NCBI GenBank assembly: GCA_019187105.1
Contig: JABAQM010000001.1
Location: 1,860,001-1,924,000, forward strand
Direction: 5' to 3'
DNA length: 64,000 nt
Source: Fimbriimonadaceae bacterium
GTDB taxonomy: Bacteria; Armatimonadota; Fimbriimonadia; Fimbriimonadales; Fimbriimonadaceae
Every line of letters begins with the position of its first letter. The first letter of the stretch is position 1. The notes under the pieces were generated by a model, which saw only the letters and a list, made by a program, of their open reading frames with translations, did not search any database and had not been told where the DNA came from. Made by a program: the position numbers and the translations under genes. This document shows, piece after piece, positions 1 through 64,000 of the stretch.

Positions 1-690
1 CATGGCGGTGTGACCCTCTGGCGCGCGGTCTGGGGACTTCACGTTCTCGATGCTGACCCATGTTAGCGGGTGGCGTTGATCGGGATCCACGAAGGCATGG
101 TACGGGAGCGGCTCGACCGGCTTGTCAAAGCCAAGCGAGACGCTCAGGCAAGGGCGGTACACGCAGTTGGCAAGGCCCCGGCCTTCTCCGAGCGCTCTCA
201 GCATCTCAATGGCCTTGGTCACAGGAGGGGTTACCACCACGTGGCTGAAGTGATCTCCGGCGATCTCAAAATCCCGTTTGACGAGGATGTCATTTGTGTC
301 GATTGGAGAGTTCAGGCGGATTTGCAGCCCTTGTGCGAGCAGTTTTGGAAATGTACCGTTGCCGGATCGATAAATATAGCGATCGATGGCGCCGCGCGTC
401 GCATCCCCGGGCATGATCCGGCCGAACTGGTGGACGTAAATCGGCTTTTCGACTTTGACCAGGTCGCTTGGGTCCAATTCCCTGAGCATTGCGTGGGCCG
501 CTCGCATGTTTCGCGGGGCGATACTGGTCGCCCCGGTATCGAAGACATAGGGCCCGATTTGGCGAGTGATACAACGGCCGCCGACCTCATCGGCAGCTTC
601 AAAGACCACCGACTCGATTCCGAGCTGAGCAAGGGTGCGGCCGCAGGCCAGCCCAGCGACACCGGCGCCAATGATGCCGACCTTTACCAG
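1..690 (-). CDS. FAD/NAD(P)-dependent oxidoreductase, renalase/amine-oxidase-like (3' end cut)
   Basis: Reading leftward this frame encodes a flavoprotein beginning LVKVGIIGAGVAGLACGRTL. It has a Rossmann GxGxxG (residues 8-13), followed by FEAADEVGGR near residue 31-40, where the acidic residue would bind the FAD ribose. This is the classic N-terminus of the renalase / flavin amine oxidase class. The frame is open for 230 codons to the window edge, so the C-terminus is missing. There is no ATG, GTG or TTG near the conserved N-terminus. The best start is CTG at 690-688, preceded by a strong GGAGGAG Shine-Dalgarno with an 8-nt spacer. Substrate is unknown; amine oxidation is only a family-level guess. 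A longer open frame lies on the opposite strand but has no recognisable domain. Confidence 0.8.
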   Translation of the reverse strand, partial: MVKVGIIGAGVAGLACGRTLAQLGIESVVFEAADEVGGRCITRQIGPYVFDTGATSIAPRNMRAAHAMLRELDPSDLVKVEKPIYVHQFGRIMPGDATRGAIDRYIYRSGNGTFPKLLAQGLQIRLNSPIDTNDILVKRDFEIAGDHFSHVVVTPPVTKAIEMLRALGEGRGLANCVYRPCLSVSLGFDKPVEPLPYHAFVDPDQRHPLTWVSIENVKSPDRAPEGHTAM

Positions 691-768
691 ATGCGGTTCT
701 CCTCCGGGGTGGGGATCCCTGCGTTGATCGCCATTGGGAAGGCAGTTTATCCCTACCTGACCCGCCGA

Positions 769-1050
769 TTACTGCCCGTTCATGCCCAGGACCGCGGAAT
801 CGACGACGCCGACGATCCAGTCCCCCAGATCAGACTCCGGCCGTTCGTGCCAGTCATAGAGGTAGCCCTCCACGAGTGGCACCGAACAAAGCGATGACAC
901 CAAGTTGTGTCTCGGCACCATCATCTGCGCGAGAATTGGATAGCACGATGAAGGTAATGGAGTTTCGAGAAAGCGATAATCGTCGGTCACATCCACGACC
1001 ACGAGTTTCGCCAGGTTGTATTCCCAGAGATTTCCTGTAATTTCAGCCAC
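769..1050 (-). CDS. Hypothetical 93-aa protein
   Basis: A short soluble ORF starting with GTG, with a GAGG about 10 nt upstream. It is in the same direction and frame as the downstream flavoprotein, separated from it by a TAA stop and about 78 nt. It starts MAEITGNLWEYNLAKLVVVDV and ends VVDSAVLGMNGQ. The 'ITGNLW' opening faintly recalls macro-domain-like proteins, but the remaining motifs of that family are absent, so no function is assigned. The composition looks protein-like (balanced hydrophobic and charged residues) and no competing ORF covers it. Confidence 0.45.
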   Translation of the reverse strand: MAEITGNLWEYNLAKLVVVDVTDDYRFLETPLPSSCYPILAQMMVPRHNLVSSLCSVPLVEGYLYDWHERPESDLGDWIVGVVDSAVLGMNGQ

Positions 1051-1101
1051 GTCCGTGTCGCCTCAATGGGAGGACGATTGAAGCTAAGTTGAAGTCGCTC
1101 G

Positions 1102-2463
1102 TTGTGTCAAACTCAGCGAGTGGCGTTGCCGGCGTTTGAGCTTCCGCGACCAGACAAACGGATGCCGTCGGCCTGGTTCCTCCTATTTGGTCTGCTTGGA
1201 CTTTTGACCCTGGGGTCGGTGCTCGTGAGCTTCCAGCCGGCTTCAAATGCGACCCCTTCAGTTACCTTGGAAAGGGCGCGAATCAAAGAATCGATTCTTC
1301 AGTCCAGCCTTGATCCGACCGCCCGCGTCAAGCTGGACCGGTCGGACTTCGCCGAGATTGCATCCGAATTGGCCGACGAGTCCTTGCAAGGTGACCGCGC
1401 CTCTCTCTACTTGGCCTGCAAGTGGCTCGCCGGCAAGGAGATTACCGACGAAGACATCGACTTGATGACGTCCGACGCACCTGCAGACCAGGCACTCTAT
1501 GACATCGTGTTAGACGAGGCTGGCGACCGTGGCCAGCTGCTCGCGTTGAGGCCCGTACTCGAGCAAGGATCCATCGAGCACCAAGTCGTTGGCGCCCAAG
1601 CGTTGGCCGATTTGGGTGACACGTCCTGGTTGCGGCAACTGGTTCCAACCGGTGAGGTCGTTGGCTACTGGGTACTGGGTGGCCTCTTCATCGTCGCGCT
1701 TGTGCTGTCTCCCGGCTTGTGGCTCTTTTACAGCCTCCAGCGGGTATCGGGAAAGCTCAAGCCTCATGGCGGGACGATGCCGTTCGTTTCCAAGGCGCAG
1801 GCCGACGGTCTCGCCCTCAGGGCCTTTCTTGGTCTGATCGCGATGTTCCTCTTCGTTGAGCTCGTCTCGCCGTTCGGTGGCGTGGTGCCTCGAGAGATCT
1901 TGCTGGCCATTGGGATGCTGGTTGGCTTTGTGGCGATTTCGCTGCTGATTAGGGTTCCCGTTCGCGGTCATCGGATCGATGTGCTCACTGTCATCGGGAA
2001 GCGAGACCGAAAGCTGCAACTGGCCGGGTGGGGCTTCGCCGGCTTGTGGGCCAACCTGCCAATTATTCTGGTGGCGTTTCTGATCACGTTCGTGTTGAGG
2101 GATGTTTTGCCGACCCCGAGCCACCCGGCTGCCGAGACCCTGATGCAGGACCAGTCGCTACCGACCCTGATCGGCATCTTCTTGGCCGCGTCAGTGATGG
2201 CGCCGATTGTCGAGGAGGTCATCTTCAGAGGCCTGATTCTTGGCGCTTGCCTACGGGTGATGCCGCCCACCGCGGCCATCCTGCTTAACGGATTCGCGTT
2301 TGCTGCGATCCACCCGCAAGGCTTGGCCGGCATACCGCCGCTCATGGCGCTCGGTGTCATGCTGGCGCTGATCACGTACCAGACGGGATCGTTAATTCCG
2401 GCGATGGTCATGCACGCGGTGAACAACGCCCTCGTGCTGGGCCTAAACGTTTTGGTGAACTAG
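1102..2463 (+). CDS. CPBP-family intramembrane metalloprotease (CAAX/Abi type)
   Basis: A 453-residue polytopic membrane protein with the three motifs of the CPBP (Rce1/CAAX) protease family: EEVIFR at residues 371-376, FAAIH at 400-404 and HAVNN at 438-442. These supply the catalytic Glu pair and the metal or water-coordinating His/Asn residues. A hydrophobic segment lies near residues 23-43. A soluble helical stretch of about 100 residues follows, then several transmembrane helices. Bacterial members process or modify membrane peptides; the substrate here is unknown. The TTG start at 1102 is uncertain; ATG at 1162 would begin just before the first membrane segment. The stop overlaps the convergent GGDEF gene stop by 4 nt. 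Confidence 0.85.
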   Translation: MCQTQRVALPAFELPRPDKRMPSAWFLLFGLLGLLTLGSVLVSFQPASNATPSVTLERARIKESILQSSLDPTARVKLDRSDFAEIASELADESLQGDRASLYLACKWLAGKEITDEDIDLMTSDAPADQALYDIVLDEAGDRGQLLALRPVLEQGSIEHQVVGAQALADLGDTSWLRQLVPTGEVVGYWVLGGLFIVALVLSPGLWLFYSLQRVSGKLKPHGGTMPFVSKAQADGLALRAFLGLIAMFLFVELVSPFGGVVPREILLAIGMLVGFVAISLLIRVPVRGHRIDVLTVIGKRDRKLQLAGWGFAGLWANLPIILVAFLITFVLRDVLPTPSHPAAETLMQDQSLPTLIGIFLAASVMAPIVEEVIFRGLILGACLRVMPPTAAILLNGFAFAAIHPQGLAGIPPLMALGVMLALITYQTGSLIPAMVMHAVNNALVLGLNVLVN

Positions 2464-3695
2464 GGCGTCGGTTCGCCCAGCGTGGATTCCACGGCTTCCA
2501 CGACGGCCTTTGCGGTGGACTTGTAGAGGTTGCCGTTCACCATCTCATGGGCTGCGATCGGAACTTCTCCCCGCTCGCTGCGAATGCGACCGGTAAACGC
2601 GACCATCCGCTCGCCTTGCGGACCCTGGACCAGGTGGATATTGTCGACGAGCACTTCCTTGCCGATATGGATTCGCTCGAGGGCGCGGCCGGTAGCGATG
2701 GCGACGGACTCGATGAGGGGCTTATCCCCACGTAGATGCAGTCCCTGGAGCAGCTGGCCCCCCACGCTGAGCCAAACGGTGGTCGGGGAATCGACTGCGG
2801 TTTCGTCGGCGTTGACAAGGTGGACACTGGGCACTGCCGCGGCGATCCGGGGCGCTTCGGAATCCGTATCGGACGGCCGCTTCTTCTGCTTGTTTTCGAT
2901 ACAGTCTTTGCTCGCGAGGTTGATCAGGGCATCGAGGGTGGCGGCGTAGTGCACCTTGTCGCGCTCCCGGGTCCGCTTGCCACCGCTGAAGCCCACGGTG
3001 AAGTCGACGGGTACTTGCACCTCGTCGGAGAGCTCGGTATCGGCGACATCCCGGAATCGGTCGACGAAGGAGACCGCTTGTTCTCGGTTGCGAAGGGTTC
3101 CGACCGCAAACTCGTCGCCGCCGAACCGGACGAGCATGTCGACGGTCGGGTCGATCATTCCAGCGAGGGTTCGGGCGAATCGGGTCAGGACGCGATCCCC
3201 GATGATATGGCCGAACCGCTTGTTGTAGGCTCCGAAGTCGTCGATGTCGAGGAAGATGATCGTGATTTCCGACCCCGAGCTGAGCTGTTCGATGCCCCAC
3301 TCCCGCAGCCGGTCGCTCCAGCTGAGGTTCGTGAGCGGATCCCAGCTCTGGCCAAGCTCCTTAAGCAGTTGGAGCGAGGAGACCATTCCGACATAGCGGC
3401 CCTCATCGAGTACGGCGCCGAACATCACGTCGGCTTCGACAAACATTTCGGCCGCGCGCCGAATCGGTGTGGTGGTGGGCAACGCCAATCCCGGCGCATC
3501 CATTATCTCGCCGACCGTGGTCGCCTCTGCGGCGCCCTCCAGTCGTTCCCGGGTGATCACGCCGACCCACTCGCCGGCGTCGGCGACACCCATCGCCTTT
3601 AGCCCATGACCACGCATGATGTGAAGCGCGGTGACTGCCAGGTGGTCGGAATTGACCCAGACCGGGACCGGATTCAGGTCCCTAACGGTCCGCAT
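2460..3695 (-). CDS. CBS-pair / GGDEF diguanylate cyclase
   Basis: A 411-aa soluble protein. Residues 1-110 resemble two CBS motifs (VITRERL, then MVSSLQLL), a ligand-sensing module. A GGDEF domain follows: DPLTNL at about 119, LDIDDFGAYN at 149-158 and an intact FGGDEF at 191-196. An active site for making cyclic di-GMP from two GTP is therefore expected. No RxxD inhibitory site is visible five residues before GGDEF, so product inhibition through that site is unlikely. Residues from about 280 to 411 form an extra C-terminal domain that I do not recognise. The ATG is preceded by AAAGGAGACG, a good ribosome site. The gene is monocistronic and convergent with the CPBP protease gene. Confidence 0.9.
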   Translation of the reverse strand: MRTVRDLNPVPVWVNSDHLAVTALHIMRGHGLKAMGVADAGEWVGVITRERLEGAAEATTVGEIMDAPGLALPTTTPIRRAAEMFVEADVMFGAVLDEGRYVGMVSSLQLLKELGQSWDPLTNLSWSDRLREWGIEQLSSGSEITIIFLDIDDFGAYNKRFGHIIGDRVLTRFARTLAGMIDPTVDMLVRFGGDEFAVGTLRNREQAVSFVDRFRDVADTELSDEVQVPVDFTVGFSGGKRTRERDKVHYAATLDALINLASKDCIENKQKKRPSDTDSEAPRIAAAVPSVHLVNADETAVDSPTTVWLSVGGQLLQGLHLRGDKPLIESVAIATGRALERIHIGKEVLVDNIHLVQGPQGERMVAFTGRIRSERGEVPIAAHEMVNGNLYKSTAKAVVEAVESTLGEPTP

Positions 3696-3853
3696 CGTCT
3701 CCTTTGGTTCAAAAACCGAAAACCAGCTTAACTTGCCCTATTGTACAGGTCCCCCTTTCAAGTTTCCGACGAGAAAGTTGCCAGTTTGAATCGCGAAGTT
3801 CTCTCAAACCATTAATTCTTTCAGCACAAAAAGCCGATGTTGGGACCTAGTGC

Positions 3854-4888
3854 CTAGATGGTCTCGAGTGAATCCAGAATCGCTTGTTCGCCCAGCCGCA
3901 AGATGCAGATACCTTGCTCGTCCAATTCCAATTCTTGAATGGTACCGACCTTCCGGTGCGCTTCGCCAGGAGCGAGGCGGAAGTAATCCGCCACTTCCCG
4001 CTCGCAGATACCCACGCGCCGCATCATCAGGTAAGCCGCCACGTCGGAAACCGAGACGGCTCCAGACTCGCACTGCGGAGCAATGCGGAGGATGGCGTCG
4101 TATAGGTGATCTCGCAACTCCCAGGCGCCAGAGTCGGACATGTAGGGTTCCAAGACTCCGAGAGAGGAGAGCACGTCGCGGTCGGAGAGCCATTGTTGTC
4201 GAATTAGCCTTAACCGGTGAAGGACGCCTTCGATGGATCGCGCGTTACCATGAATTTTGCGTGCGATGACGCGTGTGACGATCGGAGACAACTGGAGGCC
4301 GAACAGTCCGGCCATGTGGCGGATAACGATTTCTCGTTCAAGGGCATCGGGCTCAACGATCTGGGCCAGGTTCCATTCCCTAAGATATGGGAGGAACGAT
4401 CGAAGCGGCCGGGTGATTCGCCCAGCGCTGAATGTCAGCAGCGTTGGCCGACCGGCCCGAACGCGACGCTCCAGCATCATCCGCATCGATTGTCGCAATC
4501 GGGGCCTAGCGAGCACTTCCTGCATATCGTCGAGAACGAGTGGCTCGAAGACCTCCATCCGCGGCGGCTTGGTCGCAAAATTGGCGGCGGTATAGATCCG
4601 GACCCGTTGGCCGGACTGCCGTCGGAGGGTCTCCATGGCCGCATGGATCAGGTGGGTTTTGCCCCATCCAGATGGGCCGACAATCGCAACTTGGTTGGCA
4701 AGCCCGTTGGCGAAGGTCAACACCGATTCGATGGCTCGGATGTTCGACGGCAACGCCGCGAATGATCGAAACGTAAATCGATCTCCCCAAAAGAGCGAAT
4801 CCGATAGCCTCGCCGCCTTCAGCGGAAACTCGGCAACTCGCTCCTCCTGATCGACCAAGAAGTCCTTGGCAACTGGCACAGACATCAC
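3854..4888 (-). CDS. DnaA-like AAA+ ATPase with degenerate DNA-binding domain
   Basis: A 344-residue protein with DnaA-type AAA+ architecture: Walker A GPSGWGKT (71-78), Walker B LVLDD (117-121), sensor-I-like LLTFS, and a sensor II region NARSIEGVLHRL matching the DnaA IRELEGALNRL block. The C-terminal part (about 260-320) has the length of DnaA domain IV, but the diagnostic DHTTV-type signature is missing (LAPGEAHRKV lies there). It also lacks DnaA domains I and II. It is best read as a DnaA paralogue (Hda/DnaA-related) rather than the canonical initiator. The start (ATG, second codon also ATG) has no strong Shine-Dalgarno. A DnaA-box match sits in the 166-bp region upstream. Confidence 0.75.
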   Translation of the reverse strand: MMSVPVAKDFLVDQEERVAEFPLKAARLSDSLFWGDRFTFRSFAALPSNIRAIESVLTFANGLANQVAIVGPSGWGKTHLIHAAMETLRRQSGQRVRIYTAANFATKPPRMEVFEPLVLDDMQEVLARPRLRQSMRMMLERRVRAGRPTLLTFSAGRITRPLRSFLPYLREWNLAQIVEPDALEREIVIRHMAGLFGLQLSPIVTRVIARKIHGNARSIEGVLHRLRLIRQQWLSDRDVLSSLGVLEPYMSDSGAWELRDHLYDAILRIAPQCESGAVSVSDVAAYLMMRRVGICEREVADYFRLAPGEAHRKVGTIQELELDEQGICILRLGEQAILDSLETI

Positions 4889-5032
4889 GAACGTTTTGGC
4901 GCCCCCCAGCGCAGATAGCAGATTTCATTGTCTTATGGCCACGAGTGATCCGTCAAGGGACCCGCTGCGGCAAATAAGAAACGTTTTCGCCATTTTTGAG
5001 ACTAATGGATTCGTATTCTCGCCTCAGCGGAG

Positions 5033-5041
5033 TTATTCACA
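5033..5041 (+). promoter_or_regulatory. DnaA box upstream of the dnaA-like gene
   Basis: TTATTCACA matches the degenerate DnaA-box consensus TTWTNCACA. It lies in an AT-rich patch (with TTTTTAAAA next to it) between the dnaA-like gene and the cytochrome gene end. On the minus strand the same region carries TTGACG (near 4955) in front of an AT-rich stretch, a possible promoter. The placement suggests autoregulation, as known for many dnaA genes. Only one clear box is seen, so an origin is not claimed. Confidence 0.45.
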
Positions 5042-5054
5042 TTTTTAAAATCAG

Positions 5055-6299
5055 TTAGTGGTCGACTTTCGGCCAGTATTTGTGGAAGTCGAAGCCGGGG
5101 CTGTTGTTGGCGTCGTGGCACGGCATGCAGCTTTTTGCGCCAACCTTAGGCATGGGTGCGCCGGCAGGGTCCTGGGCGTGCTTCTGCCCCGGCCCGTGGC
5201 AGCTTTCGCAGCCGACGTTGGGCAGCAGCGGGGTTTTGGCGCGACTGCGGAAGCCTGTGTCCGAGTCCAGGCCGACGACGTGGCAGCCGACGCATTCGGG
5301 ATCGGCATCTGCATTCAGGCGCTCGAGCGTGCGCAGGGCGACCCCATGCTTGGTCGCGGCCCATATCCGGCCATCTTCCGCATGGCACTTCATGCAGTTC
5401 TTGGTGCCGGCGAATGCATCCGTCTCCTTTCTCGGCACCCGGTCAAGCAGGTTCTCTCGGCGCACCCGATCCTGATAGTCGCGATAGAGCGTCGCCACGC
5501 GCGGATGGTCGGCGTACTGTGGGCCGAGGTCGACAATGCGAAGTTCCTTCCACTGGTCGTCCTGCCATCGCAGAGCGATGAGCTTCTTCCCCAGCTCGCC
5601 ACCCGGCATGAGCCACGCTCCGGCGACGCTCTTTGGTCTCTGACCGGGCTGAAGCGGTCCACGGTAAACGATAAGCGCGACATCCGGCGTCGGCTTGAGC
5701 TTTTCGGCTTGTTGGGCGGTACCGTCGAATAAGACGATGAGCTTGGCGAGGTTATTGCGGGCTCGGGCTGCTTCGGCTTCCAACGCGGTCTGTGAGTCGG
5801 TCGGTGAGCCGCCAAGCAGACGCGCCAGCTCAGCAGGGTTGGCTGAGATGGCGCAGATGCGGAAAGGGCCGTCCTCGATCGCCGATTTCAAGTTTGGAAT
5901 CGGTTGGGCGAGATTTGACGCAATCGTTAGACCGCCCGAGAGTCTTGAAACCGCTTCGAGCAGCGGCGCACCCTTTTCCGCGTCTGTGGCTGTCCAGGCG
6001 ATCGCGCTGCCTCCCATCTCGCGGAACGCTTCGGCGAACGTTTCGGCCTTCATATCGGATTGGCGGTCGACCCCCGACGTGATCGGCCCGGCCTCAAGAA
6101 CGACAGCTTCGCGATTACCGGCAATGGCGCTGATTGCCGTTGCCCGGCGGCGGATGCCACCTGACATCGGCTTCACACATCCACAGGGACTCAGGTAGCC
6201 ATTGAGGTCACCTGAAATGAACACCCAAACCGGCTCATCGGCGGGAGCGGCTGCGAACCCAAGCGAGAGGGCCGCCAGTGCCCAGAGAACGGGCTTCAT
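5055..6299 (-). CDS. Exported tetrahaem cytochrome c with phosphoesterase-like N-terminal domain
   Basis: A 414-aa precursor with a signal peptide (MKPVLWALAALSLGFAAAPA). The N-terminal part, residues 25-270, has ISGDLNGYLSPCGC and LEAGPITSG, the fold pattern of UshA/5'-nucleotidase-like metallophosphoesterases, but a full set of metal ligands is not evident. The C-terminal part carries four CxxCH haem sites at 302, 336, 364 and 391, resembling the cytochrome c554 family. It should act in the periplasm or on the cell surface in electron transfer. Its start overlaps the stop of the upstream DUF1573 gene (ATGA), so the two are translationally coupled. No haem-lyase or reductase gene is adjacent. 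Confidence 0.85.
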   Translation of the reverse strand: MKPVLWALAALSLGFAAAPADEPVWVFISGDLNGYLSPCGCVKPMSGGIRRRATAISAIAGNREAVVLEAGPITSGVDRQSDMKAETFAEAFREMGGSAIAWTATDAEKGAPLLEAVSRLSGGLTIASNLAQPIPNLKSAIEDGPFRICAISANPAELARLLGGSPTDSQTALEAEAARARNNLAKLIVLFDGTAQQAEKLKPTPDVALIVYRGPLQPGQRPKSVAGAWLMPGGELGKKLIALRWQDDQWKELRIVDLGPQYADHPRVATLYRDYQDRVRRENLLDRVPRKETDAFAGTKNCMKCHAEDGRIWAATKHGVALRTLERLNADADPECVGCHVVGLDSDTGFRSRAKTPLLPNVGCESCHGPGQKHAQDPAGAPMPKVGAKSCMPCHDANNSPGFDFHKYWPKVDH

Positions 6300-7876
6300 T
6301 CGGCAATGGCGCTGATGCTCGCCTCGAGCTTTGGCTGCTTGGGGTCATCGGTGCGGATCACAAGCTTGGCGTCGATATGGCCCGGGACTGCCTTGCCGTT
6401 GTATCGAACGGAGACCCGGTACTGCCCGACCTCGTCGGTAGGCGCGAATGATGCCGCGATGCTCGGGTGGTCGACCTCGACGCCAAGGATTTTGAACGGC
6501 TTGCCGGGACGCTGCACCACGATGTAAGAGGACGCTTCCTTTTTGCCGACCCGTCCCAAATAGATTTGGTCGGGAAGCATGACGATGCCCTTTTGAACAT
6601 AGAACGCGTAGCGCAGGTCGCCGAAGTCGGGTTCATTGGTGATCACGGCGAGGGAGAGCAGACTCCGGCCAGGAATCGTGTTGGGACCGACGAGGACCCC
6701 AATCTTGTACCCGTCGATAGCCTCACCGGCGACGGTGCCCTTGAAGGGCTGAAGACTCGCGGCGGCCTTCTGGCCTTGGACGCGCACTTCCTTCGCCACG
6801 AGGGGATGCTTGGGATTGACATGCAGATAGAGGTCGACCTTGCCGCCCGCGTCGTCCACGAGGATGGTGTTGCCCGGGGACTCGCTCAGGAACCGGTATC
6901 GATGCTGAACGGTCATCGTTAGAGGCAACTGGCGAATCGGCTGCTCGACATCATTCGAATAGACAAACAGGGTTTTGGCGAGCTCTCCAGGGAAGTCCCG
7001 GGTCTGGATCTGCACCTGAACGACGCGAGTTTCACCAGCCGCGATGGGCGCCGGCTGGCCGAGGATAAAGCAGCCGCAATCCGGAATGAGCTTGACGCGA
7101 AGCGTTCCCGAGCCAGAGTTGGTCAGCTCGACGGTAAGCGGGACGATCTGGCCCTGAACCACGTCGGTGGGTCCTTGCAGTCGCGTTGGCTGCAGTCGGA
7201 GGGCGGGGCGCTGGACCTCGATGCGCTGGCCCTTTTCGGCGGCAGACCGCAGCGCGGCTCCAATCTTCAAGTGGTGCTCGACCTGTTCTCTCTCAAGATC
7301 GCTAATCAGCAGATCGAGGGCGTAAGGAAGCTCATGGCGGCCCATCGCCGATCCGTTATAGGGGGTGCGCTCCAATCCGAGGGCGTAGCCGATGGCAAAG
7401 AGAACCTCGTTGTAAATGTCTCTCGGCTCGGCCGGCGTCTTTGCGTTGCCTCGAACGGTGGAGATGACCATCTCGGTGAGGCCGTCGCCGCTACCGGAAA
7501 ACGTAACCGCACCGGCCGGGCCAGGTGAGTCGGGATTCGGCGGCAGCCCCTTGGCGAAACTGAGCTTCAGCCGGCCCGGCTTGCCATACGTGACGATCAA
7601 GCTCGGCACGGCTGTTTTCCAAGCCTTGGCTGCCCGATCGCGCGCATCCCGATAGAGGTTGCGGAGGTTGCTGGGAACCTCGCTATCCGACCAGTCGATC
7701 ACCAGCTCGGCGCCAGTGAGCCCGTTCGAGGCCTTCTTGGCTTGTGCGAAGCGCCCTGCCGCGAGGTGGCCCTGCACGGTGTCATACGTACGGTAGAAGG
7801 TCGCGTTTGCCCCGGGGAGTAATTCCGGGACTTTGGCCTGCACGCTCAATACGGCGAGACCTAATGCCAGGGTCAT
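6296..7876 (-). CDS. Exported DUF1573-domain protein
   Basis: About 526 aa with an N-terminal signal peptide (LALGLAVLSVQA). Residues 60-210 are helical and unassigned. Residues 230-330 form an Ig-like DUF1573 domain with the typical IPDCGCFILGQ segment, followed by two further beta-rich segments (about 335-440 and 445-525). Such proteins are periplasmic or cell-surface and their role is unknown. ATG at 7876 is preferred over GTG at 7882 because a TATCTT box lies exactly 6 nt upstream, predicting a leaderless mRNA. It is the first gene of a two-gene operon with the cytochrome, which suggests a joint role in an exported redox complex (inference). Confidence 0.8.
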   Translation of the reverse strand: MTLALGLAVLSVQAKVPELLPGANATFYRTYDTVQGHLAAGRFAQAKKASNGLTGAELVIDWSDSEVPSNLRNLYRDARDRAAKAWKTAVPSLIVTYGKPGRLKLSFAKGLPPNPDSPGPAGAVTFSGSGDGLTEMVISTVRGNAKTPAEPRDIYNEVLFAIGYALGLERTPYNGSAMGRHELPYALDLLISDLEREQVEHHLKIGAALRSAAEKGQRIEVQRPALRLQPTRLQGPTDVVQGQIVPLTVELTNSGSGTLRVKLIPDCGCFILGQPAPIAAGETRVVQVQIQTRDFPGELAKTLFVYSNDVEQPIRQLPLTMTVQHRYRFLSESPGNTILVDDAGGKVDLYLHVNPKHPLVAKEVRVQGQKAAASLQPFKGTVAGEAIDGYKIGVLVGPNTIPGRSLLSLAVITNEPDFGDLRYAFYVQKGIVMLPDQIYLGRVGKKEASSYIVVQRPGKPFKILGVEVDHPSIAASFAPTDEVGQYRVSVRYNGKAVPGHIDAKLVIRTDDPKQPKLEASISAIAE

Positions 7877-7882
7877 GCCCAC

Positions 7883-7888
7883 AAGATA
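7883..7888 (-). promoter_or_regulatory. -10 box TATCTT, 6 nt before ATG (leaderless)
   Basis: On the minus strand TATCTT is followed by gtgggc and then the ATG of the DUF1573 gene. Transcription would begin at or next to the start codon. One of a set of boxes with identical spacing in this window. Confidence 0.5.
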
Positions 7889-7910
7889 CTCAACGAATCA
7901 CGGGCCGGAA

Positions 7911-9030
7911 CTATTCGACGAAGACGTCGCCAGAATCTTTGGGCTGCTTCAGAAAGGCCTCGATGAATCCCTCGATGTCGCCATCGAGAACGCCAACGAT
8001 GTTCCCCGTTTCTCTGCCCGTCCGGTGGTCCTTTACCATCGTATAGGGCTGCATGACGTAGCTTCGGATCTGACGACCCCATTCGGCGGGCCCGGTCTGG
8101 CCGGTCATGCCTTTTACGGCCTTGTCGTCGGCCACTCGCTGGATTTCGGCCAAGCGGGCGAGGAGGACACTCATGGCGCTCGCGCGATTCTTGTGCTGGC
8201 TTCGTTCGTTCTGACACTGAACGACGATCCCGGTGGGGATATGGGTGATTCGGACCGCGCTCTCTGTCTTGTTGACGTGCTGGCCGCCTGCCCCGCCGGC
8301 ACGCAGGGTTTCGACTTTCAGCTCATCCGGATTGATCTGGACTTCGGATTCCTCTATTTCGGGCAGGACTTCCACCCGGCAGAACGAGGTGTGTCGGCGG
8401 GCGTTGGCATCAAACGGTGAGATTCGGACCAGCCGGTGGACGCCGTGCTCGGATTTCAGGAGTCCGTAGGCGTTCTTCCCCGCGACCCGGAAGGAGACGT
8501 TTCGGAAGCCGGTGACGTCTCCCGGCGTTTCGCTAAGCAGCTCGAAATCGTACTTCCGAATCTGTGCCCACCGTTGATACATTCGGAACAGGATGCTGGC
8601 CCAATCACACGCTTCGCTTCCGCCTGCTCCGGCGTTGATCTCAACCAAGGCGTTGCGGGAGTCATGTTCGCCGCTCAGGAGGGTGACGATCTCGTACTTA
8701 TCGAGGTCGGCGATGAAGGCGATCGCCATGGCGTCGGCTTCTGCCTCGAGGTCGGGATCGGGCTCGGCCCGGAGCATTTCATAGAGCTCAGCGATATCCC
8801 GCTCGGTCTTCCTTAGTGCCAGGAAGGGTTGAGCAATATCTCGAAGCACAGAGAGTCTGCGAAAGGATTTGTTTGCGGCCGTGGGATCGTTCCAAAGATC
8901 CGGGTTTTCGGATGCCGCTTCCAGTTCCGCTATTTGACGTTGTAGCGTGGGCAGGTCAAAGATGACCTCCGATAGCGTCCAACCGCCCACGGGCGGAGGA
9001 CAGCGCTTCATGCTGTTCCAGCGTCAGCAT
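7911..9030 (-). CDS. prfB: Peptide chain release factor 2 (programmed +1 frameshift)
   Basis: RF2 recognises UGA and UAA stops. The protein has the RF2 tripeptide SPF (RISPFDANARRHTSF), the peptidyl-hydrolysis GGQ (GAGGQHVNKTESAVRI) and the usual 370-aa length. ATG at 9030 opens a 24-codon first frame ending MLTLEQHEALSS...AIGGHL with an in-frame TGA at 8958-8956. The main frame continues from GAC at 8957 as DLPTLQRQIAELEAASENPD. This is the canonical autoregulatory CTT-TGA-C recoding site with an upstream GGAGGT. The product is 372 aa after the shift. TAACTT lies 6 nt before ATG, so the mRNA is probably leaderless. Monocistronic. Confidence 0.95.
8955..8970 (-). promoter_or_regulatory. prfB +1 programmed frameshift site
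   Basis: The minus strand reads GGAGGT CAT CTT TGA C. A Shine-Dalgarno-like GGAGGT sits 3 nt before the slippery CTT, followed by the in-frame UGA stop and C. This is the same geometry as the E. coli prfB site. Codon 24 is CTT and codon 25 is TGA; skipping one T restores the GAC frame that carries the rest of RF2. Confidence 0.93.
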
Positions 9031-9036
9031 CAATTG

Positions 9037-9042
9037 AAGTTA
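9037..9042 (-). promoter_or_regulatory. -10 box TAACTT, 6 nt before the prfB ATG
   Basis: On the minus strand TAACTT, then caattg, then ATG. The in-frame TAA within this box also rules out a longer prfB N-terminus (only TTG directly before ATG remains as an alternative). Confidence 0.5.
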
Positions 9043-9152
9043 CCAGATACGGGCGTCGCGCGTTTAACCTACGTGGGGTTGGGCGATGCGTCCGCATTTC
9101 CGACCTGTATAATGTAACGTACGCGACGTATTTCTTGAGGTGCACTGAGGCT

Positions 9153-11195
9153 ATGATTCATTCAATTCGCGGGCGATTGGCAGTAGGCGCTATCGCCATC
9201 CTGTCGATCTCGACGGCATTCGCGCAGGTAGAGCGCAAACAGTTCTATACCGACGCTGCCGTGACGGAATCGACCAAGAACGTTTTTCCGCAAATCAACG
9301 AAACCTACTCGGACCGCGGCATCAAGCCGGCGAACCCGAGTGTGACGATCGAGCGGCGCCTGAAGCAGGGAGAACGAAACTCGCTGCGATCGGGTCGCAA
9401 CCGGGCAATCTTGCGAGGCAAGCTTCGCGGACCGAAATTCGGCGGCATTTCCGCAACGGGATATGCGCCGCCCGACTGCGACTTGGCGGTGGGCCCCGAC
9501 CATATCGTCCAGGTTGTGAACTCTTCGGTCGCCATCTTCGACAAGAAGACCGGCACCAAGGAATTCCAGCAGGGAATGGAAGGCAACAGCGGGTTTTTCT
9601 CTGGCGTCTCGCCTGGGAATTTCATTTTCGACCCGAAGGCTTTTTACGATCACCTGTCCAACCGGTTCTTCGTCATCGCGCTGGATGTCGATTTCAACGC
9701 CAAGCTCAGCAGCGTGCTCGTGGCCGTATCCGACGACTCGGATCCGAACGGCGCCTGGCGCAAGTACAAAGTCAATTCCAAGCTGACGGTCGACTCGACC
9801 GAAATGTGGCTCGACTACCCCGGTCTTGGTTTTAACAAGGACGGCGTGGTCATCACCGGCAACATGTTCGGCTTTGAGACCGGCAGTGGCGGCGTCCAAT
9901 TCCTGATCCTTCCCAAGCAGCCGATGTTGGACGGCCAGCCCGTGCTAGCCACCAGCGTCCACGACGGAAGCGCGTTCACGGTTCAGATCGTGAACACGAT
10001 GGACGATTCAACCGACGTCATTTATGGAGCAGAGGCCCTCGACACGTCGACGGTCCGGCTGTTCGCGGTAACCAACATTCTCGGCACGCCGACGGTGGAA
10101 AACGCTGCGGTGACGGTTCCTGTCATCTCGCAGTTCTTCTCCTACGCGGATTCCACGGATGGCGCAGTCTTGGACTCGTTGCCGTTCCGAATGATGAATG
10201 CGGCGTTCCGCAACAACAAGATCTATGGCGCCCATTCGATCGGCATCAGCGACTCGGATCCGCGCATGCAGGTTCGCTGGTACGAGTTCAATACCAACGG
10301 ATGGCCGACCAGCGGCGATGACCCCACGCTTTCGATGAGCGGCAACGTGACGGGCGGTCCCGGCGAGTTCTATTTCATGCCGGCGATCAACGTCAACAAG
10401 TTCGGGGATGTCTCGATCGTCTTCACGCGATCGAGCACATCGAAGGCTGCCGATGCGATGTATGTCGCGCGAACCAAGGATGACACCCCCGGTTCGATGG
10501 GCAAGCCGACGCTGATCACGGCTTCGGCAGGCTCGTTCCCGCCGGGCGGCAACCGCTACGGCGACTATTACGGCAACAAGATCGATCCAAACGACGATGC
10601 CACGTTCTGGGGCACCTGGGAGACCATTCGCCAGGATGGCAACTGGGATACGGTCATCCAGAAGTTCACGGTCACGACCGACAGCGGGGACAACAAGGAC
10701 CTCGTGCGGCCGATCGGCGTTAACAAGGTCTCGGGCAACATTCTTAGTGGCGTGCTGACCGACCTCTTCGCGTCGGATGACAGCTATTACGAGCTGGGCT
10801 CGATCCTCGACGATCAGCTTGGCCAGATTGCTGCTGCCGAGTTCATCTTCCGACTGCCGAAGACCACCGCCGAGTATGAAAAGCTCCAGTTCAAGACCGA
10901 GACGATCGGGACTTCGCTGAAGCGAACGACGGCCATGCTCTTCGCCTATGACTGGGAGCGCGGCGAATACGTCCACGTTCGATCGTTCCGCGCGTTCAAC
11001 GGTGGCAACAACCAGGTCACCTGGACGCTGGATGAGAACATCATGGACACTTACGTGAACGAGGATAACGAGATGAAGTTCGTCGTTCGAACGATCGTAC
11101 CGTTCGTTCGCAACCGCGGCAAGATCATTCAGACTCCGGCGCCCTACTTCTTCAAGCAGGACTTTGCCGAGGTTTCTGGAACGTTGATCCCTTAG
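9153..11195 (+). CDS. Large exported protein of unknown function
   Basis: A 680-aa precursor with a signal peptide (LAVGAIAILSISTAFAQ). ATG at 9153 is chosen because TGAGG lies just upstream; a TTG at 9135 is possible. A TATAAT box occurs at 9108-9113. The mature part is beta-rich with segments such as GYAPPDCDLAVGPDHIVQVV and GNRYGDYYGNKIDPNDD, resembling the large secreted beta-propeller-like proteins seen in environmental bacteria; no catalytic motif is identifiable. The last 140 residues look like a separate beta-sandwich. It is monocistronic and followed by a strong hairpin terminator. Confidence 0.8.
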   Translation: MIHSIRGRLAVGAIAILSISTAFAQVERKQFYTDAAVTESTKNVFPQINETYSDRGIKPANPSVTIERRLKQGERNSLRSGRNRAILRGKLRGPKFGGISATGYAPPDCDLAVGPDHIVQVVNSSVAIFDKKTGTKEFQQGMEGNSGFFSGVSPGNFIFDPKAFYDHLSNRFFVIALDVDFNAKLSSVLVAVSDDSDPNGAWRKYKVNSKLTVDSTEMWLDYPGLGFNKDGVVITGNMFGFETGSGGVQFLILPKQPMLDGQPVLATSVHDGSAFTVQIVNTMDDSTDVIYGAEALDTSTVRLFAVTNILGTPTVENAAVTVPVISQFFSYADSTDGAVLDSLPFRMMNAAFRNNKIYGAHSIGISDSDPRMQVRWYEFNTNGWPTSGDDPTLSMSGNVTGGPGEFYFMPAINVNKFGDVSIVFTRSSTSKAADAMYVARTKDDTPGSMGKPTLITASAGSFPPGGNRYGDYYGNKIDPNDDATFWGTWETIRQDGNWDTVIQKFTVTTDSGDNKDLVRPIGVNKVSGNILSGVLTDLFASDDSYYELGSILDDQLGQIAAAEFIFRLPKTTAEYEKLQFKTETIGTSLKRTTAMLFAYDWERGEYVHVRSFRAFNGGNNQVTWTLDENIMDTYVNEDNEMKFVVRTIVPFVRNRGKIIQTPAPYFFKQDFAEVSGTLIP

Positions 11196-11221
11196 TAAAC
11201 ATTGGTCCGCACCTAAGGCGA

Positions 11222-11256
11222 GAATTGGCCCCGCTCCGACAGGACGGGGCCAATTC
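11222..11256. terminator. Bidirectional hairpin terminator
   Basis: A perfect 12-bp stem (gaattggccccg / cggggccaattc) with an 11-nt loop between two convergent genes. There is no long T tract, so it may work as a strong structural terminator for both strands. Confidence 0.65.
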
Positions 11257-11258
11257 GC

Positions 11259-11606
11259 TTAGGTGAGTTCGTCGCAAGCCCCGCGATGAGGTGGGCCGGT
11301 GCGGTAGGCGGACCGTGTCCGTGCGCCGGCGTCGCAGGCGCGCAGCTCATTCAAGATCGAAGCCCTTTCGCGGCGGATTTCGGCGAATATCAATCTGGAT
11401 TCGTCCTGGATCCGCTCAAGGCAAGCGCGAGCTTCCTCGCCAAGTTCAAGAAGCTCAACCTGGTTCATCAGCCCTTGGCGCTCGCTAAAGTAGGCGGGCA
11501 AGTCTTCCCATTGGCCCTGATTGACGGCGTTTCGGATACAGAGCGTGACGAGCAGAAGCCGCTCGGCCAGCACCAGATCAGCAGACTTAGGCGGCTTTGG
11601 GTTCAT
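11259..11606 (-). CDS. FliT-like flagellar chaperone candidate
   Basis: A 115-aa, mostly helical protein with LLLVTLCIRNAVNQGQWEDLPAYF followed by a Leu/Glu-rich amphipathic helix. It overlaps the end of fliS by 20 nt. Small helical proteins directly after fliS are usually FliT-type export chaperones. Sequence similarity to FliT is weak by eye, so the call rests mainly on position, size and the helical pattern. The last 20 residues are Arg/Gly-rich and look disordered. Confidence 0.5.
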   Translation of the reverse strand: MNPKPPKSADLVLAERLLLVTLCIRNAVNQGQWEDLPAYFSERQGLMNQVELLELGEEARACLERIQDESRLIFAEIRRERASILNELRACDAGARTRSAYRTGPPHRGACDELT

Positions 11607-11988
11607 GGGTCGTCCGCTGGCAGGTCTCCAGCTCGAGCCAGCTCTGCCTTAGCTCGCGCAAGACCTTCGCGGCGTTGTCTGCCGAACCGGCGTCGCAGTT
11701 CACGTTAGCGGCAACGAGTTGGTTATAGGCGTAGCTGTAGAGGTTCGCCAGATTCGAGGCGACCTCTCCGCCGTGATTCATGTCGAGGCACGCCATCAGC
11801 TCGGTGATGATCCGTTGCGCCCGCTGAAACTGGTCATTCTGCCGATAAAGGTCGGCGCTCAGCAAGGCTGCCTTGCCGCAATCGATGAAGCGAAGCGCTC
11901 CATCGTACAGCATGATGACGAGTTGCAACGGGGAAGCGCCTTCCACCGACTGCCGCCGATACTCTTGAATGTATTGCCCCTTGTTCAA
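11587..11988 (-). CDS. fliS: Flagellar secretion chaperone FliS
   Basis: A 133-aa protein with the FliS pattern: YRRQSVEGASPLQLVIMLYDGALRFIDCGKAAL at the N-terminus (family: Y..t.v.ta.p..Li.mLYdgal..l..A) and later SNLANLYSYAYNQLVAANV. FliS binds the C-terminus of flagellin and prevents premature polymerisation in the cytoplasm. The start is TTG at 11988 with AGGTG upstream. The FliT-like gene follows with an overlap. No flagellin gene is in the window, but this pair implies that the organism builds flagella. Confidence 0.88.
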   Translation of the reverse strand: MNKGQYIQEYRRQSVEGASPLQLVIMLYDGALRFIDCGKAALLSADLYRQNDQFQRAQRIITELMACLDMNHGGEVASNLANLYSYAYNQLVAANVNCDAGSADNAAKVLRELRQSWLELETCQRTTHEPKAA

Positions 11989-12018
11989 TGCGCACCTAAT
12001 TGGGGAATGCCTCTCTGA

Positions 12019-12441
12019 TTATCGGCTTTCGATTTTTCCTGTGGAGTCCCCAAATTCGGACCGGAGCAAAAAAGCCAAAACCACCACAAGAGACGCGATC
12101 AGCCAGATTGCGGGGACAATCCACTTCCAGCTCTCCGGAAACTCGGGCTCGGGGATTTCCCGGTTCACATGACCAATCATCAGTTGCTGAAGGTGAAGAA
12201 AGTGGAAGATGCCGACCGCAGTGGCGCCGCCAAAGAACCCGCAGCCGCCGGCAAGGCCATATTTCCGTGCGCAATAGGCTCCAAACGCCAGTGCGGGGAC
12301 GCCTCCCAGCGCCATGGCGAGCAGAAACTGACCAGTCAGATGCTGATTATCGATGACAAAGAAGGGCCAGATCGCGAGCGCGTATGAGATGAAGCTCGCG
12401 CCAACGAAGCTGGTGCAGCCAAACAGCATCTGCGTGTCCAT
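12019..12441 (-). CDS. Small integral membrane protein, unknown function
   Basis: About 140 aa with four predicted transmembrane helices (roughly residues 5-25, 35-55, 60-85 and 108-130 from MDTQMLFGC) and a short charged C-terminal tail. ATG at 12441 is preferred because GAAGGAG lies 7 nt upstream; a TTG at 12504 would add 21 mostly charged residues. It lies 65 nt after the upstream thioredoxin-like gene and may share its transcript. No family recognised. Confidence 0.6.
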   Translation of the reverse strand: MDTQMLFGCTSFVGASFISYALAIWPFFVIDNQHLTGQFLLAMALGGVPALAFGAYCARKYGLAGGCGFFGGATAVGIFHFLHLQQLMIGHVNREIPEPEFPESWKWIVPAIWLIASLVVVLAFLLRSEFGDSTGKIESR

Positions 12442-12506
12442 GTCCCGCTCCTTCTTCGGCGGTGTTTCAAGGACTTCGTCCGTTTGCAGGGGCTCGAATG
12501 GCAAGG

Positions 12507-13574
12507 TTAGCGTTCTCGAAGCGAGGCAATGGCTTCTCGGATGTCTGCCGCCAATTCTTCGGGCTCAGAGCCATCGAAGCCGAGCCAGAGGGCGCGAATC
12601 GTCTCCGAACCGTCCACGAGGCATAACGTGGGTGATCCGCAACGCTTCAAACGTTCCATACCAGGGCCGGCGCCGGAGATACCCTTCGTTCCCGGCTCCA
12701 CGGCGATCTGGCGTCGATCGATGCCTTCCAGCTTGAGAGACTCGAGCCAAGCAGCCAGACGAGCCGAGCACTCGTTGGCGCCGGCAAGCAGAATCAGCGT
12801 CGTTCGCCCGCGAAGCTCGGCAGTAAGGCTGATGGAGCGACCATCGTTCGTCCAGCTGCCCGAAGTGGGGAATTTTTGCCCAACCGCCAGGCTCAGGGGC
12901 TGGAACGGCAGTCGGGAAAGCACATAACCCGTCGGAACCGTCTGGTCGAAGACCCCGCCTGGGTTCTTGGCAGGCAAGATTCTGGTGTCGATATCGATTC
13001 TTCCGCGGTCGGATTCGATGAGTGACCGGAACCGCAGCAGCTCGCCGTTGCGAGCGATCCAGGCCTCAAGCTTTCGCCTCGCAAAGCCGTCGTCGGCGGT
13101 TCCGGTGACGAGATGGTTAGGAACGCCGAACTTGGGATCCCCATCGGCAACCGCGTACTTTGCGTTTTGAGGCAGGATTCCGCGAAGGTTTCCGAACTGC
13201 AGGGGATAAGGAAGGCACATCGGCTGGAGCTCGACCTCAATTCCCTCCGGTCGAGCCGGCCCCGTTACCTCGTGGAGGGGGTCTGGGTACCAAATGTATC
13301 GTCGAATGGCGTGCTCGATTTCGAGTACGCCGCCGGCATCTTGGACGAACTGGAAACGGCGGCCGTCGAACGTGACGTCGAATCGCTGTTGAATCGGCTT
13401 TTTGAGTTCGTAGGAGCCGGTACCGATCCCAAAGAGTCCGGGAGCGTTGATTTTCAGGCTGACGGCGATTCTGTCTTGGCGTCGCCACCAGTCCCGGAAC
13501 CGGTTGAGCTCGATGTCGGCGGGATCCGCCTGGGGAAGACCGCTCAAGAGAACGCCGATTATCGCCACTACCAT
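12507..13574 (-). CDS. Exported protein with C-terminal thioredoxin-like region
   Basis: A 355-aa precursor with a short hydrophobic N-terminus (MVVAIIGVLLSGLPQADP). Residues 25-230 resemble a LolA/DUF2092-like beta sheet (SLKINAPGLFGIGTGSY, IEVELQPMCLPYPL). From about residue 235 a thioredoxin-like fold is suggested (PTSGSWTNDGRSISLTAELRG, then TTLILLAGANECSARLAAWL and GSPTLCLVDGSETIRALW), but the CxxC active pair is missing, so redox activity is doubtful. A GGAG lies 6 nt before ATG. Function not assigned. Confidence 0.65.
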   Translation of the reverse strand: MVVAIIGVLLSGLPQADPADIELNRFRDWWRRQDRIAVSLKINAPGLFGIGTGSYELKKPIQQRFDVTFDGRRFQFVQDAGGVLEIEHAIRRYIWYPDPLHEVTGPARPEGIEVELQPMCLPYPLQFGNLRGILPQNAKYAVADGDPKFGVPNHLVTGTADDGFARRKLEAWIARNGELLRFRSLIESDRGRIDIDTRILPAKNPGGVFDQTVPTGYVLSRLPFQPLSLAVGQKFPTSGSWTNDGRSISLTAELRGRTTLILLAGANECSARLAAWLESLKLEGIDRRQIAVEPGTKGISGAGPGMERLKRCGSPTLCLVDGSETIRALWLGFDGSEPEELAADIREAIASLRER

Positions 13575-13659
13575 TGATGCTCCGCCAACTTACCCGGTTC
13601 TGATAGGAGTACGGGCATGGCGTAGGTTCGGGATGCGGAATCGACTCTGCGGAGGGGGC

Positions 13660-14103
13660 ATGGCGACACCGCAGGCAGTCATCTTCGAACTAAATCAGAC
13701 CCTGTACGGCATCGAAGTCGAATTTGTGGAAAGGCTTGAGCCTGAGACGACTGCCGCCCGACTGCCAAAGTCAGCCACCTGGCTGCTCGGCATCGCCCAA
13801 ACCGGTTGCGGCACGCGCCCCGTCGTCGACCTTCGCACGTGGCTGGAGTTACCCGCCCATTCGCTGCCTTGTGAGTTCGTCCTCGTTCAGCAGGGCGAGT
13901 ACCGAATCGCGATCCGTGTGGATCACCTGCATGGGATCGTGGGCATTCCCAACCAGAAGCTGCTTCCGATGCCGCTTCCGCTTGCCGGGAAGCACAACGT
14001 TTGGCGGGCGATATTCATGTATCAGGACCGACCGGTCGCGCTGTTCGACATCCCTCGGCTGGTTGGAGCCTTGCGGTCGAGGCTACCGAGAATAGCGGCG
14101 TAA
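13660..14103 (+). CDS. CheW-like chemotaxis coupling protein
   Basis: A 147-aa single-domain CheW-like protein: VIFELNQTLYGIEVEFVERL, then LLGIAQTGCGTRPVVDLRTWL, FVLVQQGEYRIAIRVDHLHGIVGI and a C-terminal PVALFDIPRLV, matching the successive beta strands of the CheW fold. Such proteins couple chemoreceptors to CheA. It starts with ATG at 13660 right after GGAGGGGG. No other chemotaxis gene is adjacent. The 3' end overlaps the convergent tmk gene by 21 nt. Confidence 0.8.
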   Translation: MATPQAVIFELNQTLYGIEVEFVERLEPETTAARLPKSATWLLGIAQTGCGTRPVVDLRTWLELPAHSLPCEFVLVQQGEYRIAIRVDHLHGIVGIPNQKLLPMPLPLAGKHNVWRAIFMYQDRPVALFDIPRLVGALRSRLPRIAA

Positions 14104-14691
14104 GATCTCTTCGGCTATTTCCTGGGCGACGCGCTCTGGCTGCTGCGAGGCATCGGTCACCAGCCATCGCTTTGGATCGGCACTCGCTTCGGCCAGAAAT
14201 CCCTGGCGCACCTTTTCGTGGAATTCGATCGGCTCACGATCAAGCCTGTCTTTCAATGCCAGCCTGGCCAGTCCCTCGGCAATGTCGATGTCCAGGAGTA
14301 CGGTTAAGTTCGGAAGCAATCCGCCGGTCGCCAGATGGTTGAGGTCGCGCAGAACGGCAAGGTCCAAGCCCCGCCCGTAGCCTTGGTAAACCAGGGTGGA
14401 ATCGGCATAGCGGTCGCACAGGACGGTTTGGCCACGCGCGAGCGCCGGCTTGATTTCCAGCTCGACGTGTTGGCTGCGGTCGGCCAGAAAGAGGAAGAGC
14501 TCGCAAAGTGGGGGCACATGGCCCGCCTCAAGGAGAATCCGACGGATTGCCTGGCCGATTTCGCCTGAGCCAGGCTCACGAGTCATCAGAACGTCCTGGC
14601 CCTGATTTCTCAGCAACTCGGCCACATTCGCCATGGCGGTGGTCTTGCCGGCGCCTTCCGGTCCTTCGAAGGTGACGAAGAACCCAGGCAT
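14083..14691 (-). CDS. tmk: Thymidylate kinase
   Basis: A 202-aa dTMP kinase that makes dTDP. P-loop FEGPEGAGKTT (residues 8-18), the DR(Y/H) motif LCDRYADSTLVYQGYGRGL, a TREPG segment and the LID region LKDRLDREPIEFHEKVRQGF are all present. Length is typical. Its ATG overlaps the stop of ychF by 1 nt, so it is the last gene of a miniprotein-ychF-tmk operon. Confidence 0.95.
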   Translation of the reverse strand: MPGFFVTFEGPEGAGKTTAMANVAELLRNQGQDVLMTREPGSGEIGQAIRRILLEAGHVPPLCELFLFLADRSQHVELEIKPALARGQTVLCDRYADSTLVYQGYGRGLDLAVLRDLNHLATGGLLPNLTVLLDIDIAEGLARLALKDRLDREPIEFHEKVRQGFLAEASADPKRWLVTDASQQPERVAQEIAEEILRRYSR

Positions 14692-15749
14692 CAGCTCTTG
14701 TTCCGGATATGGAGCAGGTCGCCGTCCTGAATCACGTATTCTTTGCCTTCCAGGCTCATCTTGCCGGCCGAGTAAGCGGCATCCAGGGACCCTGCGGTCC
14801 GATACTCGTCGTAATGGACGACCTCTGCCCGTATGAAGCCTTTGGCGATATCCGTGTGGATCGTCCCCGCTGCCTTGAGGGCATTCGCACCCTTCTGGAG
14901 CGGCCAGGCCCTTGTTTCATTTTCCCCGGCGGTGAAAAAGGTGATAAGGCCCAGCGCGGCGTAGACTGCCTGAATCACCTTTGCGCTGGCCGGTTCGGTT
15001 AGGCCCAGGGAGGCAAGGAATTCGGGTTGGTCATCGGCTTCCAGTTGGGCGATTTCCTCTTCGATCGTCGCGCAAACGGCAAAGGCCTGAACACCGGTGG
15101 CAGCGAGTTTGGCTATGTCCTGCTTGATCGCGTCCGGCGGTTCGGCAACGTGATCCTCCCCCACGTTAAAGGCAATGACGGTGGGCTTTGCGGTTAGAAA
15201 CTGGTAGTTGCGGATGATCGTAGCCTCGTCCTCGGTGTAGCCATCGGTACCGATGCGGCCCCCTTCCTCAAGCTCGGACTTCAGCTTCTCGAGGGTGATC
15301 CGTTCGACGTATTCGGGGTGTCCAGGGTTTTTGGCCGTCTGGCTCTTCGAGAGCCGTTCCAAACGTGTCTCCACGATTTGCAGATCGGCCAGCACCAGCT
15401 CCTCGTCGATGCGAACCCGGTCACGAACCGGTTCAACCTCGCCGTAATAGGGAGCGATCGGCGACTCAAAACCTCTCACGACGTGAAGAAGCAGGTCGGA
15501 TTTTTTCGCTGCCTCGACCGCCGCCGCCGAGAACATCTTCGAACCCGTTCCCTGGGCCGATTCGACGTTGTCCTGAAGAATCACCGTTGCGGGAGTGACC
15601 TTTTTCGGCTTCACCTGCTCAACAATCGTATCGAACCGATTGTCGGGGACGGCCACGGCAGTTACGTCACCCTTTGCCTGTCCCTTTGCGGCGGCGCGAT
15701 AGAGCGTGCTCTTGCCAGAGCTGGCGAATCCGATAAGAGCGACTTTCAT
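14691..15749 (-). CDS. ychF: Redox-regulated ATPase YchF (OLA1-type GTPase family)
   Basis: 352 aa. G1 motif MKVALIGFASSGKSTLYRAA and a C-terminal TGS domain (YRTAGSLDAAYSAGKMSLEGKEYVIQDGDLLHIRNKS region). NVGED in place of NKxD matches the altered nucleotide specificity of this family, which hydrolyses ATP and associates with ribosomes. ATG at 15749 is chosen because it opens directly on the conserved N-terminus; it overlaps the stop of the upstream miniprotein by 4 nt (ATGA). The N-terminus is slightly divergent from the usual GLPNVGKST form (GFASSGKST). Confidence 0.93.
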   Translation of the reverse strand: MKVALIGFASSGKSTLYRAAAKGQAKGDVTAVAVPDNRFDTIVEQVKPKKVTPATVILQDNVESAQGTGSKMFSAAAVEAAKKSDLLLHVVRGFESPIAPYYGEVEPVRDRVRIDEELVLADLQIVETRLERLSKSQTAKNPGHPEYVERITLEKLKSELEEGGRIGTDGYTEDEATIIRNYQFLTAKPTVIAFNVGEDHVAEPPDAIKQDIAKLAATGVQAFAVCATIEEEIAQLEADDQPEFLASLGLTEPASAKVIQAVYAALGLITFFTAGENETRAWPLQKGANALKAAGTIHTDIAKGFIRAEVVHYDEYRTAGSLDAAYSAGKMSLEGKEYVIQDGDLLHIRNKS

Positions 15750-15889
15750 GGCTGATTCTCGAATTCGACCTGCACGGGCTTGTCCGGCAGTTGGTGGGGC
15801 AGCACCCAAAAGACGTAAGCGCTCGCCAGCAGTAGGATCAGCGGCACCCAGGGAAACCGAGATCGCGGCTTGGAGCCGGTCGAATTCAC
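15746..15889 (-). CDS. 47-aa single-pass membrane miniprotein
   Basis: Starts with GTG at 15889 just after TGAGG and encodes a short polar N-terminus, one transmembrane helix (WVPLILLLASAYVFWVLP) and a polar tail ending VQVEFENQP. The stop overlaps the ychF start in ATGA, which supports real, coupled translation. A longer version opening at 15982 is possible but overlaps the divergent permease gene. No family is recognised. Confidence 0.5.
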   Translation of the reverse strand: MNSTGSKPRSRFPWVPLILLLASAYVFWVLPHQLPDKPVQVEFENQP

Positions 15890-15926
15890 GGCCTCAGAGT
15901 ATATCCCGCAGGTATCCTGCCAACCC

Positions 15927-16700
15927 GTGGCAGTGCTGCAGCGCGAGTCACCGATTTTTAGTCCGATCGTCGGATTTTTCACATTCGTCGGCGAATGCTT
16001 TCTCTTGCTGTGTCAAGCCATAGGCAACCTTATCCGTCCGCCGTTCGAGCTAAAGGAGACCTTGCAGCAGATGTCATTCGTGGGGGCGGCCTCCGTACCC
16101 ATCGTCACGATGACCTGCTTCTTCTCCGGCGCCGTTCTCGCGCTGTACAGCACGGAAGTCTTCGTCCAATACGGCGCCACCAACTTTGCGGGAGCGGTGG
16201 TCGGCGTCTCGATCGCCAGGGAAATCGCCCCGGTGCTGGCCGGGATCATGGTCGCGGCAAGGTGCGGCTCGGCGATGGCGGCTCAGATCGGCACCATGGC
16301 CGTGACGGAGCAGATCGATGCGCTGCGAGCCCTGAACGTCCGTCCGGTCAACTACCTGGTCATTCCAAGACTTCTTGCCTGCGTCACGATGGTTCCGGTG
16401 CTGGCGCTCGTGGGCATGTATGCGGGCATCGTGGGCGGCTACCTGGTGTCGGTTGACGGCGGCGTCGCCTCCGGCTCGTTCATGGAGTCGATTCGCCAGT
16501 TTCTGAAACCCTGGGATTTTATGGGCGGGATGATCAAGACGATTGCCTTCGGGGCGATCGTGGCGATCGTCTCGTGCCAGCAGGGCATGCGGACATCCGA
16601 GGGTGCGGTCGGGGTCGGTAAGGCGACGACCAATGCCGTGGTGATCTGCATGGTGCTGATCTACCTGGCGAATTTCTTCTTGGCCGCCTGGCTATACTAG
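15927..16700 (+). CDS. MlaE/YrbE-type ABC transporter permease
   Basis: About 257 aa with five or six transmembrane helices and the MlaE signature: PIVTMTCFFSGAVLALYSTEV, AGAVVGVSIAREIAPVLAGIMVAARCGSAMAAQIGTMAVTEQIDALRAL. The family forms the permease of phospholipid-trafficking ABC systems (Mla). No MlaF ATPase or MCE protein gene is next to it. GTG at 15927 is chosen, 8 nt after TATCCT; TTG at 15870 would extend it. The presence of MlaE fits a diderm envelope. The stop lies 9 nt before the GH57 gene, so both may be co-transcribed. Confidence 0.87.
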   Translation: MAVLQRESPIFSPIVGFFTFVGECFLLLCQAIGNLIRPPFELKETLQQMSFVGAASVPIVTMTCFFSGAVLALYSTEVFVQYGATNFAGAVVGVSIAREIAPVLAGIMVAARCGSAMAAQIGTMAVTEQIDALRALNVRPVNYLVIPRLLACVTMVPVLALVGMYAGIVGGYLVSVDGGVASGSFMESIRQFLKPWDFMGGMIKTIAFGAIVAIVSCQQGMRTSEGAVGVGKATTNAVVICMVLIYLANFFLAAWLY

Positions 16701-16709
16701 GTTCGGCTT

Positions 16710-18416
16710 ATGCCCGTTGGCCGCTTCCTCCTGTGTCTTCACAGCCATATGCCTTATGTGCTGTCCCATGGCACGTCGCCACACGGGACGGACTGGCTGA
16801 ACGAGTCGGCTGCCGAGTGCTACCTGCCTATTCTCGATGCTCTCGACCGGCTGCTACACCAAGGCATCCGCCCTCGGTGGACCATCAACATCAGCCCCAT
16901 CCTCGCCGAGCAGCTCGACGATCCCACCTTCAAGGATGGATTCGAGTTCTACTGCCAGGAAAAGGTGGATTTCGCGCGACTGGACCAGGAGAAGTTTCGT
17001 ACCGAAGGGCCCCTTTGGATGGAAGGCCTCTCGGCGATGTGGCAGCGGGTGTACAGCCGCGCGCTGACTCAATTCCGCCACCAATGGGGACGATCCATTT
17101 GCGAGGGCTTTCGGCATTTTCAGGACGAGGGTTCGATCGAGGTGATCACGTGCGGGGCCACCCACGGGTACTTCCCCCTGCTCGGAACCGACGAATCCGT
17201 TCAGGCGCAGGTGAAAATCGGGGTTGAAACGTATCGCAAGCGGTTCGGACGCCAGCCGAGGGGCATCTGGCTGCCGGAGTGCGCGTACCGGCCCCGGTAC
17301 GAGTGGAAATCGCCGATCGACGAATCAGAGCCGGCTTGGCCCCGTAAAGGGGTCGAGGAGTTTCTCGCTGAGAACGGGCTTGAGTATTTCTTCGTTGACA
17401 GCCATATGATTCGCGGCGGAGAGCCCTTGGGAACGTACGCCGCCAATTTTCCTCAGCTTGCGGAGCTTTTTGCTCGCAGCAAAAAGATGTTCACCCCGCC
17501 GGCGGAGCTTCGCAGCGAGTACGAGCATTATGCGCTGAAGAACGATGTGGTCTGCATGGCGAGGGATCCGCAAACCACGGTACGGGTCTGGTCGGGCGAC
17601 GTCGGCTATCCGGGCTCCCCCTGCTATCTGGAGTTTCATAAGCAACTGTATCCGGGCCGTCTTCGCTACTGGTCCATTGGAACTGACAAGGCCGATCTTG
17701 GCGCGAAGCCGGCATACGATCCGTGGGAGGCGTTCGAGTCGATCGGGCAGAACGCGGAAGACTTTGTGAACTTGGTGAAGTCGACGATGGCGCAGTACAA
17801 GGGCGCAGCCGACCGAACCGGAACGCTCGTCGCGATGTATGACACCGAGCTCTTTGGCCACTGGTGGTGGGAGGGACCAGAGTTCCTCTATGAATCGGCA
17901 CGGCTCATGGCCGCCGATCCCGATCTTGAGTGCGTGACGGGAGGCGACCTGCTCGATCAAGAACCGCCACGGCACACCATTACGTTGCCCGAAGGCTCAT
18001 GGGGCGAGGGTGGCTACCACTACATCTGGATCAATGGAGACAATTTCTGGACCTGGCAGCAGCTTTATCCAGCCGAGAAGAAGCTGCGAGAGATGGCGCA
18101 GAACTATGCCGGCGGTCCCGCGCAGGCGATCGTCGAACAGGCCGCTCGCGAGCTCCTGCTGGCCGAGGCCAGCGACTGGCAGTTCCTGATCTCCACATGG
18201 GCTGCACGCGACTATGCCGAAGTGAGGTTCACCGACCACATTGAGCGCTTCGAGCGTCTAGCTAAAATGGCAGATCGAGTTCACGCCGGCGGTGCGCTGG
18301 ATGCAGAAGAACTGCGGTTCCTGGCGGAATGCCAAACCAAGGACGCGGCTTTCGCTGAGATAGACCTCGGCTGGTGGTCGAAGCTCGATAGACCCTTACA
18401 ACTAAGCGCAACATGA
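16710..18416 (+). CDS. GH57 1,4-alpha-glucan branching enzyme (predicted)
   Basis: A 568-aa cytoplasmic protein of glycoside hydrolase family 57. Conserved regions are visible: CLHSHMPYV (region 1), GIWLPECAYRP with the nucleophile Glu at 190, and MYDTELFGHWWWEG with the acid/base Asp at 378, followed by the C-terminal helical domain with FLISTWAARDYAE. The order, the WLPEC(A/G)Y motif and the length match GH57 branching enzymes, which introduce alpha-1,6 branches into glycogen; hydrolase activity cannot be excluded. The following lipoprotein gene overlaps its stop (ATGA). Confidence 0.87.
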   Translation: MPVGRFLLCLHSHMPYVLSHGTSPHGTDWLNESAAECYLPILDALDRLLHQGIRPRWTINISPILAEQLDDPTFKDGFEFYCQEKVDFARLDQEKFRTEGPLWMEGLSAMWQRVYSRALTQFRHQWGRSICEGFRHFQDEGSIEVITCGATHGYFPLLGTDESVQAQVKIGVETYRKRFGRQPRGIWLPECAYRPRYEWKSPIDESEPAWPRKGVEEFLAENGLEYFFVDSHMIRGGEPLGTYAANFPQLAELFARSKKMFTPPAELRSEYEHYALKNDVVCMARDPQTTVRVWSGDVGYPGSPCYLEFHKQLYPGRLRYWSIGTDKADLGAKPAYDPWEAFESIGQNAEDFVNLVKSTMAQYKGAADRTGTLVAMYDTELFGHWWWEGPEFLYESARLMAADPDLECVTGGDLLDQEPPRHTITLPEGSWGEGGYHYIWINGDNFWTWQQLYPAEKKLREMAQNYAGGPAQAIVEQAARELLLAEASDWQFLISTWAARDYAEVRFTDHIERFERLAKMADRVHAGGALDAEELRFLAECQTKDAAFAEIDLGWWSKLDRPLQLSAT

Positions 18417-19372
18417 AGCCAAAGGTTCTGACCTATTCTGCGATCGCTTTGCTTGGTGCCACCCTTGCCGGATGTCAGGGCCGAAAGCCCGAAGATACGT
18501 CCACAGGCAAGGACCAGGTGACCGTGAAGGCCGACGAGGCCACGGTTCCCAAGCCGGCGCCACCGACTCCCGAAGGCAAACGGGAGAGCGTGATGAACGA
18601 AGCGGCGAAGGAGACCGGCGTCGATCCTGCAAAGATCAAGGAATTCGGAACCAAGCCGATGCCGATCAAGCCGATCGCGAAAGCGGGCACCAAAGGCTGG
18701 AAGGGTACGGACCTCTCCCCCAAGGAGATCGGCAAGAAGATCGACGACGCGATTGCCAATTTGAAGCAGCTCGACGGCGGTGGGCTGCTATTACTGGATA
18801 TTCCCGAAGGCAAGGGCGAGGCACGAACAGCGCTCAAGGTCGTCAACCCCAGCAAGTACATGATCCAGTACAACATCGTGCCGACCTTGTCCGAAAACCA
18901 CACCCTGGTCGCCGATGGCGAAGCGAAGGCGGAAGCCTTCCGGCAACAGTGGACGAATCCGATGCCGATCGATGCCAAGGGCAAGGCATGGGAAGCCAGT
19001 ACCATTGTCGAACGCTGGCCCGAAGAGTTCCAGCGCATCATGTTTATGCCCCTGGCGGACCGCCAGCCCGTGTGGGAGAAGCTGCTTACCGGCCTCCAAC
19101 GCGGTGATTCCGGGTATCGCTCGAAGCTGGAGAAACAGGACTTCACCTGGAAGGGCCATACCAAGCCTTACTATCGCGTGGTGGCGACCCGTCCCACCGA
19201 CAAGGCCGAAATGGAGATTTTTGTGGACGGCGTCGCGTTTGTGCCGTTAACGATCATTGTCAAACGCGAAGTCGAAGGAAAGCCCCACAAGGTCCAATGG
19301 CAGGCCCAGTGGAAGTTCGGCGCCTCGTGGGAAGACAAGTGGTTCGTGATTCCGACGAAGCCCAAGTCCTAG
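18413..19372 (+). CDS. Lipoprotein of unknown function
   Basis: 319 aa with a lipoprotein signal (SAIALLGATLAGC), so Cys21 would be lipidated. A low-complexity Lys/Pro/Thr linker follows (residues 22-60), then a folded domain of about 250 residues (GGLLLLDIPEGKGEARTALKV, FQRIMFMPLADRQPVWEKL) that I cannot assign. Its ATG overlaps the stop of the GH57 gene, so it is translationally coupled to a cytoplasmic enzyme although it is itself exported. Confidence 0.75.
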   Translation: MKPKVLTYSAIALLGATLAGCQGRKPEDTSTGKDQVTVKADEATVPKPAPPTPEGKRESVMNEAAKETGVDPAKIKEFGTKPMPIKPIAKAGTKGWKGTDLSPKEIGKKIDDAIANLKQLDGGGLLLLDIPEGKGEARTALKVVNPSKYMIQYNIVPTLSENHTLVADGEAKAEAFRQQWTNPMPIDAKGKAWEASTIVERWPEEFQRIMFMPLADRQPVWEKLLTGLQRGDSGYRSKLEKQDFTWKGHTKPYYRVVATRPTDKAEMEIFVDGVAFVPLTIIVKREVEGKPHKVQWQAQWKFGASWEDKWFVIPTKPKS

Positions 19373-19380
19373 GCGCGGTC

Positions 19381-20004
19381 CTACTGGGCTTTGACGTCTC
19401 GGTAGATCATCCAGCCGTTGAGCCCGCCTTCGGATTTGGCGCCGACAAACATGGGCTTCGACTTATCCAGGAACAGTCGCATCTTCCGGTCTCTGCCCCC
19501 AAACTCGGCGACAAGCTCGCGCACGTCTTGGCCTTCCCAGGACGTCGTCTTCCCCATCGACCACGTCAGCTTGAACTCTGCCGGCGGTTCGAGAAGGTAG
19601 CTCACGATCTTGGTTTTTTCCAGGAACGAGATCGCCAGCCCTCCTGACACCTCCCAACCGGGCGAGGTGTTTTCTCTCGGAATGACCGAATCAGTGGTCG
19701 TGCGGCCGTCGGGCCAGGTGCTGTTCACCATCTTTCCGTCGGCAACGTAGTTGGGCGCCAGATTTCCCGGACGATCCTCTTTTGGCTTGTGGTTCGATGC
19801 CTTGGTTACTTTGAGGTCGAACATGCCCTTACCCGTCCAAACGAGTTTTTGGGTGTATTCGCCAGGAAAAAGGCCACTGTCATCGTGGTGCTCGATCGTC
19901 GCCTCGAAACGCTTCAGGCCTGCATAGAACTGCTGGGCCCCTTTGAGAAGCGAGACGGCTTCCTGTGAGGATCCGATGGTTGCGGCAGCGAGCAGGGCAA
20001 GCAT
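19381..20004 (-). CDS. Exported LolA-like/DUF2092-like protein
   Basis: A 207-aa protein with a short signal (MLALLAAATIGSSQ) and a beta-rich body: KRFEATIEHHDDSGLFPGEYTQKLVWTGKGMFDLKV, resembling the LolA/LppX half-barrel (outer-membrane lipoprotein carrier-like) fold by pattern. The role is unknown. The ATG lies 6 nt after TAACCT, predicting leaderless mRNA. Convergent with the lipoprotein gene; only 8 nt separate the stops. Confidence 0.7.
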   Translation of the reverse strand: MLALLAAATIGSSQEAVSLLKGAQQFYAGLKRFEATIEHHDDSGLFPGEYTQKLVWTGKGMFDLKVTKASNHKPKEDRPGNLAPNYVADGKMVNSTWPDGRTTTDSVIPRENTSPGWEVSGGLAISFLEKTKIVSYLLEPPAEFKLTWSMGKTTSWEGQDVRELVAEFGGRDRKMRLFLDKSKPMFVGAKSEGGLNGWMIYRDVKAQ

Positions 20005-20010
20005 AATGGC

Positions 20011-20016
20011 AGGTTA
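20011..20016 (-). promoter_or_regulatory. -10 box TAACCT, 6 nt before ATG (leaderless)
   Basis: The minus strand reads TAACCT, gccatt, ATG. Same spacing as the other leaderless candidates. Confidence 0.45.
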
Positions 20017-20045
20017 CGACGAGAGGGGGTATCGGGGTTGCGGAA

Positions 20046-20726
20046 CTACTTGCGGCTTGACAGTTCCCGAATGCAAATGGGCGCGTAAGGCGATATACAG
20101 CCTTTCGAAGTCGGATAGTCCTTGAAGGCTCCGAGCTTCTCGCCGATTGCGATCGCCCGCTCCCGGTGTTCGGCAAATTCGACGCCGATCATGGATAGCG
20201 CATAGTTCATCGTCCATTGAACAGGAACAGGCGCTGAACCCATCTCGCCTTCGATGCGATCGAGGAGTGAAGGCAGGTCCAGCCCTTCGGGGTCCTTCAT
20301 GACTCGCTCGGTTGTCAGGCTCCAAGCGGCACGGCTGGGCCCAATCTCGCTGGCGGCCATCCACTTTTCCCGAAGGTTCTCCTTTTCGGGATGCGGTTTG
20401 ACCACGTTGGTCATCAGCCACTCGGCAAGCTGGGAGTTCATCGTCCCTGGCGCAAAGGGGACCTCTCGGACCATCTGGTCGAGCAGCTCGGCCGTAAGCT
20501 GCTTGGGCTTCATGATCTGCGTGGCCAGTAGCATCGCATCCCAGTTGCCCGTCGCCCAAAGAGCCAGCCCGAGCTCGTGGTCGGTCTTGATCCGTTTCGC
20601 CAGGTTGCGCAGGTCGCCCATTTGCGCACCAAACTGGTTCTCGCCCACACCGTTCTTGGCGTTGATCTTGCGCATTTTCTCGGTTCCGAGAGCGCGAAGC
20701 TCGGCCATGGCCTCGTCAAGTGTCAT
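20046..20726 (-). CDS. DNA alkylation repair protein, AlkD-like HEAT repeat
   Basis: About 226 aa, helical throughout. It shows the DNA-alkylation-repair (DUF1061/AlkD-like) pattern: LRALGTEKMRKINAKNGVGENQFGAQMGDLRNLAKRIKTDHELGLALWATGNWDAMLLA, then MVREVPF and the Trp-containing MASEIGPSRAAWSL region. AlkD-type glycosylases excise N3- and N7-alkyl purines, but not all homologues are active. ATG at 20726 is preferred, with TACTCT 7 nt upstream; a TTG at 20750 is an alternative. Confidence 0.75.
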   Translation of the reverse strand: MTLDEAMAELRALGTEKMRKINAKNGVGENQFGAQMGDLRNLAKRIKTDHELGLALWATGNWDAMLLATQIMKPKQLTAELLDQMVREVPFAPGTMNSQLAEWLMTNVVKPHPEKENLREKWMAASEIGPSRAAWSLTTERVMKDPEGLDLPSLLDRIEGEMGSAPVPVQWTMNYALSMIGVEFAEHRERAIAIGEKLGAFKDYPTSKGCISPYAPICIRELSSRK

Positions 20727-20759
20727 AGGTTCGAGAGTACCGAAGGTCAATAGAGTGGT

Positions 20760-21290
20760 TTATGACGTGGGCTCCAGGCTGTTGAGCCATTCTTGGGTTT
20801 GCCGCGCGTTACGCAGCATGATCATATATCGACCCGTCGCTGCCCAGTGGCGCATCCGACGCCGCTTGTTCGCAAAGCTCTTGAAGTGCCAAAGGATAAT
20901 GGAATCGCGGGAGAGGGCCACGCGAAAGGATTCGATATTGCCGTTGCAGACTGGCTGCTTATCGACAGCCCGTCTTAAGGTCCGGCCGACAAGCCTCGCA
21001 AGCGACAGCCAGCGGGGGTAATCAAGGCCAATGATGAGCTCGACCCTTTGGAGAGGAATGTCCAGCCACTTCGCGTACGCGGTATCGAGAATCCACTCTT
21101 CTTGGTTGCAGATCGCTTCTATTCTTCTCGCCTGCTCTTCGAGCGGCACTTCGATCCAGCCGGGGTCCCAGGTGAGGTCGTCGACCGAGTGCCAGGGAAT
21201 GCCGGTTCTCAGGCTGATCTCCTTGGCAAGCGTGGTCTTGCCGGATCCGGTGACGCCGTAGATGAGGATGCGGCGTGGGGGGTCTGGCAT
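20760..21290 (-). CDS. Adenylate-kinase-like P-loop ATPase
   Basis: About 176 aa. P-loop ILIYGVTGSGKTTLAKEI near the N-terminus, a DDLTWDPGW segment as in 'DNA topology modulation protein'/FlaR-type small kinases, then WILDTAYAKWLDIPLQRVELIIGLDYP (Walker-B-like) and a basic C-terminus. The substrate is unknown. ATG at 21290 follows TAAACT by 6 nt; an in-frame GTG at 21293 is less likely. Its stop lies 33 nt before the start of the AlkD-like gene. Confidence 0.75.
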   Translation of the reverse strand: MPDPPRRILIYGVTGSGKTTLAKEISLRTGIPWHSVDDLTWDPGWIEVPLEEQARRIEAICNQEEWILDTAYAKWLDIPLQRVELIIGLDYPRWLSLARLVGRTLRRAVDKQPVCNGNIESFRVALSRDSIILWHFKSFANKRRRMRHWAATGRYMIMLRNARQTQEWLNSLEPTS

Positions 21291-21296
21291 CACTGG

Positions 21297-21302
21297 AGTT
21301 TA
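21297..21302 (-). promoter_or_regulatory. -10 box TAAACT with -35 TTGTCC (leaderless)
   Basis: The minus strand reads TTGTCC, 16 nt, TAAACT, then ccagtg and ATG. This member of the set has a plausible -35 element at a good distance. Confidence 0.5.
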
Positions 21303-21617
21303 GACTCGGGTAATCATTGGACAAACAGGCATGGGCTTTGTCGAGGGTGCCCGGCCGCCAACGATGGATGACATCAAGGCTCTCTTTGAGAGACCCGGAG
21401 ATTCAGTGCCTGACGAAGGTGTGCTGCTCGCGATATCGAGAAGAACCCGACTGCTAAAGTGGAGCATGAAGCTCCGAATGCGAGGCTAGAGAGATTCCAG
21501 ACATCCGACGCAACTAGCGCGGCATCTCAACCGACGATGAGGCAAACAGTCGGCGAACGGGACGGGCGTTGCCGCCCGCCTAACCAGGCAGGCTGATTCC
21601 TTCTTTGCGTTTTCACC
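21303..21617. other. Intergenic stretch, no supported gene
   Basis: Between the kinase-like gene and the small membrane protein. It holds one short plus-strand ORF at 21331-21489 (52 codons, MGFVEGARPPTMDDIKALFE...) that has no visible ribosome site or family; it could be a remnant or a small gene. Nothing else was recognised. Confidence 0.4.
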
Positions 21618-21881
21618 TTACCTTCTGAGCCTGTGTACCTGGTCGCGTATCATCGCGACCCAGTGGAGGCTGAGCCAGAAGAAGCTACTGCACAGGATGA
21701 AGATTGCGGCGCCGAGCACCGTGCTTGGAGCGCCAGCCAAGACGAGAAGCGGGCACGCCACTAGCGCCGAAGCGAATATCGCCAGGGTTCCTCCGACACA
21801 TCGCGCACAGTGGCCCCACTTGGATCGCGTTGACCGCATTCTGTCCTCGGGCGGCGCATCGTCCTGGCACTTACATCCCAT
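21618..21881 (-). CDS. Small Cys-containing membrane protein
   Basis: 87 aa: a polar Cys-rich start (MGCKCQDD), a CARC pair near residue 27, two transmembrane helices (about 30-52 and 55-75) and a basic tail. It begins 4 nt after the stop of the large TSP1-repeat membrane protein and must be in the same operon. It may assist or interact with that protein (inference). No family recognised. Confidence 0.6.
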   Translation of the reverse strand: MGCKCQDDAPPEDRMRSTRSKWGHCARCVGGTLAIFASALVACPLLVLAGAPSTVLGAAIFILCSSFFWLSLHWVAMIRDQVHRLRR

Positions 21882-21885
21882 CGTC

Positions 21886-23640
21886 TTATTGATTCGGGCA
21901 AAGAATTGCGTGCAGAATCACCAGCAAGGACAGGATGACGCCTCCCCATAGCACGAGGACAATTGCTCCCAGGAAGCAGCCCGGGTGGCCCATAAGTGAA
22001 AGGATTACCCCTAGCACGGCAGCGGCCAGGTTGATGCCAGAAAGAATCAACATGAGCAGCCGTAGCCAACCGCATCCATCGGCCCGACCGGGAACGCACA
22101 AGAAGGCCCAGATGGCCATCAGCACGAGGCAGACAATCGCGGCAACGAGGCAGATCCAGAGCATGACCTGGATCGTTCCCGCGACGGCGAGACCCGCTGG
22201 CCAAGTTACGCCAAGCGCCAGCCCTACAATAGCAGATACGATCGCCTTGTCGAGCATGCAGAAGGTGATCAGCGTGAAGATCGCGGTGAGAGAGACGAGA
22301 CCGACAATCACCCAAAAGAAAATGCAGCAGGGATCGCACGTCACGTCGCTTGAGCAGCGCCTCGTTTCGACGAGATCTGGGCAAGGACGGCCACCAGGGG
22401 AAGGCTGAGTGATCACCGTGCGGGATCGACTCTGCAAGCCGTCGACGCAAGGCCCAAATGCCGAGAACTCCGACACAACGCAGTCGGTGGGCTGTTGGCG
22501 ACATCGCCGGCGCTGAGTCAATGGAGGACAAGGACTACCTCCGTTCTGGGGCTGGACGATGATCCGTCTGGTCCGCGTGCGGAATCCATCGATGCACCTA
22601 CTCCAAGGTGTAAACCGCGAGACCCGGCAGTCGACCCGTCCAGGGTCTTCGTCGCCCGTCCCGCCGCAAGAGAAGGTCGCCGTTGCTTCTCCGATACAAT
22701 TGTTCGAATCCACGACGAGCGCGGAATAGGTTGTGTTGACTGCCTCGTTAGCGGCATAGCCGATGTCCACCGACAGCGGATTATCCGTTCGGGGATCGCC
22801 GTTTGCGTCCACGAGAATGGCGGGATCGCCCGCTCCAGACTGGCTTTCGGTCCAGCGCAAGACACTAACGGCTCCGCCATCTGGCGCGAGCACTCTCAGG
22901 GAGTAGGTACCGCTGGGGGAATCGGTGCAGGTGAGGTTCGCGGAAGGGAAGGATTGGCCATCGGACGACCTGGTAATCGCAATCTCAACATCCGCTAGAC
23001 AGGGCCCGCACTGAATCTGAAGATCGCGTACATCGGGCGGACAACCATTGTCGGCACAGGTCGCCTCGACGGCAACGATTCGGAAACATTCGAATGACTT
23101 TAGCTCCGTCCCGACACCGGGGTCCCCTTCTCGGAGCAAGAGCGTCCAGGTCTCGCCGGTGATTGCGGCACTGCCGGTAACTTGGGCTCCGTCGCTGTTG
23201 GTGACGATGACGGTGACACCCGTGCAGTTCGTAGCGGCGCCTATTATGTTGAGTTGCGAGAGTCCTCCACTTGCTGCCACCGTGCCATGTAGCTCAAGAA
23301 CGGTTATGGAGCAAGGCAGCGCTTGGCAATCGACAGTTAAAGTGTTCGGATCGACTTGAAGGCTGGTGGATGAGCCATCGAAGCATGAAAGCTCGATAAT
23401 CAGTTGTTGCCCACAGTCGATAGCACCTGCCCTAATGTCTTCAGGTATGTCGAACGATCTAGACCAGGTCGTGCCGGTCAACTGAGCGTTAGTAAGCGCT
23501 AGGAGCTCAGCGGTATCGGCGTGAATAACCCGTAACTGCAGCGAGCCTGCGCATTCATCACAGGCCCCGCTAACCTCCAGCCTGATGATCTGCCCGGCTC
23601 CGTCCTGATACGCAATCGCCGAAATAGCGCTTGTCGCCAT
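21886..23640 (-). CDS. Membrane protein with two thrombospondin type 1-like repeats
   Basis: 584 aa starting MATSAISAIAYQDGAG, with no signal peptide. Residues 1-335 are Thr/Ser/Cys-rich beta domains with repeated paired Cys (CDECAGSL, DCQALPCSITVLEL, QIQCGPCLADVEI). Two tandem 44-residue repeats follow at 337-380 and 386-429. Each has the TSP1 pattern FxxWxxC, RTRTR, QPxxGGxPCP and RRC; the second Trp is Phe in repeat 2. The rest, from about 440 to 582, is made of five or so transmembrane helices. The gene start is ATG with GAGG 9 nt upstream. TSP1 repeats usually mediate extracellular adhesion, so the missing signal peptide is odd; the N-terminal part may still be exported through the later membrane helices or another route. 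Function unknown. Confidence 0.72.
   Translation of the reverse strand: MATSAISAIAYQDGAGQIIRLEVSGACDECAGSLQLRVIHADTAELLALTNAQLTGTTWSRSFDIPEDIRAGAIDCGQQLIIELSCFDGSSTSLQVDPNTLTVDCQALPCSITVLELHGTVAASGGLSQLNIIGAATNCTGVTVIVTNSDGAQVTGSAAITGETWTLLLREGDPGVGTELKSFECFRIVAVEATCADNGCPPDVRDLQIQCGPCLADVEIAITRSSDGQSFPSANLTCTDSPSGTYSLRVLAPDGGAVSVLRWTESQSGAGDPAILVDANGDPRTDNPLSVDIGYAANEAVNTTYSALVVDSNNCIGEATATFSCGGTGDEDPGRVDCRVSRFTPWSRCIDGFRTRTRRIIVQPQNGGSPCPPLTQRRRCRQQPTDCVVSEFSAFGPCVDGLQSRSRTVITQPSPGGRPCPDLVETRRCSSDVTCDPCCIFFWVIVGLVSLTAIFTLITFCMLDKAIVSAIVGLALGVTWPAGLAVAGTIQVMLWICLVAAIVCLVLMAIWAFLCVPGRADGCGWLRLLMLILSGINLAAAVLGVILSLMGHPGCFLGAIVLVLWGGVILSLLVILHAILCPNQ
22354..22632 (-). repeat. Two tandem TSP1-like coding repeats
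   Basis: Codons 337-429 of the membrane protein encode two 44-residue units separated by RQQPT. The units share spacing of four Cys and the GGxPCPxL segment, but have diverged at nucleotide level. Confidence 0.7.
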
Positions 23641-23792
23641 AGCACTTGCCTCGATTAAGCACAACTGATTCCGCACTGAAGGGACTATCCCCGTACGCAA
23701 CCTGCTTCTTGGCACTTAGGATAGCATTTCCTTGGCGAGATGCAACGGCATCTGGAGGGGCGGTGCCTGCCTCCCTCTCTGCTATGGCGGCA

Positions 23793-25319
23793 TTACCCGA
23801 CAGAACCTTCTAAGCTCACACCAAGTAACTTCTGAGCTTCCACTGCAAACTCCATCGGAAGCTCCCGGAAGACGTCCTTGCAGAAACCGCTCACGATCAT
23901 GTTCACCGCATCCTCGGTTGGGATGCCGCGCTGGTTGCAGTAAAAGATCTGGTCTTCCCCGATTTTCGAGGTCGAGGCTTCGTGCTCCACGGTCGCCGTC
24001 GGGTTCTTGACCTCGATATACGGGAACGTGTGGGCGCCGCAGCGATCGCCCATCAGCATCGAATCGCATTGGGAGTAGTTGCGGGCATTGTCAGCACCGG
24101 CGTTGATTTTAACGAGGCCGCGATAGGTGTTCTGCCCATTGCCGGCGGAAATGCCCTTGGCCACGATGGTCGACCGTGTGTTCTTGCCGATGTGGATCAT
24201 CTTCGTTCCGGTGTCGGCCTGCTGCTTGTTGGCGGTGAGGGCCACGCTATAGAATTCACCAATGCTGTTATCGCCTTTCAAGAGTACAGAAGGGTACTTC
24301 CAGGTGATCGCGGAACCCGTTTCAACCTGTGTCCAGGTGATTTTGGAGTTGTCGCCTTCGCATTTACCGCGCTTGGTGACGAAATTGAAGATCCCACCCT
24401 TGCCGTCCTTATCGCCTGGGTACCAGTTTTGGACGGTGGAGTACTTGATCGTCGCGTCCTTCTCGGCCACGAGCTCGACCACCGCGGCGTGCAGCTGGTT
24501 TTCGTCACGCATCGGGGCGGTGCAGCCTTCCAAGTAGCTGACGTAAGCCCCTTCGTCGGCGATGATGAGCGTCCTTTCGAATTGTCCGGTCTTGGCAGCA
24601 TTGATCCGGAAGTAGGTGCTCAGCTCCATCGGGCAACGGACGCCCTTAGGAACGTAAACGAAGCTTCCATCGCTAAAGACCGCGCTGTTGAGCGTCGCAT
24701 AGTAGTTGTCGCTGTACGGCACGACCGATCCCAAGTACTTCTGGACCAAGTCGGGATGCTCGATGATCGCCTCGCTCATCGAGCAGAAGATGATTCCCTC
24801 TGCTTTCAGTTTGTCCTTGAAGGTGGTGGCGACGGAGACGGAATCGAACACCGCATCGACGGCCACGTTCGCCATTGTTCCCGCGTGGGTTTCGGCCGCC
24901 CCCTGAACGTTCAGCAGCAGTTCCTGCTCCTTGATCGGGATGCCAAGCTTCTCGAAAGTGCGAAGCAACTCGGGGTCGGCGTCCTCCAGCGAATTGAGCT
25001 GCGGCATGTTCTTGGGCGCCGAGTAGTAGCTGATCGACTGAAGGTCGACCGGCTCGTATTTGACATTCGGCCACTGCGGCTCCTTCATCGACTGGAGATG
25101 CCGGTACGCCTTCAGGCGCCACTCGGTCATCCATTGCGGCTCGCCCTTCTTCTTGGATAGGGCAATCACGACCTCCTCGCTGAGGCCGGGAGCGAAGGTG
25201 TCCGATTCAAGTTCGGTGACGAAGCCTTCCTTGTATTCGCGGTCGGCCCATCGTTCAAGGAGAATATCGTTTTCGGAAGGGGCCTCGATTGGCCCGGCGG
25301 TTAGGGTTTCTTGGGACAT
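23793..25319 (-). CDS. sufB: Fe-S cluster assembly scaffold SufB
   Basis: 508 aa with highly conserved SufB blocks: [48 protein letters not shown] region, [19 protein letters not shown], and C-terminal [21 protein letters not shown]. SufB with SufC and SufD builds Fe-S clusters under stress or as the main system. ATG at 25319 opens the homologous region; upstream in-frame codons look non-coding. No sufC, sufD, sufS or sufU lies beside it, which is unusual because suf genes normally cluster. Confidence 0.95.
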
Positions 25320-25403
25320 AAGCAGTGTTCGAACCATCCACCCGGCAGCACCGGCATCATGATTCGTCAATCTTTACTACGCCGTAAAGTTTACTTCGTC
25401 GAC

Positions 25404-25892
25404 CTACCCGTGGGCACAGAGCGTAGGCAGCGGAGCCCGGTTGCATTCGGTCTTGGGTGGGAAGGGGCCGAAGGGATCGCTGGAAAGGCGTGCGCCGATT
25501 CCCCAGTCGTCGTCCGGCTTCATGCCGCTGCGCACGGTGTAGAGATCGCCCGCCAGCAGGCGAAGCCACTCCTCATTTTCGAGGTCGAAACCGACCCTCT
25601 CAAGCTGGTTCGTCAGGTCGGTGACGCGGACACGTCGACCATAGGTAGCATCAAGCTCTTGGAGTGCGAAGCACCTGGCCTCGACGAGTGCGGGATGGGC
25701 GCCAGGGTTGAAGTCGGACAGATCCTCGTACAGGGACATCAGGTACTGCGACCACAGATCGCGCGCGGGTCCATCCAGCGTAGGACCGGACAAGGGGTTG
25801 CCCATCAAGCGCATGGCTGCCTCGAACGTCAGCTTTGCGCAGGAATCTTCTAAATCGTTGAGCAGACTGGGACAAATGCGATCATCGCCCAT
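25404..25892 (-). CDS. Hypothetical 162-aa soluble protein
   Basis: Mostly helical in its first 110 residues (LLNDLEDSCAKLTFEAAMRLMGNP, then VEARCFALQELDATYGRRVRVTDLTNQLERVGFDLENEEWLRLLAGDLY), with a Pro-rich, probably disordered tail. ATG at 25892 lies just downstream of an AT-rich region. It is upstream of sufB in the same direction, 84 nt away, and could be co-transcribed. No family recognised. Confidence 0.55.
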   Translation of the reverse strand: MGDDRICPSLLNDLEDSCAKLTFEAAMRLMGNPLSGPTLDGPARDLWSQYLMSLYEDLSDFNPGAHPALVEARCFALQELDATYGRRVRVTDLTNQLERVGFDLENEEWLRLLAGDLYTVRSGMKPDDDWGIGARLSSDPFGPFPPKTECNRAPLPTLCAHG

Positions 25893-26043
25893 GCGTAATT
25901 AACCCCGTAGAATTTGCGTCCCCACATTCATTATAGAATAGGTTTGCCGGTTTTAAGCTTTATTTTTTGAAAATGTGAACGAATCAGAGAAAGTTTTCCA
26001 CCGCCACTTCGGGCAGGGGTGGAACGTATGTCACAACGACGGA

Positions 26044-26622
26044 ATGGAAAAGGTTCAGGTTGCGGTCCTGGTTGGCCCGAAGAGCAGGGGATCGAACCTT
26101 CAAGCCTTGATCGAGAATGGGGAAAAGTTGGGGACTCCGTTCCGGGTCGCGGTCGTGATTGTCCCCCAGGCTTCGAGTCCGGGACTTGACCTCGCCAGAA
26201 AGCATGGGGTCAAGGCTGAAATCGTGCCGCCAGGCGATGAATACGGCGCCCGCTTGCTTTCCGCCCTCGAAAACGTCGAGTGGGTGTGCCTTGCTGGCTA
26301 CCTTCGCCTCTTGCCGACAGAGGTCCTGGAGCGCTTTGCTGGGAAGGTTCTAAACATCCATCCCGCCCTTCTGCCAAAGTACGGTGGCAAGGGCATGTAT
26401 GGAATCCACGTTCATGAGGCGGTTCTTGCCGCGGGAGAGCGCGAATCAGGCTGCTCCGTACATGTCGTTACCCCCGTTTATGACGAGGGCGAGGTCCTGC
26501 TCCAGCTGAAATGTCCGGTGGAACGGGACGACACTGCTGAGGTCCTCCAAGCGCGGGTGTTGAAACTCGAGCACGTTGCCTTTTCCCAAGCCCTGAGCGC
26601 GGCGATTCTCAAGAACCGATGA
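26044..26622 (+). CDS. purN: Phosphoribosylglycinamide formyltransferase
   Basis: 192 aa. Transfers formyl from 10-formyl-THF to GAR in purine synthesis. The family blocks are present: VAVLVGPKSRGSNLQALIENG (usually LISGxGSNLQ), NIHPALLPKYGGKGMYGIHVHEAVL (catalytic Asn and His) and SVHVVTPVYDEGEVLLQ (catalytic Asp). The ATG at 26044 fits the family N-terminus; the frame is open upstream to GTG 25975 but that extension is not conserved in pattern. It heads an overlapping run, and its stop overlaps plsC in ATGA. A TATAGAAT sequence lies upstream near 25934. Confidence 0.93.
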   Translation: MEKVQVAVLVGPKSRGSNLQALIENGEKLGTPFRVAVVIVPQASSPGLDLARKHGVKAEIVPPGDEYGARLLSALENVEWVCLAGYLRLLPTEVLERFAGKVLNIHPALLPKYGGKGMYGIHVHEAVLAAGERESGCSVHVVTPVYDEGEVLLQLKCPVERDDTAEVLQARVLKLEHVAFSQALSAAILKNR

Positions 26623-27227
26623 CCAATCGAACCCGGCAGCTGCTCTGGCCGATCATGTATCCGATCGTCTGGCTGATTTTCATCTTTCTCGGGCCTGTGC
26701 GCAGCTTCAACCGTCGCAATGTTCCGAAGGAGGGTGGCATCCTCATCCTTTCCAACCACCTCGCCGATTGCGATCCCGTCATCGTCCAGCTAGGATGCCG
26801 CCGCCACGTGAAGTTCATGGCCAAGAGCGAGCTCTTCGAGATGAGAATCCTTGGGGCCCTGATACGATGGCTCGAAGCCTTTCCTGTCAAGCGTGGTGAG
26901 CCGGATCGGGCGGCGATCAAGCAGGCGGTGGAATACCTGAAGCAGGGCTACGCCGTCTGCGTTTTTCCCGAAGGTCAACTCAGCGAAGACGGGAAGCTGC
27001 AACCGATCTTGCCCGGCGCTGCCCTGATCGCACGGATGGCTGACGTGCCCATCATCTGCTGCGGCCTACGAAACACCAACCAAATCATGCCGTATGGCAC
27101 CTACATCCCACGGCCGGCCTTTCGGTGGGTAGATTGCCGTTGGGGCCATGTGCGAAAGTTCGATCGATCTGCGAGTGCGGAAGAGGTGGTGGGGTGGGTT
27201 CACGCCGAACTGAGCCGCCTGGTCTGA
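26619..27227 (+). CDS. 1-acyl-sn-glycerol-3-phosphate acyltransferase (PlsC family)
   Basis: 202 aa with an N-terminal membrane helix (LLWPIMYPIVWLIFIFLGPV). Acyltransferase motif I is NHLADCDP (NHxxxxD) and motif III is FPEGQLSEDG (FPEGxxS). It would make phosphatidic acid from lyso-PA at the inner membrane. It starts within the purN stop and ends inside the start of rnhB. Length is near the short end of the family. Confidence 0.9.
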   Translation: MTNRTRQLLWPIMYPIVWLIFIFLGPVRSFNRRNVPKEGGILILSNHLADCDPVIVQLGCRRHVKFMAKSELFEMRILGALIRWLEAFPVKRGEPDRAAIKQAVEYLKQGYAVCVFPEGQLSEDGKLQPILPGAALIARMADVPIICCGLRNTNQIMPYGTYIPRPAFRWVDCRWGHVRKFDRSASAEEVVGWVHAELSRLV

Positions 27228-27799
27228 TCGGCGTCGACGAGGCGGGCAGGGGGCCGCTCGCGGGTCCCCTTGTCGTGGCTGCGGTTCGCATGCGCAAAGG
27301 CTTTAAGTGCCCGGGACTGGGCGATTCCAAGCAACTCACGCCGGGCAGGCGAGAGGAATGCTACAGGCGAATTGTGGACGGCTGTGAATATGCGGTTGAG
27401 ATCGTCGACGTGGAGACGATCGACCGGCTGAATATCCTTCGAGCCACGCTGGAAGCGATGGCCACCGTCGCTCGGCGGCTACGTCTTGCGGATGAGGAAG
27501 TCTGGGTCGATGGCAATTGCCTGCCGCCGTTGGACGGTCCCGTGCAGGCGATTGTGAAGGGCGACGACCTCGTGCGGTCAATTTCGGCGGCGTCGGTCGT
27601 CGCCAAGGTGACCCGTGACCGCCTGATGGTGGAGTTGGACCTCGTCCACCACGGATACGGATTCTTCCATAACTTCGGCTATGCCACGCCGGATCACCTT
27701 GAGGCCCTTCGCCGGCTCGGCCCTACCGAAATCCACCGAAGGTCGTTCAGCCCGGTGGCAGACATGCTGAATCAGCCATGCCTGGCGTTCGACGCTTAG
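27194..27799 (+). CDS. rnhB: Ribonuclease HII
   Basis: 201 aa. Endonuclease that nicks RNA-DNA hybrids, including single misincorporated ribonucleotides. Catalytic carboxylates lie in GVDEAGRGPLAGPL, LGDSKQLTPGRREE, VWVDGNCLP and the VKGDDLVRSISAASVVAKVTRDRLM block with the final Asp. GTG at 27194, after AGAGG, gives the best start and overlaps plsC by 34 nt. Its 3' end overlaps yraN by 22 nt. Confidence 0.92.
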   Translation: MGSRRTEPPGLIGVDEAGRGPLAGPLVVAAVRMRKGFKCPGLGDSKQLTPGRREECYRRIVDGCEYAVEIVDVETIDRLNILRATLEAMATVARRLRLADEEVWVDGNCLPPLDGPVQAIVKGDDLVRSISAASVVAKVTRDRLMVELDLVHHGYGFFHNFGYATPDHLEALRRLGPTEIHRRSFSPVADMLNQPCLAFDA

Positions 27800-28134
27800 G
27801 GCTTGAGGCCGAGGACCGGGCCGCGGATCTCCTGCTTCGGCAGGGAATGACGCTCGTGGCAAGGCGAGTCAAGACCAGGAGCGGCGAGATCGACCTGGTC
27901 GCCCTGGATGGCGAAGTTCTCGTCATCGTGGAGGTGAGGCAGCGAAGCGGCAACTGGAACTTGCCGGAGACCTCACTCGATCAGACCAAGCAGCGAAGGC
28001 TGGTACGCGCCGCCGAGGAATACGCTTCGACGCTTGGGCGGTCTGATCTGTCGATTCGCTACGACTTCGTTGCGGTCGATCCCGGAGACATTCGTCACTT
28101 GCGGGATTTCTTCAGGCCAGAGCCGGATTGGTAG
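27778..28134 (+). CDS. yraN: YraN-family (UPF0102) endonuclease-like protein
   Basis: 118 aa. Restriction-endonuclease-like fold with RSGEIDLVALDGEVLVIVEVRQRSG (the D...E-x-K/R catalytic-type pattern) and later QTKQRRLVRAAEEYASTLGRSDLSIRYDFVAVD. The family sits next to rnhB in many bacteria, as here, and its cellular role is not settled. The active-site Lys of the usual EVKxR is Arg here (EVRQR). Confidence 0.88.
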   Translation: MPGVRRLGLEAEDRAADLLLRQGMTLVARRVKTRSGEIDLVALDGEVLVIVEVRQRSGNWNLPETSLDQTKQRRLVRAAEEYASTLGRSDLSIRYDFVAVDPGDIRHLRDFFRPEPDW

Positions 28135-28163
28135 CTGGCCCAACCATAATTGAGGTTATCGGC

Positions 28164-29129
28164 ATGATCGACCCTCGACGGCCAGCTCTCGTTTTGGCGC
28201 CCATGGACGGCATCACCGATGCCGCCATGCGAAACGTCATGGGTCGGCTGGGCGCCTTCTCCTATGCGGTAACGGAATTCCTCAGGGTTAGCATCCAGCC
28301 GCTGCCAGTCAAGGTCTTTCGGCGGGACGTTCCCGAACTTGCCTCGGGGGCCCGTACAGCTTCCGGATTGCTGGTTCAAGTGCAGCTCCTTGGCGGCGAC
28401 CCCGAGAACATGGCCCAATCGGCGCTGAATGCGGTTTTGGCTGGCGCGACTGCGATCGACATCAACTTCGGATGTCCTGCGCCAACGGTGAATCGCAACG
28501 ACGGCGGGGCGTCCCTGCTTCGCTTTCCATGCCGGATTCGCGACATCGTGTGCGCGGTTCGCGATGCCGTCCCTCCCTTCGTTCCCGTTTCGGCCAAGTT
28601 GCGGCTTGGCTGGGATTCGATCGACGAAATCGATCGCAACGCGGCGATGGCGGCCGAAGGCGGCGCCTCCTGGCTCACGATCCATGCGAGAACCCGGGTT
28701 CAAGGATACCAGCCACCGGTTTTCTGGCCGGCGATTGCACGGGTCGCGCGACAAACGGGCTTGCCGGTCATCGCGAACGGCGATATCTGGACGATTGAGG
28801 ACTTCCGCCGGTGCCGGCAGGAGACCGGTTGCCGTCACTTCATGATCGGCCGAGCGGCCCTGGCCAATCCCGAGTTGCCGAGGCTGATTGCGGTGGAACT
28901 CGGTATCGAATCCACCGGCGTCCTTGAAACGTCGTGGCCAAGTCTCTTCGGCGCGCTCGCGGCCAACTATGACGGCAACGACAAGCTGATACTCATGCGG
29001 CTCAAGCAGTGGATGAAGCTGGCCCGCCTTCATGGCGACTTTCCCTGGTTCGACCAGTTGAAGCTTGCCACCGACTGGCGCGAGATCATCGAAACCGTGG
29101 CTCCTAACGCCGACCGCGACGCCGCCTAA
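28164..29129 (+). CDS. tRNA-dihydrouridine synthase, DusC-like
   Basis: 321-aa FMN enzyme that reduces uridine in the tRNA D-loop. APMDGITDAAMR at the N-terminus, DINFGCPAPTVNRNDGGASLLR with catalytic Cys104, LRLGWDSIDE, HARTRVQGY and VIANGDIWTIEDFRRC...MIGRAALANPEL follow the DusC pattern (NxGCPxxTVN, LGWDS, NGxIW). U16 specificity is inferred from this. ATG at 28164 has GAGG 8 nt upstream. Confidence 0.9.
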   Translation: MIDPRRPALVLAPMDGITDAAMRNVMGRLGAFSYAVTEFLRVSIQPLPVKVFRRDVPELASGARTASGLLVQVQLLGGDPENMAQSALNAVLAGATAIDINFGCPAPTVNRNDGGASLLRFPCRIRDIVCAVRDAVPPFVPVSAKLRLGWDSIDEIDRNAAMAAEGGASWLTIHARTRVQGYQPPVFWPAIARVARQTGLPVIANGDIWTIEDFRRCRQETGCRHFMIGRAALANPELPRLIAVELGIESTGVLETSWPSLFGALAANYDGNDKLILMRLKQWMKLARLHGDFPWFDQLKLATDWREIIETVAPNADRDAA

Positions 29130-29146
29130 TTGGCCATCATCTCTGC

Positions 29147-29878
29147 ATGGCCTCCCTGCATGTCGGGCTTTCCGGTTTCTCCTACAAGGAGTGGCAAGGC
29201 GAGGATTTATTTTATCCGCCAGAGCTGAAGCAGCCGGAATACTTCGCCTACTACGCTTCTCGGTTCCATGCCCTCGAGGCAGATGGGACCTGGTACCACA
29301 TGCCCACGACAAACGGCGTGCAGGTTTGGATCGACAGCACGACGCCAGATTTCAAGGTCTCGCCGAAGATGCATCGCAAGGTCACCCACTACGCGCGACT
29401 GAAGGAAGATTCCATCGATGCCCTGAAGTTCTTTGTGAAGCGGCTCGAACCGCTCGAGAATGCGGGTCGTCTCGGCGCCATCCTCGTGCAGTTGCCGCCC
29501 AAGCTGGGTAGGGACGATGATCGGCTAGCGAGGTTTTTGGCCGAGATCCCCCATAGACCGACCCTTCCCTGGGCCATCGAGTTTCGCAATGAAACCTGGG
29601 AGTGCCCGGAGATCGAATCGCTCTTAAGGGAGCACAACGTGTCATGGGTCGGCATGGACACTGATGACCGTGCCGCCGTGCGGCGCGACACCGCCGACCA
29701 TATCTACATTCGCCTGCGCCGATCGGAATACTCCGACGACCGGTTGCGGGAGTGGGCCGGGTACTTCCGCAGCAAGCTGGAGGCGGGGAAGGACTGCTAC
29801 GTTTACTGCAAGCACGAAGACGCCGAGCGGCCGTGGATCTGGGCAGACAAGCTCACCGAAATGATCGGCTGGAAGTAG
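29147..29878 (+). CDS. DUF72 (YecE-family) protein
   Basis: 243 aa with the TIM-barrel DUF72 pattern: HVGLSGFSYKEWQGEDLFYPPEL, YFAYYASRFHALEADGTWYHMP, FKVSPKMHRKVTH, GAILVQLPPKLGRDD, WAIEFRNETW and C-terminal YVYCKHEDAERPW. The biochemical role is unknown. It starts 17 nt after dusC in the same direction and is probably the last gene of that transcript. Confidence 0.88.
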   Translation: MASLHVGLSGFSYKEWQGEDLFYPPELKQPEYFAYYASRFHALEADGTWYHMPTTNGVQVWIDSTTPDFKVSPKMHRKVTHYARLKEDSIDALKFFVKRLEPLENAGRLGAILVQLPPKLGRDDDRLARFLAEIPHRPTLPWAIEFRNETWECPEIESLLREHNVSWVGMDTDDRAAVRRDTADHIYIRLRRSEYSDDRLREWAGYFRSKLEAGKDCYVYCKHEDAERPWIWADKLTEMIGWK

Positions 29879-29879
29879 C

Positions 29880-29967
29880 TGGAGGAGAGGGTGGGATTCG
29901 AACCCACGGTGCCTTGCGACACACCGCATTTCGAGTGCGGCGCACTAGACCACTATGCGACCTCTCC
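29880..29967 (-). tRNA. tRNA-Ser (anticodon CGA), CCA encoded
   Basis: Class II tRNA: acceptor GGAGAGG / CCTCTCC, anticodon stem CCGCA/TGCGG with loop CTCGAAA (anticodon CGA, reads UCG), long variable arm (GTGTC GCAA GGCAC), T arm GTGGG TTCGAAT CCCAC, and encoded CCA at 29882-29880. The discriminator base 73 is U rather than the usual bacterial G for serine. It lies 2 nt after the DUF72 stop on the opposite strand. Confidence 0.93.
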
Positions 29968-30000
29968 CGGCGAAAATCCATTATGGCGCAAGCGCCTACT

Positions 30001-32658
30001 CTACGACTTCAGCAATTGCCGCAGGACGTACTGAAGAATGCCGCCGTGGCGGTAGTAGTCGATCTCTTTCGGCGTATCGATTCGCACCGCAGCCTCGAAG
30101 GATTTCGTGTGGCTGTGGTCGTCGGTTGCGCGAACGGTCACCGTCTTCCCTTCCGAGAAGTTGGTTTCGAGCCCTTCGGCAAGGCCGACGATCGCATACT
30201 CCTCCTCTCCGGTTAGTCCGAGGGATTCGGCGGAGTCGCCCGGCATGAACTGCAGTGGAAGGACTCCCATGCCGACCAGGTTGCTCCGGTGAATCCGCTC
30301 AAAGCTCTCGGCGAGGACGACCTTGACGCCGAGGAGCATCGGGCCCTTTGCCGCCCAGTCTCGACTCGAACCGGATCCGTACTCCTTGCCGGCGATCACG
30401 ATCGTGCCGTGGTGGTACTTTATCGAGGCGTCATAGATCGACATGACCTCGTGAGTGGGCCAGTAAGTTGTAAATCCGCCTTCGGTTCCGGGGGCAAGGT
30501 GGTTGCGAAGCCGAACGTTGGCGAAGGTGCCCCGCATCATCACTTCGTGGTTTCCGCGCCGCGAGCCGTAACTGTTGAACAGATGCGCGGGCACCCCCTT
30601 GTTCGTTAGATACTCTCCGGCCGGCGAATGCAGCTTAATGCTCCCGGCGGGTGAGATGTGGTCGGTGGTGATGCTGTCGCCAAGGTGAGCGATGCAGCGA
30701 AGGCCCCTCGGGTCTTCGAAGCTGTCCGGCGGCTCACGGTCGGTGGTTTCGAAGTAAGGCGGCTGCTTGACATATGTCGAAGCCGGATCCCACGCGTATA
30801 GCTCGTCGGTACCGGCCGGGATCGCGTTCCATTTCTCATCGCCTTTGAAGACATCCGCGTAGACCTGCTCGAACATCTTTCTTTCGATGCACGAGCCGAC
30901 CGTTTCGGCGATCTCCTGCTGGCTTGGCCATATGTCCTTCAGGTACACGTTGGTACCATCCTCCGCTTGCCCGATCGGATCGGTGGTGAGGTCGACGGCG
31001 ATGTTTCCGGCCAACGCGTAGGCGACGACCAACGGCGGCGACATCAGGTAGTTCGCCTTGACTTCGGCATTGACGCGGCCCTCGAAGTTACGGTTGCCGC
31101 TGAGGACGGAAACCGCAACGAGATCCTCGTCGGCGATCGACTTGGAAGTCGCCTCGGGCAGCGGACCGGAGTTGCCGATGCAGGTGGTGCAACCGTAGCC
31201 GACGATGTTAAAGCCGATCTTTTCGAGCTCTGACAATAGACCGGCCTTGGTGAGATAGTCGCGTACCACCTTAGAGCCCGGAGCCAGCGACGTCTTTACC
31301 CAGGGCTTTGGCTTCAGCCCCAGTGCGGCCGCCTTCTTTGCCACCAGGCCAGCAGCGACCATGACCGACGGGTTGCTCGTATTGGTGCAACTGGTGATCG
31401 CGGCGATGACGATGCTGCCATGGGTGAGTTTGTTCGTATCGACCCGTTCCATCACGCCGCCACCGGTCGTCGAAATCTGATCCCCAAAGGCCGTGGTGAA
31501 TGACTTCGGAGCTTGGCCGAGCGGTACGCGGTCCTGCGGACGCTTTGGTCCAGCCAGGCTAGGTTCGACGTCGCCAAGATCGAGGGCCAGCGAGCTCGAG
31601 TATTCGGCTTCCGGGGTCTCTTCGTCGTGGTAGAGGGACTGTGCCCGCATGTAAGCCTCGACGAGGGCAATCTGCGACTCTGCCCGGCCGCTCATCCGGA
31701 GATAGTTCAGGGTTTCGGCATCGACGGGGAAGATTCCGCACGTAGCGCCATATTCCGGCGCCATATTGGCGATCGTCGCCCGGTCAGCGAGCGGCAGGTC
31801 GCGCAGGCCAGGGCCAAAGAATTCGACGAACTTGCCAACGACACCGTGTTTGCGCAGCATTTCGGTGACGGTTAGAACCAGGTCGGTGGCGGTGACGCCT
31901 TCTCGAAGCCTGCCGGTCAAGCGGAAACCGACCACCTGGGGAATGAGCATGCTCACCGGCTGTCCGAGCATGGCCGCCTCGGCTTCGATGCCTCCGACGC
32001 CCCAGCCCAGAACGCCGAGACCGTTGATCATGGTGGTGTGGCTGTCGGTGCCGACGAGGGTGTCCGGATAGGCAAGATCGTCCTTTACGAAGACCGTCCT
32101 GGCGAGGTACTCCAGGTTCACTTGGTGAACGATGCCGGTATTCGGTGGCACGACCTTGAAGTTGTCGAGCGCGTTCTGGCCCCACTTGAGGAACCGGTAG
32201 CGTTCGTCGTTCCGCTGAAACTCGAGGTCGAGGTTGATGAGGGCCGCAGCTTCGCTGCCGTAAGCGTCGACCTGCACGCTGTGATCGATAACGAGCTCCA
32301 CGGGCAGAAGGGGGTTGATCTTCCTGGGGTCGCCACCCAGATCGGCCATCGCCTGGCGCATGGCAGCGAGGTCGACCACGCACGGCACACCCGTAAAGTC
32401 TTGTAGGAGGACCCTTGCCGGCATGAAGGCGATCTCGTTGCTCGGCTCAGCCTGGCTGTCCCAGTTTGCCAACGCCTCGATGTCCGATTTGGTGACGCTG
32501 ACCCCATCCTCTTGGCGAAGCAGGTTCTCGAGCAGGATGCGCAGCGAATAGGGCAGGCGCTTCACTCCGCTCAATTGGTTGGCGAGGGCCGGCAGGCTGA
32601 AATAGCGGTACGTCTTGTCGCCGACGGTGAGCTGGGACTGGGTTTGAAAGCTGTTCAT
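30001..32658 (-). CDS. acnA: Aconitate hydratase A
   Basis: 885 aa, the length of AcnA/IRP1-type aconitases. Converts citrate to isocitrate in the TCA cycle. Iron-sulfur ligands are visible in [14 protein letters not shown] and [13 protein letters not shown]; other signatures are [23 protein letters not shown] and [19 protein letters not shown] at 32658 is preceded by GAGG. The frame stays open another 780 nt upstream, but that part is the antisense of the DUF1080 gene. A TATGCT box lies about 30 nt upstream. Confidence 0.96.
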
Positions 32659-32754
32659 CGGGGGTGTCCTCGGGGTGGCAAGTTCAGCATACCTTTGGGT
32701 TCGGACCCGACTCTGCGGCCCGGGCCTCGATGCCGCGCAGAGCCACTGACCGGC

Positions 32755-32760
32755 TAAAAT
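32755..32760 (+). promoter_or_regulatory. -10 box TAAAAT, 6 nt before ATG (leaderless)
   Basis: TAAAAT, gggttg, ATG. This supports ATG at 32767 over the TTG at 32764 as start of the DUF1080 gene. Confidence 0.5.
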
Positions 32761-32766
32761 GGGTTG

Positions 32767-33444
32767 ATGCTGTCCGTTGCTTTGTCTCTCGTCACCATGA
32801 TTCCCATGCAGGAGGTTAATGCTCTTTCCCCGGCCGAGACGAAGGCCGGGTGGAAGCTGCTCTTCGACGGCAGGTCCACGAAGGGCTGGCGCACTTTCAA
32901 GGAGAAGGGCGTGGGCGAGGGATGGGTCGTCAAAGACGGCGCCCTTTGCGTCGAGAACCCTGAGAAAGCGGGCGACATCATGACCACCGAGGATTTCCGC
33001 TGGTTCGTGCTCAGCCTCGAGTACAACATCGCCAAGGGCCAAAACAGCGGGATCATGTTCCACGTCACCGAGCAGGGGAGAACGGTCTGGATGACGGGGC
33101 CGGAGATTCAGCTCTTCGACAATGCCGCCAATCCCGAAGTCCAGCAGGCGGGCTGGTTGTACGAACTCTACAAGGCGGACAAGGACGCGACCAAGCCGGC
33201 CGGCGAATGGAACCACCTGGTTATCGCGGTACTGCCCGACAAGTGCTACACCGAGATGAACGGCGTGCGCTACTACGAATACAAGCTCGGAAGCGAAGAC
33301 TTCAAGGCCCGCGTGGCCAAGAGCAAGTTTTCGAAGATGCCGTACTTCGCCAAGGCGGGCAAAGGAGCCATCGCCTTTCAGGGGGACCACGGCAACGTGA
33401 AGTTCCGGAACATCAAGATTCTCGTTCGCGATAATCAAAAGTGA
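32767..33444 (+). CDS. Exported DUF1080 (3-keto-disaccharide hydrolase-like) protein
   Basis: 225 aa with a short hydrophobic N-terminus ([18 protein letters not shown]). The LamG-like jelly-roll pattern of DUF1080 follows: [96 protein letters not shown]. Members act on 3-keto-glycosides or bind glycans. Single transcription unit, convergent with nothing and divergent from acnA. Confidence 0.88.
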
Positions 33445-33519
33445 TCCATTGATTGCAACGGATCGGGAATATAACGCGTCAATCCCGTGAGCGACCTGTT
33501 GTATGCTCAGAGGACAGGC

Positions 33520-34101
33520 ATGTGTTGGAAACTCGTACTTGCCGTGGGTTTGGCGGCTCTTGGATTAGGGACGGCCGAAGCGAAGAAGCAGCCATCGAAG
33601 GCTGACCAGGCGCGATTGAAGCGCATCATGGATCTGGCCGACGTACGCCTTTCCACCCAGGCGGACACGTGGTTTACCGACGGCGACTATCCCCGTGCCG
33701 TGAGCGTTCTTCGCTACCGCGCTGCCTTGGACCCAAAAAACTACGAGATTCACACCGACCTCGGCTGGATGCTCGAGAACATCGAGCGCTGGAGCGAGGC
33801 GCTGGCTGTGTATATCAAGTACCGTAAGGCAAATCCCCAAGATCCGGACGCCGGTTTGCCTGAAGCCAATTTCTATTACTTGAAGAAAGCCTACGCCAAG
33901 GTTCCGCCGCTCATGGAAGAGGCGATCAAAAAGAACCCCCATCCAAACGCCTTTCGCATCCTCGCCGGATCCTACGAACGAATGGGCCTGCTCGAAGACT
34001 CCAAGCGCGTGTGGGATCGGTATATCAGCCTGCATCCGAACGACGGGCAGGCGAAAGTCAACCGCGAGCGGGTGATCAAGAAGATTTCGGGGAAGCAGTA
34101 G
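33520..34101 (+). CDS. Exported TPR-repeat protein
   Basis: 193 aa with a signal peptide ([17 protein letters not shown]). It has TPR-like helical pairs: [59 protein letters not shown] and later [32 protein letters not shown]. It probably mediates protein contacts in the periplasm. ATG at 33520 follows AGGACAGG. Its 3' end overlaps the convergent purK by 26 nt. Confidence 0.8.
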
Positions 34102-35215
34102 CCCCCGTCCAAGCCGCATAAAAGCGCTCCCGGGCGGCCTTGGCGCGTTTTACGATATCGTCGCCCACTGCGTTGATGTGTCCCATCTTTCGGCCCGGAA
34201 CTGGCAGGGTCTTGCCGTACCAGTGAACGCGAATATCGGCATCTTCTTCCAGGGCGGCAATCAACCCGCGCCGCCATTCGCCTGCTCCCTCCTGTCCAAG
34301 CAGATTCGCCATGCAGGTTTCCCGCCCCTCGGGAAGCGGGCAGGGTAGGCCGCATATAGACCGGATGTGCATCTCGAACTGGCTGATTCCGCCCCAATCG
34401 AGTGTGTAATGTCCGCTATTATGAGGCCGTGGGGCGATCTCGTTAACGAGGATGTCGCCCTTGTCCGTCTCGAAGAGTTCGACGCCAAACAGTCCGTAGC
34501 CGGAGACGGCTTCGACTGCTGCAATGGCGACGTCGGCAGCGTTCGCATCACAAGGAAAGACGAGATCGCAAACGTGCCGTGTCTGGACCGTTTCCACGGT
34601 CGGAAAGGTGCCGGTCACGAACGGGGTTCTGTACACCATGACGGCCAGCTCTCGGCGAAAGGCGATGAACTGTTCGGCCATCCAGCCGCCTTGACCCCAA
34701 TCCACCCGCAGGCCTTCAAAGTCGTCGGCCGATTTCGCCGTCCGCGTTCCTTTTCCGTCGTATCCGCCGAATCGGGATTTCAGAACCATCGGGAAGCCCA
34801 GGTTGGCTACGGCAGCTTCCCCATCGCCTTCGATCTTAGAGGCCTTCGCGGTCGGCACACCCGCCTTTGTAAGCGCTTCCTTTTGGAAGAACTTGTCCTG
34901 GATAACGGCCAAGGAGATTGGATTGGGAACGATCTTGCCGGGGTTCTGTTGGATCTGCTCGCAGGCCTTGAGGATGGCGGCGGCGGGAATGAATTCGTTC
35001 TCAAGTGTGACGATCCGGCAGCCCGCTATTAGCCGGGCAATGTCCTCGGGGTCGCTGAGCGAGCCTGCCATCGAATCCGAGACCTGAGCGGCGGGTGTGT
35101 CCTCGGAGTTATCGAGGGAAACGCATCGCATTCCCATGCGCTGGGCCGCCTGGATCGACATCCGGGCCAGCTGACCTCCGCCGAGAAAGCCAACATCATA
35201 GTCGACCTCAGGCAT
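34076..35215 (-). CDS. purK: N5-carboxyaminoimidazole ribonucleotide synthase
   Basis: 379 aa, ATP-grasp enzyme of purine synthesis (AIR to N5-CAIR). VGFLGGGQLARMSIQAAQRMG at the N-terminus, DKFFQKEALTKAGVPTAK, FPMVLKSRFGGYDGKGT, and C-terminal NEIAPRPHNSGHYTLD with the metal-binding Glu/Asn. The purE partner is not in the window. ATG at 35215 overlaps the end of ribE by 8 nt. Confidence 0.94.
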   Translation of the reverse strand: MPEVDYDVGFLGGGQLARMSIQAAQRMGMRCVSLDNSEDTPAAQVSDSMAGSLSDPEDIARLIAGCRIVTLENEFIPAAAILKACEQIQQNPGKIVPNPISLAVIQDKFFQKEALTKAGVPTAKASKIEGDGEAAVANLGFPMVLKSRFGGYDGKGTRTAKSADDFEGLRVDWGQGGWMAEQFIAFRRELAVMVYRTPFVTGTFPTVETVQTRHVCDLVFPCDANAADVAIAAVEAVSGYGLFGVELFETDKGDILVNEIAPRPHNSGHYTLDWGGISQFEMHIRSICGLPCPLPEGRETCMANLLGQEGAGEWRRGLIAALEEDADIRVHWYGKTLPVPGRKMGHINAVGDDIVKRAKAARERFYAAWTGATASPKSS

Positions 35216-35798
35216 GACTAAGCCGCGCCTCCATGAGTCGTTCGACATGCTTGGCGAGAACATCGAATTCGACATTCACGCGATCGCCAACCGTCCGTCG
35301 CGAGAGGTTGGTTCGCTCCCAGGTCTCCGGGATAATCCACACGTCAAACTGCCCGTTAGAGGGTGTAACTACCGTTAGGCTGATGCCGGCTAGGGCGACG
35401 GAGCCCTTGTCGATAAGGAGCCGGTCCAGTTCAGGGTCGACTCGAAACGTCAGCTGACGAGCGTGGGGATGTTCGCGGGTAGCGACCAGTTCGGCCGTTG
35501 CATCGATGTGGCCGAGGACAAAGTGCCCGCCTAGTCGGTCGCCGGCAAGCAGAGCGCGCTCGAGATTGACCAATGTCCCCTTCGAGACGGTCCCAAGGGT
35601 TGTGCGCTTTACGGTTTCTTCGCTGAGGTCGAATGCGATGCCGCGCTCGTTAGGCATGGCGGTAAGGCAGCAGCCATCGACGGCGATGCTTTCTCCTCGG
35701 GCAATGACTCCTTCCCAACCGGGTGGCCAAGCCAGCGTGAACTCGAAAGTTGACTGTTCGGCAACTTCACCAACGGCCTGCACGAGCCCCGTGAACAT
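35208..35798 (-). CDS. ribE: Riboflavin synthase alpha subunit
   Basis: 196 aa made of two lumazine-binding repeats (about 1-95 and 96-190). MFTGLVQAVGEV is the diagnostic start; GESIAVDGCCLTA and KGSVALAGISLTVV are the paired repeat motifs. Dismutates 6,7-dimethyl-8-ribityllumazine to riboflavin. No FMN riboswitch is seen. It is the middle gene of SRPBCC-ribE-purK. Confidence 0.94.
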   Translation of the reverse strand: MFTGLVQAVGEVAEQSTFEFTLAWPPGWEGVIARGESIAVDGCCLTAMPNERGIAFDLSEETVKRTTLGTVSKGTLVNLERALLAGDRLGGHFVLGHIDATAELVATREHPHARQLTFRVDPELDRLLIDKGSVALAGISLTVVTPSNGQFDVWIIPETWERTNLSRRTVGDRVNVEFDVLAKHVERLMEARLSHA

Positions 35799-36241
35799 CA
35801 GCTGGCTTCGGCTCGCCGCTTGATGGCCCCGAGCACGCCGTCCATGTTTTTCACCACGAGGCTGTGGACGACTTTCTTAACGAGTGGGCCCACCGCAGGC
35901 ACCACGTATTCGTAATTCAGGTTTGAATCGAATCTCGTGCCGCCGTTCTCTTCCTTGAACGTCCACGTCCCATCGAGCTGGTCGTAATCGCCAGAAAGCT
36001 GGCGGAACTGGCAAACATGGTTGGAATCGTCCCAAACGTCTTCTTGCCGCCACCGAACCTTGAGCCCGAAGGCAGACACGACGCCGACCCAGTCGCTAAC
36101 CACGCGACCATTCGAGGACTCGACGATCTCGAGCGACTTGACATCGTCCATGAAATCGGGAAATGAGCGATTATCCTTGGCAATCGCGTAGACTTTATCA
36201 AGCGGCGCGCTGATCCAAACGCTGGTTTCAACGGAGGGCAT
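35798..36241 (-). CDS. SRPBCC/START-like (COQ10-type) protein
   Basis: 147 aa: TSVWISAPLDKVYAIAKDNRSFPDFMDDVKSLEIVES, FGLKVRWRQEDVW and a C-terminal amphipathic helix (PLVKKVVHSLVVKNMDGVLGAIKRR) form the hydrophobic-pocket SRPBCC fold. The ligand is unknown; COQ10-like members bind isoprenoid quinones. Its TGA overlaps ribE's ATG. The upstream TATCCC 6 nt before ATG is an imperfect version of the leaderless -10 box. Confidence 0.78.
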   Translation of the reverse strand: MPSVETSVWISAPLDKVYAIAKDNRSFPDFMDDVKSLEIVESSNGRVVSDWVGVVSAFGLKVRWRQEDVWDDSNHVCQFRQLSGDYDQLDGTWTFKEENGGTRFDSNLNYEYVVPAVGPLVKKVVHSLVVKNMDGVLGAIKRRAEAS

Positions 36242-36338
36242 CGTGCTGGGATAGGGAGGTTGACTCCGCTTGCAGGGAAGTTTACCAGCGGTATCGTCTG
36301 ACGCTGAAAATCGGCAGCAATTGAGCGAATTCGGGACC

Positions 36339-37337
36339 ATGCAGGCCCTCGTTTTGATGGAGCCGGGCACCATTGCGATGCAAGAGGTCGCGGTCCCGCA
36401 GCCGGGGCCAGGCGAGGTGCTGGTTCGAGTTAAGGCGGCAACCACGTGCGGCACCGATTTGAAAGCGTTCCTTCGTGGCCACCCCCAGATTCCAATGCCG
36501 GGATTGTTTGGACACGAGTACAGCGGGGTCGTGTCGGCGGTGGGAGAGGACGCCAAGTTCGGCATTGGTGATGAGGTCATGGGGGTGCACAGCGCACCCT
36601 GTCAGAGCTGCTACTGGTGTATCAACGGCCAGGAGAACCTTTGCGAGCAGATCATGGCGACCAAGGTGCTGGGCAGCTATGCGGAGTGGCTGCTGATTCC
36701 AAAGCATATCGCAGACGTGAATCTGTATCCCAAGCCGAAGGAGATCGATTTCGACCGGGCGGCCCTGCTGGAGCCTCTGGCGTGCGTTGTGCAGGGCCTT
36801 GAGGAGGCTTCGATCAAGCCAGACAGCCGGATCCTGATCCTTGGCTCCGGGGCTATCGGGCTCATGTTTGTGGCATCTCTGCGATTCCTCGGTTTCAAGG
36901 ACATCACGCTTTCAGGAAGAAAGCCGAACCGGCTTGCCCTTGGCGAGATGCTTGGAGCGAAAATCGAGACCTGGGACGATCTGCCGGCACTGAAGAATCG
37001 CGGCTTTGACGTCGTCATCGAGTGCACGGGAAGCGTCGAAGTCTGGGAACGATCGGTCGATTTTGTGCGGCGTGGCGGAAAGGTTGTTCTGTTCGGCGGC
37101 TGTCCAACGGGTAGCTCGGTGAGCTTCGACACGCGACGCCTTCACTATGACCAGATCAGCATTCTCAGTCCTTTCCACTTTGGCACCCTGGCGGTGAGGC
37201 TTGCGCGCGAATGGCTGCTAAACCCTGCCCTTAACCTATCGCCTCTGCTTAGCGGAGAGCGGCTTCTTTCGGAAGCACAAGCGGTCTTCGGCGACCTCCA
37301 GCGCGGAACCGGCATCAAGTACGTCTTTCGCCCATGA
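36339..37337 (+). CDS. Zinc-dependent medium-chain alcohol dehydrogenase (first of pair)
   Basis: 332 aa. Catalytic zinc: Cys37 (TTCGTD) and GHE at 58-60. Structural zinc: Cys88, 91, 94 and 102 (CQSCYWCINGQENLC). NAD(P) binding: LILGSGAIGLMFVASLRFLG. The pattern is that of threonine/sorbitol-type dehydrogenases acting on polyols. First gene of a four-gene overlapping operon; the next start lies within its stop (ATGA). Substrate unknown. Confidence 0.88.
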   Translation: MQALVLMEPGTIAMQEVAVPQPGPGEVLVRVKAATTCGTDLKAFLRGHPQIPMPGLFGHEYSGVVSAVGEDAKFGIGDEVMGVHSAPCQSCYWCINGQENLCEQIMATKVLGSYAEWLLIPKHIADVNLYPKPKEIDFDRAALLEPLACVVQGLEEASIKPDSRILILGSGAIGLMFVASLRFLGFKDITLSGRKPNRLALGEMLGAKIETWDDLPALKNRGFDVVIECTGSVEVWERSVDFVRRGGKVVLFGGCPTGSSVSFDTRRLHYDQISILSPFHFGTLAVRLAREWLLNPALNLSPLLSGERLLSEAQAVFGDLQRGTGIKYVFRP

Positions 37338-38287
37338 GGGCTGCCCAGTACCAGCGCGGCGGCACCGTCTCGATCGTCGATCTTCCCGAGCCTATCTGCC
37401 CAGAAGGCGGCCTCTTGGTGCAAACCGAGGCCTGCGGCCTCTGCTCCGGGGAGCTCATGGACTGGTACATGGACCGCAAGGCCCCTCATATCCTCGGCCA
37501 CGAGGTCTGCGGCCGGATCTTGACATCTCAGGATGCCCGGTTCCCGGCGGGGGAGCGGGTGTTTGTTCATCACCATGCGCCCTGCATGGAGTGCGAGGAG
37601 TGCAGGCGCCAGGCGTATGTGCACTGTCCGACCTGGAAGCAGACTCGTCTGGAGCCAGGCGGAATGGCCGAACAGTTCGCCGTTTCAAAGGAGAACCTCA
37701 ACGATGCCTTCCTGGTCGGCGAGATGGATCCCCGAAACGCGGCCCTGATCGAGCCCCTGGCCTGCGTGGTCAAATCGATAAGAATGTCCGGCAGCGGGTC
37801 GACTGCGGCCGTGGTCGGACTCGGGGCCTTGGGCGTTGCCCATCTCAAGCTCCTTGGAGAGCGAGCAGTGGGCTATGATCGCAATCCACTTCGACGTGAC
37901 TGGGCTTCATCGCGAGGCCTGTGCGCAAAGGCGCCGGATTCAGCCTCTGCCGCCGAATTGGTGTTTGTCCTGCCTGGGTCGGAAGATGCCTTTCGATTCG
38001 GGCTTTCCATCCTGAAGCCTGGTGGCTGCCTCGTGATGTTTGCCCCGTTGCCGCCGGGGAAGGCCGTAAGCCTTGATCTCGAAGAGCTGTATTTCCGCGA
38101 CTTTCGCCTCGCCACGTCGTACAGCTGCGGCCCGACCGATACGGCAGAAGCCAAGCAGCTGCTGCTGAATGGCACAATATGCCACGAGGACCTGGTTAGC
38201 CATACCGTGCGACTGGACGATTTGCCGTCGGCTTACGTCAAGATGAAAGCGGGAGAAATACTCAAGGCGATGGTTGTATTCCCATGA
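37334..38287 (+). CDS. Zinc-dependent medium-chain alcohol dehydrogenase (second of pair)
   Basis: 317 aa, a diverged paralogue of the preceding enzyme. Cys37 (ACGLCSGE), GHE at 55-57, four structural-zinc Cys at 84, 87, 90 and 98 (CMECEEC...C), and a shortened Rossmann part VVGLGALGVAHLKLLG. The dinucleotide domain is shorter than usual. Two adjacent zinc dehydrogenases suggest successive or paired oxidations of a sugar or polyol, or a heteromeric enzyme (inference). Confidence 0.85.
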   Translation: MRAAQYQRGGTVSIVDLPEPICPEGGLLVQTEACGLCSGELMDWYMDRKAPHILGHEVCGRILTSQDARFPAGERVFVHHHAPCMECEECRRQAYVHCPTWKQTRLEPGGMAEQFAVSKENLNDAFLVGEMDPRNAALIEPLACVVKSIRMSGSGSTAAVVGLGALGVAHLKLLGERAVGYDRNPLRRDWASSRGLCAKAPDSASAAELVFVLPGSEDAFRFGLSILKPGGCLVMFAPLPPGKAVSLDLEELYFRDFRLATSYSCGPTDTAEAKQLLLNGTICHEDLVSHTVRLDDLPSAYVKMKAGEILKAMVVFP

Positions 38288-38697
38288 TCAAGAAATGGAA
38301 CGGCTCGGGCTGGGAAGGCATCCAAGCTGGGCTCTACAAGACGGAGCCGGGCTCCTGGAAGGATGTCGCGCGTTCGGTGCTCCATGCCTCGCCCTCCGCC
38401 GCTTTCCAGGCCCGCTATTTTGAGGTTGCGCCCGGTGGCTTTTCGTCTTTCGAGCGGCATGAGCACGAGCATTTCGTGATGGTGGTGTGTGGTCGTGGGT
38501 CCGTGCAGCTTGGCGACGAAGAGCATCGGCTCGAAGAACGAGATATTGTGGGGATTCCGTCCCAAATGCCCCACCAGTTTCGGAACGATGGTGAGGCTGT
38601 ACTCGGTATCTTGTGCATTGTCGATTCGGTACGCGACCGACCCACGTTGCTCGGTCAAACCGGCGAACCCTTGGAGACGTCAAAACAAAGAGCATGA
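38284..38697 (+). CDS. Cupin-domain protein
   Basis: 137 aa. A cupin barrel with metal-type motif FSSFERHEHEHFVMVVCGRGSVQLGDEEHRLEERDIVGIPSQMPHQFRN. The His residues and a Glu fit a metal site. It starts within the stop of the second dehydrogenase and ends within the start of the M48 gene. Possibly an isomerase, epimerase or sensor for the pathway substrate. Confidence 0.82.
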   Translation: MIKKWNGSGWEGIQAGLYKTEPGSWKDVARSVLHASPSAAFQARYFEVAPGGFSSFERHEHEHFVMVVCGRGSVQLGDEEHRLEERDIVGIPSQMPHQFRNDGEAVLGILCIVDSVRDRPTLLGQTGEPLETSKQRA

Positions 38698-39899
38698 TTT
38701 TTCGAGTGGGACTTTCGGTCGCCCTTGCAAGCGGGCTGTCGGCGGCTGAAGCCCACGATGATTGGCGGGACGAACTGCCTTTGCTGGCTCGAAAAGCCGT
38801 TGCCCGCATCGATCAGGACACCCTCGACAAGGGCCATCAGGCCGATATCAACGCCGACATCGAACTCGGTAAAAAGTACGCTGCCGAGGTCGAGAAGGAA
38901 ATGAAGCTGAGCGATAACGCCGCCATGGTTGCGCGTTTGGAGCGCATCGGCAACGAGCTCGCCGAAATCGCCAAGACGACTCCTGTCGTTGTTTCCTGGG
39001 GCGACAAGCGCCTCAACCCCTTTCCGTACACGTTCAAGGTCGTGAAGCAGAATGATGTGAACGCGTTCTCCCTTCCCGGCGGCTACATTTACTTCCACGA
39101 GGGCCTCATGAGCAGTGTGGAATCCGACCACGAGCTTGCCGGCGTTCTTGCTCACGAGATATCGCATGCTGCCTTTCGGCATGTTGCCACCCTCCGCCGT
39201 GAATCGGAGAAGATCAGTCTGATAACGGTGCCGCTCATCTTGATCGGTATCTTCTCAGGCGGTGGCGGGGGTGCGGCGGCAGCGACCCTCGGCGGTCTGC
39301 TTGGGCAGGCGGTTGGCAGTGGCTGGAGCGTCAAGGCCGAACAGGCATCCGACTACGGCGCGATCCAGTACATGCTCAAGAGCAAGTACAACCCGGTGGG
39401 CCTCCTAACCTTCATGGAGCGGTTGGCGACTCGTGAGGCACTGGGCCCGAATGTGGAGTGGGGCATTTATCGCACCCACCCGCCGTCGCCCGAGCGGGCT
39501 ACGTCGATTCGTCATTGGCTCGCCCAGTCGAACATCCCCATCCGGCGGAGTGAAGTTACGACGACCTATACCACCCAGGTGAGATCGGGCGATAACCAGA
39601 CGGCTGAGCTCTGGTTCGGCAATCAGCGGCTTCATGTGTTTGCGGGTGAGGACGCGGTCAAACGAGCCGAGGCGGCGGTGCCGCGGCTAAACGCTTTCTT
39701 CGACGGCGTTCCTGCCATGTTCGAAATCTCCGCAGACGGCACGGTGATTCTCGGACGCGGATCCGAGCTGTTCGATGTGGAGGAAATCGACGCGGGAACG
39801 AGCGGCGCGTCTGTCGACACCTTGGTCAACAACGCGACAAGGGCGCTCAAGCGTGCGGCGTTCTCCCTCCATCAGCGCGCGTCCTATGGCGCGATCTAG
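38694..39899 (+). CDS. Exported M48-family metallopeptidase
   Basis: 401 aa with a signal peptide (FRVGLSVALASGLSAAEA). The zinc site HEISH is at 154-158 with Glu216 in AEQASD as third ligand, as in BepA/LoiP-like periplasmic M48 proteases. A Gly/Ala-rich hydrophobic segment lies at 178-208. The C-terminal 120 residues form a separate beta-rich domain. Overlapping start (ATGA) with the cupin gene. Its link with the dehydrogenases is unexplained. Confidence 0.88.
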   Translation: MIFRVGLSVALASGLSAAEAHDDWRDELPLLARKAVARIDQDTLDKGHQADINADIELGKKYAAEVEKEMKLSDNAAMVARLERIGNELAEIAKTTPVVVSWGDKRLNPFPYTFKVVKQNDVNAFSLPGGYIYFHEGLMSSVESDHELAGVLAHEISHAAFRHVATLRRESEKISLITVPLILIGIFSGGGGGAAAATLGGLLGQAVGSGWSVKAEQASDYGAIQYMLKSKYNPVGLLTFMERLATREALGPNVEWGIYRTHPPSPERATSIRHWLAQSNIPIRRSEVTTTYTTQVRSGDNQTAELWFGNQRLHVFAGEDAVKRAEAAVPRLNAFFDGVPAMFEISADGTVILGRGSELFDVEEIDAGTSGASVDTLVNNATRALKRAAFSLHQRASYGAI

Positions 39900-39901
39900 C
39901 G

Positions 39902-42046
39902 CTAGTCCTTGGTCAGGATCACAACCGAGTAGGGCGCGAGGTTTACCGTTCCACTGTGGCTCATGCCGTCGTACGACTGGGTATCGGCGGTGATGTTGGG
40001 CGAGAACAGGTTCCCGAAAAGCGGACTATAGCCGTTCCAGTCGCTATTGAACGCAACCGACCAACCTCCGGGCCTTGGAAGACCCACCCGATAGTTCGCG
40101 AACGTCGCATTCTTGAAGTTGGCGACCACGACGACATCGTCACCGGACCCGCCATTCATCCAGCGGTGATAGGCAATCACCTTGTTCGTGTTGTTCACGT
40201 GATGGGTGTTGACGTTTGCGCCGCGTAGGCCGTTCGAACGACCGGCGAGGTTGCGGCGCAGGGCGATCAGGTCCTTGTAAAGCAGGTTGATGCCGGAGTA
40301 GGTGTTCAACTTGTTCCAGTCGATCGGGTCGGAGTCGGCAAAGAATCCGTCCTCGAGAATCTCCTGGCCCTGGAAGAGCATCGGAATACCAGGCGAGGTG
40401 AAGGTCAGGGCGGCGCCCAGGGTCGAGCGCTTTTGCGCCCAGTAGCTGTCGGGGTCGTTGGGATCAATCTCGCTGGGTACACGCTGCTTTCCGTTGGCGT
40501 TCTCGTCGTGGGATTCCGTGTAGATGACCCGCTCGAACGGATCACCGTTGAAGCTCTCTCGAATGGCGTCGCGAATGGAGAACATGTTGCGATCGCCGTC
40601 ATTGGGCGAGATGAGGGCGGCGCGGACCGTGTGGACATAGTTGGACCACTGGCTGTCGAATCCGGCCCCTCCGATCGAGACGTTCCGCGTGAGCCACGAG
40701 TTGTTCTGCAGGTCTTCGGCGATGTTGATCTTCCAGGGCTGGCTCGCGTCCAGCTCGTCGTTGAGCCATTGGAGAAGGCTCCAGCCATCGGGATTGTCGC
40801 CCCAGTTAGTCGTTCGCATCGCGAGGCAGGAGTCCCACCGAAAACCGCTCACACGGTACTTCTCGGCCCACTCCATCTGGTTGTCGCGGATGTATTGCCT
40901 AACCTCGCCGCGCCCGAAATCGGGCCGTGTCCAACCCCAAGGGGTGATCGCGCGGTCGTCGTTGTAGAAGAAGATCCCGCCGAACTGGCCTTGGTACCAT
41001 CCGTCGAAGCGCCACAGGTCAAGGTCGCTTGGACCATAGTGGTTGTGCACGAGATCGAGCAGAACCGCGATTCCTCGCTTGTTCGCCTCATCGATGAATT
41101 TCTTGAGATTGGCTGGCCCGCCATAGGCCGATTCCACCGAGAAGGGGTGCGAGTTGTTGTAGCCCCATGAGAAGTCGCCGGGGAACTCCTGCACGGGCAT
41201 GAGCTCCACGCAATTGATTCCCATGCCTTGCAGGTAATCGAGTTTCTGGATCGCGGTCTGGAAAGTGCCCGGCTTTCCCCCTGGTGCATCGTTCAGGGTG
41301 CCGACGTGGACTTCGTAAATGATCAGGTCGTTCCAATTCGGGGTAACGAAGCCGTCATTGGTCCAGGTAAAGGCGCTGTGGTCGAAGATGACCGAGTTGC
41401 CCACCGAGCTGGTGAGACTTCGCGCCCAAGGGTCGTTCTTCCAGATCGTGTTGTTGCCATTCTTGAGGACGAACTTGTACTGCTGGTTCGGGTTGGCGTT
41501 GCGGTAGTCGACCGACCACCAACCACCGCCTTCCGCCACCATCGGCGAGAGAGTCGCGCTCCAATTGTTGAACTGTCCGGCTATGTTGGCCGTGGAGGCG
41601 TTGGGCGCCCACATGCGGAAACTCGTTCCCCGAGCAAAGGGATTCGCCCCGTTGCCGGCAAACTCCGACTTGATGGCGGCAACCGACTTCGACAGGGTGT
41701 AAAGGGTCTTCCTGCCGGAGCGGACACCCACATACCAGACGTCGCTGGTTAACGGTGGGCTGGACGTGTTCGTGACCTTGAGCGACTTGACGCCAATTCC
41801 AGTGCTTGCCTTGTAATCGTACTGGGACTCGGTCGGTGCGGCGCCGCGCCGCAGGTAAAGGTCGGCTGCGCCTCGCGTTACGGTCACTGTTGCGGTCAGC
41901 TCGCCCTGCCAGTCCTTTGGCTGAATCGACTCGATCTTCCACGAGTTGATCGACTGGCCGTTGCCACCTTCCAGCACCGGCTGGGCGGCGGCCGGCAGAC
42001 TGAGCCATAGGACCAGGCAAGCAAGCGAAAACCTCAATGTTTTCAT
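39902..42046 (-). CDS. Exported GH13 alpha-glucan enzyme with PPC and CBM48 domains
   Basis: 714-aa secreted enzyme. Signal peptide 1-22; pre-peptidase C-terminal (PPC) domain about 34-112; CBM48-like starch module about 133-225 (FRMWAPNASTANIAGQFNNWS). The GH13 barrel holds DLVHNH (331-336), nucleophile Asp405 (GFRWDS), acid/base Glu444 (NIAED) and Asp514 (TESHDEN). Layout and CBM48 resemble branching or debranching enzymes (GlgB/isoamylase-like), but it is exported, so extracellular alpha-glucan use is likely. AAGGTGG precedes ATG; TACAAT is a possible -10. Confidence 0.88.
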   Translation of the reverse strand: MKTLRFSLACLVLWLSLPAAAQPVLEGGNGQSINSWKIESIQPKDWQGELTATVTVTRGAADLYLRRGAAPTESQYDYKASTGIGVKSLKVTNTSSPPLTSDVWYVGVRSGRKTLYTLSKSVAAIKSEFAGNGANPFARGTSFRMWAPNASTANIAGQFNNWSATLSPMVAEGGGWWSVDYRNANPNQQYKFVLKNGNNTIWKNDPWARSLTSSVGNSVIFDHSAFTWTNDGFVTPNWNDLIIYEVHVGTLNDAPGGKPGTFQTAIQKLDYLQGMGINCVELMPVQEFPGDFSWGYNNSHPFSVESAYGGPANLKKFIDEANKRGIAVLLDLVHNHYGPSDLDLWRFDGWYQGQFGGIFFYNDDRAITPWGWTRPDFGRGEVRQYIRDNQMEWAEKYRVSGFRWDSCLAMRTTNWGDNPDGWSLLQWLNDELDASQPWKINIAEDLQNNSWLTRNVSIGGAGFDSQWSNYVHTVRAALISPNDGDRNMFSIRDAIRESFNGDPFERVIYTESHDENANGKQRVPSEIDPNDPDSYWAQKRSTLGAALTFTSPGIPMLFQGQEILEDGFFADSDPIDWNKLNTYSGINLLYKDLIALRRNLAGRSNGLRGANVNTHHVNNTNKVIAYHRWMNGGSGDDVVVVANFKNATFANYRVGLPRPGGWSVAFNSDWNGYSPLFGNLFSPNITADTQSYDGMSHSGTVNLAPYSVVILTKD

Positions 42047-42167
42047 GCAAACACCACCTTACATTGTAAACCAAGAATACGAATTCACGATACAATTCCG
42101 GAGGATTTCAGTCCTCCTCAGTCACATATTGTGGAAGGTAGGCTGGGCACCCTACGGAGTAAGCCCG

Positions 42168-42554
42168 ATGCCACGAGTCGTTCACTTTGAAATCCATGCC
42201 ACCGATCCGGATTCCTTGATCGCGTTTTACACGGCGATGTTCAATTGGAGATTCAACCGTTGGGGGGATGAGGCCTACTGGCTGATCACAACGGGTCCCG
42301 ACGAAGAGCCGGGGATCAATGGCGGAATGCTGCAGCGGCGCGGCGACCGGGCACTGCCCGGGCAGGGAGTCAATTGCTTCACCTGCACCGTGTCCGTTGA
42401 CGATTTGGACATGTCGCTTGCTTTGGCAATTGAGCTGGGCGCGACGATGGCGGTTCCCAAAATGGCGGTACCGGGCGTGGGGTGGCTTGCTTATATCGTC
42501 GATCCTGACGGGAACATCCTGGGAATGATCCAGAACGACACGACGGCGGCGTGA
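42168..42554 (+). CDS. VOC (glyoxalase/bleomycin-resistance) family protein
   Basis: 128 aa. VVHFEIHATDPDSLIAFYTAMFNWRF at the N-terminus and GWLAYIVDPDGNILGMIQ at the C-terminus are the paired beta-alpha-beta modules with His and Glu-type metal positions (the final Glu seems replaced). Function unknown. GGAG lies 9 nt before the ATG. The GTG of the next gene overlaps the stop. Confidence 0.85.
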   Translation: MPRVVHFEIHATDPDSLIAFYTAMFNWRFNRWGDEAYWLITTGPDEEPGINGGMLQRRGDRALPGQGVNCFTCTVSVDDLDMSLALAIELGATMAVPKMAVPGVGWLAYIVDPDGNILGMIQNDTTAA

Positions 42555-43033
42555 TTCGTCCAATCGATCCATCCAGCGCAGATGAAATCAACCTCGTTGC
42601 GTCACGGATGAAGGCGACGTTGGTGGAGGTCCTGGGTGAGGAGCAAGGCAGCGCCATGTACACCGACGAGTGGCTCCAGAACCGGGTGCGGGAGCACCTC
42701 GATCCTGCCCGGTACGAGGGCCAGGTGTTTCTTGCCGAGGCTGACAGCGACATCGTTGGCCACACCATCGTTCGCGTCGAAACCGACGAGACAGGCGAGC
42801 GATTTGGGCTGTTTTCCACCTTCTACGTCGATCCGACGGCCCGGGGAAAGGGCGTTGCGAAGAACCTCGTCCGCGCCGGCGAGACCTGGATGATCGACCG
42901 AAACCTAAGTGCGGCCCGCACCTATACGGCCGAAAGCAACAGCAAGCTTATCGGCCTGATGGAAAGCTTCGGTTATCCCATCGAGCTGCGGAAGAACGAG
43001 ATGGTCGTGCTCGCTCGAAGGCTTATCGCTTGA
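42551..43033 (+). CDS. GNAT-family N-acetyltransferase
   Basis: 160 aa, starting with GTG in a GTGA overlap with the VOC gene. The acetyl-CoA motif A is VDPTARGKGVAKNLVRAGETWM, preceded by the beta strand VFLAEADSDIVGHTIVRVE. The acceptor is unknown. The end overlaps the convergent beta-helix gene by 11 nt. Confidence 0.85.
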   Translation: MIRPIDPSSADEINLVASRMKATLVEVLGEEQGSAMYTDEWLQNRVREHLDPARYEGQVFLAEADSDIVGHTIVRVETDETGERFGLFSTFYVDPTARGKGVAKNLVRAGETWMIDRNLSAARTYTAESNSKLIGLMESFGYPIELRKNEMVVLARRLIA

Positions 43034-44237
43034 CGATCGGATCGAAACCGGTCACTTGGACCCGTTCAGCCTTGGAGCTCCTCAACTCGATTCGCGATCC
43101 AGATTTGACGCCTTCCAGAAAGATCTCACGTGTCCAGCGGCCAGTGATCTCCGACCGAAATACGCAGTCCTCGAAGGTCGCCTGAACCTGGGGCCAGGGC
43201 CCATTCACGTTGAAGCAGACCTGTGGCTGCTGGTGGAGCCATGGCCCACCTTTCAGCACGAATTGCGATTGCGAGGCCGTGATCGTCGGCCAGGCATTTT
43301 CGGCGTAGCCGGTCGCCAACAGGTTCTGGCCACGGCAGCCGACCATAGAGACCTCCGATCCGCCATGAACCTGGAACCAAGTTTCGGTGCGTACGTTATC
43401 GAGCTGAATACCGCGATCACCGCGGATGAAGGATGGGTTGCCGATCTTCACCGTGCCGTCGAGGAGCGAGTCCTTCACGACTCCGTTGCCGGAATTCCGG
43501 CCATGGAAGTCCAGCGAAGCGTCTTGCGAGCTGGCCGAAGCCAGCCGCGAAAGCCGAAAATCGCGAGTGTTGGTGAAGTGGTAGGCGTGCCTCAATCCGT
43601 TGGCGGCCGTACCGGTCATTTCCAGCCCGCGACAGTTGTAGAAGTCGAATCCACGGCCATGCCCGCCCCGTTTCGATCGATCCCAGACGGCAGAATCCTC
43701 GATTCGAATGTTCCGGCAAAAGTCGAAACGTATGGCCGAGCCGGGCGCGTTGCCGGCCGATGTGTTCTTCACCGTGATGCCGTCGACGAACATCGCCCAA
43801 ATGCCCACATTCTCGCCATCGGTATCGACTTGCCAACCGTCGATCGTGATGTTTCTGGCAACGCGCTCGGAAGGCACTTTGACGATATGACCGCCCGCAA
43901 ACGTATCGGCTAGCGGCTGATCGAGAAACGCTCTCTCGCCGTCGACGGACTCGATTCGAGAGAACTCGGCCCGATCTTGGCCCATCGTGGGGTCTACCAA
44001 GACGACGTAGTCCCCGCGGCGAATCTCAGAGGAACCGCTTAGCAGTCTTAGCCACTTGCTGCCCTGAGGTGCCGCAGAGAATCGGCCAACCGTCCACTCG
44101 CCGTCCCAAACATGGTTGGAACCCCTGTAATTGACGTCGAGAGAAGCCTGGACCACTCCGCGCGAAGGCGGGGTCCACGTGAAGTCTGTCTTGTCCGGCA
44201 GCGCAATCCACGTAAAGCCAAGAATCGTCGCGATCAC
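43023..44237 (-). CDS. Exported right-handed parallel beta-helix protein
   Basis: 404 aa, short signal-like N-terminus (ATILGFTWIALP). A series of rungs such as NITIDGWQVDTDGENVGIWAMFVDGITVKNT, NIRIEDSAVWD and FDFYNCRGLEMTGTAANGL points to a pectate-lyase-like solenoid. No catalytic residues were identified, so it could be a polysaccharide lyase or a binding protein. The start is GTG; TAAGTC 6 nt upstream is an imperfect leaderless box. Confidence 0.78.
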   Translation of the reverse strand: MIATILGFTWIALPDKTDFTWTPPSRGVVQASLDVNYRGSNHVWDGEWTVGRFSAAPQGSKWLRLLSGSSEIRRGDYVVLVDPTMGQDRAEFSRIESVDGERAFLDQPLADTFAGGHIVKVPSERVARNITIDGWQVDTDGENVGIWAMFVDGITVKNTSAGNAPGSAIRFDFCRNIRIEDSAVWDRSKRGGHGRGFDFYNCRGLEMTGTAANGLRHAYHFTNTRDFRLSRLASASSQDASLDFHGRNSGNGVVKDSLLDGTVKIGNPSFIRGDRGIQLDNVRTETWFQVHGGSEVSMVGCRGQNLLATGYAENAWPTITASQSQFVLKGGPWLHQQPQVCFNVNGPWPQVQATFEDCVFRSEITGRWTREIFLEGVKSGSRIELRSSKAERVQVTGFDPIVKR

Positions 44238-44265
44238 TACGTTGACTTAACGCTTCAGGACCCCC

Positions 44266-44922
44266 CTATGGTTCGCCAAGCGGCTCACGGGTTTCCCGCA
44301 GCAGCTCGATGATGGTGCTGTCGCTGGGTGGGGAGAAGTCCTCGTAGTAGTTGCCAATGGCAAAGAAGTCGGCGGGCTGGTGTGGTACGACCACCTCGTC
44401 GGCATAGTCGGCCAGGCGCTCACTTACGTCTGGGGAGCCTACCGGGGTCGCGACAATAATCTTCGCCGGATTGCGCTTCTTCAGCATGGAGATCGCGGCC
44501 ATGACCGTATAGCCGGTGGCAATCCCATCATCGACGACAATGGCAACCTTGCCCGCCGCCGACAAGGGCAAAAACTCGCTCAGGTATTTCTCCCGTTGAT
44601 CGTTCGCTTCCTCGCGGCGACTTCCGATTTCCGCATTAAGGTAGGACTCCGGGATCTTCTCGACTTCCCGGCCGTTCAAAACGACCTCCCCATCCTCGCT
44701 GACGGCGCCGATCGCGTACTCCCGCATGTCGGGATGGCTAACCTTCCGGGCTAACAAGAGGTCCAGCGGCGCGTGAAGAGCGCGCGCCACCTCGGCGGCC
44801 ACGATGGCACCCCCGCGAGGGAGGCCGTAGACGATGCAGTTCTCATTCTGGTGGCGCCACAGGAGGCCGGCCAGCTTTTGCCCGGCCTCGACGCGGTTCC
44901 TGAAGAGCTCGGTCTCACCCAC
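44266..44922 (-). CDS. Phosphoribosyltransferase-domain protein
   Basis: 218 aa. Type I PRTase fold with the PRPP loop VAIVVDDGIATGYT and an N-terminal GLPRGGAIVAAEVARALHAPLDLLLARKV, as in stand-alone PRTases of unknown base specificity. GTG at 44922 is chosen because TATGAT lies 6 nt upstream and the homologous region starts there; the frame is open further upstream only as antisense of the cupin gene. Confidence 0.85.
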   Translation of the reverse strand: MGETELFRNRVEAGQKLAGLLWRHQNENCIVYGLPRGGAIVAAEVARALHAPLDLLLARKVSHPDMREYAIGAVSEDGEVVLNGREVEKIPESYLNAEIGSRREEANDQREKYLSEFLPLSAAGKVAIVVDDGIATGYTVMAAISMLKKRNPAKIIVATPVGSPDVSERLADYADEVVVPHQPADFFAIGNYYEDFSPPSDSTIIELLRETREPLGEP

Positions 44923-44928
44923 GCTACT

Positions 44929-44934
44929 ATCATA
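44929..44934 (-). promoter_or_regulatory. -10 box TATGAT, 6 nt before GTG (leaderless)
   Basis: The minus strand reads TATGAT, agtagc, GTG. It faces away from the CATAAT box of the divergent cupin gene; the two start codons are only 72 nt apart. Confidence 0.5.
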
Positions 44935-44981
44935 AATCAACACCGTTTCGGTCCGTGCGAAATCTCCTTCTTCGCCGTACC

Positions 44982-44987
44982 CATAAT
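44982..44987 (+). promoter_or_regulatory. -10-like box CATAAT, 7 nt before ATG
   Basis: CATAAT, ggtttct, ATG at 44995. The box itself overlaps an earlier in-frame ATG (44986), which argues for the later start. Confidence 0.4.
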
Positions 44988-44994
44988 GGTTTCT

Positions 44995-45405
44995 ATGGCT
45001 GAATGCAAGGTGGTAAGAGGCGGCGACGGATTTCAAGGCAAGCAGGGCCTGCAGTACTTCACTGGGCTCTCGGCAGAAAGCGTCGGGTCCGTGGGGATTT
45101 GCATGCACCTCCTCGAGATGCCGCCGGGGACGAGGGCGAACGCGCATCTGCACGAAGGCCATGAGACGGCAATCTTCATGCTTGAAGGCGAAGCCGAGAT
45201 GTTGTACGGCCATGACCTGTCCGAGCACATGAAGGTAGCGGCGGGAGATTTCATCTACATTCCGGCCGGAGTGCCCCACCTGCCCTACAATGCCGGCAGT
45301 GCCATGGCGAGGGCGGTGTTGGCCCGCACCGATCCGAACGAGCAGGAAAGCGTGGTGTTGCTTCCGCAGCTTGACAAGTTGCTGGCCAGTTCGGCGACCG
45401 AATGA
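44995..45405 (+). CDS. Cupin-domain protein
   Basis: 136 aa. Metal-cupin motif PGTRANAHLHEGHETAIFMLEGEAEMLYG, then second motif AGDFIYIPAGVPHLPYN with His. Residues H, H, E and H form a complete metal set. It begins a two-gene unit; its stop overlaps the cysteine synthase-like start (ATGA). Role unknown, perhaps a sensor or small-molecule enzyme linked to sulfur metabolism. Confidence 0.82.
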   Translation: MAECKVVRGGDGFQGKQGLQYFTGLSAESVGSVGICMHLLEMPPGTRANAHLHEGHETAIFMLEGEAEMLYGHDLSEHMKVAAGDFIYIPAGVPHLPYNAGSAMARAVLARTDPNEQESVVLLPQLDKLLASSATE

Positions 45406-46322
45406 ACGTGCTAAACGCGATCGGGAGGACTTCACTCGTCCCATTGCGCCACATTGTGCCGGGGAACGGCGCGCAAGTGCTGCTGAAGCTCGAATGGGAA
45501 AACCCGACGGGGAGCATGAAGGATCGGATGGCTAAGGCAGTTATAGCTCGCGCGGAGGCAGATGGTCGGCTACGTCGGCACGGAACCGTTGTGGAATACA
45601 CCGGGGGCAGTACGGGTGCCTCCCTCGCGCTGGTTTGCGCGGCCAAGGGTTATCGCCTTCGTATCGTTACGTCAGACGCCTTTGCCCTCGAGAAGAGGCT
45701 TCAAATGGAGGCGTTAGGGGCCGAACTGGTCATCGTTGCGAGCGAAGGTGGCTTGACCACCAGAAAGCTCATCCTCGACATGATCGAAGTTGCCCGTTCG
45801 ATCAGCGCCGAGCCAAACACTTACTGGACCAACCAACTGGAAAATCACGACTCGATCGCGGGATATTTTGAGCTAGGGGAAGAGATTTGGGAGCAAACTT
45901 CCGGTGAGGTCGACGCGTTCGTTCACTGCGTCGGTACGGCAGCGTCATCGCGGGGTGTCGCGACGGTGTTGAAGCATAGAAACCCGAACGCTCGCGTGGT
46001 CTGTGTGGAACCGGCCGAATCGGCGGTGCTAGCCGGTGGTGAACCTGGCCCCCACAAGATCGAGGGAGTGGGAGTGGGCTACGTGCCGCCGCTCTATGAA
46101 CCTTCCCTCGTGGATTCCGTTGTTGGTGTCACAACGGAGAACGCCAAAGAAATGGCAAGAAGGTTGGCCAGGGAGGAGGGCATTTTCGCAGGAACCTCCA
46201 CCGGAGCCAACGTTGTGGCCGCGCTAGCGGTAGCTGAATCGATCGTCCCTGGGTCGAAGGTGGTAACTTTGGCGGCCGATTCGGGCCTCAAGTACTTGAA
46301 CACGGACGTTTACACCCGTTGA
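45402..46322 (+). CDS. Cysteine synthase-like PLP enzyme
   Basis: 306 aa, fold type II PLP enzyme. The Schiff-base Lys40 is in NPTGSMKDR, the substrate loop is YTGGSTGASLA (usually SGNTGIGLA), and the phosphate-binding loop is FAGTSTGAN. The family makes cysteine from O-acetylserine and sulfide; the altered loop (GGST for SGNT) leaves room for another substrate, as in cystathionine or beta-substituted alanine synthases. Coupled to the upstream cupin gene. Confidence 0.87.
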   Translation: MNVLNAIGRTSLVPLRHIVPGNGAQVLLKLEWENPTGSMKDRMAKAVIARAEADGRLRRHGTVVEYTGGSTGASLALVCAAKGYRLRIVTSDAFALEKRLQMEALGAELVIVASEGGLTTRKLILDMIEVARSISAEPNTYWTNQLENHDSIAGYFELGEEIWEQTSGEVDAFVHCVGTAASSRGVATVLKHRNPNARVVCVEPAESAVLAGGEPGPHKIEGVGVGYVPPLYEPSLVDSVVGVTTENAKEMARRLAREEGIFAGTSTGANVVAALAVAESIVPGSKVVTLAADSGLKYLNTDVYTR

Positions 46323-46353
46323 ATCGCGAGGCGGTAGCCTCGGCTCACTAGGA

Positions 46354-46851
46354 ATGGAAACCCAGACTAAAAAGGCCCTCAAGGGGCAGTATCACGCCGG
46401 ACTGGCCATGCTTCGGCAGACGCTTGAAGTTTGTCCAGAGGATTTGTGGGTTGCCGGCGCCCACCCTCGCAATTTCTGGAGAATCGCTTACCACGCTCTT
46501 TTCTACACGCACCTCTACCTTCAGACCGACGAGGCGGCGTTTGAAACTTGGGCTAAGCACGATGACACCGTGCCGGACCTATGGGAAGACGCGAATCCTC
46601 CGGTGGTGCCGCCCTATGCAAAGAACGACCTCATCGACTATCTGGATTGGATCGACGATCGGGTCGACGGGTGGGTCGATGTTCTCGACCTGTCCTCGGC
46701 GGAATCGGGATTTCATTGGTACAAGATTCCGAAGCTCGATCATCAGCTCGTTAACATTCGTCACCTTGGCATCCACCAGGGGCAGTTGTCGGAATTGGTC
46801 TTTGGCAGGGGTGCAGATGTCGACTGGGTCGGCTATCGGCAGAAGTCTTGA
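46354..46851 (+). CDS. DinB-superfamily protein
   Basis: 165-aa four-helix-bundle protein. Metal-type His residues occur in FWRIAYHALFYTHLYLQ and RHLGIHQGQLSELV, the HxxxH-like spacing of DinB/YfiT proteins. Enzymatic role is unknown; family members include thiol-dependent transferases. AGGA is very close to the ATG. Confidence 0.8.
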   Translation: METQTKKALKGQYHAGLAMLRQTLEVCPEDLWVAGAHPRNFWRIAYHALFYTHLYLQTDEAAFETWAKHDDTVPDLWEDANPPVVPPYAKNDLIDYLDWIDDRVDGWVDVLDLSSAESGFHWYKIPKLDHQLVNIRHLGIHQGQLSELVFGRGADVDWVGYRQKS

Positions 46852-46873
46852 CGCCCTGGTTCAGGCAACAAAA

Positions 46874-46893
46874 GAGGGGCGGGACCGCCCCTC
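46874..46893. terminator. Hairpin terminator between convergent genes
   Basis: gaggggcgg / ccgcccctc, a 9-bp perfect stem with a 2-nt loop, located between the DinB gene and the convergent exported protein. No clear T tract. Confidence 0.6.
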
Positions 46894-46914
46894 GTGGACA
46901 AGGACCTAGCTATT

Positions 46915-47427
46915 TCACTTGTTGGCAAGCCGTGCGGTTTTCGTGAACCGCGTGAAATGCTCGGACCACAGCTTGAGGTCTTCCCGAGTTGGTACGGTCA
47001 TGCCCATGCTTAGCATGCGGCCATCGCGATCTTTCACGATCATGAATTTTCGCTTGCCGAAGCCTCCGCCATCGATAAGCTCGTACGCCATCGATTCCAT
47101 GCCGCTGGCTTCCTTTCGCAGCCGCATGCCCGAGGACTTCCCGCCAACCTTCTCAGTTATGTCGAACAGATGCTTATCATAGATCTGCTCCCACGAGTCG
47201 GTCGAAGAGGGTAGGACGCGGATGGTGATTTCACCGGTCCGATCCTTTGGCATGATTTTGCGTTCACCGGCTTCGTTGCGGGGCATTACATCCCAGCCGG
47301 TTGGGAATTCGACCGCGAATTCGCCAGTTTCAAGGCGGCTATAGCCATCCTTCAGGTCCACGATAACGTCTTCTTTTGTCGTTTGAAAGAGAGTTAGCGC
47401 TAAAAGCGCCGCTGCTATTGTTTTCAT
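46915..47427 (-). CDS. Small exported protein of unknown function
   Basis: 170 aa with a signal peptide (MKTIAAALLALTLFQ). The mature part is a beta-rich domain (RLETGEFAVEFPTGWDVMPRNEAGERKI), similar in pattern to PsbP/Mog1-like or DUF1795 proteins. GAGG lies 6 nt before the ATG at 47427. Single-gene unit. Confidence 0.7.
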   Translation of the reverse strand: MKTIAAALLALTLFQTTKEDVIVDLKDGYSRLETGEFAVEFPTGWDVMPRNEAGERKIMPKDRTGEITIRVLPSSTDSWEQIYDKHLFDITEKVGGKSSGMRLRKEASGMESMAYELIDGGGFGKRKFMIVKDRDGRMLSMGMTVPTREDLKLWSEHFTRFTKTARLANK

Positions 47428-47804
47428 CAAACACCTCGCTTCGAGTTTCAACTTCTAAAGGAAATCGGGACGAGATCGGTAGGGAACGGATCCCGCAATC
47501 ACTCCGGGCACATCAAGCGCACCGGTCCCGCTGTCTCGTTCCTATTCCTTGCAACAAGGTTCTGCCAAGCTCGGCTTACCTATGAAAAAGGACGCCGAAA
47601 TTGAAACTCGTCAACCCTTTGGGCACCCCGGCGTGGCCCATTGTTCCGGAAACGGATGTTGAAATTCCGTATAAAAAAGGCTGGAGCGCTCTTTCAGTCT
47701 TTTGCGCAAAGGTGCCTGCATGTGGGTTGCGAGGTCGGTTCTCTGGTGTGGCGAGGCAACCTGGTTGACGCGACCTGCCCATTCGCGGCATAATTTCAAG
47801 GCTC
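47428..47804. other. Intergenic stretch before tRNA-Val
   Basis: No gene is supported here. It contains the upstream region of the exported-protein gene and, at its right end, the tRNA-Val promoter. Short overlapping ORFs on both strands lack ribosome sites and recognisable sequence. Confidence 0.5.
47765..47794 (+). promoter_or_regulatory. Promoter of tRNA-Val
   Basis: TTGACG (-35), 18-nt spacer, CATAAT (-10) ending 10 nt before the tRNA 5' end. Confidence 0.7.
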
Positions 47805-47879
47805 GGGCGGTTAGCTCAGTGGTAGAGCACTACAATGACACTGTAGGGGTCACAGGTTCAAGTCCTGTACCGCCCACCA
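47805..47879 (+). tRNA. tRNA-Val (anticodon GAC), CCA encoded
   Basis: Acceptor GGGCGGT/ACCGCCC, D arm with AGCTCAGTGGTAGAGC, anticodon arm CTACA ATGACAC TGTAG (GAC), T arm ACAGG TTCAAGT CCTGT, discriminator A, encoded CCA. Spans 75 nt. Confidence 0.96.
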
Positions 47880-48250
47880 TTTTTTGAACGTGCGCGAGCG
47901 AGTCCGGTGTCTGCGTGAGCCGTATCGACCCCCGCCGCATTCATGCAAGTATCCGGTGAGTCGGACGCCAATCGCTTCCACATACCCATCAACGATTTAG
48001 TGGGCGCTCGAATCCGGTGAGCCTTCGTCCGATTGGCTGAGCCACCGTTGCAGGGCGAGCATGCCGGCCAGCACGACGAGCAGCATTGCCGCTACGGGGT
48101 TCCGACAAACCCACTAGGTTTGAACCATTCTTCTCGACCGGAAGCGGTCAAAAAGTTTGAGGCGACAACTTCTGAAATGCACCATGTTTGGCTCCAAACG
48201 GGCGCAGCTTACGGCGCGGTTGATGACACCTCCGCCACAATCGAAGGATC
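47880..48250. other. Intergenic stretch, possible gene remnant
   Basis: No intact gene. On the minus strand at about 47998-48090 a short frame reads MLLVVLAGMLALQRW followed by a polar tail and stop. It looks like the C-terminal membrane anchor of a lost protein, with a stop 10 codons upstream. The motif tccggtgag occurs twice (near 47955 and 48013) without clear structure. Confidence 0.35.
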
Positions 48251-49096
48251 ATGCGGAAGACAGCCTTGCTCATAATCACCCTCATGATGCATGAAGCATC
48301 GGCGCAGCTGAAGCCAACGACGGGCTATGCGCCTGTCAATGGAACCAAGATGTACTACGAGGTCCACGGGAGCGGCGAACCGGTGGTGCTACTTCACGGC
48401 GCGTTCATGACCATCACCAACAACTGGGATGGGTGGATTGGCGAACTCTCCAAAACCCGGAAAGTCATTGCCGTCGAAATGCAGGGCCACGGCCGAACCG
48501 CCGACATATCGCGCGACATCACCTCCGAAAACCTTGCCGACGACGTGGCTGCGCTGCTTGATCTCCTCAAGATTCCGCGGGCGGACCTCATCGGCTATAG
48601 CATGGGTGGCGGCGTGGCGCTTCAATGCGCGGTTCGCCACCCGGACAAGGTGCGGAAAGTCGTCATCCTATCATCCCCGTTCCGTCGCGACGGCGTGGTC
48701 AAGGAAGGGGCCGAAGCGCTCAAGAACCTCACGCCGGAACTGTTCAGCGGCTCTCCTCTCGAAGTCGACTATAAGAAGCTGAGCCCGACTCCGGACGACT
48801 TTCCGAAGTTCGTCCGGCACATGGTCGACTCGATGTCCAAAGGGCGCGAACTGGACGCGGCCAAGCTGAAGACCACCAAGGCGCCGATGTTTTTCATATT
48901 CGGCGATGCCGACGGCATCCGCTTGGATCACATCAGGGAGATGTTTCGACTAAAGGGCGGTGAGACTCACGGCGATATGGGGCCGCGGACTGCATCTCGA
49001 TTGGCGATCTTGCCCGACACCACCCACGTGACGCTGATGCAGCGCGGATCCATCATCGTGCCGATGGTGAACGACTTTCTCGACGCGAAGCGATAG
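48251..49096 (+). CDS. Exported alpha/beta hydrolase
   Basis: 281 aa with a signal-like N-terminus ([16 protein letters not shown]). Alpha/beta hydrolase core: [20 protein letters not shown] (oxyanion region), nucleophile GYSMGGG, and C-terminal [12 protein letters not shown] with the acid and DTTHVTLM with the His. Substrate unknown. AAGGA lies just before the ATG. Convergent with the serine hydrolase gene. Confidence 0.85.
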
Positions 49097-49170
49097 CCCT
49101 GTTACGCCCCCTCCGATTTGCCATCCACCTCCTGACCCGTCACCTCCCACCGCTGGCCGTTGCCTGCTGG

Positions 49171-50628
49171 TCAGCCCGCTTTCGACCGCACAAAGCGGCC
49201 GTAGAGCTCGCTTTCGAAGCTCTCCGCAGAGCCGTCCTTGCCGATCGAGAACGTCATATCGCTCGGAAGATCCCCGGGAGCATCCCAGAGGAGCCAAAAG
49301 AGACCGCCGTCGGAATGCGTGAGGGTTCCCTTCATGGGGCCTGCCCTGACGACAAGGGTGCGGCCCTCGCGGACGATGCGGAATTCGCCGTAAAGAGCGT
49401 TCGCGTAAGTCCCTAACAGGCTGTCCTCCTTGTATGGGCACGGTCGCGGGTCTGCGGGCGACGACACCGACGCGAACATCTCGGTGATCTTCTTTTGAGC
49501 GGCGTAGATCGCCTTTTGGACCTCCTCGTCCGAGGTGCCGAGCGTCTTCGCGAGCCAGCGTGCGCGGACCGCTTCGGGGAACACGGTCATATGCATATTC
49601 GACAAAACCGCGATCGCCGCCCGTTTGGAAGGGATCATCGCGATAACCGTCCGCACACCGGGAAGCCCGCCGCCCTTCTCGAAGACCCGGACGCCTGCGT
49701 AATCGAAGCTGCCGACGCCCAAGCCGTAATAGAAGCCGGTCGTCTCCGAAATCGGTGGCATTTCCGCGAAGCCGACGTCGCTGACCATGCTCCGTTTCAG
49801 GATGTCGTCAAGCGTGGGCTGCTTGATGATCTGCCTGCCCTCGAACCGGCCCTCAGAAACCATCATTTGGAGCCATTTGGCGATATCGGTCGCGGTGGAG
49901 CTTGCAGAACCGGCCGGCCCCAAGACGTCGTGGTTAAAAGCACGGATGGTCTGGACCCGTCCTTCCACCAGCATGTGGTAGCGGCTCGTGTTCGCACCGA
50001 GAAGGCTGGCGTGTGTCGTGTCGCTTCTGCTCATCCCAAGCGGGCCATAGATCTCGCGCCTCATGAGCTCGTCCCAGGAGGCGCCGCCCGCCGCAGCTTC
50101 CACCATCCCCGCGACGAAAAAGCCGGGATTGGAGTAGCTTGCCACCTCGCGAAGGCCCGTCTTTGGCTGCAGGTAGCGGAGCCGCGTGAGGACTTGCTCG
50201 CGCGTCAGTCCAATCTGGCCTAATAAATCCCCGGCAAAGGCTGGCCATCCGGTTCGCTGCGCCAAGAGATCCCGCATCGTAAGCGACCTCGTTACATAGG
50301 GGTCCGCGTGAACGAACTGGGGAAGATAGTCGATGATGGGGCGGTCGAAATCCAGCTTTCCCTGGTCCACGAGGATGCCCGCCAGGCTCCCTGTCAGGGC
50401 TTTGGTGACCGACGCGAGTAGAAAGACGGTGTCCGCGTCGACCTTTTCTTCCGTGCCGAGGGCTCTGACGCCGAAGCCTTTGGTGTACACGACCTTTCCG
50501 TCTTGCACGACCGCGACGGCCGCCCCGGGAACGTTGTATTGCCGCATCGCTTCGGGGACGAAGGAATCGAGATAAGAGGTCTGCTGCGCCGAGATTAGGG
50601 AGATCGAGGCAAGGAGGGCCCACGCCAT
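49171..50628 (-). CDS. Exported beta-lactamase-family serine hydrolase
   Basis: 485 aa, signal peptide (MAWALLASISLISAQ). Class C-type catalytic SxxK is ASVTK (Ser73, Lys76), the YxN motif is YSN, and the third motif is EKGGGLPG. The C-terminal 110 residues resemble the DUF3471 domain often appended to such peptidases/esterases (LLGTYANALYGEFRIV). Likely a peptidase or esterase acting outside the cytoplasm; beta-lactamase activity is not implied. TATCCT lies 6 nt before the ATG. Confidence 0.87.
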   Translation of the reverse strand: MAWALLASISLISAQQTSYLDSFVPEAMRQYNVPGAAVAVVQDGKVVYTKGFGVRALGTEEKVDADTVFLLASVTKALTGSLAGILVDQGKLDFDRPIIDYLPQFVHADPYVTRSLTMRDLLAQRTGWPAFAGDLLGQIGLTREQVLTRLRYLQPKTGLREVASYSNPGFFVAGMVEAAAGGASWDELMRREIYGPLGMSRSDTTHASLLGANTSRYHMLVEGRVQTIRAFNHDVLGPAGSASSTATDIAKWLQMMVSEGRFEGRQIIKQPTLDDILKRSMVSDVGFAEMPPISETTGFYYGLGVGSFDYAGVRVFEKGGGLPGVRTVIAMIPSKRAAIAVLSNMHMTVFPEAVRARWLAKTLGTSDEEVQKAIYAAQKKITEMFASVSSPADPRPCPYKEDSLLGTYANALYGEFRIVREGRTLVVRAGPMKGTLTHSDGGLFWLLWDAPGDLPSDMTFSIGKDGSAESFESELYGRFVRSKAG

Positions 50629-50634
50629 CCGCCT

Positions 50635-50640
50635 AGGATA
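50635..50640 (-). promoter_or_regulatory. -10 box TATCCT, 6 nt before ATG (leaderless)
   Basis: The minus strand reads TATCCT, aggcgg, ATG. Confidence 0.5.
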
Positions 50641-50686
50641 CCGACGGGCGCAGGGCCCAGAGAAGGAGGGTCAGTTCGCAAAAACC

Positions 50687-52228
50687 CTAGCGGCGCGAGT
50701 CCGCGGCGGGTGGGGCTTGTCTCTTGAGCCCAAGACCGGGACGCGCCCCGGTCATCTTCCGGCTCTCCAGGACCAGGTCTCCGTTGACGACGACGTGCTC
50801 GATCCCCACGGCAAGGGCCGTTGGGTCCTGAACCGTGGCACGATCGGCGATGCGCTTCGGGTCGAAGACCACAAGGTCAGCGATCATCCCCTTCTCGATC
50901 TTGCCCCGATCCTTTAGTCCAAAGCGGTTCGCAGGAAGGGACGTAGACTTGCGGATTGTCTCTTCGAGAGTGACGGCTCCAAGCTCTCTGACATAGCGAC
51001 CGAAGATACGCGGATAGCTACCCGCACCGCGCGGGTGGGAGCCGCCATGGTTCCCGTCAGTGCAGTACATGATCCAAGGAGCCTTCATGAATACGAGCAA
51101 GTCTTCCTCCAGCATCGATTTGCAGATGATGCTGTGGCTTTCTTTGGTGCCAGGACCCCTGGTCTTGCGGAGGATTTCCTGGATGATCTCGGGCGCCTGT
51201 TTGCCGGTCAGTTTCGAGAGTTCCGCGAGCGATTTGTTCTCCCAGGATGGGTCGGGCGTATAACGGGCGAGCAGGACGTTTTCCGGTCCTCCGATCTCGT
51301 TCAAACCGCGAATCCAGATTTCGCGATTGTCCCAGTTTCGGTCGCTGGAGAGTGCCGACAGGCTGCTCTGCCAATAGAGGTAAGGGTACACGTCGGCCGT
51401 GATATCCAGACCTTCCCGCCGCGCAGACTGCAGCCACCTAACGATGTCGGGCGCCTTGTGCCATGCATCTACAACCGCCGCCTTGATGTGGCTGATCTGG
51501 GCGGGTATGTTCGCTTCCTTAGCGATGAGCTTCAGCTCGTTGAGCGCCTGCATCACGCCGGCCGTGCCGTCCTCGCGAATATGGCTGATATAGACGCCCT
51601 TGTGTTTAGCGGCCACCTTCGCTAGCTCGATGAGTTCGACCGTCGTCGCATAGTAGCCAGGGTCGTACTCAAGGCCGGTCGATAATCCGAGGGCGCCCTC
51701 CCGCATCGCTTTGTCCACGAGGGCCTTCATCTTCTCGAGTTCGGCATCCCTTGCCCCGCGCTTATAGTCGGTACCCATCACCGCTTCTCGGACCGTACCG
51801 TGTCCGCAAAAACTGGCGAAGTTAAGGGTCGGCTTCGAGGTCCGCACCATTTCGAAGAACTTGGCCATCGAGACTTCGTTGCCGCCGTCCTGACCGACCA
51901 CTGCGGTTGTGATCCCTTGGCGGACTTGGCTTTCGAGCATCGGATCCTTCGCGATTTGCGAATCGGTGTGGGAGTGGGCATCGATGAAGCCGGGAGAGAC
52001 GACGAGTCCGGCAGCGTCGAGGACCTTCTCTTGACCACGGGCCCGGAGCCTGCCGACCTCCGCGATCCTATCGCCCTCGATGCGAACGTCGAGAACTTGC
52101 CCCTTTCGCCCGGTACCGTCGATCACCAGTCCGTTCTTGATCAGGAGCGAGGGAACCTGGTGGCGAGGGGCAAATGCAGCCGGAGCGAGGGCAGCGGCAA
52201 CCAACAGGAGGAGCAGCCCACGCGTCAT
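50687..52228 (-). CDS. Exported D-aminoacylase-like amidohydrolase
   Basis: 513 aa with a signal peptide (MTRGLLLLLVAAALAPAAFA). Amidohydrolase-fold metal site DAHSHTDSQ, then GLEYDPGYYATTVEL, YISHIREDG, QISHIKAA and a final DG(N/S)H motif MYCTDGNHGGSHPR. This matches N-acyl-D-amino-acid deacylase / dihydroorotase-like family proteins. ATG at 52228 is chosen over a longer frame that reads into the YCII gene remnant. TATCTT lies 9 nt upstream. Confidence 0.88.
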   Translation of the reverse strand: MTRGLLLLLVAAALAPAAFAPRHQVPSLLIKNGLVIDGTGRKGQVLDVRIEGDRIAEVGRLRARGQEKVLDAAGLVVSPGFIDAHSHTDSQIAKDPMLESQVRQGITTAVVGQDGGNEVSMAKFFEMVRTSKPTLNFASFCGHGTVREAVMGTDYKRGARDAELEKMKALVDKAMREGALGLSTGLEYDPGYYATTVELIELAKVAAKHKGVYISHIREDGTAGVMQALNELKLIAKEANIPAQISHIKAAVVDAWHKAPDIVRWLQSARREGLDITADVYPYLYWQSSLSALSSDRNWDNREIWIRGLNEIGGPENVLLARYTPDPSWENKSLAELSKLTGKQAPEIIQEILRKTRGPGTKESHSIICKSMLEEDLLVFMKAPWIMYCTDGNHGGSHPRGAGSYPRIFGRYVRELGAVTLEETIRKSTSLPANRFGLKDRGKIEKGMIADLVVFDPKRIADRATVQDPTALAVGIEHVVVNGDLVLESRKMTGARPGLGLKRQAPPAADSRR

Positions 52229-52266
52229 TGGAAACGGAAGATACCAGAGCGGAGACACTCGCCCAA

Positions 52267-52337
52267 GGAAGTGGCGCACTTCGACCGCCGCACGGCAAGC
52301 GGCGACGGCCTTGCGTCCCCATTCAAGGGCTTTATCC
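52267..52337 (-). pseudogene. YCII gene 3' remnant (left direct repeat)
   Basis: Minus strand encodes DKALEWGRKAVAACRAAVEVRHF without the rest of the gene. It matches, at 66 of 71 bases, the end of the intact YCII gene at 59743-59813. The upstream 5' part of the gene is replaced by the end of arsA, and the frame has lost its stop. It is a truncated paralogue at the left edge of the ars/ABC block. Confidence 0.75.
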
Positions 52338-54089
52338 CATGGCTGCCACGGCTTTTCTCTTGTCCCCAACCTCTTCGCCTGTCGCAATGTTCGTCCACGG
52401 CAGTATGGTCGTAAGCCGCGAATGGGCCAACACTTCTTCAATGCAGGAAACTTCGGTTAAGGCACGTGAGGCGAGGACTGGCTCGGTCACACCTGCTGAG
52501 GCAAGCGAGCGATTCACGACCCAGCCAAAAGGCGCGATGCCAGCGCGAATCAGGTCGTCGCCGAGCTTCTCTGCTTCGTGGACCGGGGTCGGTTCGGGCA
52601 AGGTGACCAGTACAACCTTCGTGAAATGGGGGTCTCGCAATCTTGGCAGAAGCCGTCTGACAGGTTCAGGCGCGTCGCTTTGCGTGCGGGCCACCTCTCG
52701 ATGGTAAGCCTCCGTGGCATCCATCAATAGGATCGTGTGCCCAGTCGGGGCGGTGTCAATCACGACGAACCGATCTTCTCCTGTCGCCACAGCCTCGGCA
52801 AAGGCGCGGAATACCGCGATTTCCTCCGTGCAGGGGGAACGGAGGTCCTCAACAAGCAGGGCAAGCGCTTCTTTATCCAACACCAAGGCCGCCTTCTCGA
52901 TGACTGCTGTCGCATATCGGCCAACTTCCGCAGCCGGATCGATCCGCGCGACCTCCAATCCATTGGGGACTTCTCCCACCAGATCCAAGATGTTCCCAGC
53001 CGGATCCGTGGTGGTGAGTAGCACCTGGTGGCCGCGGCGGGCAAGCTCCCGGGCGACGTGTGCAGCCACGGTTGTTTTGCCGACCCCACCCTTTCCCATG
53101 GTCATGATCACGCCTCGGCCCCTGCCTGAGAGGGCGCTGACGAACTCGTGGAACGGAACGCCACCATCGGGCAGGGCCACAATCCCGCGCGGCGCCGGCG
53201 GGTTCGCCTTGGGGACGAGCAGCTCGTGCAGCGCTTCCAGTCCAACAACGTTTCCTGACAGCATGGGGACGTGGGCATGCGGTAGCTCCAGCAGACTCGG
53301 AGGAATCGCGCTTAGGTCTTCGCGGACCAGGTCGGCATAGGCGCAAGCGATCGGATCATCGGTTTCAACCGGTTTGTAAACGGCGTTCACGATCAGCCGC
53401 AGATTCTTGATATCAAGCTCGAAGAGCTCAGCTTGGGTTCGCGCCGCTTCCTTGAGGCTTGCGCGCTCTGGCCGGGCGACGAGCACGACCGTGGTTTCAT
53501 TCCGGTTAGAAAGTCGATTGAGTGCACTCTCGTAGCGCGCTCGCTGGTCCTTCAGGCCCGCCAACGGACCTAGGCAGCTCGCTTCTGCGGTAGTGGTGTC
53601 GAGGTAGCCGCTCCAAGCATTTGGAAGGCTGAGAAGCCTTAGCGTATGGCCCGTGGGGGCGGTGTCGAAAACGATGTTATCGAACTCCGCGGTTGCGGCG
53701 GGATCAGCCATGATTCGGACGAACTCATTGAAGGCGGCGATCTCGGTTGTGCAGGCACCCGAGAACTGCTCCTCCATGTTGCGGATCACGGCTTCAGGAA
53801 GCTTGCCACGATAGGGACCGACGATCTTCTCCCGATAGGCGCGGGCTGCGGCTTCGGGATCCAGGTTTGCCGCAAAGAGCCCCGGGATTTCGTGAATGGG
53901 TGTGGGCGTGGTAGTCAGTCTCGCACCGAAGACCTCATCGAGGTTCGATGCAGGGTCCGTGCTCACAATGAGTGTTCTGCGGCCGGATTGGGCAAGGCTT
54001 AAGGCAGTAGCGCAGGCAAGAGATGTCTTGCCGACACCGCCCTTTCCGGTGAAGAAGAGATGCCGCGTATTGAGCCCGTCCGTCCACAT
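52332..54089 (-). CDS. arsA: Arsenite-stimulated ATPase ArsA
   Basis: 585 aa with two P-loop halves: FFTGKGGVGKTS (13-22) and MGKGGVGKTT (331-340), each followed by DTAPTGH. The As(III)/Sb(III) cysteines are present: Cys113 (GACTTEIA), Cys172 (SCLGPLAG) and Cys420 (SPCTEEIA), matching E. coli Cys113, 172 and 422. ArsA normally energises the ArsB pump. Start ATG at 54089, 1 nt after the arsD stop. The TAA stop lies inside the YCII-derived repeat, so the native C-terminal tail was probably replaced. Confidence 0.96.
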   Translation of the reverse strand: MWTDGLNTRHLFFTGKGGVGKTSLACATALSLAQSGRRTLIVSTDPASNLDEVFGARLTTTPTPIHEIPGLFAANLDPEAAARAYREKIVGPYRGKLPEAVIRNMEEQFSGACTTEIAAFNEFVRIMADPAATAEFDNIVFDTAPTGHTLRLLSLPNAWSGYLDTTTAEASCLGPLAGLKDQRARYESALNRLSNRNETTVVLVARPERASLKEAARTQAELFELDIKNLRLIVNAVYKPVETDDPIACAYADLVREDLSAIPPSLLELPHAHVPMLSGNVVGLEALHELLVPKANPPAPRGIVALPDGGVPFHEFVSALSGRGRGVIMTMGKGGVGKTTVAAHVARELARRGHQVLLTTTDPAGNILDLVGEVPNGLEVARIDPAAEVGRYATAVIEKAALVLDKEALALLVEDLRSPCTEEIAVFRAFAEAVATGEDRFVVIDTAPTGHTILLMDATEAYHREVARTQSDAPEPVRRLLPRLRDPHFTKVVLVTLPEPTPVHEAEKLGDDLIRAGIAPFGWVVNRSLASAGVTEPVLASRALTEVSCIEEVLAHSRLTTILPWTNIATGEEVGDKRKAVAAMG

Positions 54090-54090
54090 C

Positions 54091-54447
54091 TCAACGACAT
54101 CCTTGAGATGACCTCGCCGCAGCGCGCATCTCGTTTCGCGCGGAAGCCTCAATGCCGACCCATTCCGCCAGTTCCTGACGTTCGGGATAACGACCCTTGG
54201 CCTTGCATTCTCCATCTACAAGGAAAAGGGGGAGGTGTTCACCCTCGGGGCCCATTTCCAATATCACGAGTGGATTCGCAGTAAATGCATCGGGTTGAAA
54301 GCCCAGATTGAAGCGTTCAACCTGAACACCGCAGCTCTTTAGGAAGGCGATATCGGCGGCCAGTCTGACGAGCTTCGGGTCGACCGTTGGGCCGCAGATT
54401 CCGGTCGAACAGCACATTGCGGGATCGTAAACCTTGAGTGTTTTCAT
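54091..54447 (-). CDS. arsD: Arsenic metallochaperone ArsD
   Basis: 118 aa from the second of two consecutive ATGs. Cys12, Cys13 and Cys18 (AMCCSTGICG) match the As(III)-binding trio of ArsD, which passes arsenite to ArsA. Thioredoxin-like fold with FNLGFQPDAFTANPLVI and PLFLVDGECKAKGRYP. It starts within the arsR stop (TGATG) and ends 1 nt before arsA, so arsRDA is one operon. Confidence 0.95.
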   Translation of the reverse strand: MKTLKVYDPAMCCSTGICGPTVDPKLVRLAADIAFLKSCGVQVERFNLGFQPDAFTANPLVILEMGPEGEHLPLFLVDGECKAKGRYPERQELAEWVGIEASARNEMRAAARSSQGCR

Positions 54448-54818
54448 CATTTGTCTCCAACAAGAGCAGGCGAGCAGTCATAGGCGTTGGCCCTTGAGAG
54501 GTCATGAACGTACTCCGTGAGCCTCTCGACTGCTTCTCGGTTCACGCTGCAAATCATGAATTTGCCGTCACGCTCGGCGCTGATCAAGCCGGCTAGGCGG
54601 AGTTCGCGCAGGTGGTGAGAGATTGTTGAGTTGAATTTGTCGCTCCCGGTCATGTGGCAACACACCTCTCCGACGGTTGCCCCCTCGATTCGCCGCACCT
54701 CTCCTCGGTCGCCCACGGCGACGGGGAAACGCCTGCTGGAGAGAAACTCGAAAATGCTCAGTCGGGTGCGGTCTCCCAGTGCGCGGAACATGCTTACTCG
54801 CGGGTCCTCGATGCTCAT
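54447..54818 (-). CDS. arsR: ArsR-family repressor
   Basis: 123 aa winged-helix protein: MFRALGDRTRLSIFEFLSS, then GATVGEVCCHMTGSDKFNSTISHHLRELRLAGLIS. The Cys pair in GEVCCHM lies next to the DNA-recognition helix, the region of the arsenic sensor site in classical ArsR; a third Cys occurs near the C-terminus (YDCSP). It should repress arsRDA through the palindrome directly upstream. ATG at 54818 is chosen; longer frames run through the operator. Confidence 0.93.
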   Translation of the reverse strand: MSIEDPRVSMFRALGDRTRLSIFEFLSSRRFPVAVGDRGEVRRIEGATVGEVCCHMTGSDKFNSTISHHLRELRLAGLISAERDGKFMICSVNREAVERLTEYVHDLSRANAYDCSPALVGDK

Positions 54819-54829
54819 GACCAAGGAAT

Positions 54830-54857
54830 ACCTCAATACATCGAAATGTATTGAGGT
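54830..54857. promoter_or_regulatory. ArsR operator (perfect palindrome)
   Basis: acctcaatacat / cgaa / atgtattgaggt: perfect 12-bp inverted repeat with a 4-nt centre, 12 nt upstream of arsR and between the exporter permease stop and arsR. It overlaps the likely -10 region of arsR (TATTCC ends 6 nt before ATG). Confidence 0.85.
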
Positions 54858-54880
54858 GATTTTCAAGGACATCACCACTG

Positions 54881-57295
54881 TTAAGTGGCTCGCTCCTTCG
54901 TGGCTTTTGCCAAGTCGAGCCTGCTCAGCATTCGCAGCGCGGGGACTTGGGAGAGCAGCACGGCGGCCAGGATGGCCACGCCGGCAACCACGTAGGTACT
55001 CGTGTCGACCCGGATTGCGAACGTAAAGAGCTCCTGTTGCTCCTCAGTCTGGGCGGCTTGCCAGAACTTCTCGAGGAACCACCGCCCGAAAGGCAGGCCG
55101 AATGCAATGCCCATCAGGGCAACCAAGACGTTCTCGGTTCCGATCATGGCGCTCACCTGACGGCGGCTTACTCCAATCGTCCGCAAGGTTGCGATCTCCG
55201 ATGTCCGCTCCAGAACATTGATCGTAACCATATTGAAAATCATCGATAGTGCGAGTGCAACGCCGAAAAGCTCCATGATCCAAACGAAGGTCCGAAACAT
55301 CTCAAGCATTTGGTCAACCAGCCCACGGATCTCGGCGAGGGAGAGCACCGCTCCGGCTTCGGGCAGGTCGAGGAGGCGTCGGCGGACCTCTGGCGCATGT
55401 GATGTCGTAACGCGGAGAACGATAGCGGAAATGGCGTTTGGCGGAAGTTCCATGTCTCTTCGGAAGAGCTTCCAAGCCGACTCCCGACGCATATAGGCGA
55501 CCGTTCCCATCGCCTCCTCATTGAAGCCTGCGACACGGACGACCCGGGTACGAGGTGGCTCCTTTGCGAATTGTTCAGGCACGGATGTTTCGACCAAGCT
55601 GCCCATTTCGAGGTCTAGTCGCTTGCGAAGCGTGGGCCCAAAAATCGCGCCATCGGCGGGTAGCGAGAGACGGTCTCCTTGGCTGTCCTTCAGGGAATGC
55701 AGACCCCTCGCCGCCCCCTGTCCGGATACGAGGGCCGAGTAGGTCTTGCCCCCGTGCCGCATATCGACAGGCACTTCCAGAATCCCCTCGGCTCGAACGA
55801 CGCCGGGCCAACTGCGGACGCGATTCAAGGTTTCGGTCGTCTGAGGGCGAAGAAAGTCCAATCTGAGGTCATAGCGATATGAGCCCGAAATGAGTTCCTC
55901 GATTGCATGGCGGCTTGAATCGAGGATTCCCTTGGCCGTCATCATGAGCGCGATGCCCGCGACAATACCGAACATGGTGGAGAGCGTGCGGCGAGGTTGG
56001 CGGAAGACGTTGCGGAGAGGCACCCTCCAGAGCAGAGACACGTTCGGCAGCAGGCGGTCAAGGCGAATGGAGCGTGCCCCAAAGGTTGGCGTGAGGGGTC
56101 GCATCGCATCTGCCGGTTGAATTCGGGAGGCAAACCGGGCAGGAAAGTAGGCGCCGATGCCGCAGGTCATTACGCCAATCGCCAACCCGATAACCAGAAC
56201 ACTTGGGCGAGGAACGACTTCGAGTACCGGCACCTGGAGCATGCTCATGTAGCCGCGAGAAGTCCAGTCGGCAAGCCAGATGCCGACGATGTTGCCAACT
56301 ATTGCCGAAAGGAGACCCAGAACTAGGGATCCTGAAAGTAGGTGTCTGACGATATCTGCGCGTGAGAATCCAAGGCTCCGTAGCAGCCCGATAACGGGCC
56401 GCTGTTGATGGACCATTCTGAGCAGGAGCGTATAGACCGCAGCAGCGGCAACGCTGAGAAAGAACGCTGGGAAGAGGACAGCATAGGACTTGAAGCCGGC
56501 GACATCCTGCATGAGCATCTGATAGCTCGGTTGGTCTTGGCGCAGCACCGGTTCGTCGGGCCGGTGAGAGCTCAGGGCCGCCATCATCTCGCGACCAACC
56601 TGCCCCGCATTAGCGCGATCGGTGCAGGTCGCATGGATCTCGTTGACAAGGTCTGGCTTGCCCACGAGGGAGCCGAGCACCTCTTGCGAGACGAACATGA
56701 CGCCAAAAGTGTCGGGCATCGCCATCAGTTCGTGCTTGCTCCGGACAACGTAGAGGTACTCGGCGCTTTGGACGATGCCCACGACACGGAGCTTCACTCG
56801 GCTTGCGCCACGTACAGCTTCCACCGTGTCACCCGGTCTGAGATGATGGTGAGTGGCGAAGCTCGCTTCCAGAAGGATCTCCCTGCGAGATCCCTGTCGG
56901 AGACCCGATCCTGAGATGATCTTCAGCCTGTTGACGGCAAGCGGCCTTTCCGTGGGCATCGAGATCAGCCTTCCGATCAGCTTCATTTCACGGGACCTCC
57001 CCGGAAGTTCCAGCGCGATATCCTCGACCAATCGTGCCTCCGCGGCCTGAATGCCGTCGATCCGCAGGATCCTATCAACTACTCGCTTGGGGGCTGCATT
57101 GAACTGGATCGATACATCCTCAAACGCCAGCTCTTTGAACGAAGCGGCGTAAGATCGATCGAGGTTCACATATGCGGCGTATGCGGCATTGAAGAAGGCA
57201 ACCCCCAGCATCACCATCGCGGCGATGGCGAGATACTGCCACTTCGACTCGGCCAGGTCGCGAACGAGCTTCCGGCTTAGCATTCGCTGCGTCAC
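54881..57295 (-). CDS. FtsX-like ABC transporter permease
   Basis: 804 aa: N-terminal transmembrane helix (about 18-42), an extracytoplasmic domain, an FtsX helix block (about 270-390), a second long periplasmic region after a helix near 440-460, and a C-terminal FtsX block (about 680-795). The VHQQRPVIGLLRSLGFSRADI and VLERTSEIATLRTIGVSRRQV motifs are the conserved loops. The MacB/LolC type exports lipids, peptides or drugs using an HlyD-like adaptor. It is translated from within the stop of the ATPase gene. Confidence 0.88.
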   Translation of the reverse strand: MTQRMLSRKLVRDLAESKWQYLAIAAMVMLGVAFFNAAYAAYVNLDRSYAASFKELAFEDVSIQFNAAPKRVVDRILRIDGIQAAEARLVEDIALELPGRSREMKLIGRLISMPTERPLAVNRLKIISGSGLRQGSRREILLEASFATHHHLRPGDTVEAVRGASRVKLRVVGIVQSAEYLYVVRSKHELMAMPDTFGVMFVSQEVLGSLVGKPDLVNEIHATCTDRANAGQVGREMMAALSSHRPDEPVLRQDQPSYQMLMQDVAGFKSYAVLFPAFFLSVAAAAVYTLLLRMVHQQRPVIGLLRSLGFSRADIVRHLLSGSLVLGLLSAIVGNIVGIWLADWTSRGYMSMLQVPVLEVVPRPSVLVIGLAIGVMTCGIGAYFPARFASRIQPADAMRPLTPTFGARSIRLDRLLPNVSLLWRVPLRNVFRQPRRTLSTMFGIVAGIALMMTAKGILDSSRHAIEELISGSYRYDLRLDFLRPQTTETLNRVRSWPGVVRAEGILEVPVDMRHGGKTYSALVSGQGAARGLHSLKDSQGDRLSLPADGAIFGPTLRKRLDLEMGSLVETSVPEQFAKEPPRTRVVRVAGFNEEAMGTVAYMRRESAWKLFRRDMELPPNAISAIVLRVTTSHAPEVRRRLLDLPEAGAVLSLAEIRGLVDQMLEMFRTFVWIMELFGVALALSMIFNMVTINVLERTSEIATLRTIGVSRRQVSAMIGTENVLVALMGIAFGLPFGRWFLEKFWQAAQTEEQQELFTFAIRVDTSTYVVAGVAILAAVLLSQVPALRMLSRLDLAKATKERAT

Positions 57296-58014
57296 CAGGT
57301 CAACTCCATTGGATCGGCGGGGCGACGGTTGCGTTCGTCCGACACGATTTCGCCGCTACGCAACCGGAGGACCCGGTCGGCAATACTGGCTACGGGCGCG
57401 TTGTGCGTGACCATGAGCACGGTTTGTCCGCGCAGGTGGGTGGTTTCGTGGAGCAGTGCGAGAACACGTCGTCCGGTTTCGAAGTCGAGTTCACCGGTCG
57501 GCTCGTCGCAAAGGAGAATCGGAGCGTTTTTCACAAGAGCGCGGGCGATGGCCACTCGCTGCTGCTCCCCGCCGCTCAGTTCCGAGGGAAAGTGGTCGCC
57601 TCTCGCCAGCAGCCCGACATCTTCGAGCACATCATCTACTTGGCGCGGCGAGTGGGCTAGATCCGCCGCAAGCTGCACGTTTTCTCTTGCGGTCAGGGTC
57701 GAAACGAGATTGAAAAACTGGAACACAAAGCCGACCTTCTCTCGCCTGAATTCCGTCAGCGCTTCCTCATTGAAGGTGGAGATGTCCTCTCCGTCGATCA
57801 CCACTCGTCCGGAGGTCGGCACGTCCAAGCCGCCAATGATGTTCATGAGTGTGGTCTTCCCGCAGCCGCTAGGGCCAAGGATCACAATGAACTCTCCCGG
57901 CCAGACCTCAAGGGAGGCATCCCTGAGGGCTGGAACCGAGATGGTGCCCACCGAGTAGATTTTTGAAACATGCTCCAGCGCGAGGACGTCGCGTGGGGGA
58001 GCGGAGAGGATCAC
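57292..58014 (-). CDS. ABC transporter ATPase (LolD/MacB type)
   Basis: 240 aa. Walker A GPSGCGKTT, signature LSGGEQQRVAIARAL, Walker B ILLCDEPTGELD and the H-loop MVTHNAP are intact. The family powers FtsX-type permeases in efflux or lipoprotein release. GTG start overlapping the HlyD stop (TAGTG); its stop overlaps the permease start. Confidence 0.95.
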   Translation of the reverse strand: MILSAPPRDVLALEHVSKIYSVGTISVPALRDASLEVWPGEFIVILGPSGCGKTTLMNIIGGLDVPTSGRVVIDGEDISTFNEEALTEFRREKVGFVFQFFNLVSTLTARENVQLAADLAHSPRQVDDVLEDVGLLARGDHFPSELSGGEQQRVAIARALVKNAPILLCDEPTGELDFETGRRVLALLHETTHLRGQTVLMVTHNAPVASIADRVLRLRSGEIVSDERNRRPADPMELTW

Positions 58015-59615
58015 TACTGCACCGCCTGAACGCGGTCTCCCGGCCGTAGCTCGTCTTTTCCGGTGACGATGACGCGCTCGCCGACTCGTATTCCAGAAAC
58101 GACTTCTGTGCGATCAGGGTTCTGCATCCCGATTCCAATCTGCCGCTCGACGACGCGCCCGTCCTCGACGATCAGCACGGAGGCGCTGTCGCCGGTGAAC
58201 CGAACCGCATCCGTCGGTACGCTGGCGCACTTGCCATGGAGGTTTCGGCCCTCGATGTCAACCTCCATACCCGGTCTAAACAGGTCCGAGCTTTGCAGAA
58301 GCTCGATACGCGCTCGAACGATTCGCGTGCGGATCGCAGCATCCGGCTTGAGCTCGCCGGCAGGCATGAGGTTTTGTACTCTTGCCCGGAAGACCCTTCC
58401 TGGATAGGCAGCGGCAGTGACTACGACCTCCATGCCAGGACCGAGCTTGGGCGTGTCTTCGGTGGAGATTTCGGCTTCAATTCGAAGGTCCTTTCTGGTA
58501 GAGATGACGAGGGCGAGCGCTCCTGGCACGAGAACGCTGCCAGGCTCCACGAGAAGTCTCGTTAACGTTCCGTCCGAGGGAGCCGTAACGACGTGCTCCT
58601 GAACGGCGCGCTGAGCCCGCTTGACGGCAGCACGGGCCTGAATCACGCGGGAGGCCGCCGCAGAAACCGACTTATCAGCCACCTCGATACGGCCGGCTTC
58701 GCTCTCCACGCTACGAATTTCGGCTTCCGCGGCGGCGATAGCTGCTTGAGAGACCTCGACCTGCTCTATGCTCGGACCAGCCCGAACGAGCTGCTCCGCA
58801 GCCTCGGCCGAGTGCAGATCCGCCTGAGCCGCCTTATAGGAGGCCTCGGCTTTTTCAAGACTTGCACGAGCAATGGCATCGGCTTGGAACAAGGCTTCAG
58901 CGCGTCGATAGGATTTCTCTGCCTCTTCAAGTGCGGCTCGCGCACGCGCCGTACGCTGCACCGCTAACTTGACCTCCTCGGGACGCGCGCCGCTCAGAAG
59001 CTGCCGATGCGCCAACTCGGCCTGACGCTTCCTCGCTCTGGCTGCACTGAGGGAGGCATGGTATTGCGCGGCCACCAGATCCCTCTCCCGCTTGGCTCTC
59101 GCGACGTCGGTAATGGCCGAGCGAAGGGCCGCTTCCATTTCCTCCACGGCGAAGCGAGGCTGTTCGGCGTTGAGGCGCAAGAGAATCTGTCCCCTGCGCA
59201 CTTGTTCGCCCTCACGGATTCGCAACTCAACGACGCGTCCGCCATATTCCGATCCCAATGAGTATTCGGTGCCTCTCACCACACCCTCGGCCGTGAATGA
59301 CGTCCAAAGTTCCTCGATCCTAACGGCTTCCGTGGAAACCAGAGGTAGCGCAGTTAGCCTGCGCCATATGCCGAACGAGGCAAGCGACAATAACGTAAGC
59401 ACAGCGAGCCAACGCAGAAGTGGGTTATGTTTGTTCGGCTTCGCCCTGCGTGTGGTTGAGTCTTGAGGTGGCGCGGTCTCGATTGGAGAAGCCGCAAGAC
59501 GTGACACCATCGGCTGATCGCGAGATTTCATGTCGGGCTCCACTGGAGCGCAAGAATCTAAGAACAGTGAACCTACTTCCTGCCCGTCTTGCAAGTCGGA
59601 CTTTTCGATGTCCAT
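58014..59615 (-). CDS. HlyD-family periplasmic adaptor
   Basis: 533 aa: cytoplasmic polar N-terminus, one transmembrane helix (LLRWLAVLTLLSLASFGIW, about 75-95), a barrel-sandwich half (GGRVVELRIREGEQVRRGQILLRLNAEQ), a long Ala-rich coiled coil (about 165-320), then the lipoyl and beta-barrel parts (VVTAPSDGTLTRLLVEPG). Forms a tripartite exporter with the following ATPase and permease. ATG at 59615 is preferred (GGGAG upstream); ATG at 59531 is an alternative that keeps the membrane helix. Confidence 0.88.
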   Translation of the reverse strand: MDIEKSDLQDGQEVGSLFLDSCAPVEPDMKSRDQPMVSRLAASPIETAPPQDSTTRRAKPNKHNPLLRWLAVLTLLSLASFGIWRRLTALPLVSTEAVRIEELWTSFTAEGVVRGTEYSLGSEYGGRVVELRIREGEQVRRGQILLRLNAEQPRFAVEEMEAALRSAITDVARAKRERDLVAAQYHASLSAARARKRQAELAHRQLLSGARPEEVKLAVQRTARARAALEEAEKSYRRAEALFQADAIARASLEKAEASYKAAQADLHSAEAAEQLVRAGPSIEQVEVSQAAIAAAEAEIRSVESEAGRIEVADKSVSAAASRVIQARAAVKRAQRAVQEHVVTAPSDGTLTRLLVEPGSVLVPGALALVISTRKDLRIEAEISTEDTPKLGPGMEVVVTAAAYPGRVFRARVQNLMPAGELKPDAAIRTRIVRARIELLQSSDLFRPGMEVDIEGRNLHGKCASVPTDAVRFTGDSASVLIVEDGRVVERQIGIGMQNPDRTEVVSGIRVGERVIVTGKDELRPGDRVQAVQ

Positions 59616-59737
59616 CTTTCGTGCTCCCTGCGTCGAAGCCTCGACCCCTTCTAATTGGTCTTTCGCAACGGGAGCAACAAAGGGATGACGATGGGGCCGA
59701 AATCGCTCGGCGCATCTGGTCTTAGCGGCCCGTGCCG

Positions 59738-60073
59738 TCAATGGAACTGGCGCACTTCGACCGGCGCCCGGCACGCGGCGACGGCCTTGCGTCCCCATTC
59801 AAGGGCTTCATCCATATCGGCGGCCTCCAACACCCAGAAGCCCCCGATGTGCTCCTTCGTTTCCAAGTAAGGGCCGTCGGTGACGAGGGTTTCGCCATTG
59901 GGCTGTACCGTTAGGGATTTGGCGCCACGAGCGGAGTGCAGACCGCCGACAAAGAGTCGCACGCCGGCGGCAACCATCTCATCATTGAGGTCATCGATAT
60001 CGCGGGCCATCGCTTCGTCCTCGCCAGAAGGGTCGTAATTGTCGGGGTGGTGAATAGCAACTAAAAACTTCAT
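59738..60073 (-). CDS. YCII-family protein
   Basis: 111 aa with MKFLVAIHHPDNY at the N-terminus and SARGAKSLTVQPNGETLVTDGPYLETKEHIGGFWVLEAADMDEALEWG, the pattern of YCII/DGPF proteins linked to sigma-factor and isomerase-like functions. AAGGAG precedes the ATG. Its last 24 codons are repeated as a remnant at the left edge of the ars/ABC block. Confidence 0.9.
   Translation of the reverse strand: MKFLVAIHHPDNYDPSGEDEAMARDIDDLNDEMVAAGVRLFVGGLHSARGAKSLTVQPNGETLVTDGPYLETKEHIGGFWVLEAADMDEALEWGRKAVAACRAPVEVRQFH
59743..59813 (-). repeat. Right direct repeat (3' end of the intact YCII gene)
   Basis: 71 bp, 66 identical to 52267-52337 without gaps; longest exact run 34 bp. Same orientation, so the pair brackets arsA-arsD-arsR-permease-ATPase-HlyD. 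Confidence 0.8.
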
Positions 60074-60253
60074 GGGTTCTCCTTCTCATAGTCGAACGAG
60101 CTTGTCCAAATTCGACATTCGCTACCAACGACGGCGTTATTTTTCGATGATGACCCGCTGGCCGGCGTTGTCGGAGTTTCCGGTGACGAGCACACGGCTA
60201 ACCGCCGGGAACCTGAATGCGAGCAAGTAACCTCATGATCAGGAGGCTATTTT

Positions 60254-60916
60254 ATGAATCGACGACTGGTATGTGGCGTGGCCGGTGCCGTGCTGCTTGG
60301 CATGCAAACCGGTACCGCGTTGGCAACCGTTTTTACTGCGGACTTCGACGAGCTCGAGGAAGGGTTTCACACTACCGACCTCGTTTCGGGAGGGGTCAGG
60401 TTCTTTGACATCGATCAGGATTTGGGTGGCGGCGACAACTTCACCATCGAACGAGCCAATTCCGGAACCTTGGGTGGCTGGTTCACCGCTCCGAATGTCC
60501 TTGGATTCGGAGGCTATGTGCCTGGAGATGGTCTCGGCTTCGGACGGATGAAGAGCTTCAAATTTGACACCGCCGATCCGCTTTACGACCTTCGTTCGGC
60601 ACGACTGGACATCTGGACGTTCAATCTCCACGCTCCGGGAAACTCGATTACCCTCGAGGGTTGGCTAGGTAACGTACTTGTCGACCAGGTGGCCTGGTCC
60701 CCAGGTTCCTTCTTTGTCGACCATGCGACTCTGGTACTTCCAAGCGACGACTACGACCAGTTTCGGATCGTGTCGCGAGGGCCGATCGACCACGGCGTGG
60801 TGTTTGCTGATGTGGATAACGTGATAGTTGAGGCCAATCCGGTTCCGGAGCCGTCCACGCTTCTCGTGGTAGCCAGCGGGTTGTTAGCGGCGAATGCCGC
60901 TCGACGGAGAAGATAG
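60254..60916 (+). CDS. PEP-CTERM sorting-domain protein
   Basis: 220 aa with a signal peptide (LVCGVAGAVLLGMQTGTALA), a beta-sandwich body and the C-terminal sorting signal PVPEPSTLLVVASGLLAANAARRRR region: VPEP, a hydrophobic helix and an Arg cluster. Processed by an exosortase and displayed at the surface. AGGAGG lies 7 nt before the ATG. No exosortase gene is in this window. Confidence 0.93.
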   Translation: MNRRLVCGVAGAVLLGMQTGTALATVFTADFDELEEGFHTTDLVSGGVRFFDIDQDLGGGDNFTIERANSGTLGGWFTAPNVLGFGGYVPGDGLGFGRMKSFKFDTADPLYDLRSARLDIWTFNLHAPGNSITLEGWLGNVLVDQVAWSPGSFFVDHATLVLPSDDYDQFRIVSRGPIDHGVVFADVDNVIVEANPVPEPSTLLVVASGLLAANAARRRR

Positions 60917-61010
60917 TCGAATCGGTGCTTCCAGGTCGAAGGCGTGGTAGTTTCGGCGGCTAAAGCTGATAATTTCGAGGCGTTTATGTAGCTTGAAAGG
61001 GCGACTGACG

Positions 61011-61016
61011 TATAAT
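61011..61016 (+). promoter_or_regulatory. -10 box TATAAT, 6 nt before GTG (leaderless)
   Basis: TATAAT, tcgatc, GTG. It drives the Cys-rich protein and probably the whole metal-efflux operon that follows. Confidence 0.55.
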
Positions 61017-61022
61017 TCGATC

Positions 61023-61442
61023 GTGCGGGCCTTTTGGGGACTGCTGGCATCGACGCTCTTACTTGTCGGGCAAATTCATCTTTGCCAGGCTGTCTTTCTT
61101 TGCGCCGATGGCGATATCTGCAAGGCTTGCCCCACAAGCGAATCTGAAATCGGCGCACCCGATGAATGCTTGAGCGGCCTGCAAAGGAGCACTCTCGCCG
61201 CAGCGACAACAGACTGCACCCAATGCTGCGAACTTGCCGAATGCTCGAAGGGCCCCGAGAAGAACTTTGACAAGGCTGCGCAGCTGCAGTCCGAAGTTGT
61301 CGCCGTCATAGAGCCTGAGCTCCCACTTCCGATCGCACCGGCCCCTGTGTTCGCACCCCTGGTCCGGCGCCACAGCCTTGCATTGCCGAACGCTCCGCCC
61401 GGCACCACCGCCTCACGCGCACCTCCCGTCCATTCGGCTTAG
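61023..61442 (+). CDS. Exported Cys-rich protein at the head of a metal-efflux operon
   Basis: 139 aa from GTG 61023. The signal peptide (RAFWGLLASTLLLVGQIHLCQA) opens directly, which supports this start over TTG 60993. The mature part has Cys clusters DICKACP and DCTQCCELAECSKG, then a Pro/Ala-rich tail. Small Cys/His-rich exported proteins are common heads of CzcCBA or CusCBA operons and may bind or sense the metal. Followed by czcC-like gene 54 nt later. Confidence 0.7.
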   Translation: MRAFWGLLASTLLLVGQIHLCQAVFLCADGDICKACPTSESEIGAPDECLSGLQRSTLAAATTDCTQCCELAECSKGPEKNFDKAAQLQSEVVAVIEPELPLPIAPAPVFAPLVRRHSLALPNAPPGTTASRAPPVHSA

Positions 61443-61496
61443 ACCGTCCGTTGTCCCGTCAAAGATGGGACCCGACCGTTCTTCGCTGGAGGACAT

Positions 61497-62732
61497 TTGT
61501 ATTTAAAAACCCTTGCGATCCTTGGGACGCTATTCAATCAAAGCCCGCTGACGGCGGATGAGGCCGTTAGCCGCATGCTGCGGAGTCATCCGCGGGTGCA
61601 AGCCCTTGTGCATGATATTCGCGCGACCCAGCGCGGCCTTGCCTCTGCAAACTCCTTCGCGAACCCCGAATTGACGGTTACGCCCGGCTTCACCGCTGCC
61701 GGATCGGATGAGGAGCTACTCATTTCCCAACCGCTGGAGATCAACGGCACTCGTCGAGCTCGCGCCGGTGTCGCCAGAGCCAGAGTGGACGGCGCCCGAG
61801 AGCAAGGGAGATTGGAGGTTGCCGAGCTGATCTTCGCGACGAGGACGGCATTCAACGAGCTCTTCAAAGCATCGGAACGGCGAAGGTTGACCCAGCAGCT
61901 CATGACGACGTCTCAGGAGCTTGACCGGATAGCTGAGCGCCAAGTGGAGCTGGGGACCCGGGCCGGTACCGAGCGGAATTTGACCCGCATCGAGCTACAC
62001 CGGGCAAGCCAGCAGGCGCAGTTGGCGGAGGCGGAATGGCAGGCTGCAGCAGCGGCGCTCAATAATCTGATCGGCGCCGGGGCCGATGGGCCAATCCAAC
62101 CAAAGGCTTTGGAGTTTGTGCCTGCGCCGGTGGATGAAGCCGGGCTGGTAGCGGCCGCGCTCGAAAACCATCCCGGACCCGCGGTTCTCGCTGCGGAACG
62201 ATCGGCTTTTGACATGGAGGCCCGACTGGCGAAGGCGGAAGGTAACCCAGACATCAGCCCTCAGTTTCGAATGGAGAGCTTCACGCGCGAGCCGAGACAA
62301 GGGGGATTTGGCATCGCGATAAAGATTCCGATTATCGATTACGGCGCCAGGAGGAACCGGATCCTGCAAGCAGAGGAGTCTGCGCGAGCGCAGGAACTGC
62401 GACTGACTGCGGCCCGGAATCAAGTGCGGCTTGGCATCTCCCAGGCGGTGTTTCGCTTGCGTGCAGCAGAAACCCTGCTGCGAGAGTTCAAAGATGGGAT
62501 GATGGATGAAGCGAAGCAGCTCTTCGAGGCGACCCAGCGGGGATTCCAGCTCGGTCAGTCCACGATAACGGCGTTACTCGAAGCGCAGCGTACCTATCGC
62601 ACCGTCGAAACCGAGTATATCGATGCCCTGGTTTCGCATCATCAAGCAAAGGCGCAGCTCGACCGTGCGGTTGGAACGCTTCCGGAAGACCAACTTCCCA
62701 CCGAACTTAGAAAGAAGGAGGTACGTCGATGA
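61497..62732 (+). CDS. Outer-membrane factor of TolC/CzcC family
   Basis: 411 aa with two OEP helical repeats, each a long coiled-coil pair (ARVDGAREQGRLEVAELIFATRTAFNEL and QEQALEAQRTYRTVETEYIDAL type segments). The start is TTG after GGAGG. A cleavable signal peptide is only short (LKTLAILGTLFNQS). Exports substrate through the outer membrane together with the downstream CzcB-like adaptor; its stop overlaps the next ATG (ATGA). Confidence 0.88.
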   Translation: MYLKTLAILGTLFNQSPLTADEAVSRMLRSHPRVQALVHDIRATQRGLASANSFANPELTVTPGFTAAGSDEELLISQPLEINGTRRARAGVARARVDGAREQGRLEVAELIFATRTAFNELFKASERRRLTQQLMTTSQELDRIAERQVELGTRAGTERNLTRIELHRASQQAQLAEAEWQAAAAALNNLIGAGADGPIQPKALEFVPAPVDEAGLVAAALENHPGPAVLAAERSAFDMEARLAKAEGNPDISPQFRMESFTREPRQGGFGIAIKIPIIDYGARRNRILQAEESARAQELRLTAARNQVRLGISQAVFRLRAAETLLREFKDGMMDEAKQLFEATQRGFQLGQSTITALLEAQRTYRTVETEYIDALVSHHQAKAQLDRAVGTLPEDQLPTELRKKEVRR

Positions 62733-64000
62733 GCGTGATGACTGCCGGAAGCGGCCGTAATTGGAGGCCCCTCCTTGTCTTAGCTGGATTCCTGGTGATC
62801 GTCGGAGGTTCCGCCCTCCTCCTATCGAAGAGGCAGCCGAGCGTCGCTTCGAAGCCGAAGGAGCAAACGCTGACGGTGCCGGAAGGTGAGGCAGGGAAAG
62901 TTGGCGATCTCGTCGTCACCCAGGAAGCCATCAAGCTTGCCGAAATCACGATCAAGCCGGTAGCGAGTCAGCTGGTGGCGGAGAAGATCGAGGTCAGCGG
63001 CGTGGTTCAGGCTGGTGGAGACCAACTGGTCAAAGTGACGCCTCCTGTCGCCGGCAAGGTCGTGAGGCTCTTGGCTGGTCAAGGCGACTCGGTCAAGGCT
63101 GGACAAACGCTCGCCGTACTTGAAAGTTCCGATCTCGCCGCCGCCCAGGCAGCCTATCGGCAGGCATCAGCCAGACTGGCTGCCGCCAGAGTTCACCTGG
63201 CGCGGCAGCGGGAGCTGGCCAAGCTCGGCCAGTTCGGCAAGCCCCAGGTTGAAGAGGCACGGACCAGGGCGGTTGAGGCGGATCGGGACGTTCATGAGGC
63301 GGATCACCACTTGGCGGAGGAACAGACGAAGCTTGCCGAGGCGGAAAGCGAGCGTCAGGGCCTTGTCAGTCTCCTCGGGCAGGCGAGGGCCGAATTGGAA
63401 GTTGCCAAGGCGAGGCTCGACCGTGCCGAAATCGCCTACAAGGAAGAATTGATCGCCAAGCAGGAATACGAGCGCATCGTCGCGGACCACAAGAAGGCGG
63501 TTGCGGACGTCGAGGTCGCGGTGTCCAAGCTCGGCCAGGGGGACGCGCGCATCAAGGGCGCCCGGGCTCGGGTCGAGGCGGCGGAGGGGGAACTCGAACT
63601 CGCCCAGCGGCGCGCCAAGATCGTCGGAGAGTCCCTTAATCGCGAGGAAAAAGTCTATTCAGGACGATTCCTCACCAACAGGGAAGTTGTCGAGGCCGAG
63701 TCCGCGGTCAGGCTAGCCCAAGTCGAAGCAAACGGTGCGGTGGACGCGGTTCGGCTGCTTGGCGGCACACCGGGCAGCGGCAACACCCTTCGGATGGTGA
63801 GCCCGATTTCGGGCAAGGTTCAGGAACGGACGGCAACCCTCGGAGAGACCATTGATTCCGAGCACGCTGCGTTCACCGTGGTGAACCTGGACCGCGTCTG
63901 GGCACAGCTGGCGATCTCGCCAGACAACCTGCCGGCAATCCGGGTTGGCGACCGGGTTACTCTCGCATCTGAGGCGGCTCCGGGGCGTACGTTTGGTGGC
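62729..64000 (+). CDS. CzcB/CusB-like membrane-fusion protein (3' end cut)
   Basis: 424 codons to the window edge. N-terminal membrane anchor (PLLVLAGFLVIVGGSALLL), then VTPPVAGKVVRLLAGQGDSVKAGQTLAVLES as the barrel-sandwich, a long alpha-helical hairpin (about 145-330) rich in Ala/Glu/Arg, and the returning half VSPISGKVQERTATLGETIDS. The next gene should be an RND pump of the CzcA/CusA type. Frame is open to the edge. Confidence 0.9.
   Translation, partial: MSVMTAGSGRNWRPLLVLAGFLVIVGGSALLLSKRQPSVASKPKEQTLTVPEGEAGKVGDLVVTQEAIKLAEITIKPVASQLVAEKIEVSGVVQAGGDQLVKVTPPVAGKVVRLLAGQGDSVKAGQTLAVLESSDLAAAQAAYRQASARLAAARVHLARQRELAKLGQFGKPQVEEARTRAVEADRDVHEADHHLAEEQTKLAEAESERQGLVSLLGQARAELEVAKARLDRAEIAYKEELIAKQEYERIVADHKKAVADVEVAVSKLGQGDARIKGARARVEAAEGELELAQRRAKIVGESLNREEKVYSGRFLTNREVVEAESAVRLAQVEANGAVDAVRLLGGTPGSGNTLRMVSPISGKVQERTATLGETIDSEHAAFTVVNLDRVWAQLAISPDNLPAIRVGDRVTLASEAAPGRTFGG

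Follow-up and report, generated by a model that had tools for sequence, protein, structure and literature searches.

The analysed window, a 64,000-nt stretch of contig JABAQM010000001.1 (assembly GCA_019187105.1) from a Fimbriimonadaceae bacterium, encodes on its minus strand a 584-residue protein that carries a true pair of thrombospondin type 1 (TSP1) units and a hydrophobic C-terminus, and that lacks a signal peptide. The gene lies together with an 87-residue ORF in an islet bordered by sufB on one side and by a decayed, inverted fragment of it on the other. The features of this locus, in window positions, are as follows:

21433-21548, plus strand: decayed remnant matching sufB nt 1352-1471 in inverted orientation (72% identity, E 1.7e-10), bordering the islet downstream
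21618-21881, minus strand: 87-residue ORF with a hydrophobic centre and six Cys, 4 nt beyond the TSP1 stop codon, without a clear homologue
21886-23640, minus strand: 584-residue signal-less ORF (ORF and Pfam evidence) comprising N-terminal repeats, the TSP1 pair and membrane helices at the C-terminus
21901-22335, minus strand: C-terminal hydrophobic region, residues 436-580, four to five predicted transmembrane helices (hydropathy, AlphaFold), no family
22345-22482, minus strand: TSP1 unit 2, four Cys, spacing 11-22-9 (Pfam, Cys spacing, AlphaFold2)
22489-22629, minus strand: TSP1 unit 1, four Cys, spacing 11-22-9 (Pfam, Cys spacing, AlphaFold2)
22651-23001, minus strand: unit d3, residues 214-330, some strands (low-confidence prediction), no family
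23002-23322, minus strand: unit d2, residues 107-213 (blastp, alignment)
23323-23640, minus strand: unit d1, residues 1-106, with cysteines and homology to d2 (blastp of d1 against d2, alignment)
23649-23652, minus strand: GAGG, Shine-Dalgarno-like, 8 nt before the ATG (sequence)
23793-25370, minus strand: sufB (SufBD core), bordering the islet upstream; the inverted remnant derives from its 3' part

The TSP1 gene and the islet beside sufB

The TSP1 ORF starts with the ATG at 23640, preceded by the GAGG motif at a spacing of 8 nt. The absence of a signal peptide, as claimed in the original prediction, was borne out by hydropathy: the maximum 19-residue KD mean was 0.78 within the first ~60 residues, where no hydrophobic stretch was found. 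The original prediction had also considered an earlier in-frame start that would supply a signal peptide, yet the frame extends upstream for only 25 residues, to a GTG, before it meets a stop. This extension is charged and contains neither a signal-like sequence nor a hydrophobic stretch, and no signal peptide was found upstream in the other two frames. The ORF located 4 nt downstream agrees with the small Cys-containing membrane protein that had been described there; its matches in relatives were marginal.

The best match of the decayed copy at 21433-21548 is the sufB gene of the same genome. The codon adaptation of the TSP1 gene, at 0.614, is the lowest among the long ORFs of the window (mean 0.700, sd 0.040). 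Judged by this value and by its position between sufB and the decayed copy, the gene looks to have been acquired or rearranged. No integrase or transposase was noticed at the islet, and in nine relatives sufB was not flanked by any of the window neighbours tested. Downstream of the islet, a P-loop kinase-like ORF and a gene for DNA alkylation repair lie at 20046-21293 on the minus strand. A second genome of the same family (G010) harbours a direct duplicate of 36 C-terminal SufB residues with 86% identity (L104, positions 2378-2485), located ~2.6 kb downstream of sufB and separated from it by small ORFs, one of which is sigma-factor-like. The 3' end of sufB may thus be a recurrent site of insertion or recombination.

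A TSP1 pair of the phage subtype

Pfam TSP1_spondin (PF19028) matched the whole protein with 85.8 bits (E 2.4e-24) against a curated cutoff of 41 bits, and each unit exceeded this cutoff alone (47-53 bits); the match to Pfam TSP_1 had a value of 2.3e-5. Residues 337-432, which comprise the pair, were modelled by AlphaFold2 from an alignment with 41 phage pairs, giving a mean pLDDT of 93.3. In Foldseek searches, the top PDB matches of this model were the human thrombospondin-1 TSRs 1lsl and 3r6b, and the single domains superpose on the TSP1 domains of complement C8/C9 at 1.6-2.0 Å over ~52 residues. Both profile and fold hence assign the protein to the TSP1_spondin/TSP1 repeat family, and the HMM search and structure prediction that had been proposed for residues 337-429 uphold the two repeats.

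Each unit contains four cysteines with the spacing 11-22-9, a form that, by our reading, corresponds to the TSP1 core minus one of its usual three Cys pairs. A scan of predicted virus contigs with the TSP1 pair retrieved nine contigs with identities of 48-57%; a second one, run with twelve units, gave 39 loci that overlap those of the first. The exact spacing was present in 69 of the 106 distinct units extracted, two of which are those of the TSP1 ORF (67/104 among the virus-contig units), proportions that are biased towards this subtype, as the queries were the units of the TSP1 ORF in both scans, joined by phage units in the second. Both units of the ORF belong by their spacing to the phage subtype, a set itself found with queries that included them. 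The best single-unit identities were 60-64% to phage units, versus 40-49% to units of signal-bearing proteins, with the four-Cys virus-contig units overall being 50-64% identical. The best fold match in BFVD was a TSP1 protein of an uncultured Caudovirales phage (45% identity, E 7.8e-11), and among the UniProt entries linked to BFVD, those of an uncultured phage and of algal giant viruses already carry a TSP1 annotation.

Several carriers of the four-Cys TSP1 units in the virus contigs are clear virion proteins, namely a structural protein that we take to be of the crAss type (phrog_14478, with E values down to 0), a major tail protein (phrog_1407) and a tail fibre (phrog_5616). As in the TSP1 ORF, the units of these proteins form tandem pairs spaced ~48-49 residues apart, with the 11-22-9 pattern and no signal peptide; unlike the ORF, the carriers have no C-terminal multi-helix region, and none possesses its N-terminal domains. 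Amongst the loci scanned, the large virion structural proteins of L006, L007, L028, L034 and L044 bear 2-11 four-Cys units (phrog_14478 being assigned in L006, L007, L034 and L044), whilst the major tail protein at L037 (positions 4416-5459; phrog_1407, E 1e-22) bears a tandem pair after its tail-protein domain, apparently as surface decoration, and is similar to proteins in L036 and L047. The four-Cys array looks like a widespread, little-described virion adhesion module. Full-text searches of the library used retrieved no paper that treats thrombospondin repeats together with phage tails or with Armatimonadota, which is weak evidence of novelty; the nearest match (PMC7824862) mentions thrombospondin only in its reference list.

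The original prediction had viewed the repeats as mainly animal and apicomplexan adhesion modules, a framing that does not hold, as the nearest relatives found are the signal-less arrays of phage virion proteins, and in phages TSP1 proteins commonly lack a signal peptide. The animal and apicomplexan adhesins (thrombospondin-1, complement C6-C9, MIC2) share the fold. They possess signal peptides and usually six cysteines, in contrast to the four per unit and absent signal of the TSP1 ORF, and the sequence matches to MIC2 and complement C7 are weak, far weaker than those to phages. The four-Cys subtype and the phage identities disfavour a transfer from animal to bacterium, and the protein, having no N-terminal signal peptide, is not classed as an animal-type secreted adhesin. 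The signal-bearing TSP1 proteins of virus-labelled contigs (L058, L059, L063 and L065) are homologous in their TSP1 units, but these are longer and do not follow the 11-22-9 pattern, and the proteins have N-terminal hydrophobic stretches. Nor is the protein itself classed as a virion protein, since it has no PHROG match and its neighbours are sufB and other cellular genes, not phage genes.

An isolated architecture with a hydrophobic C-terminus

Searches of 60 relatives, of 291 genomes of the phylum, of phage, plasmid and virus-contig collections and of species genomes gave no homologue of the whole protein; the species genomes were covered by two scans with short peptide patterns, which diverged proteins could escape. 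Within the phylum, TSP1_spondin exceeded its cutoff in one of 291 genomes, that of the TSP1 ORF itself, and a search for paralogues across this 3.3-Mb genome revealed no further TSP1 units outside the gene. The claims that such repeats are rare, here within the phylum, and that the architecture has no known match are both supported in these collections. Low-scoring matches in relatives to the N-terminal and membrane parts were probably due to chance, as they fell in transporters, a respiratory-type membrane subunit, an Hsp70-like gene, or frames that were wrong or overlapping; in the virus contigs neither part had a match.

The region preceding the TSP1 pair, described in the original prediction as beta-rich Cys-containing domains, consists of three units of ~105-115 residues. 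The first two are diverged copies of one unit (blastp E 1e-4) and the third is different. The cysteine content of these units stood, whilst their beta content was predicted at low confidence only, by single-sequence AlphaFold. Residues 1-429 contain 23 cysteines, eight of them at disulfide-type TSP1 positions. No credible relative of the N-terminal repeat was found in the 291 phylum genomes, d2 yielding one marginal match (0.008).

For the C-terminal region, about five membrane helices had been proposed, in keeping with the five segments detected by hydropathy in residues 436-580, versus four helices in AlphaFold. The full-protein AlphaFold model is a single-sequence prediction of low confidence, poor outside the helices, and its first helix spans 41 residues (436-476) with Asp464-Lys465 in the middle. 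The second hydrophobic segment is weak, with an apparent dG of +1.35 on an approximate scale. If five helices are read, the charged loops fit the positive-inside rule with the N-terminus outside; if four are read, an Arg-bearing loop lies between helices 2 and 3, and the rule places both ends inside. The new surface-display mechanism with C-terminal anchoring that the original prediction raised would require the head outside, and on this the two readings give opposite placements. An N-out topology with five spans appears somewhat better supported, because the first AlphaFold helix, with Asp464-Lys465 within it, is too long for one span. No credible relatives of the membrane part were identified in relatives, the 291 phylum genomes or the virus contigs.

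Origin and orientation of the protein

We favour, with a probability of roughly 0.4, a lineage-specific, membrane-anchored binding protein in which the two virion-type TSP1 modules and the three Cys-bearing N-terminal units would form a large head, held in the cytoplasmic membrane by the C-terminal four to five helices. The simplest account is a gene, acquired or shuffled, with TSP1 modules that share ancestry with those of phage virions and a C-terminus that anchors the product in the membrane; lateral transfer and the shuffling of domains may have supplied the modules from those that phages and bacteria use for virion adhesion (the TSP1 domain tree is too weak to date a transfer). Lateral acquisition is suggested by the absence of the protein from all relatives, its codon adaptation and the adjoining sufB remnant. 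Given what TSP1 modules do in general and their place on phage tails, those of the ORF would bind a surface ligand, probably a glycan. The head would face outward, in a five-helix, N-out arrangement, with the first hydrophobic segment as a putative uncleaved reverse signal-anchor; the Cys content and charge pattern favour this orientation, whereas the missing signal peptide speaks against easy export. Bacteria do not usually translocate an N-tail of ~435 residues that has no cleavable signal, and the bolder proposal, that phage tail adhesion modules became a surface binding protein whose C-terminal bundle both anchors the signal-less head and drives its translocation, is unlikely. As no homologue of the head or membrane part was found, function and topology are without comparative support.

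A head that stays in the cytoplasm, on four helices with both termini inside, is doubtful but deserves consideration; the TSP1 pair would then work within the cell, for example in partner binding or sensing. This arrangement would account for the missing signal peptide, agrees with the four AlphaFold helices and the inside placement that their Arg-bearing loop implies, and has a parallel in the phage TSP1 proteins, which are likewise made in the cytoplasm without a signal. However, an oxidising compartment would be the fitting place for the conserved disulfide-type Cys pairs, the long first helix with its internal Asp-Lys pair is ill-fitted to a single span, and the protein matches no PADLOC family. 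A defence system was rejected, as neither this protein nor the 87-residue protein had a PADLOC match. Somewhat less probable again is a declining gene, or one formed by accident when a rearrangement joined a phage-type TSP1 fragment to unrelated coding sequence, with a functionless product. An orphan among 291 genomes, lower in codon adaptation than any other long window ORF and adjoined by a decayed inverted sufB copy, could be so explained; yet the frame is open for 584 codons behind a Shine-Dalgarno site, the Cys pattern is intact in both TSP1 units, the d1/d2 duplication has diverged but is still recognisable, the hydrophobic region is well formed and the gene shows no sign of internal decay.

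Export as cargo of a contractile, phage-tail-like injection system would reconcile the lack of a signal with a phage-related module, but it is very improbable and was rejected, the sheath family PF04984 being absent from the organism's own genome (G000) and the neighbours being housekeeping genes. The identical search detected this family in two of 20 relatives and in three control genomes; the related genomes G039 (L113) and G006 (L114) encode the sheath protein. With no contractile sheath encoded, the obvious alternative export route is removed. An ordinary secreted TSP1 protein with an overlooked signal peptide has precedent in the signal-bearing proteins of some virus contigs (L058, L063 and L065), but is scarcely credible and was likewise rejected, there being only 25 codons above the ATG before a stop and no hydrophobic stretch in this extension or in the other frames.

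The TSP1 ORF ties a TSP1 protein of a bacterium to the TSP1 modules of phage tails and virions, a pool of which little has been described. The ORF also offers a single-gene case in which to ask whether a C-terminal helix bundle can export a large N-terminal head that bears disulfides. With its head outside, the protein would be an unusual substrate of N-tail export; with its head inside, it would present a TSP1 pair working in the cytoplasm.
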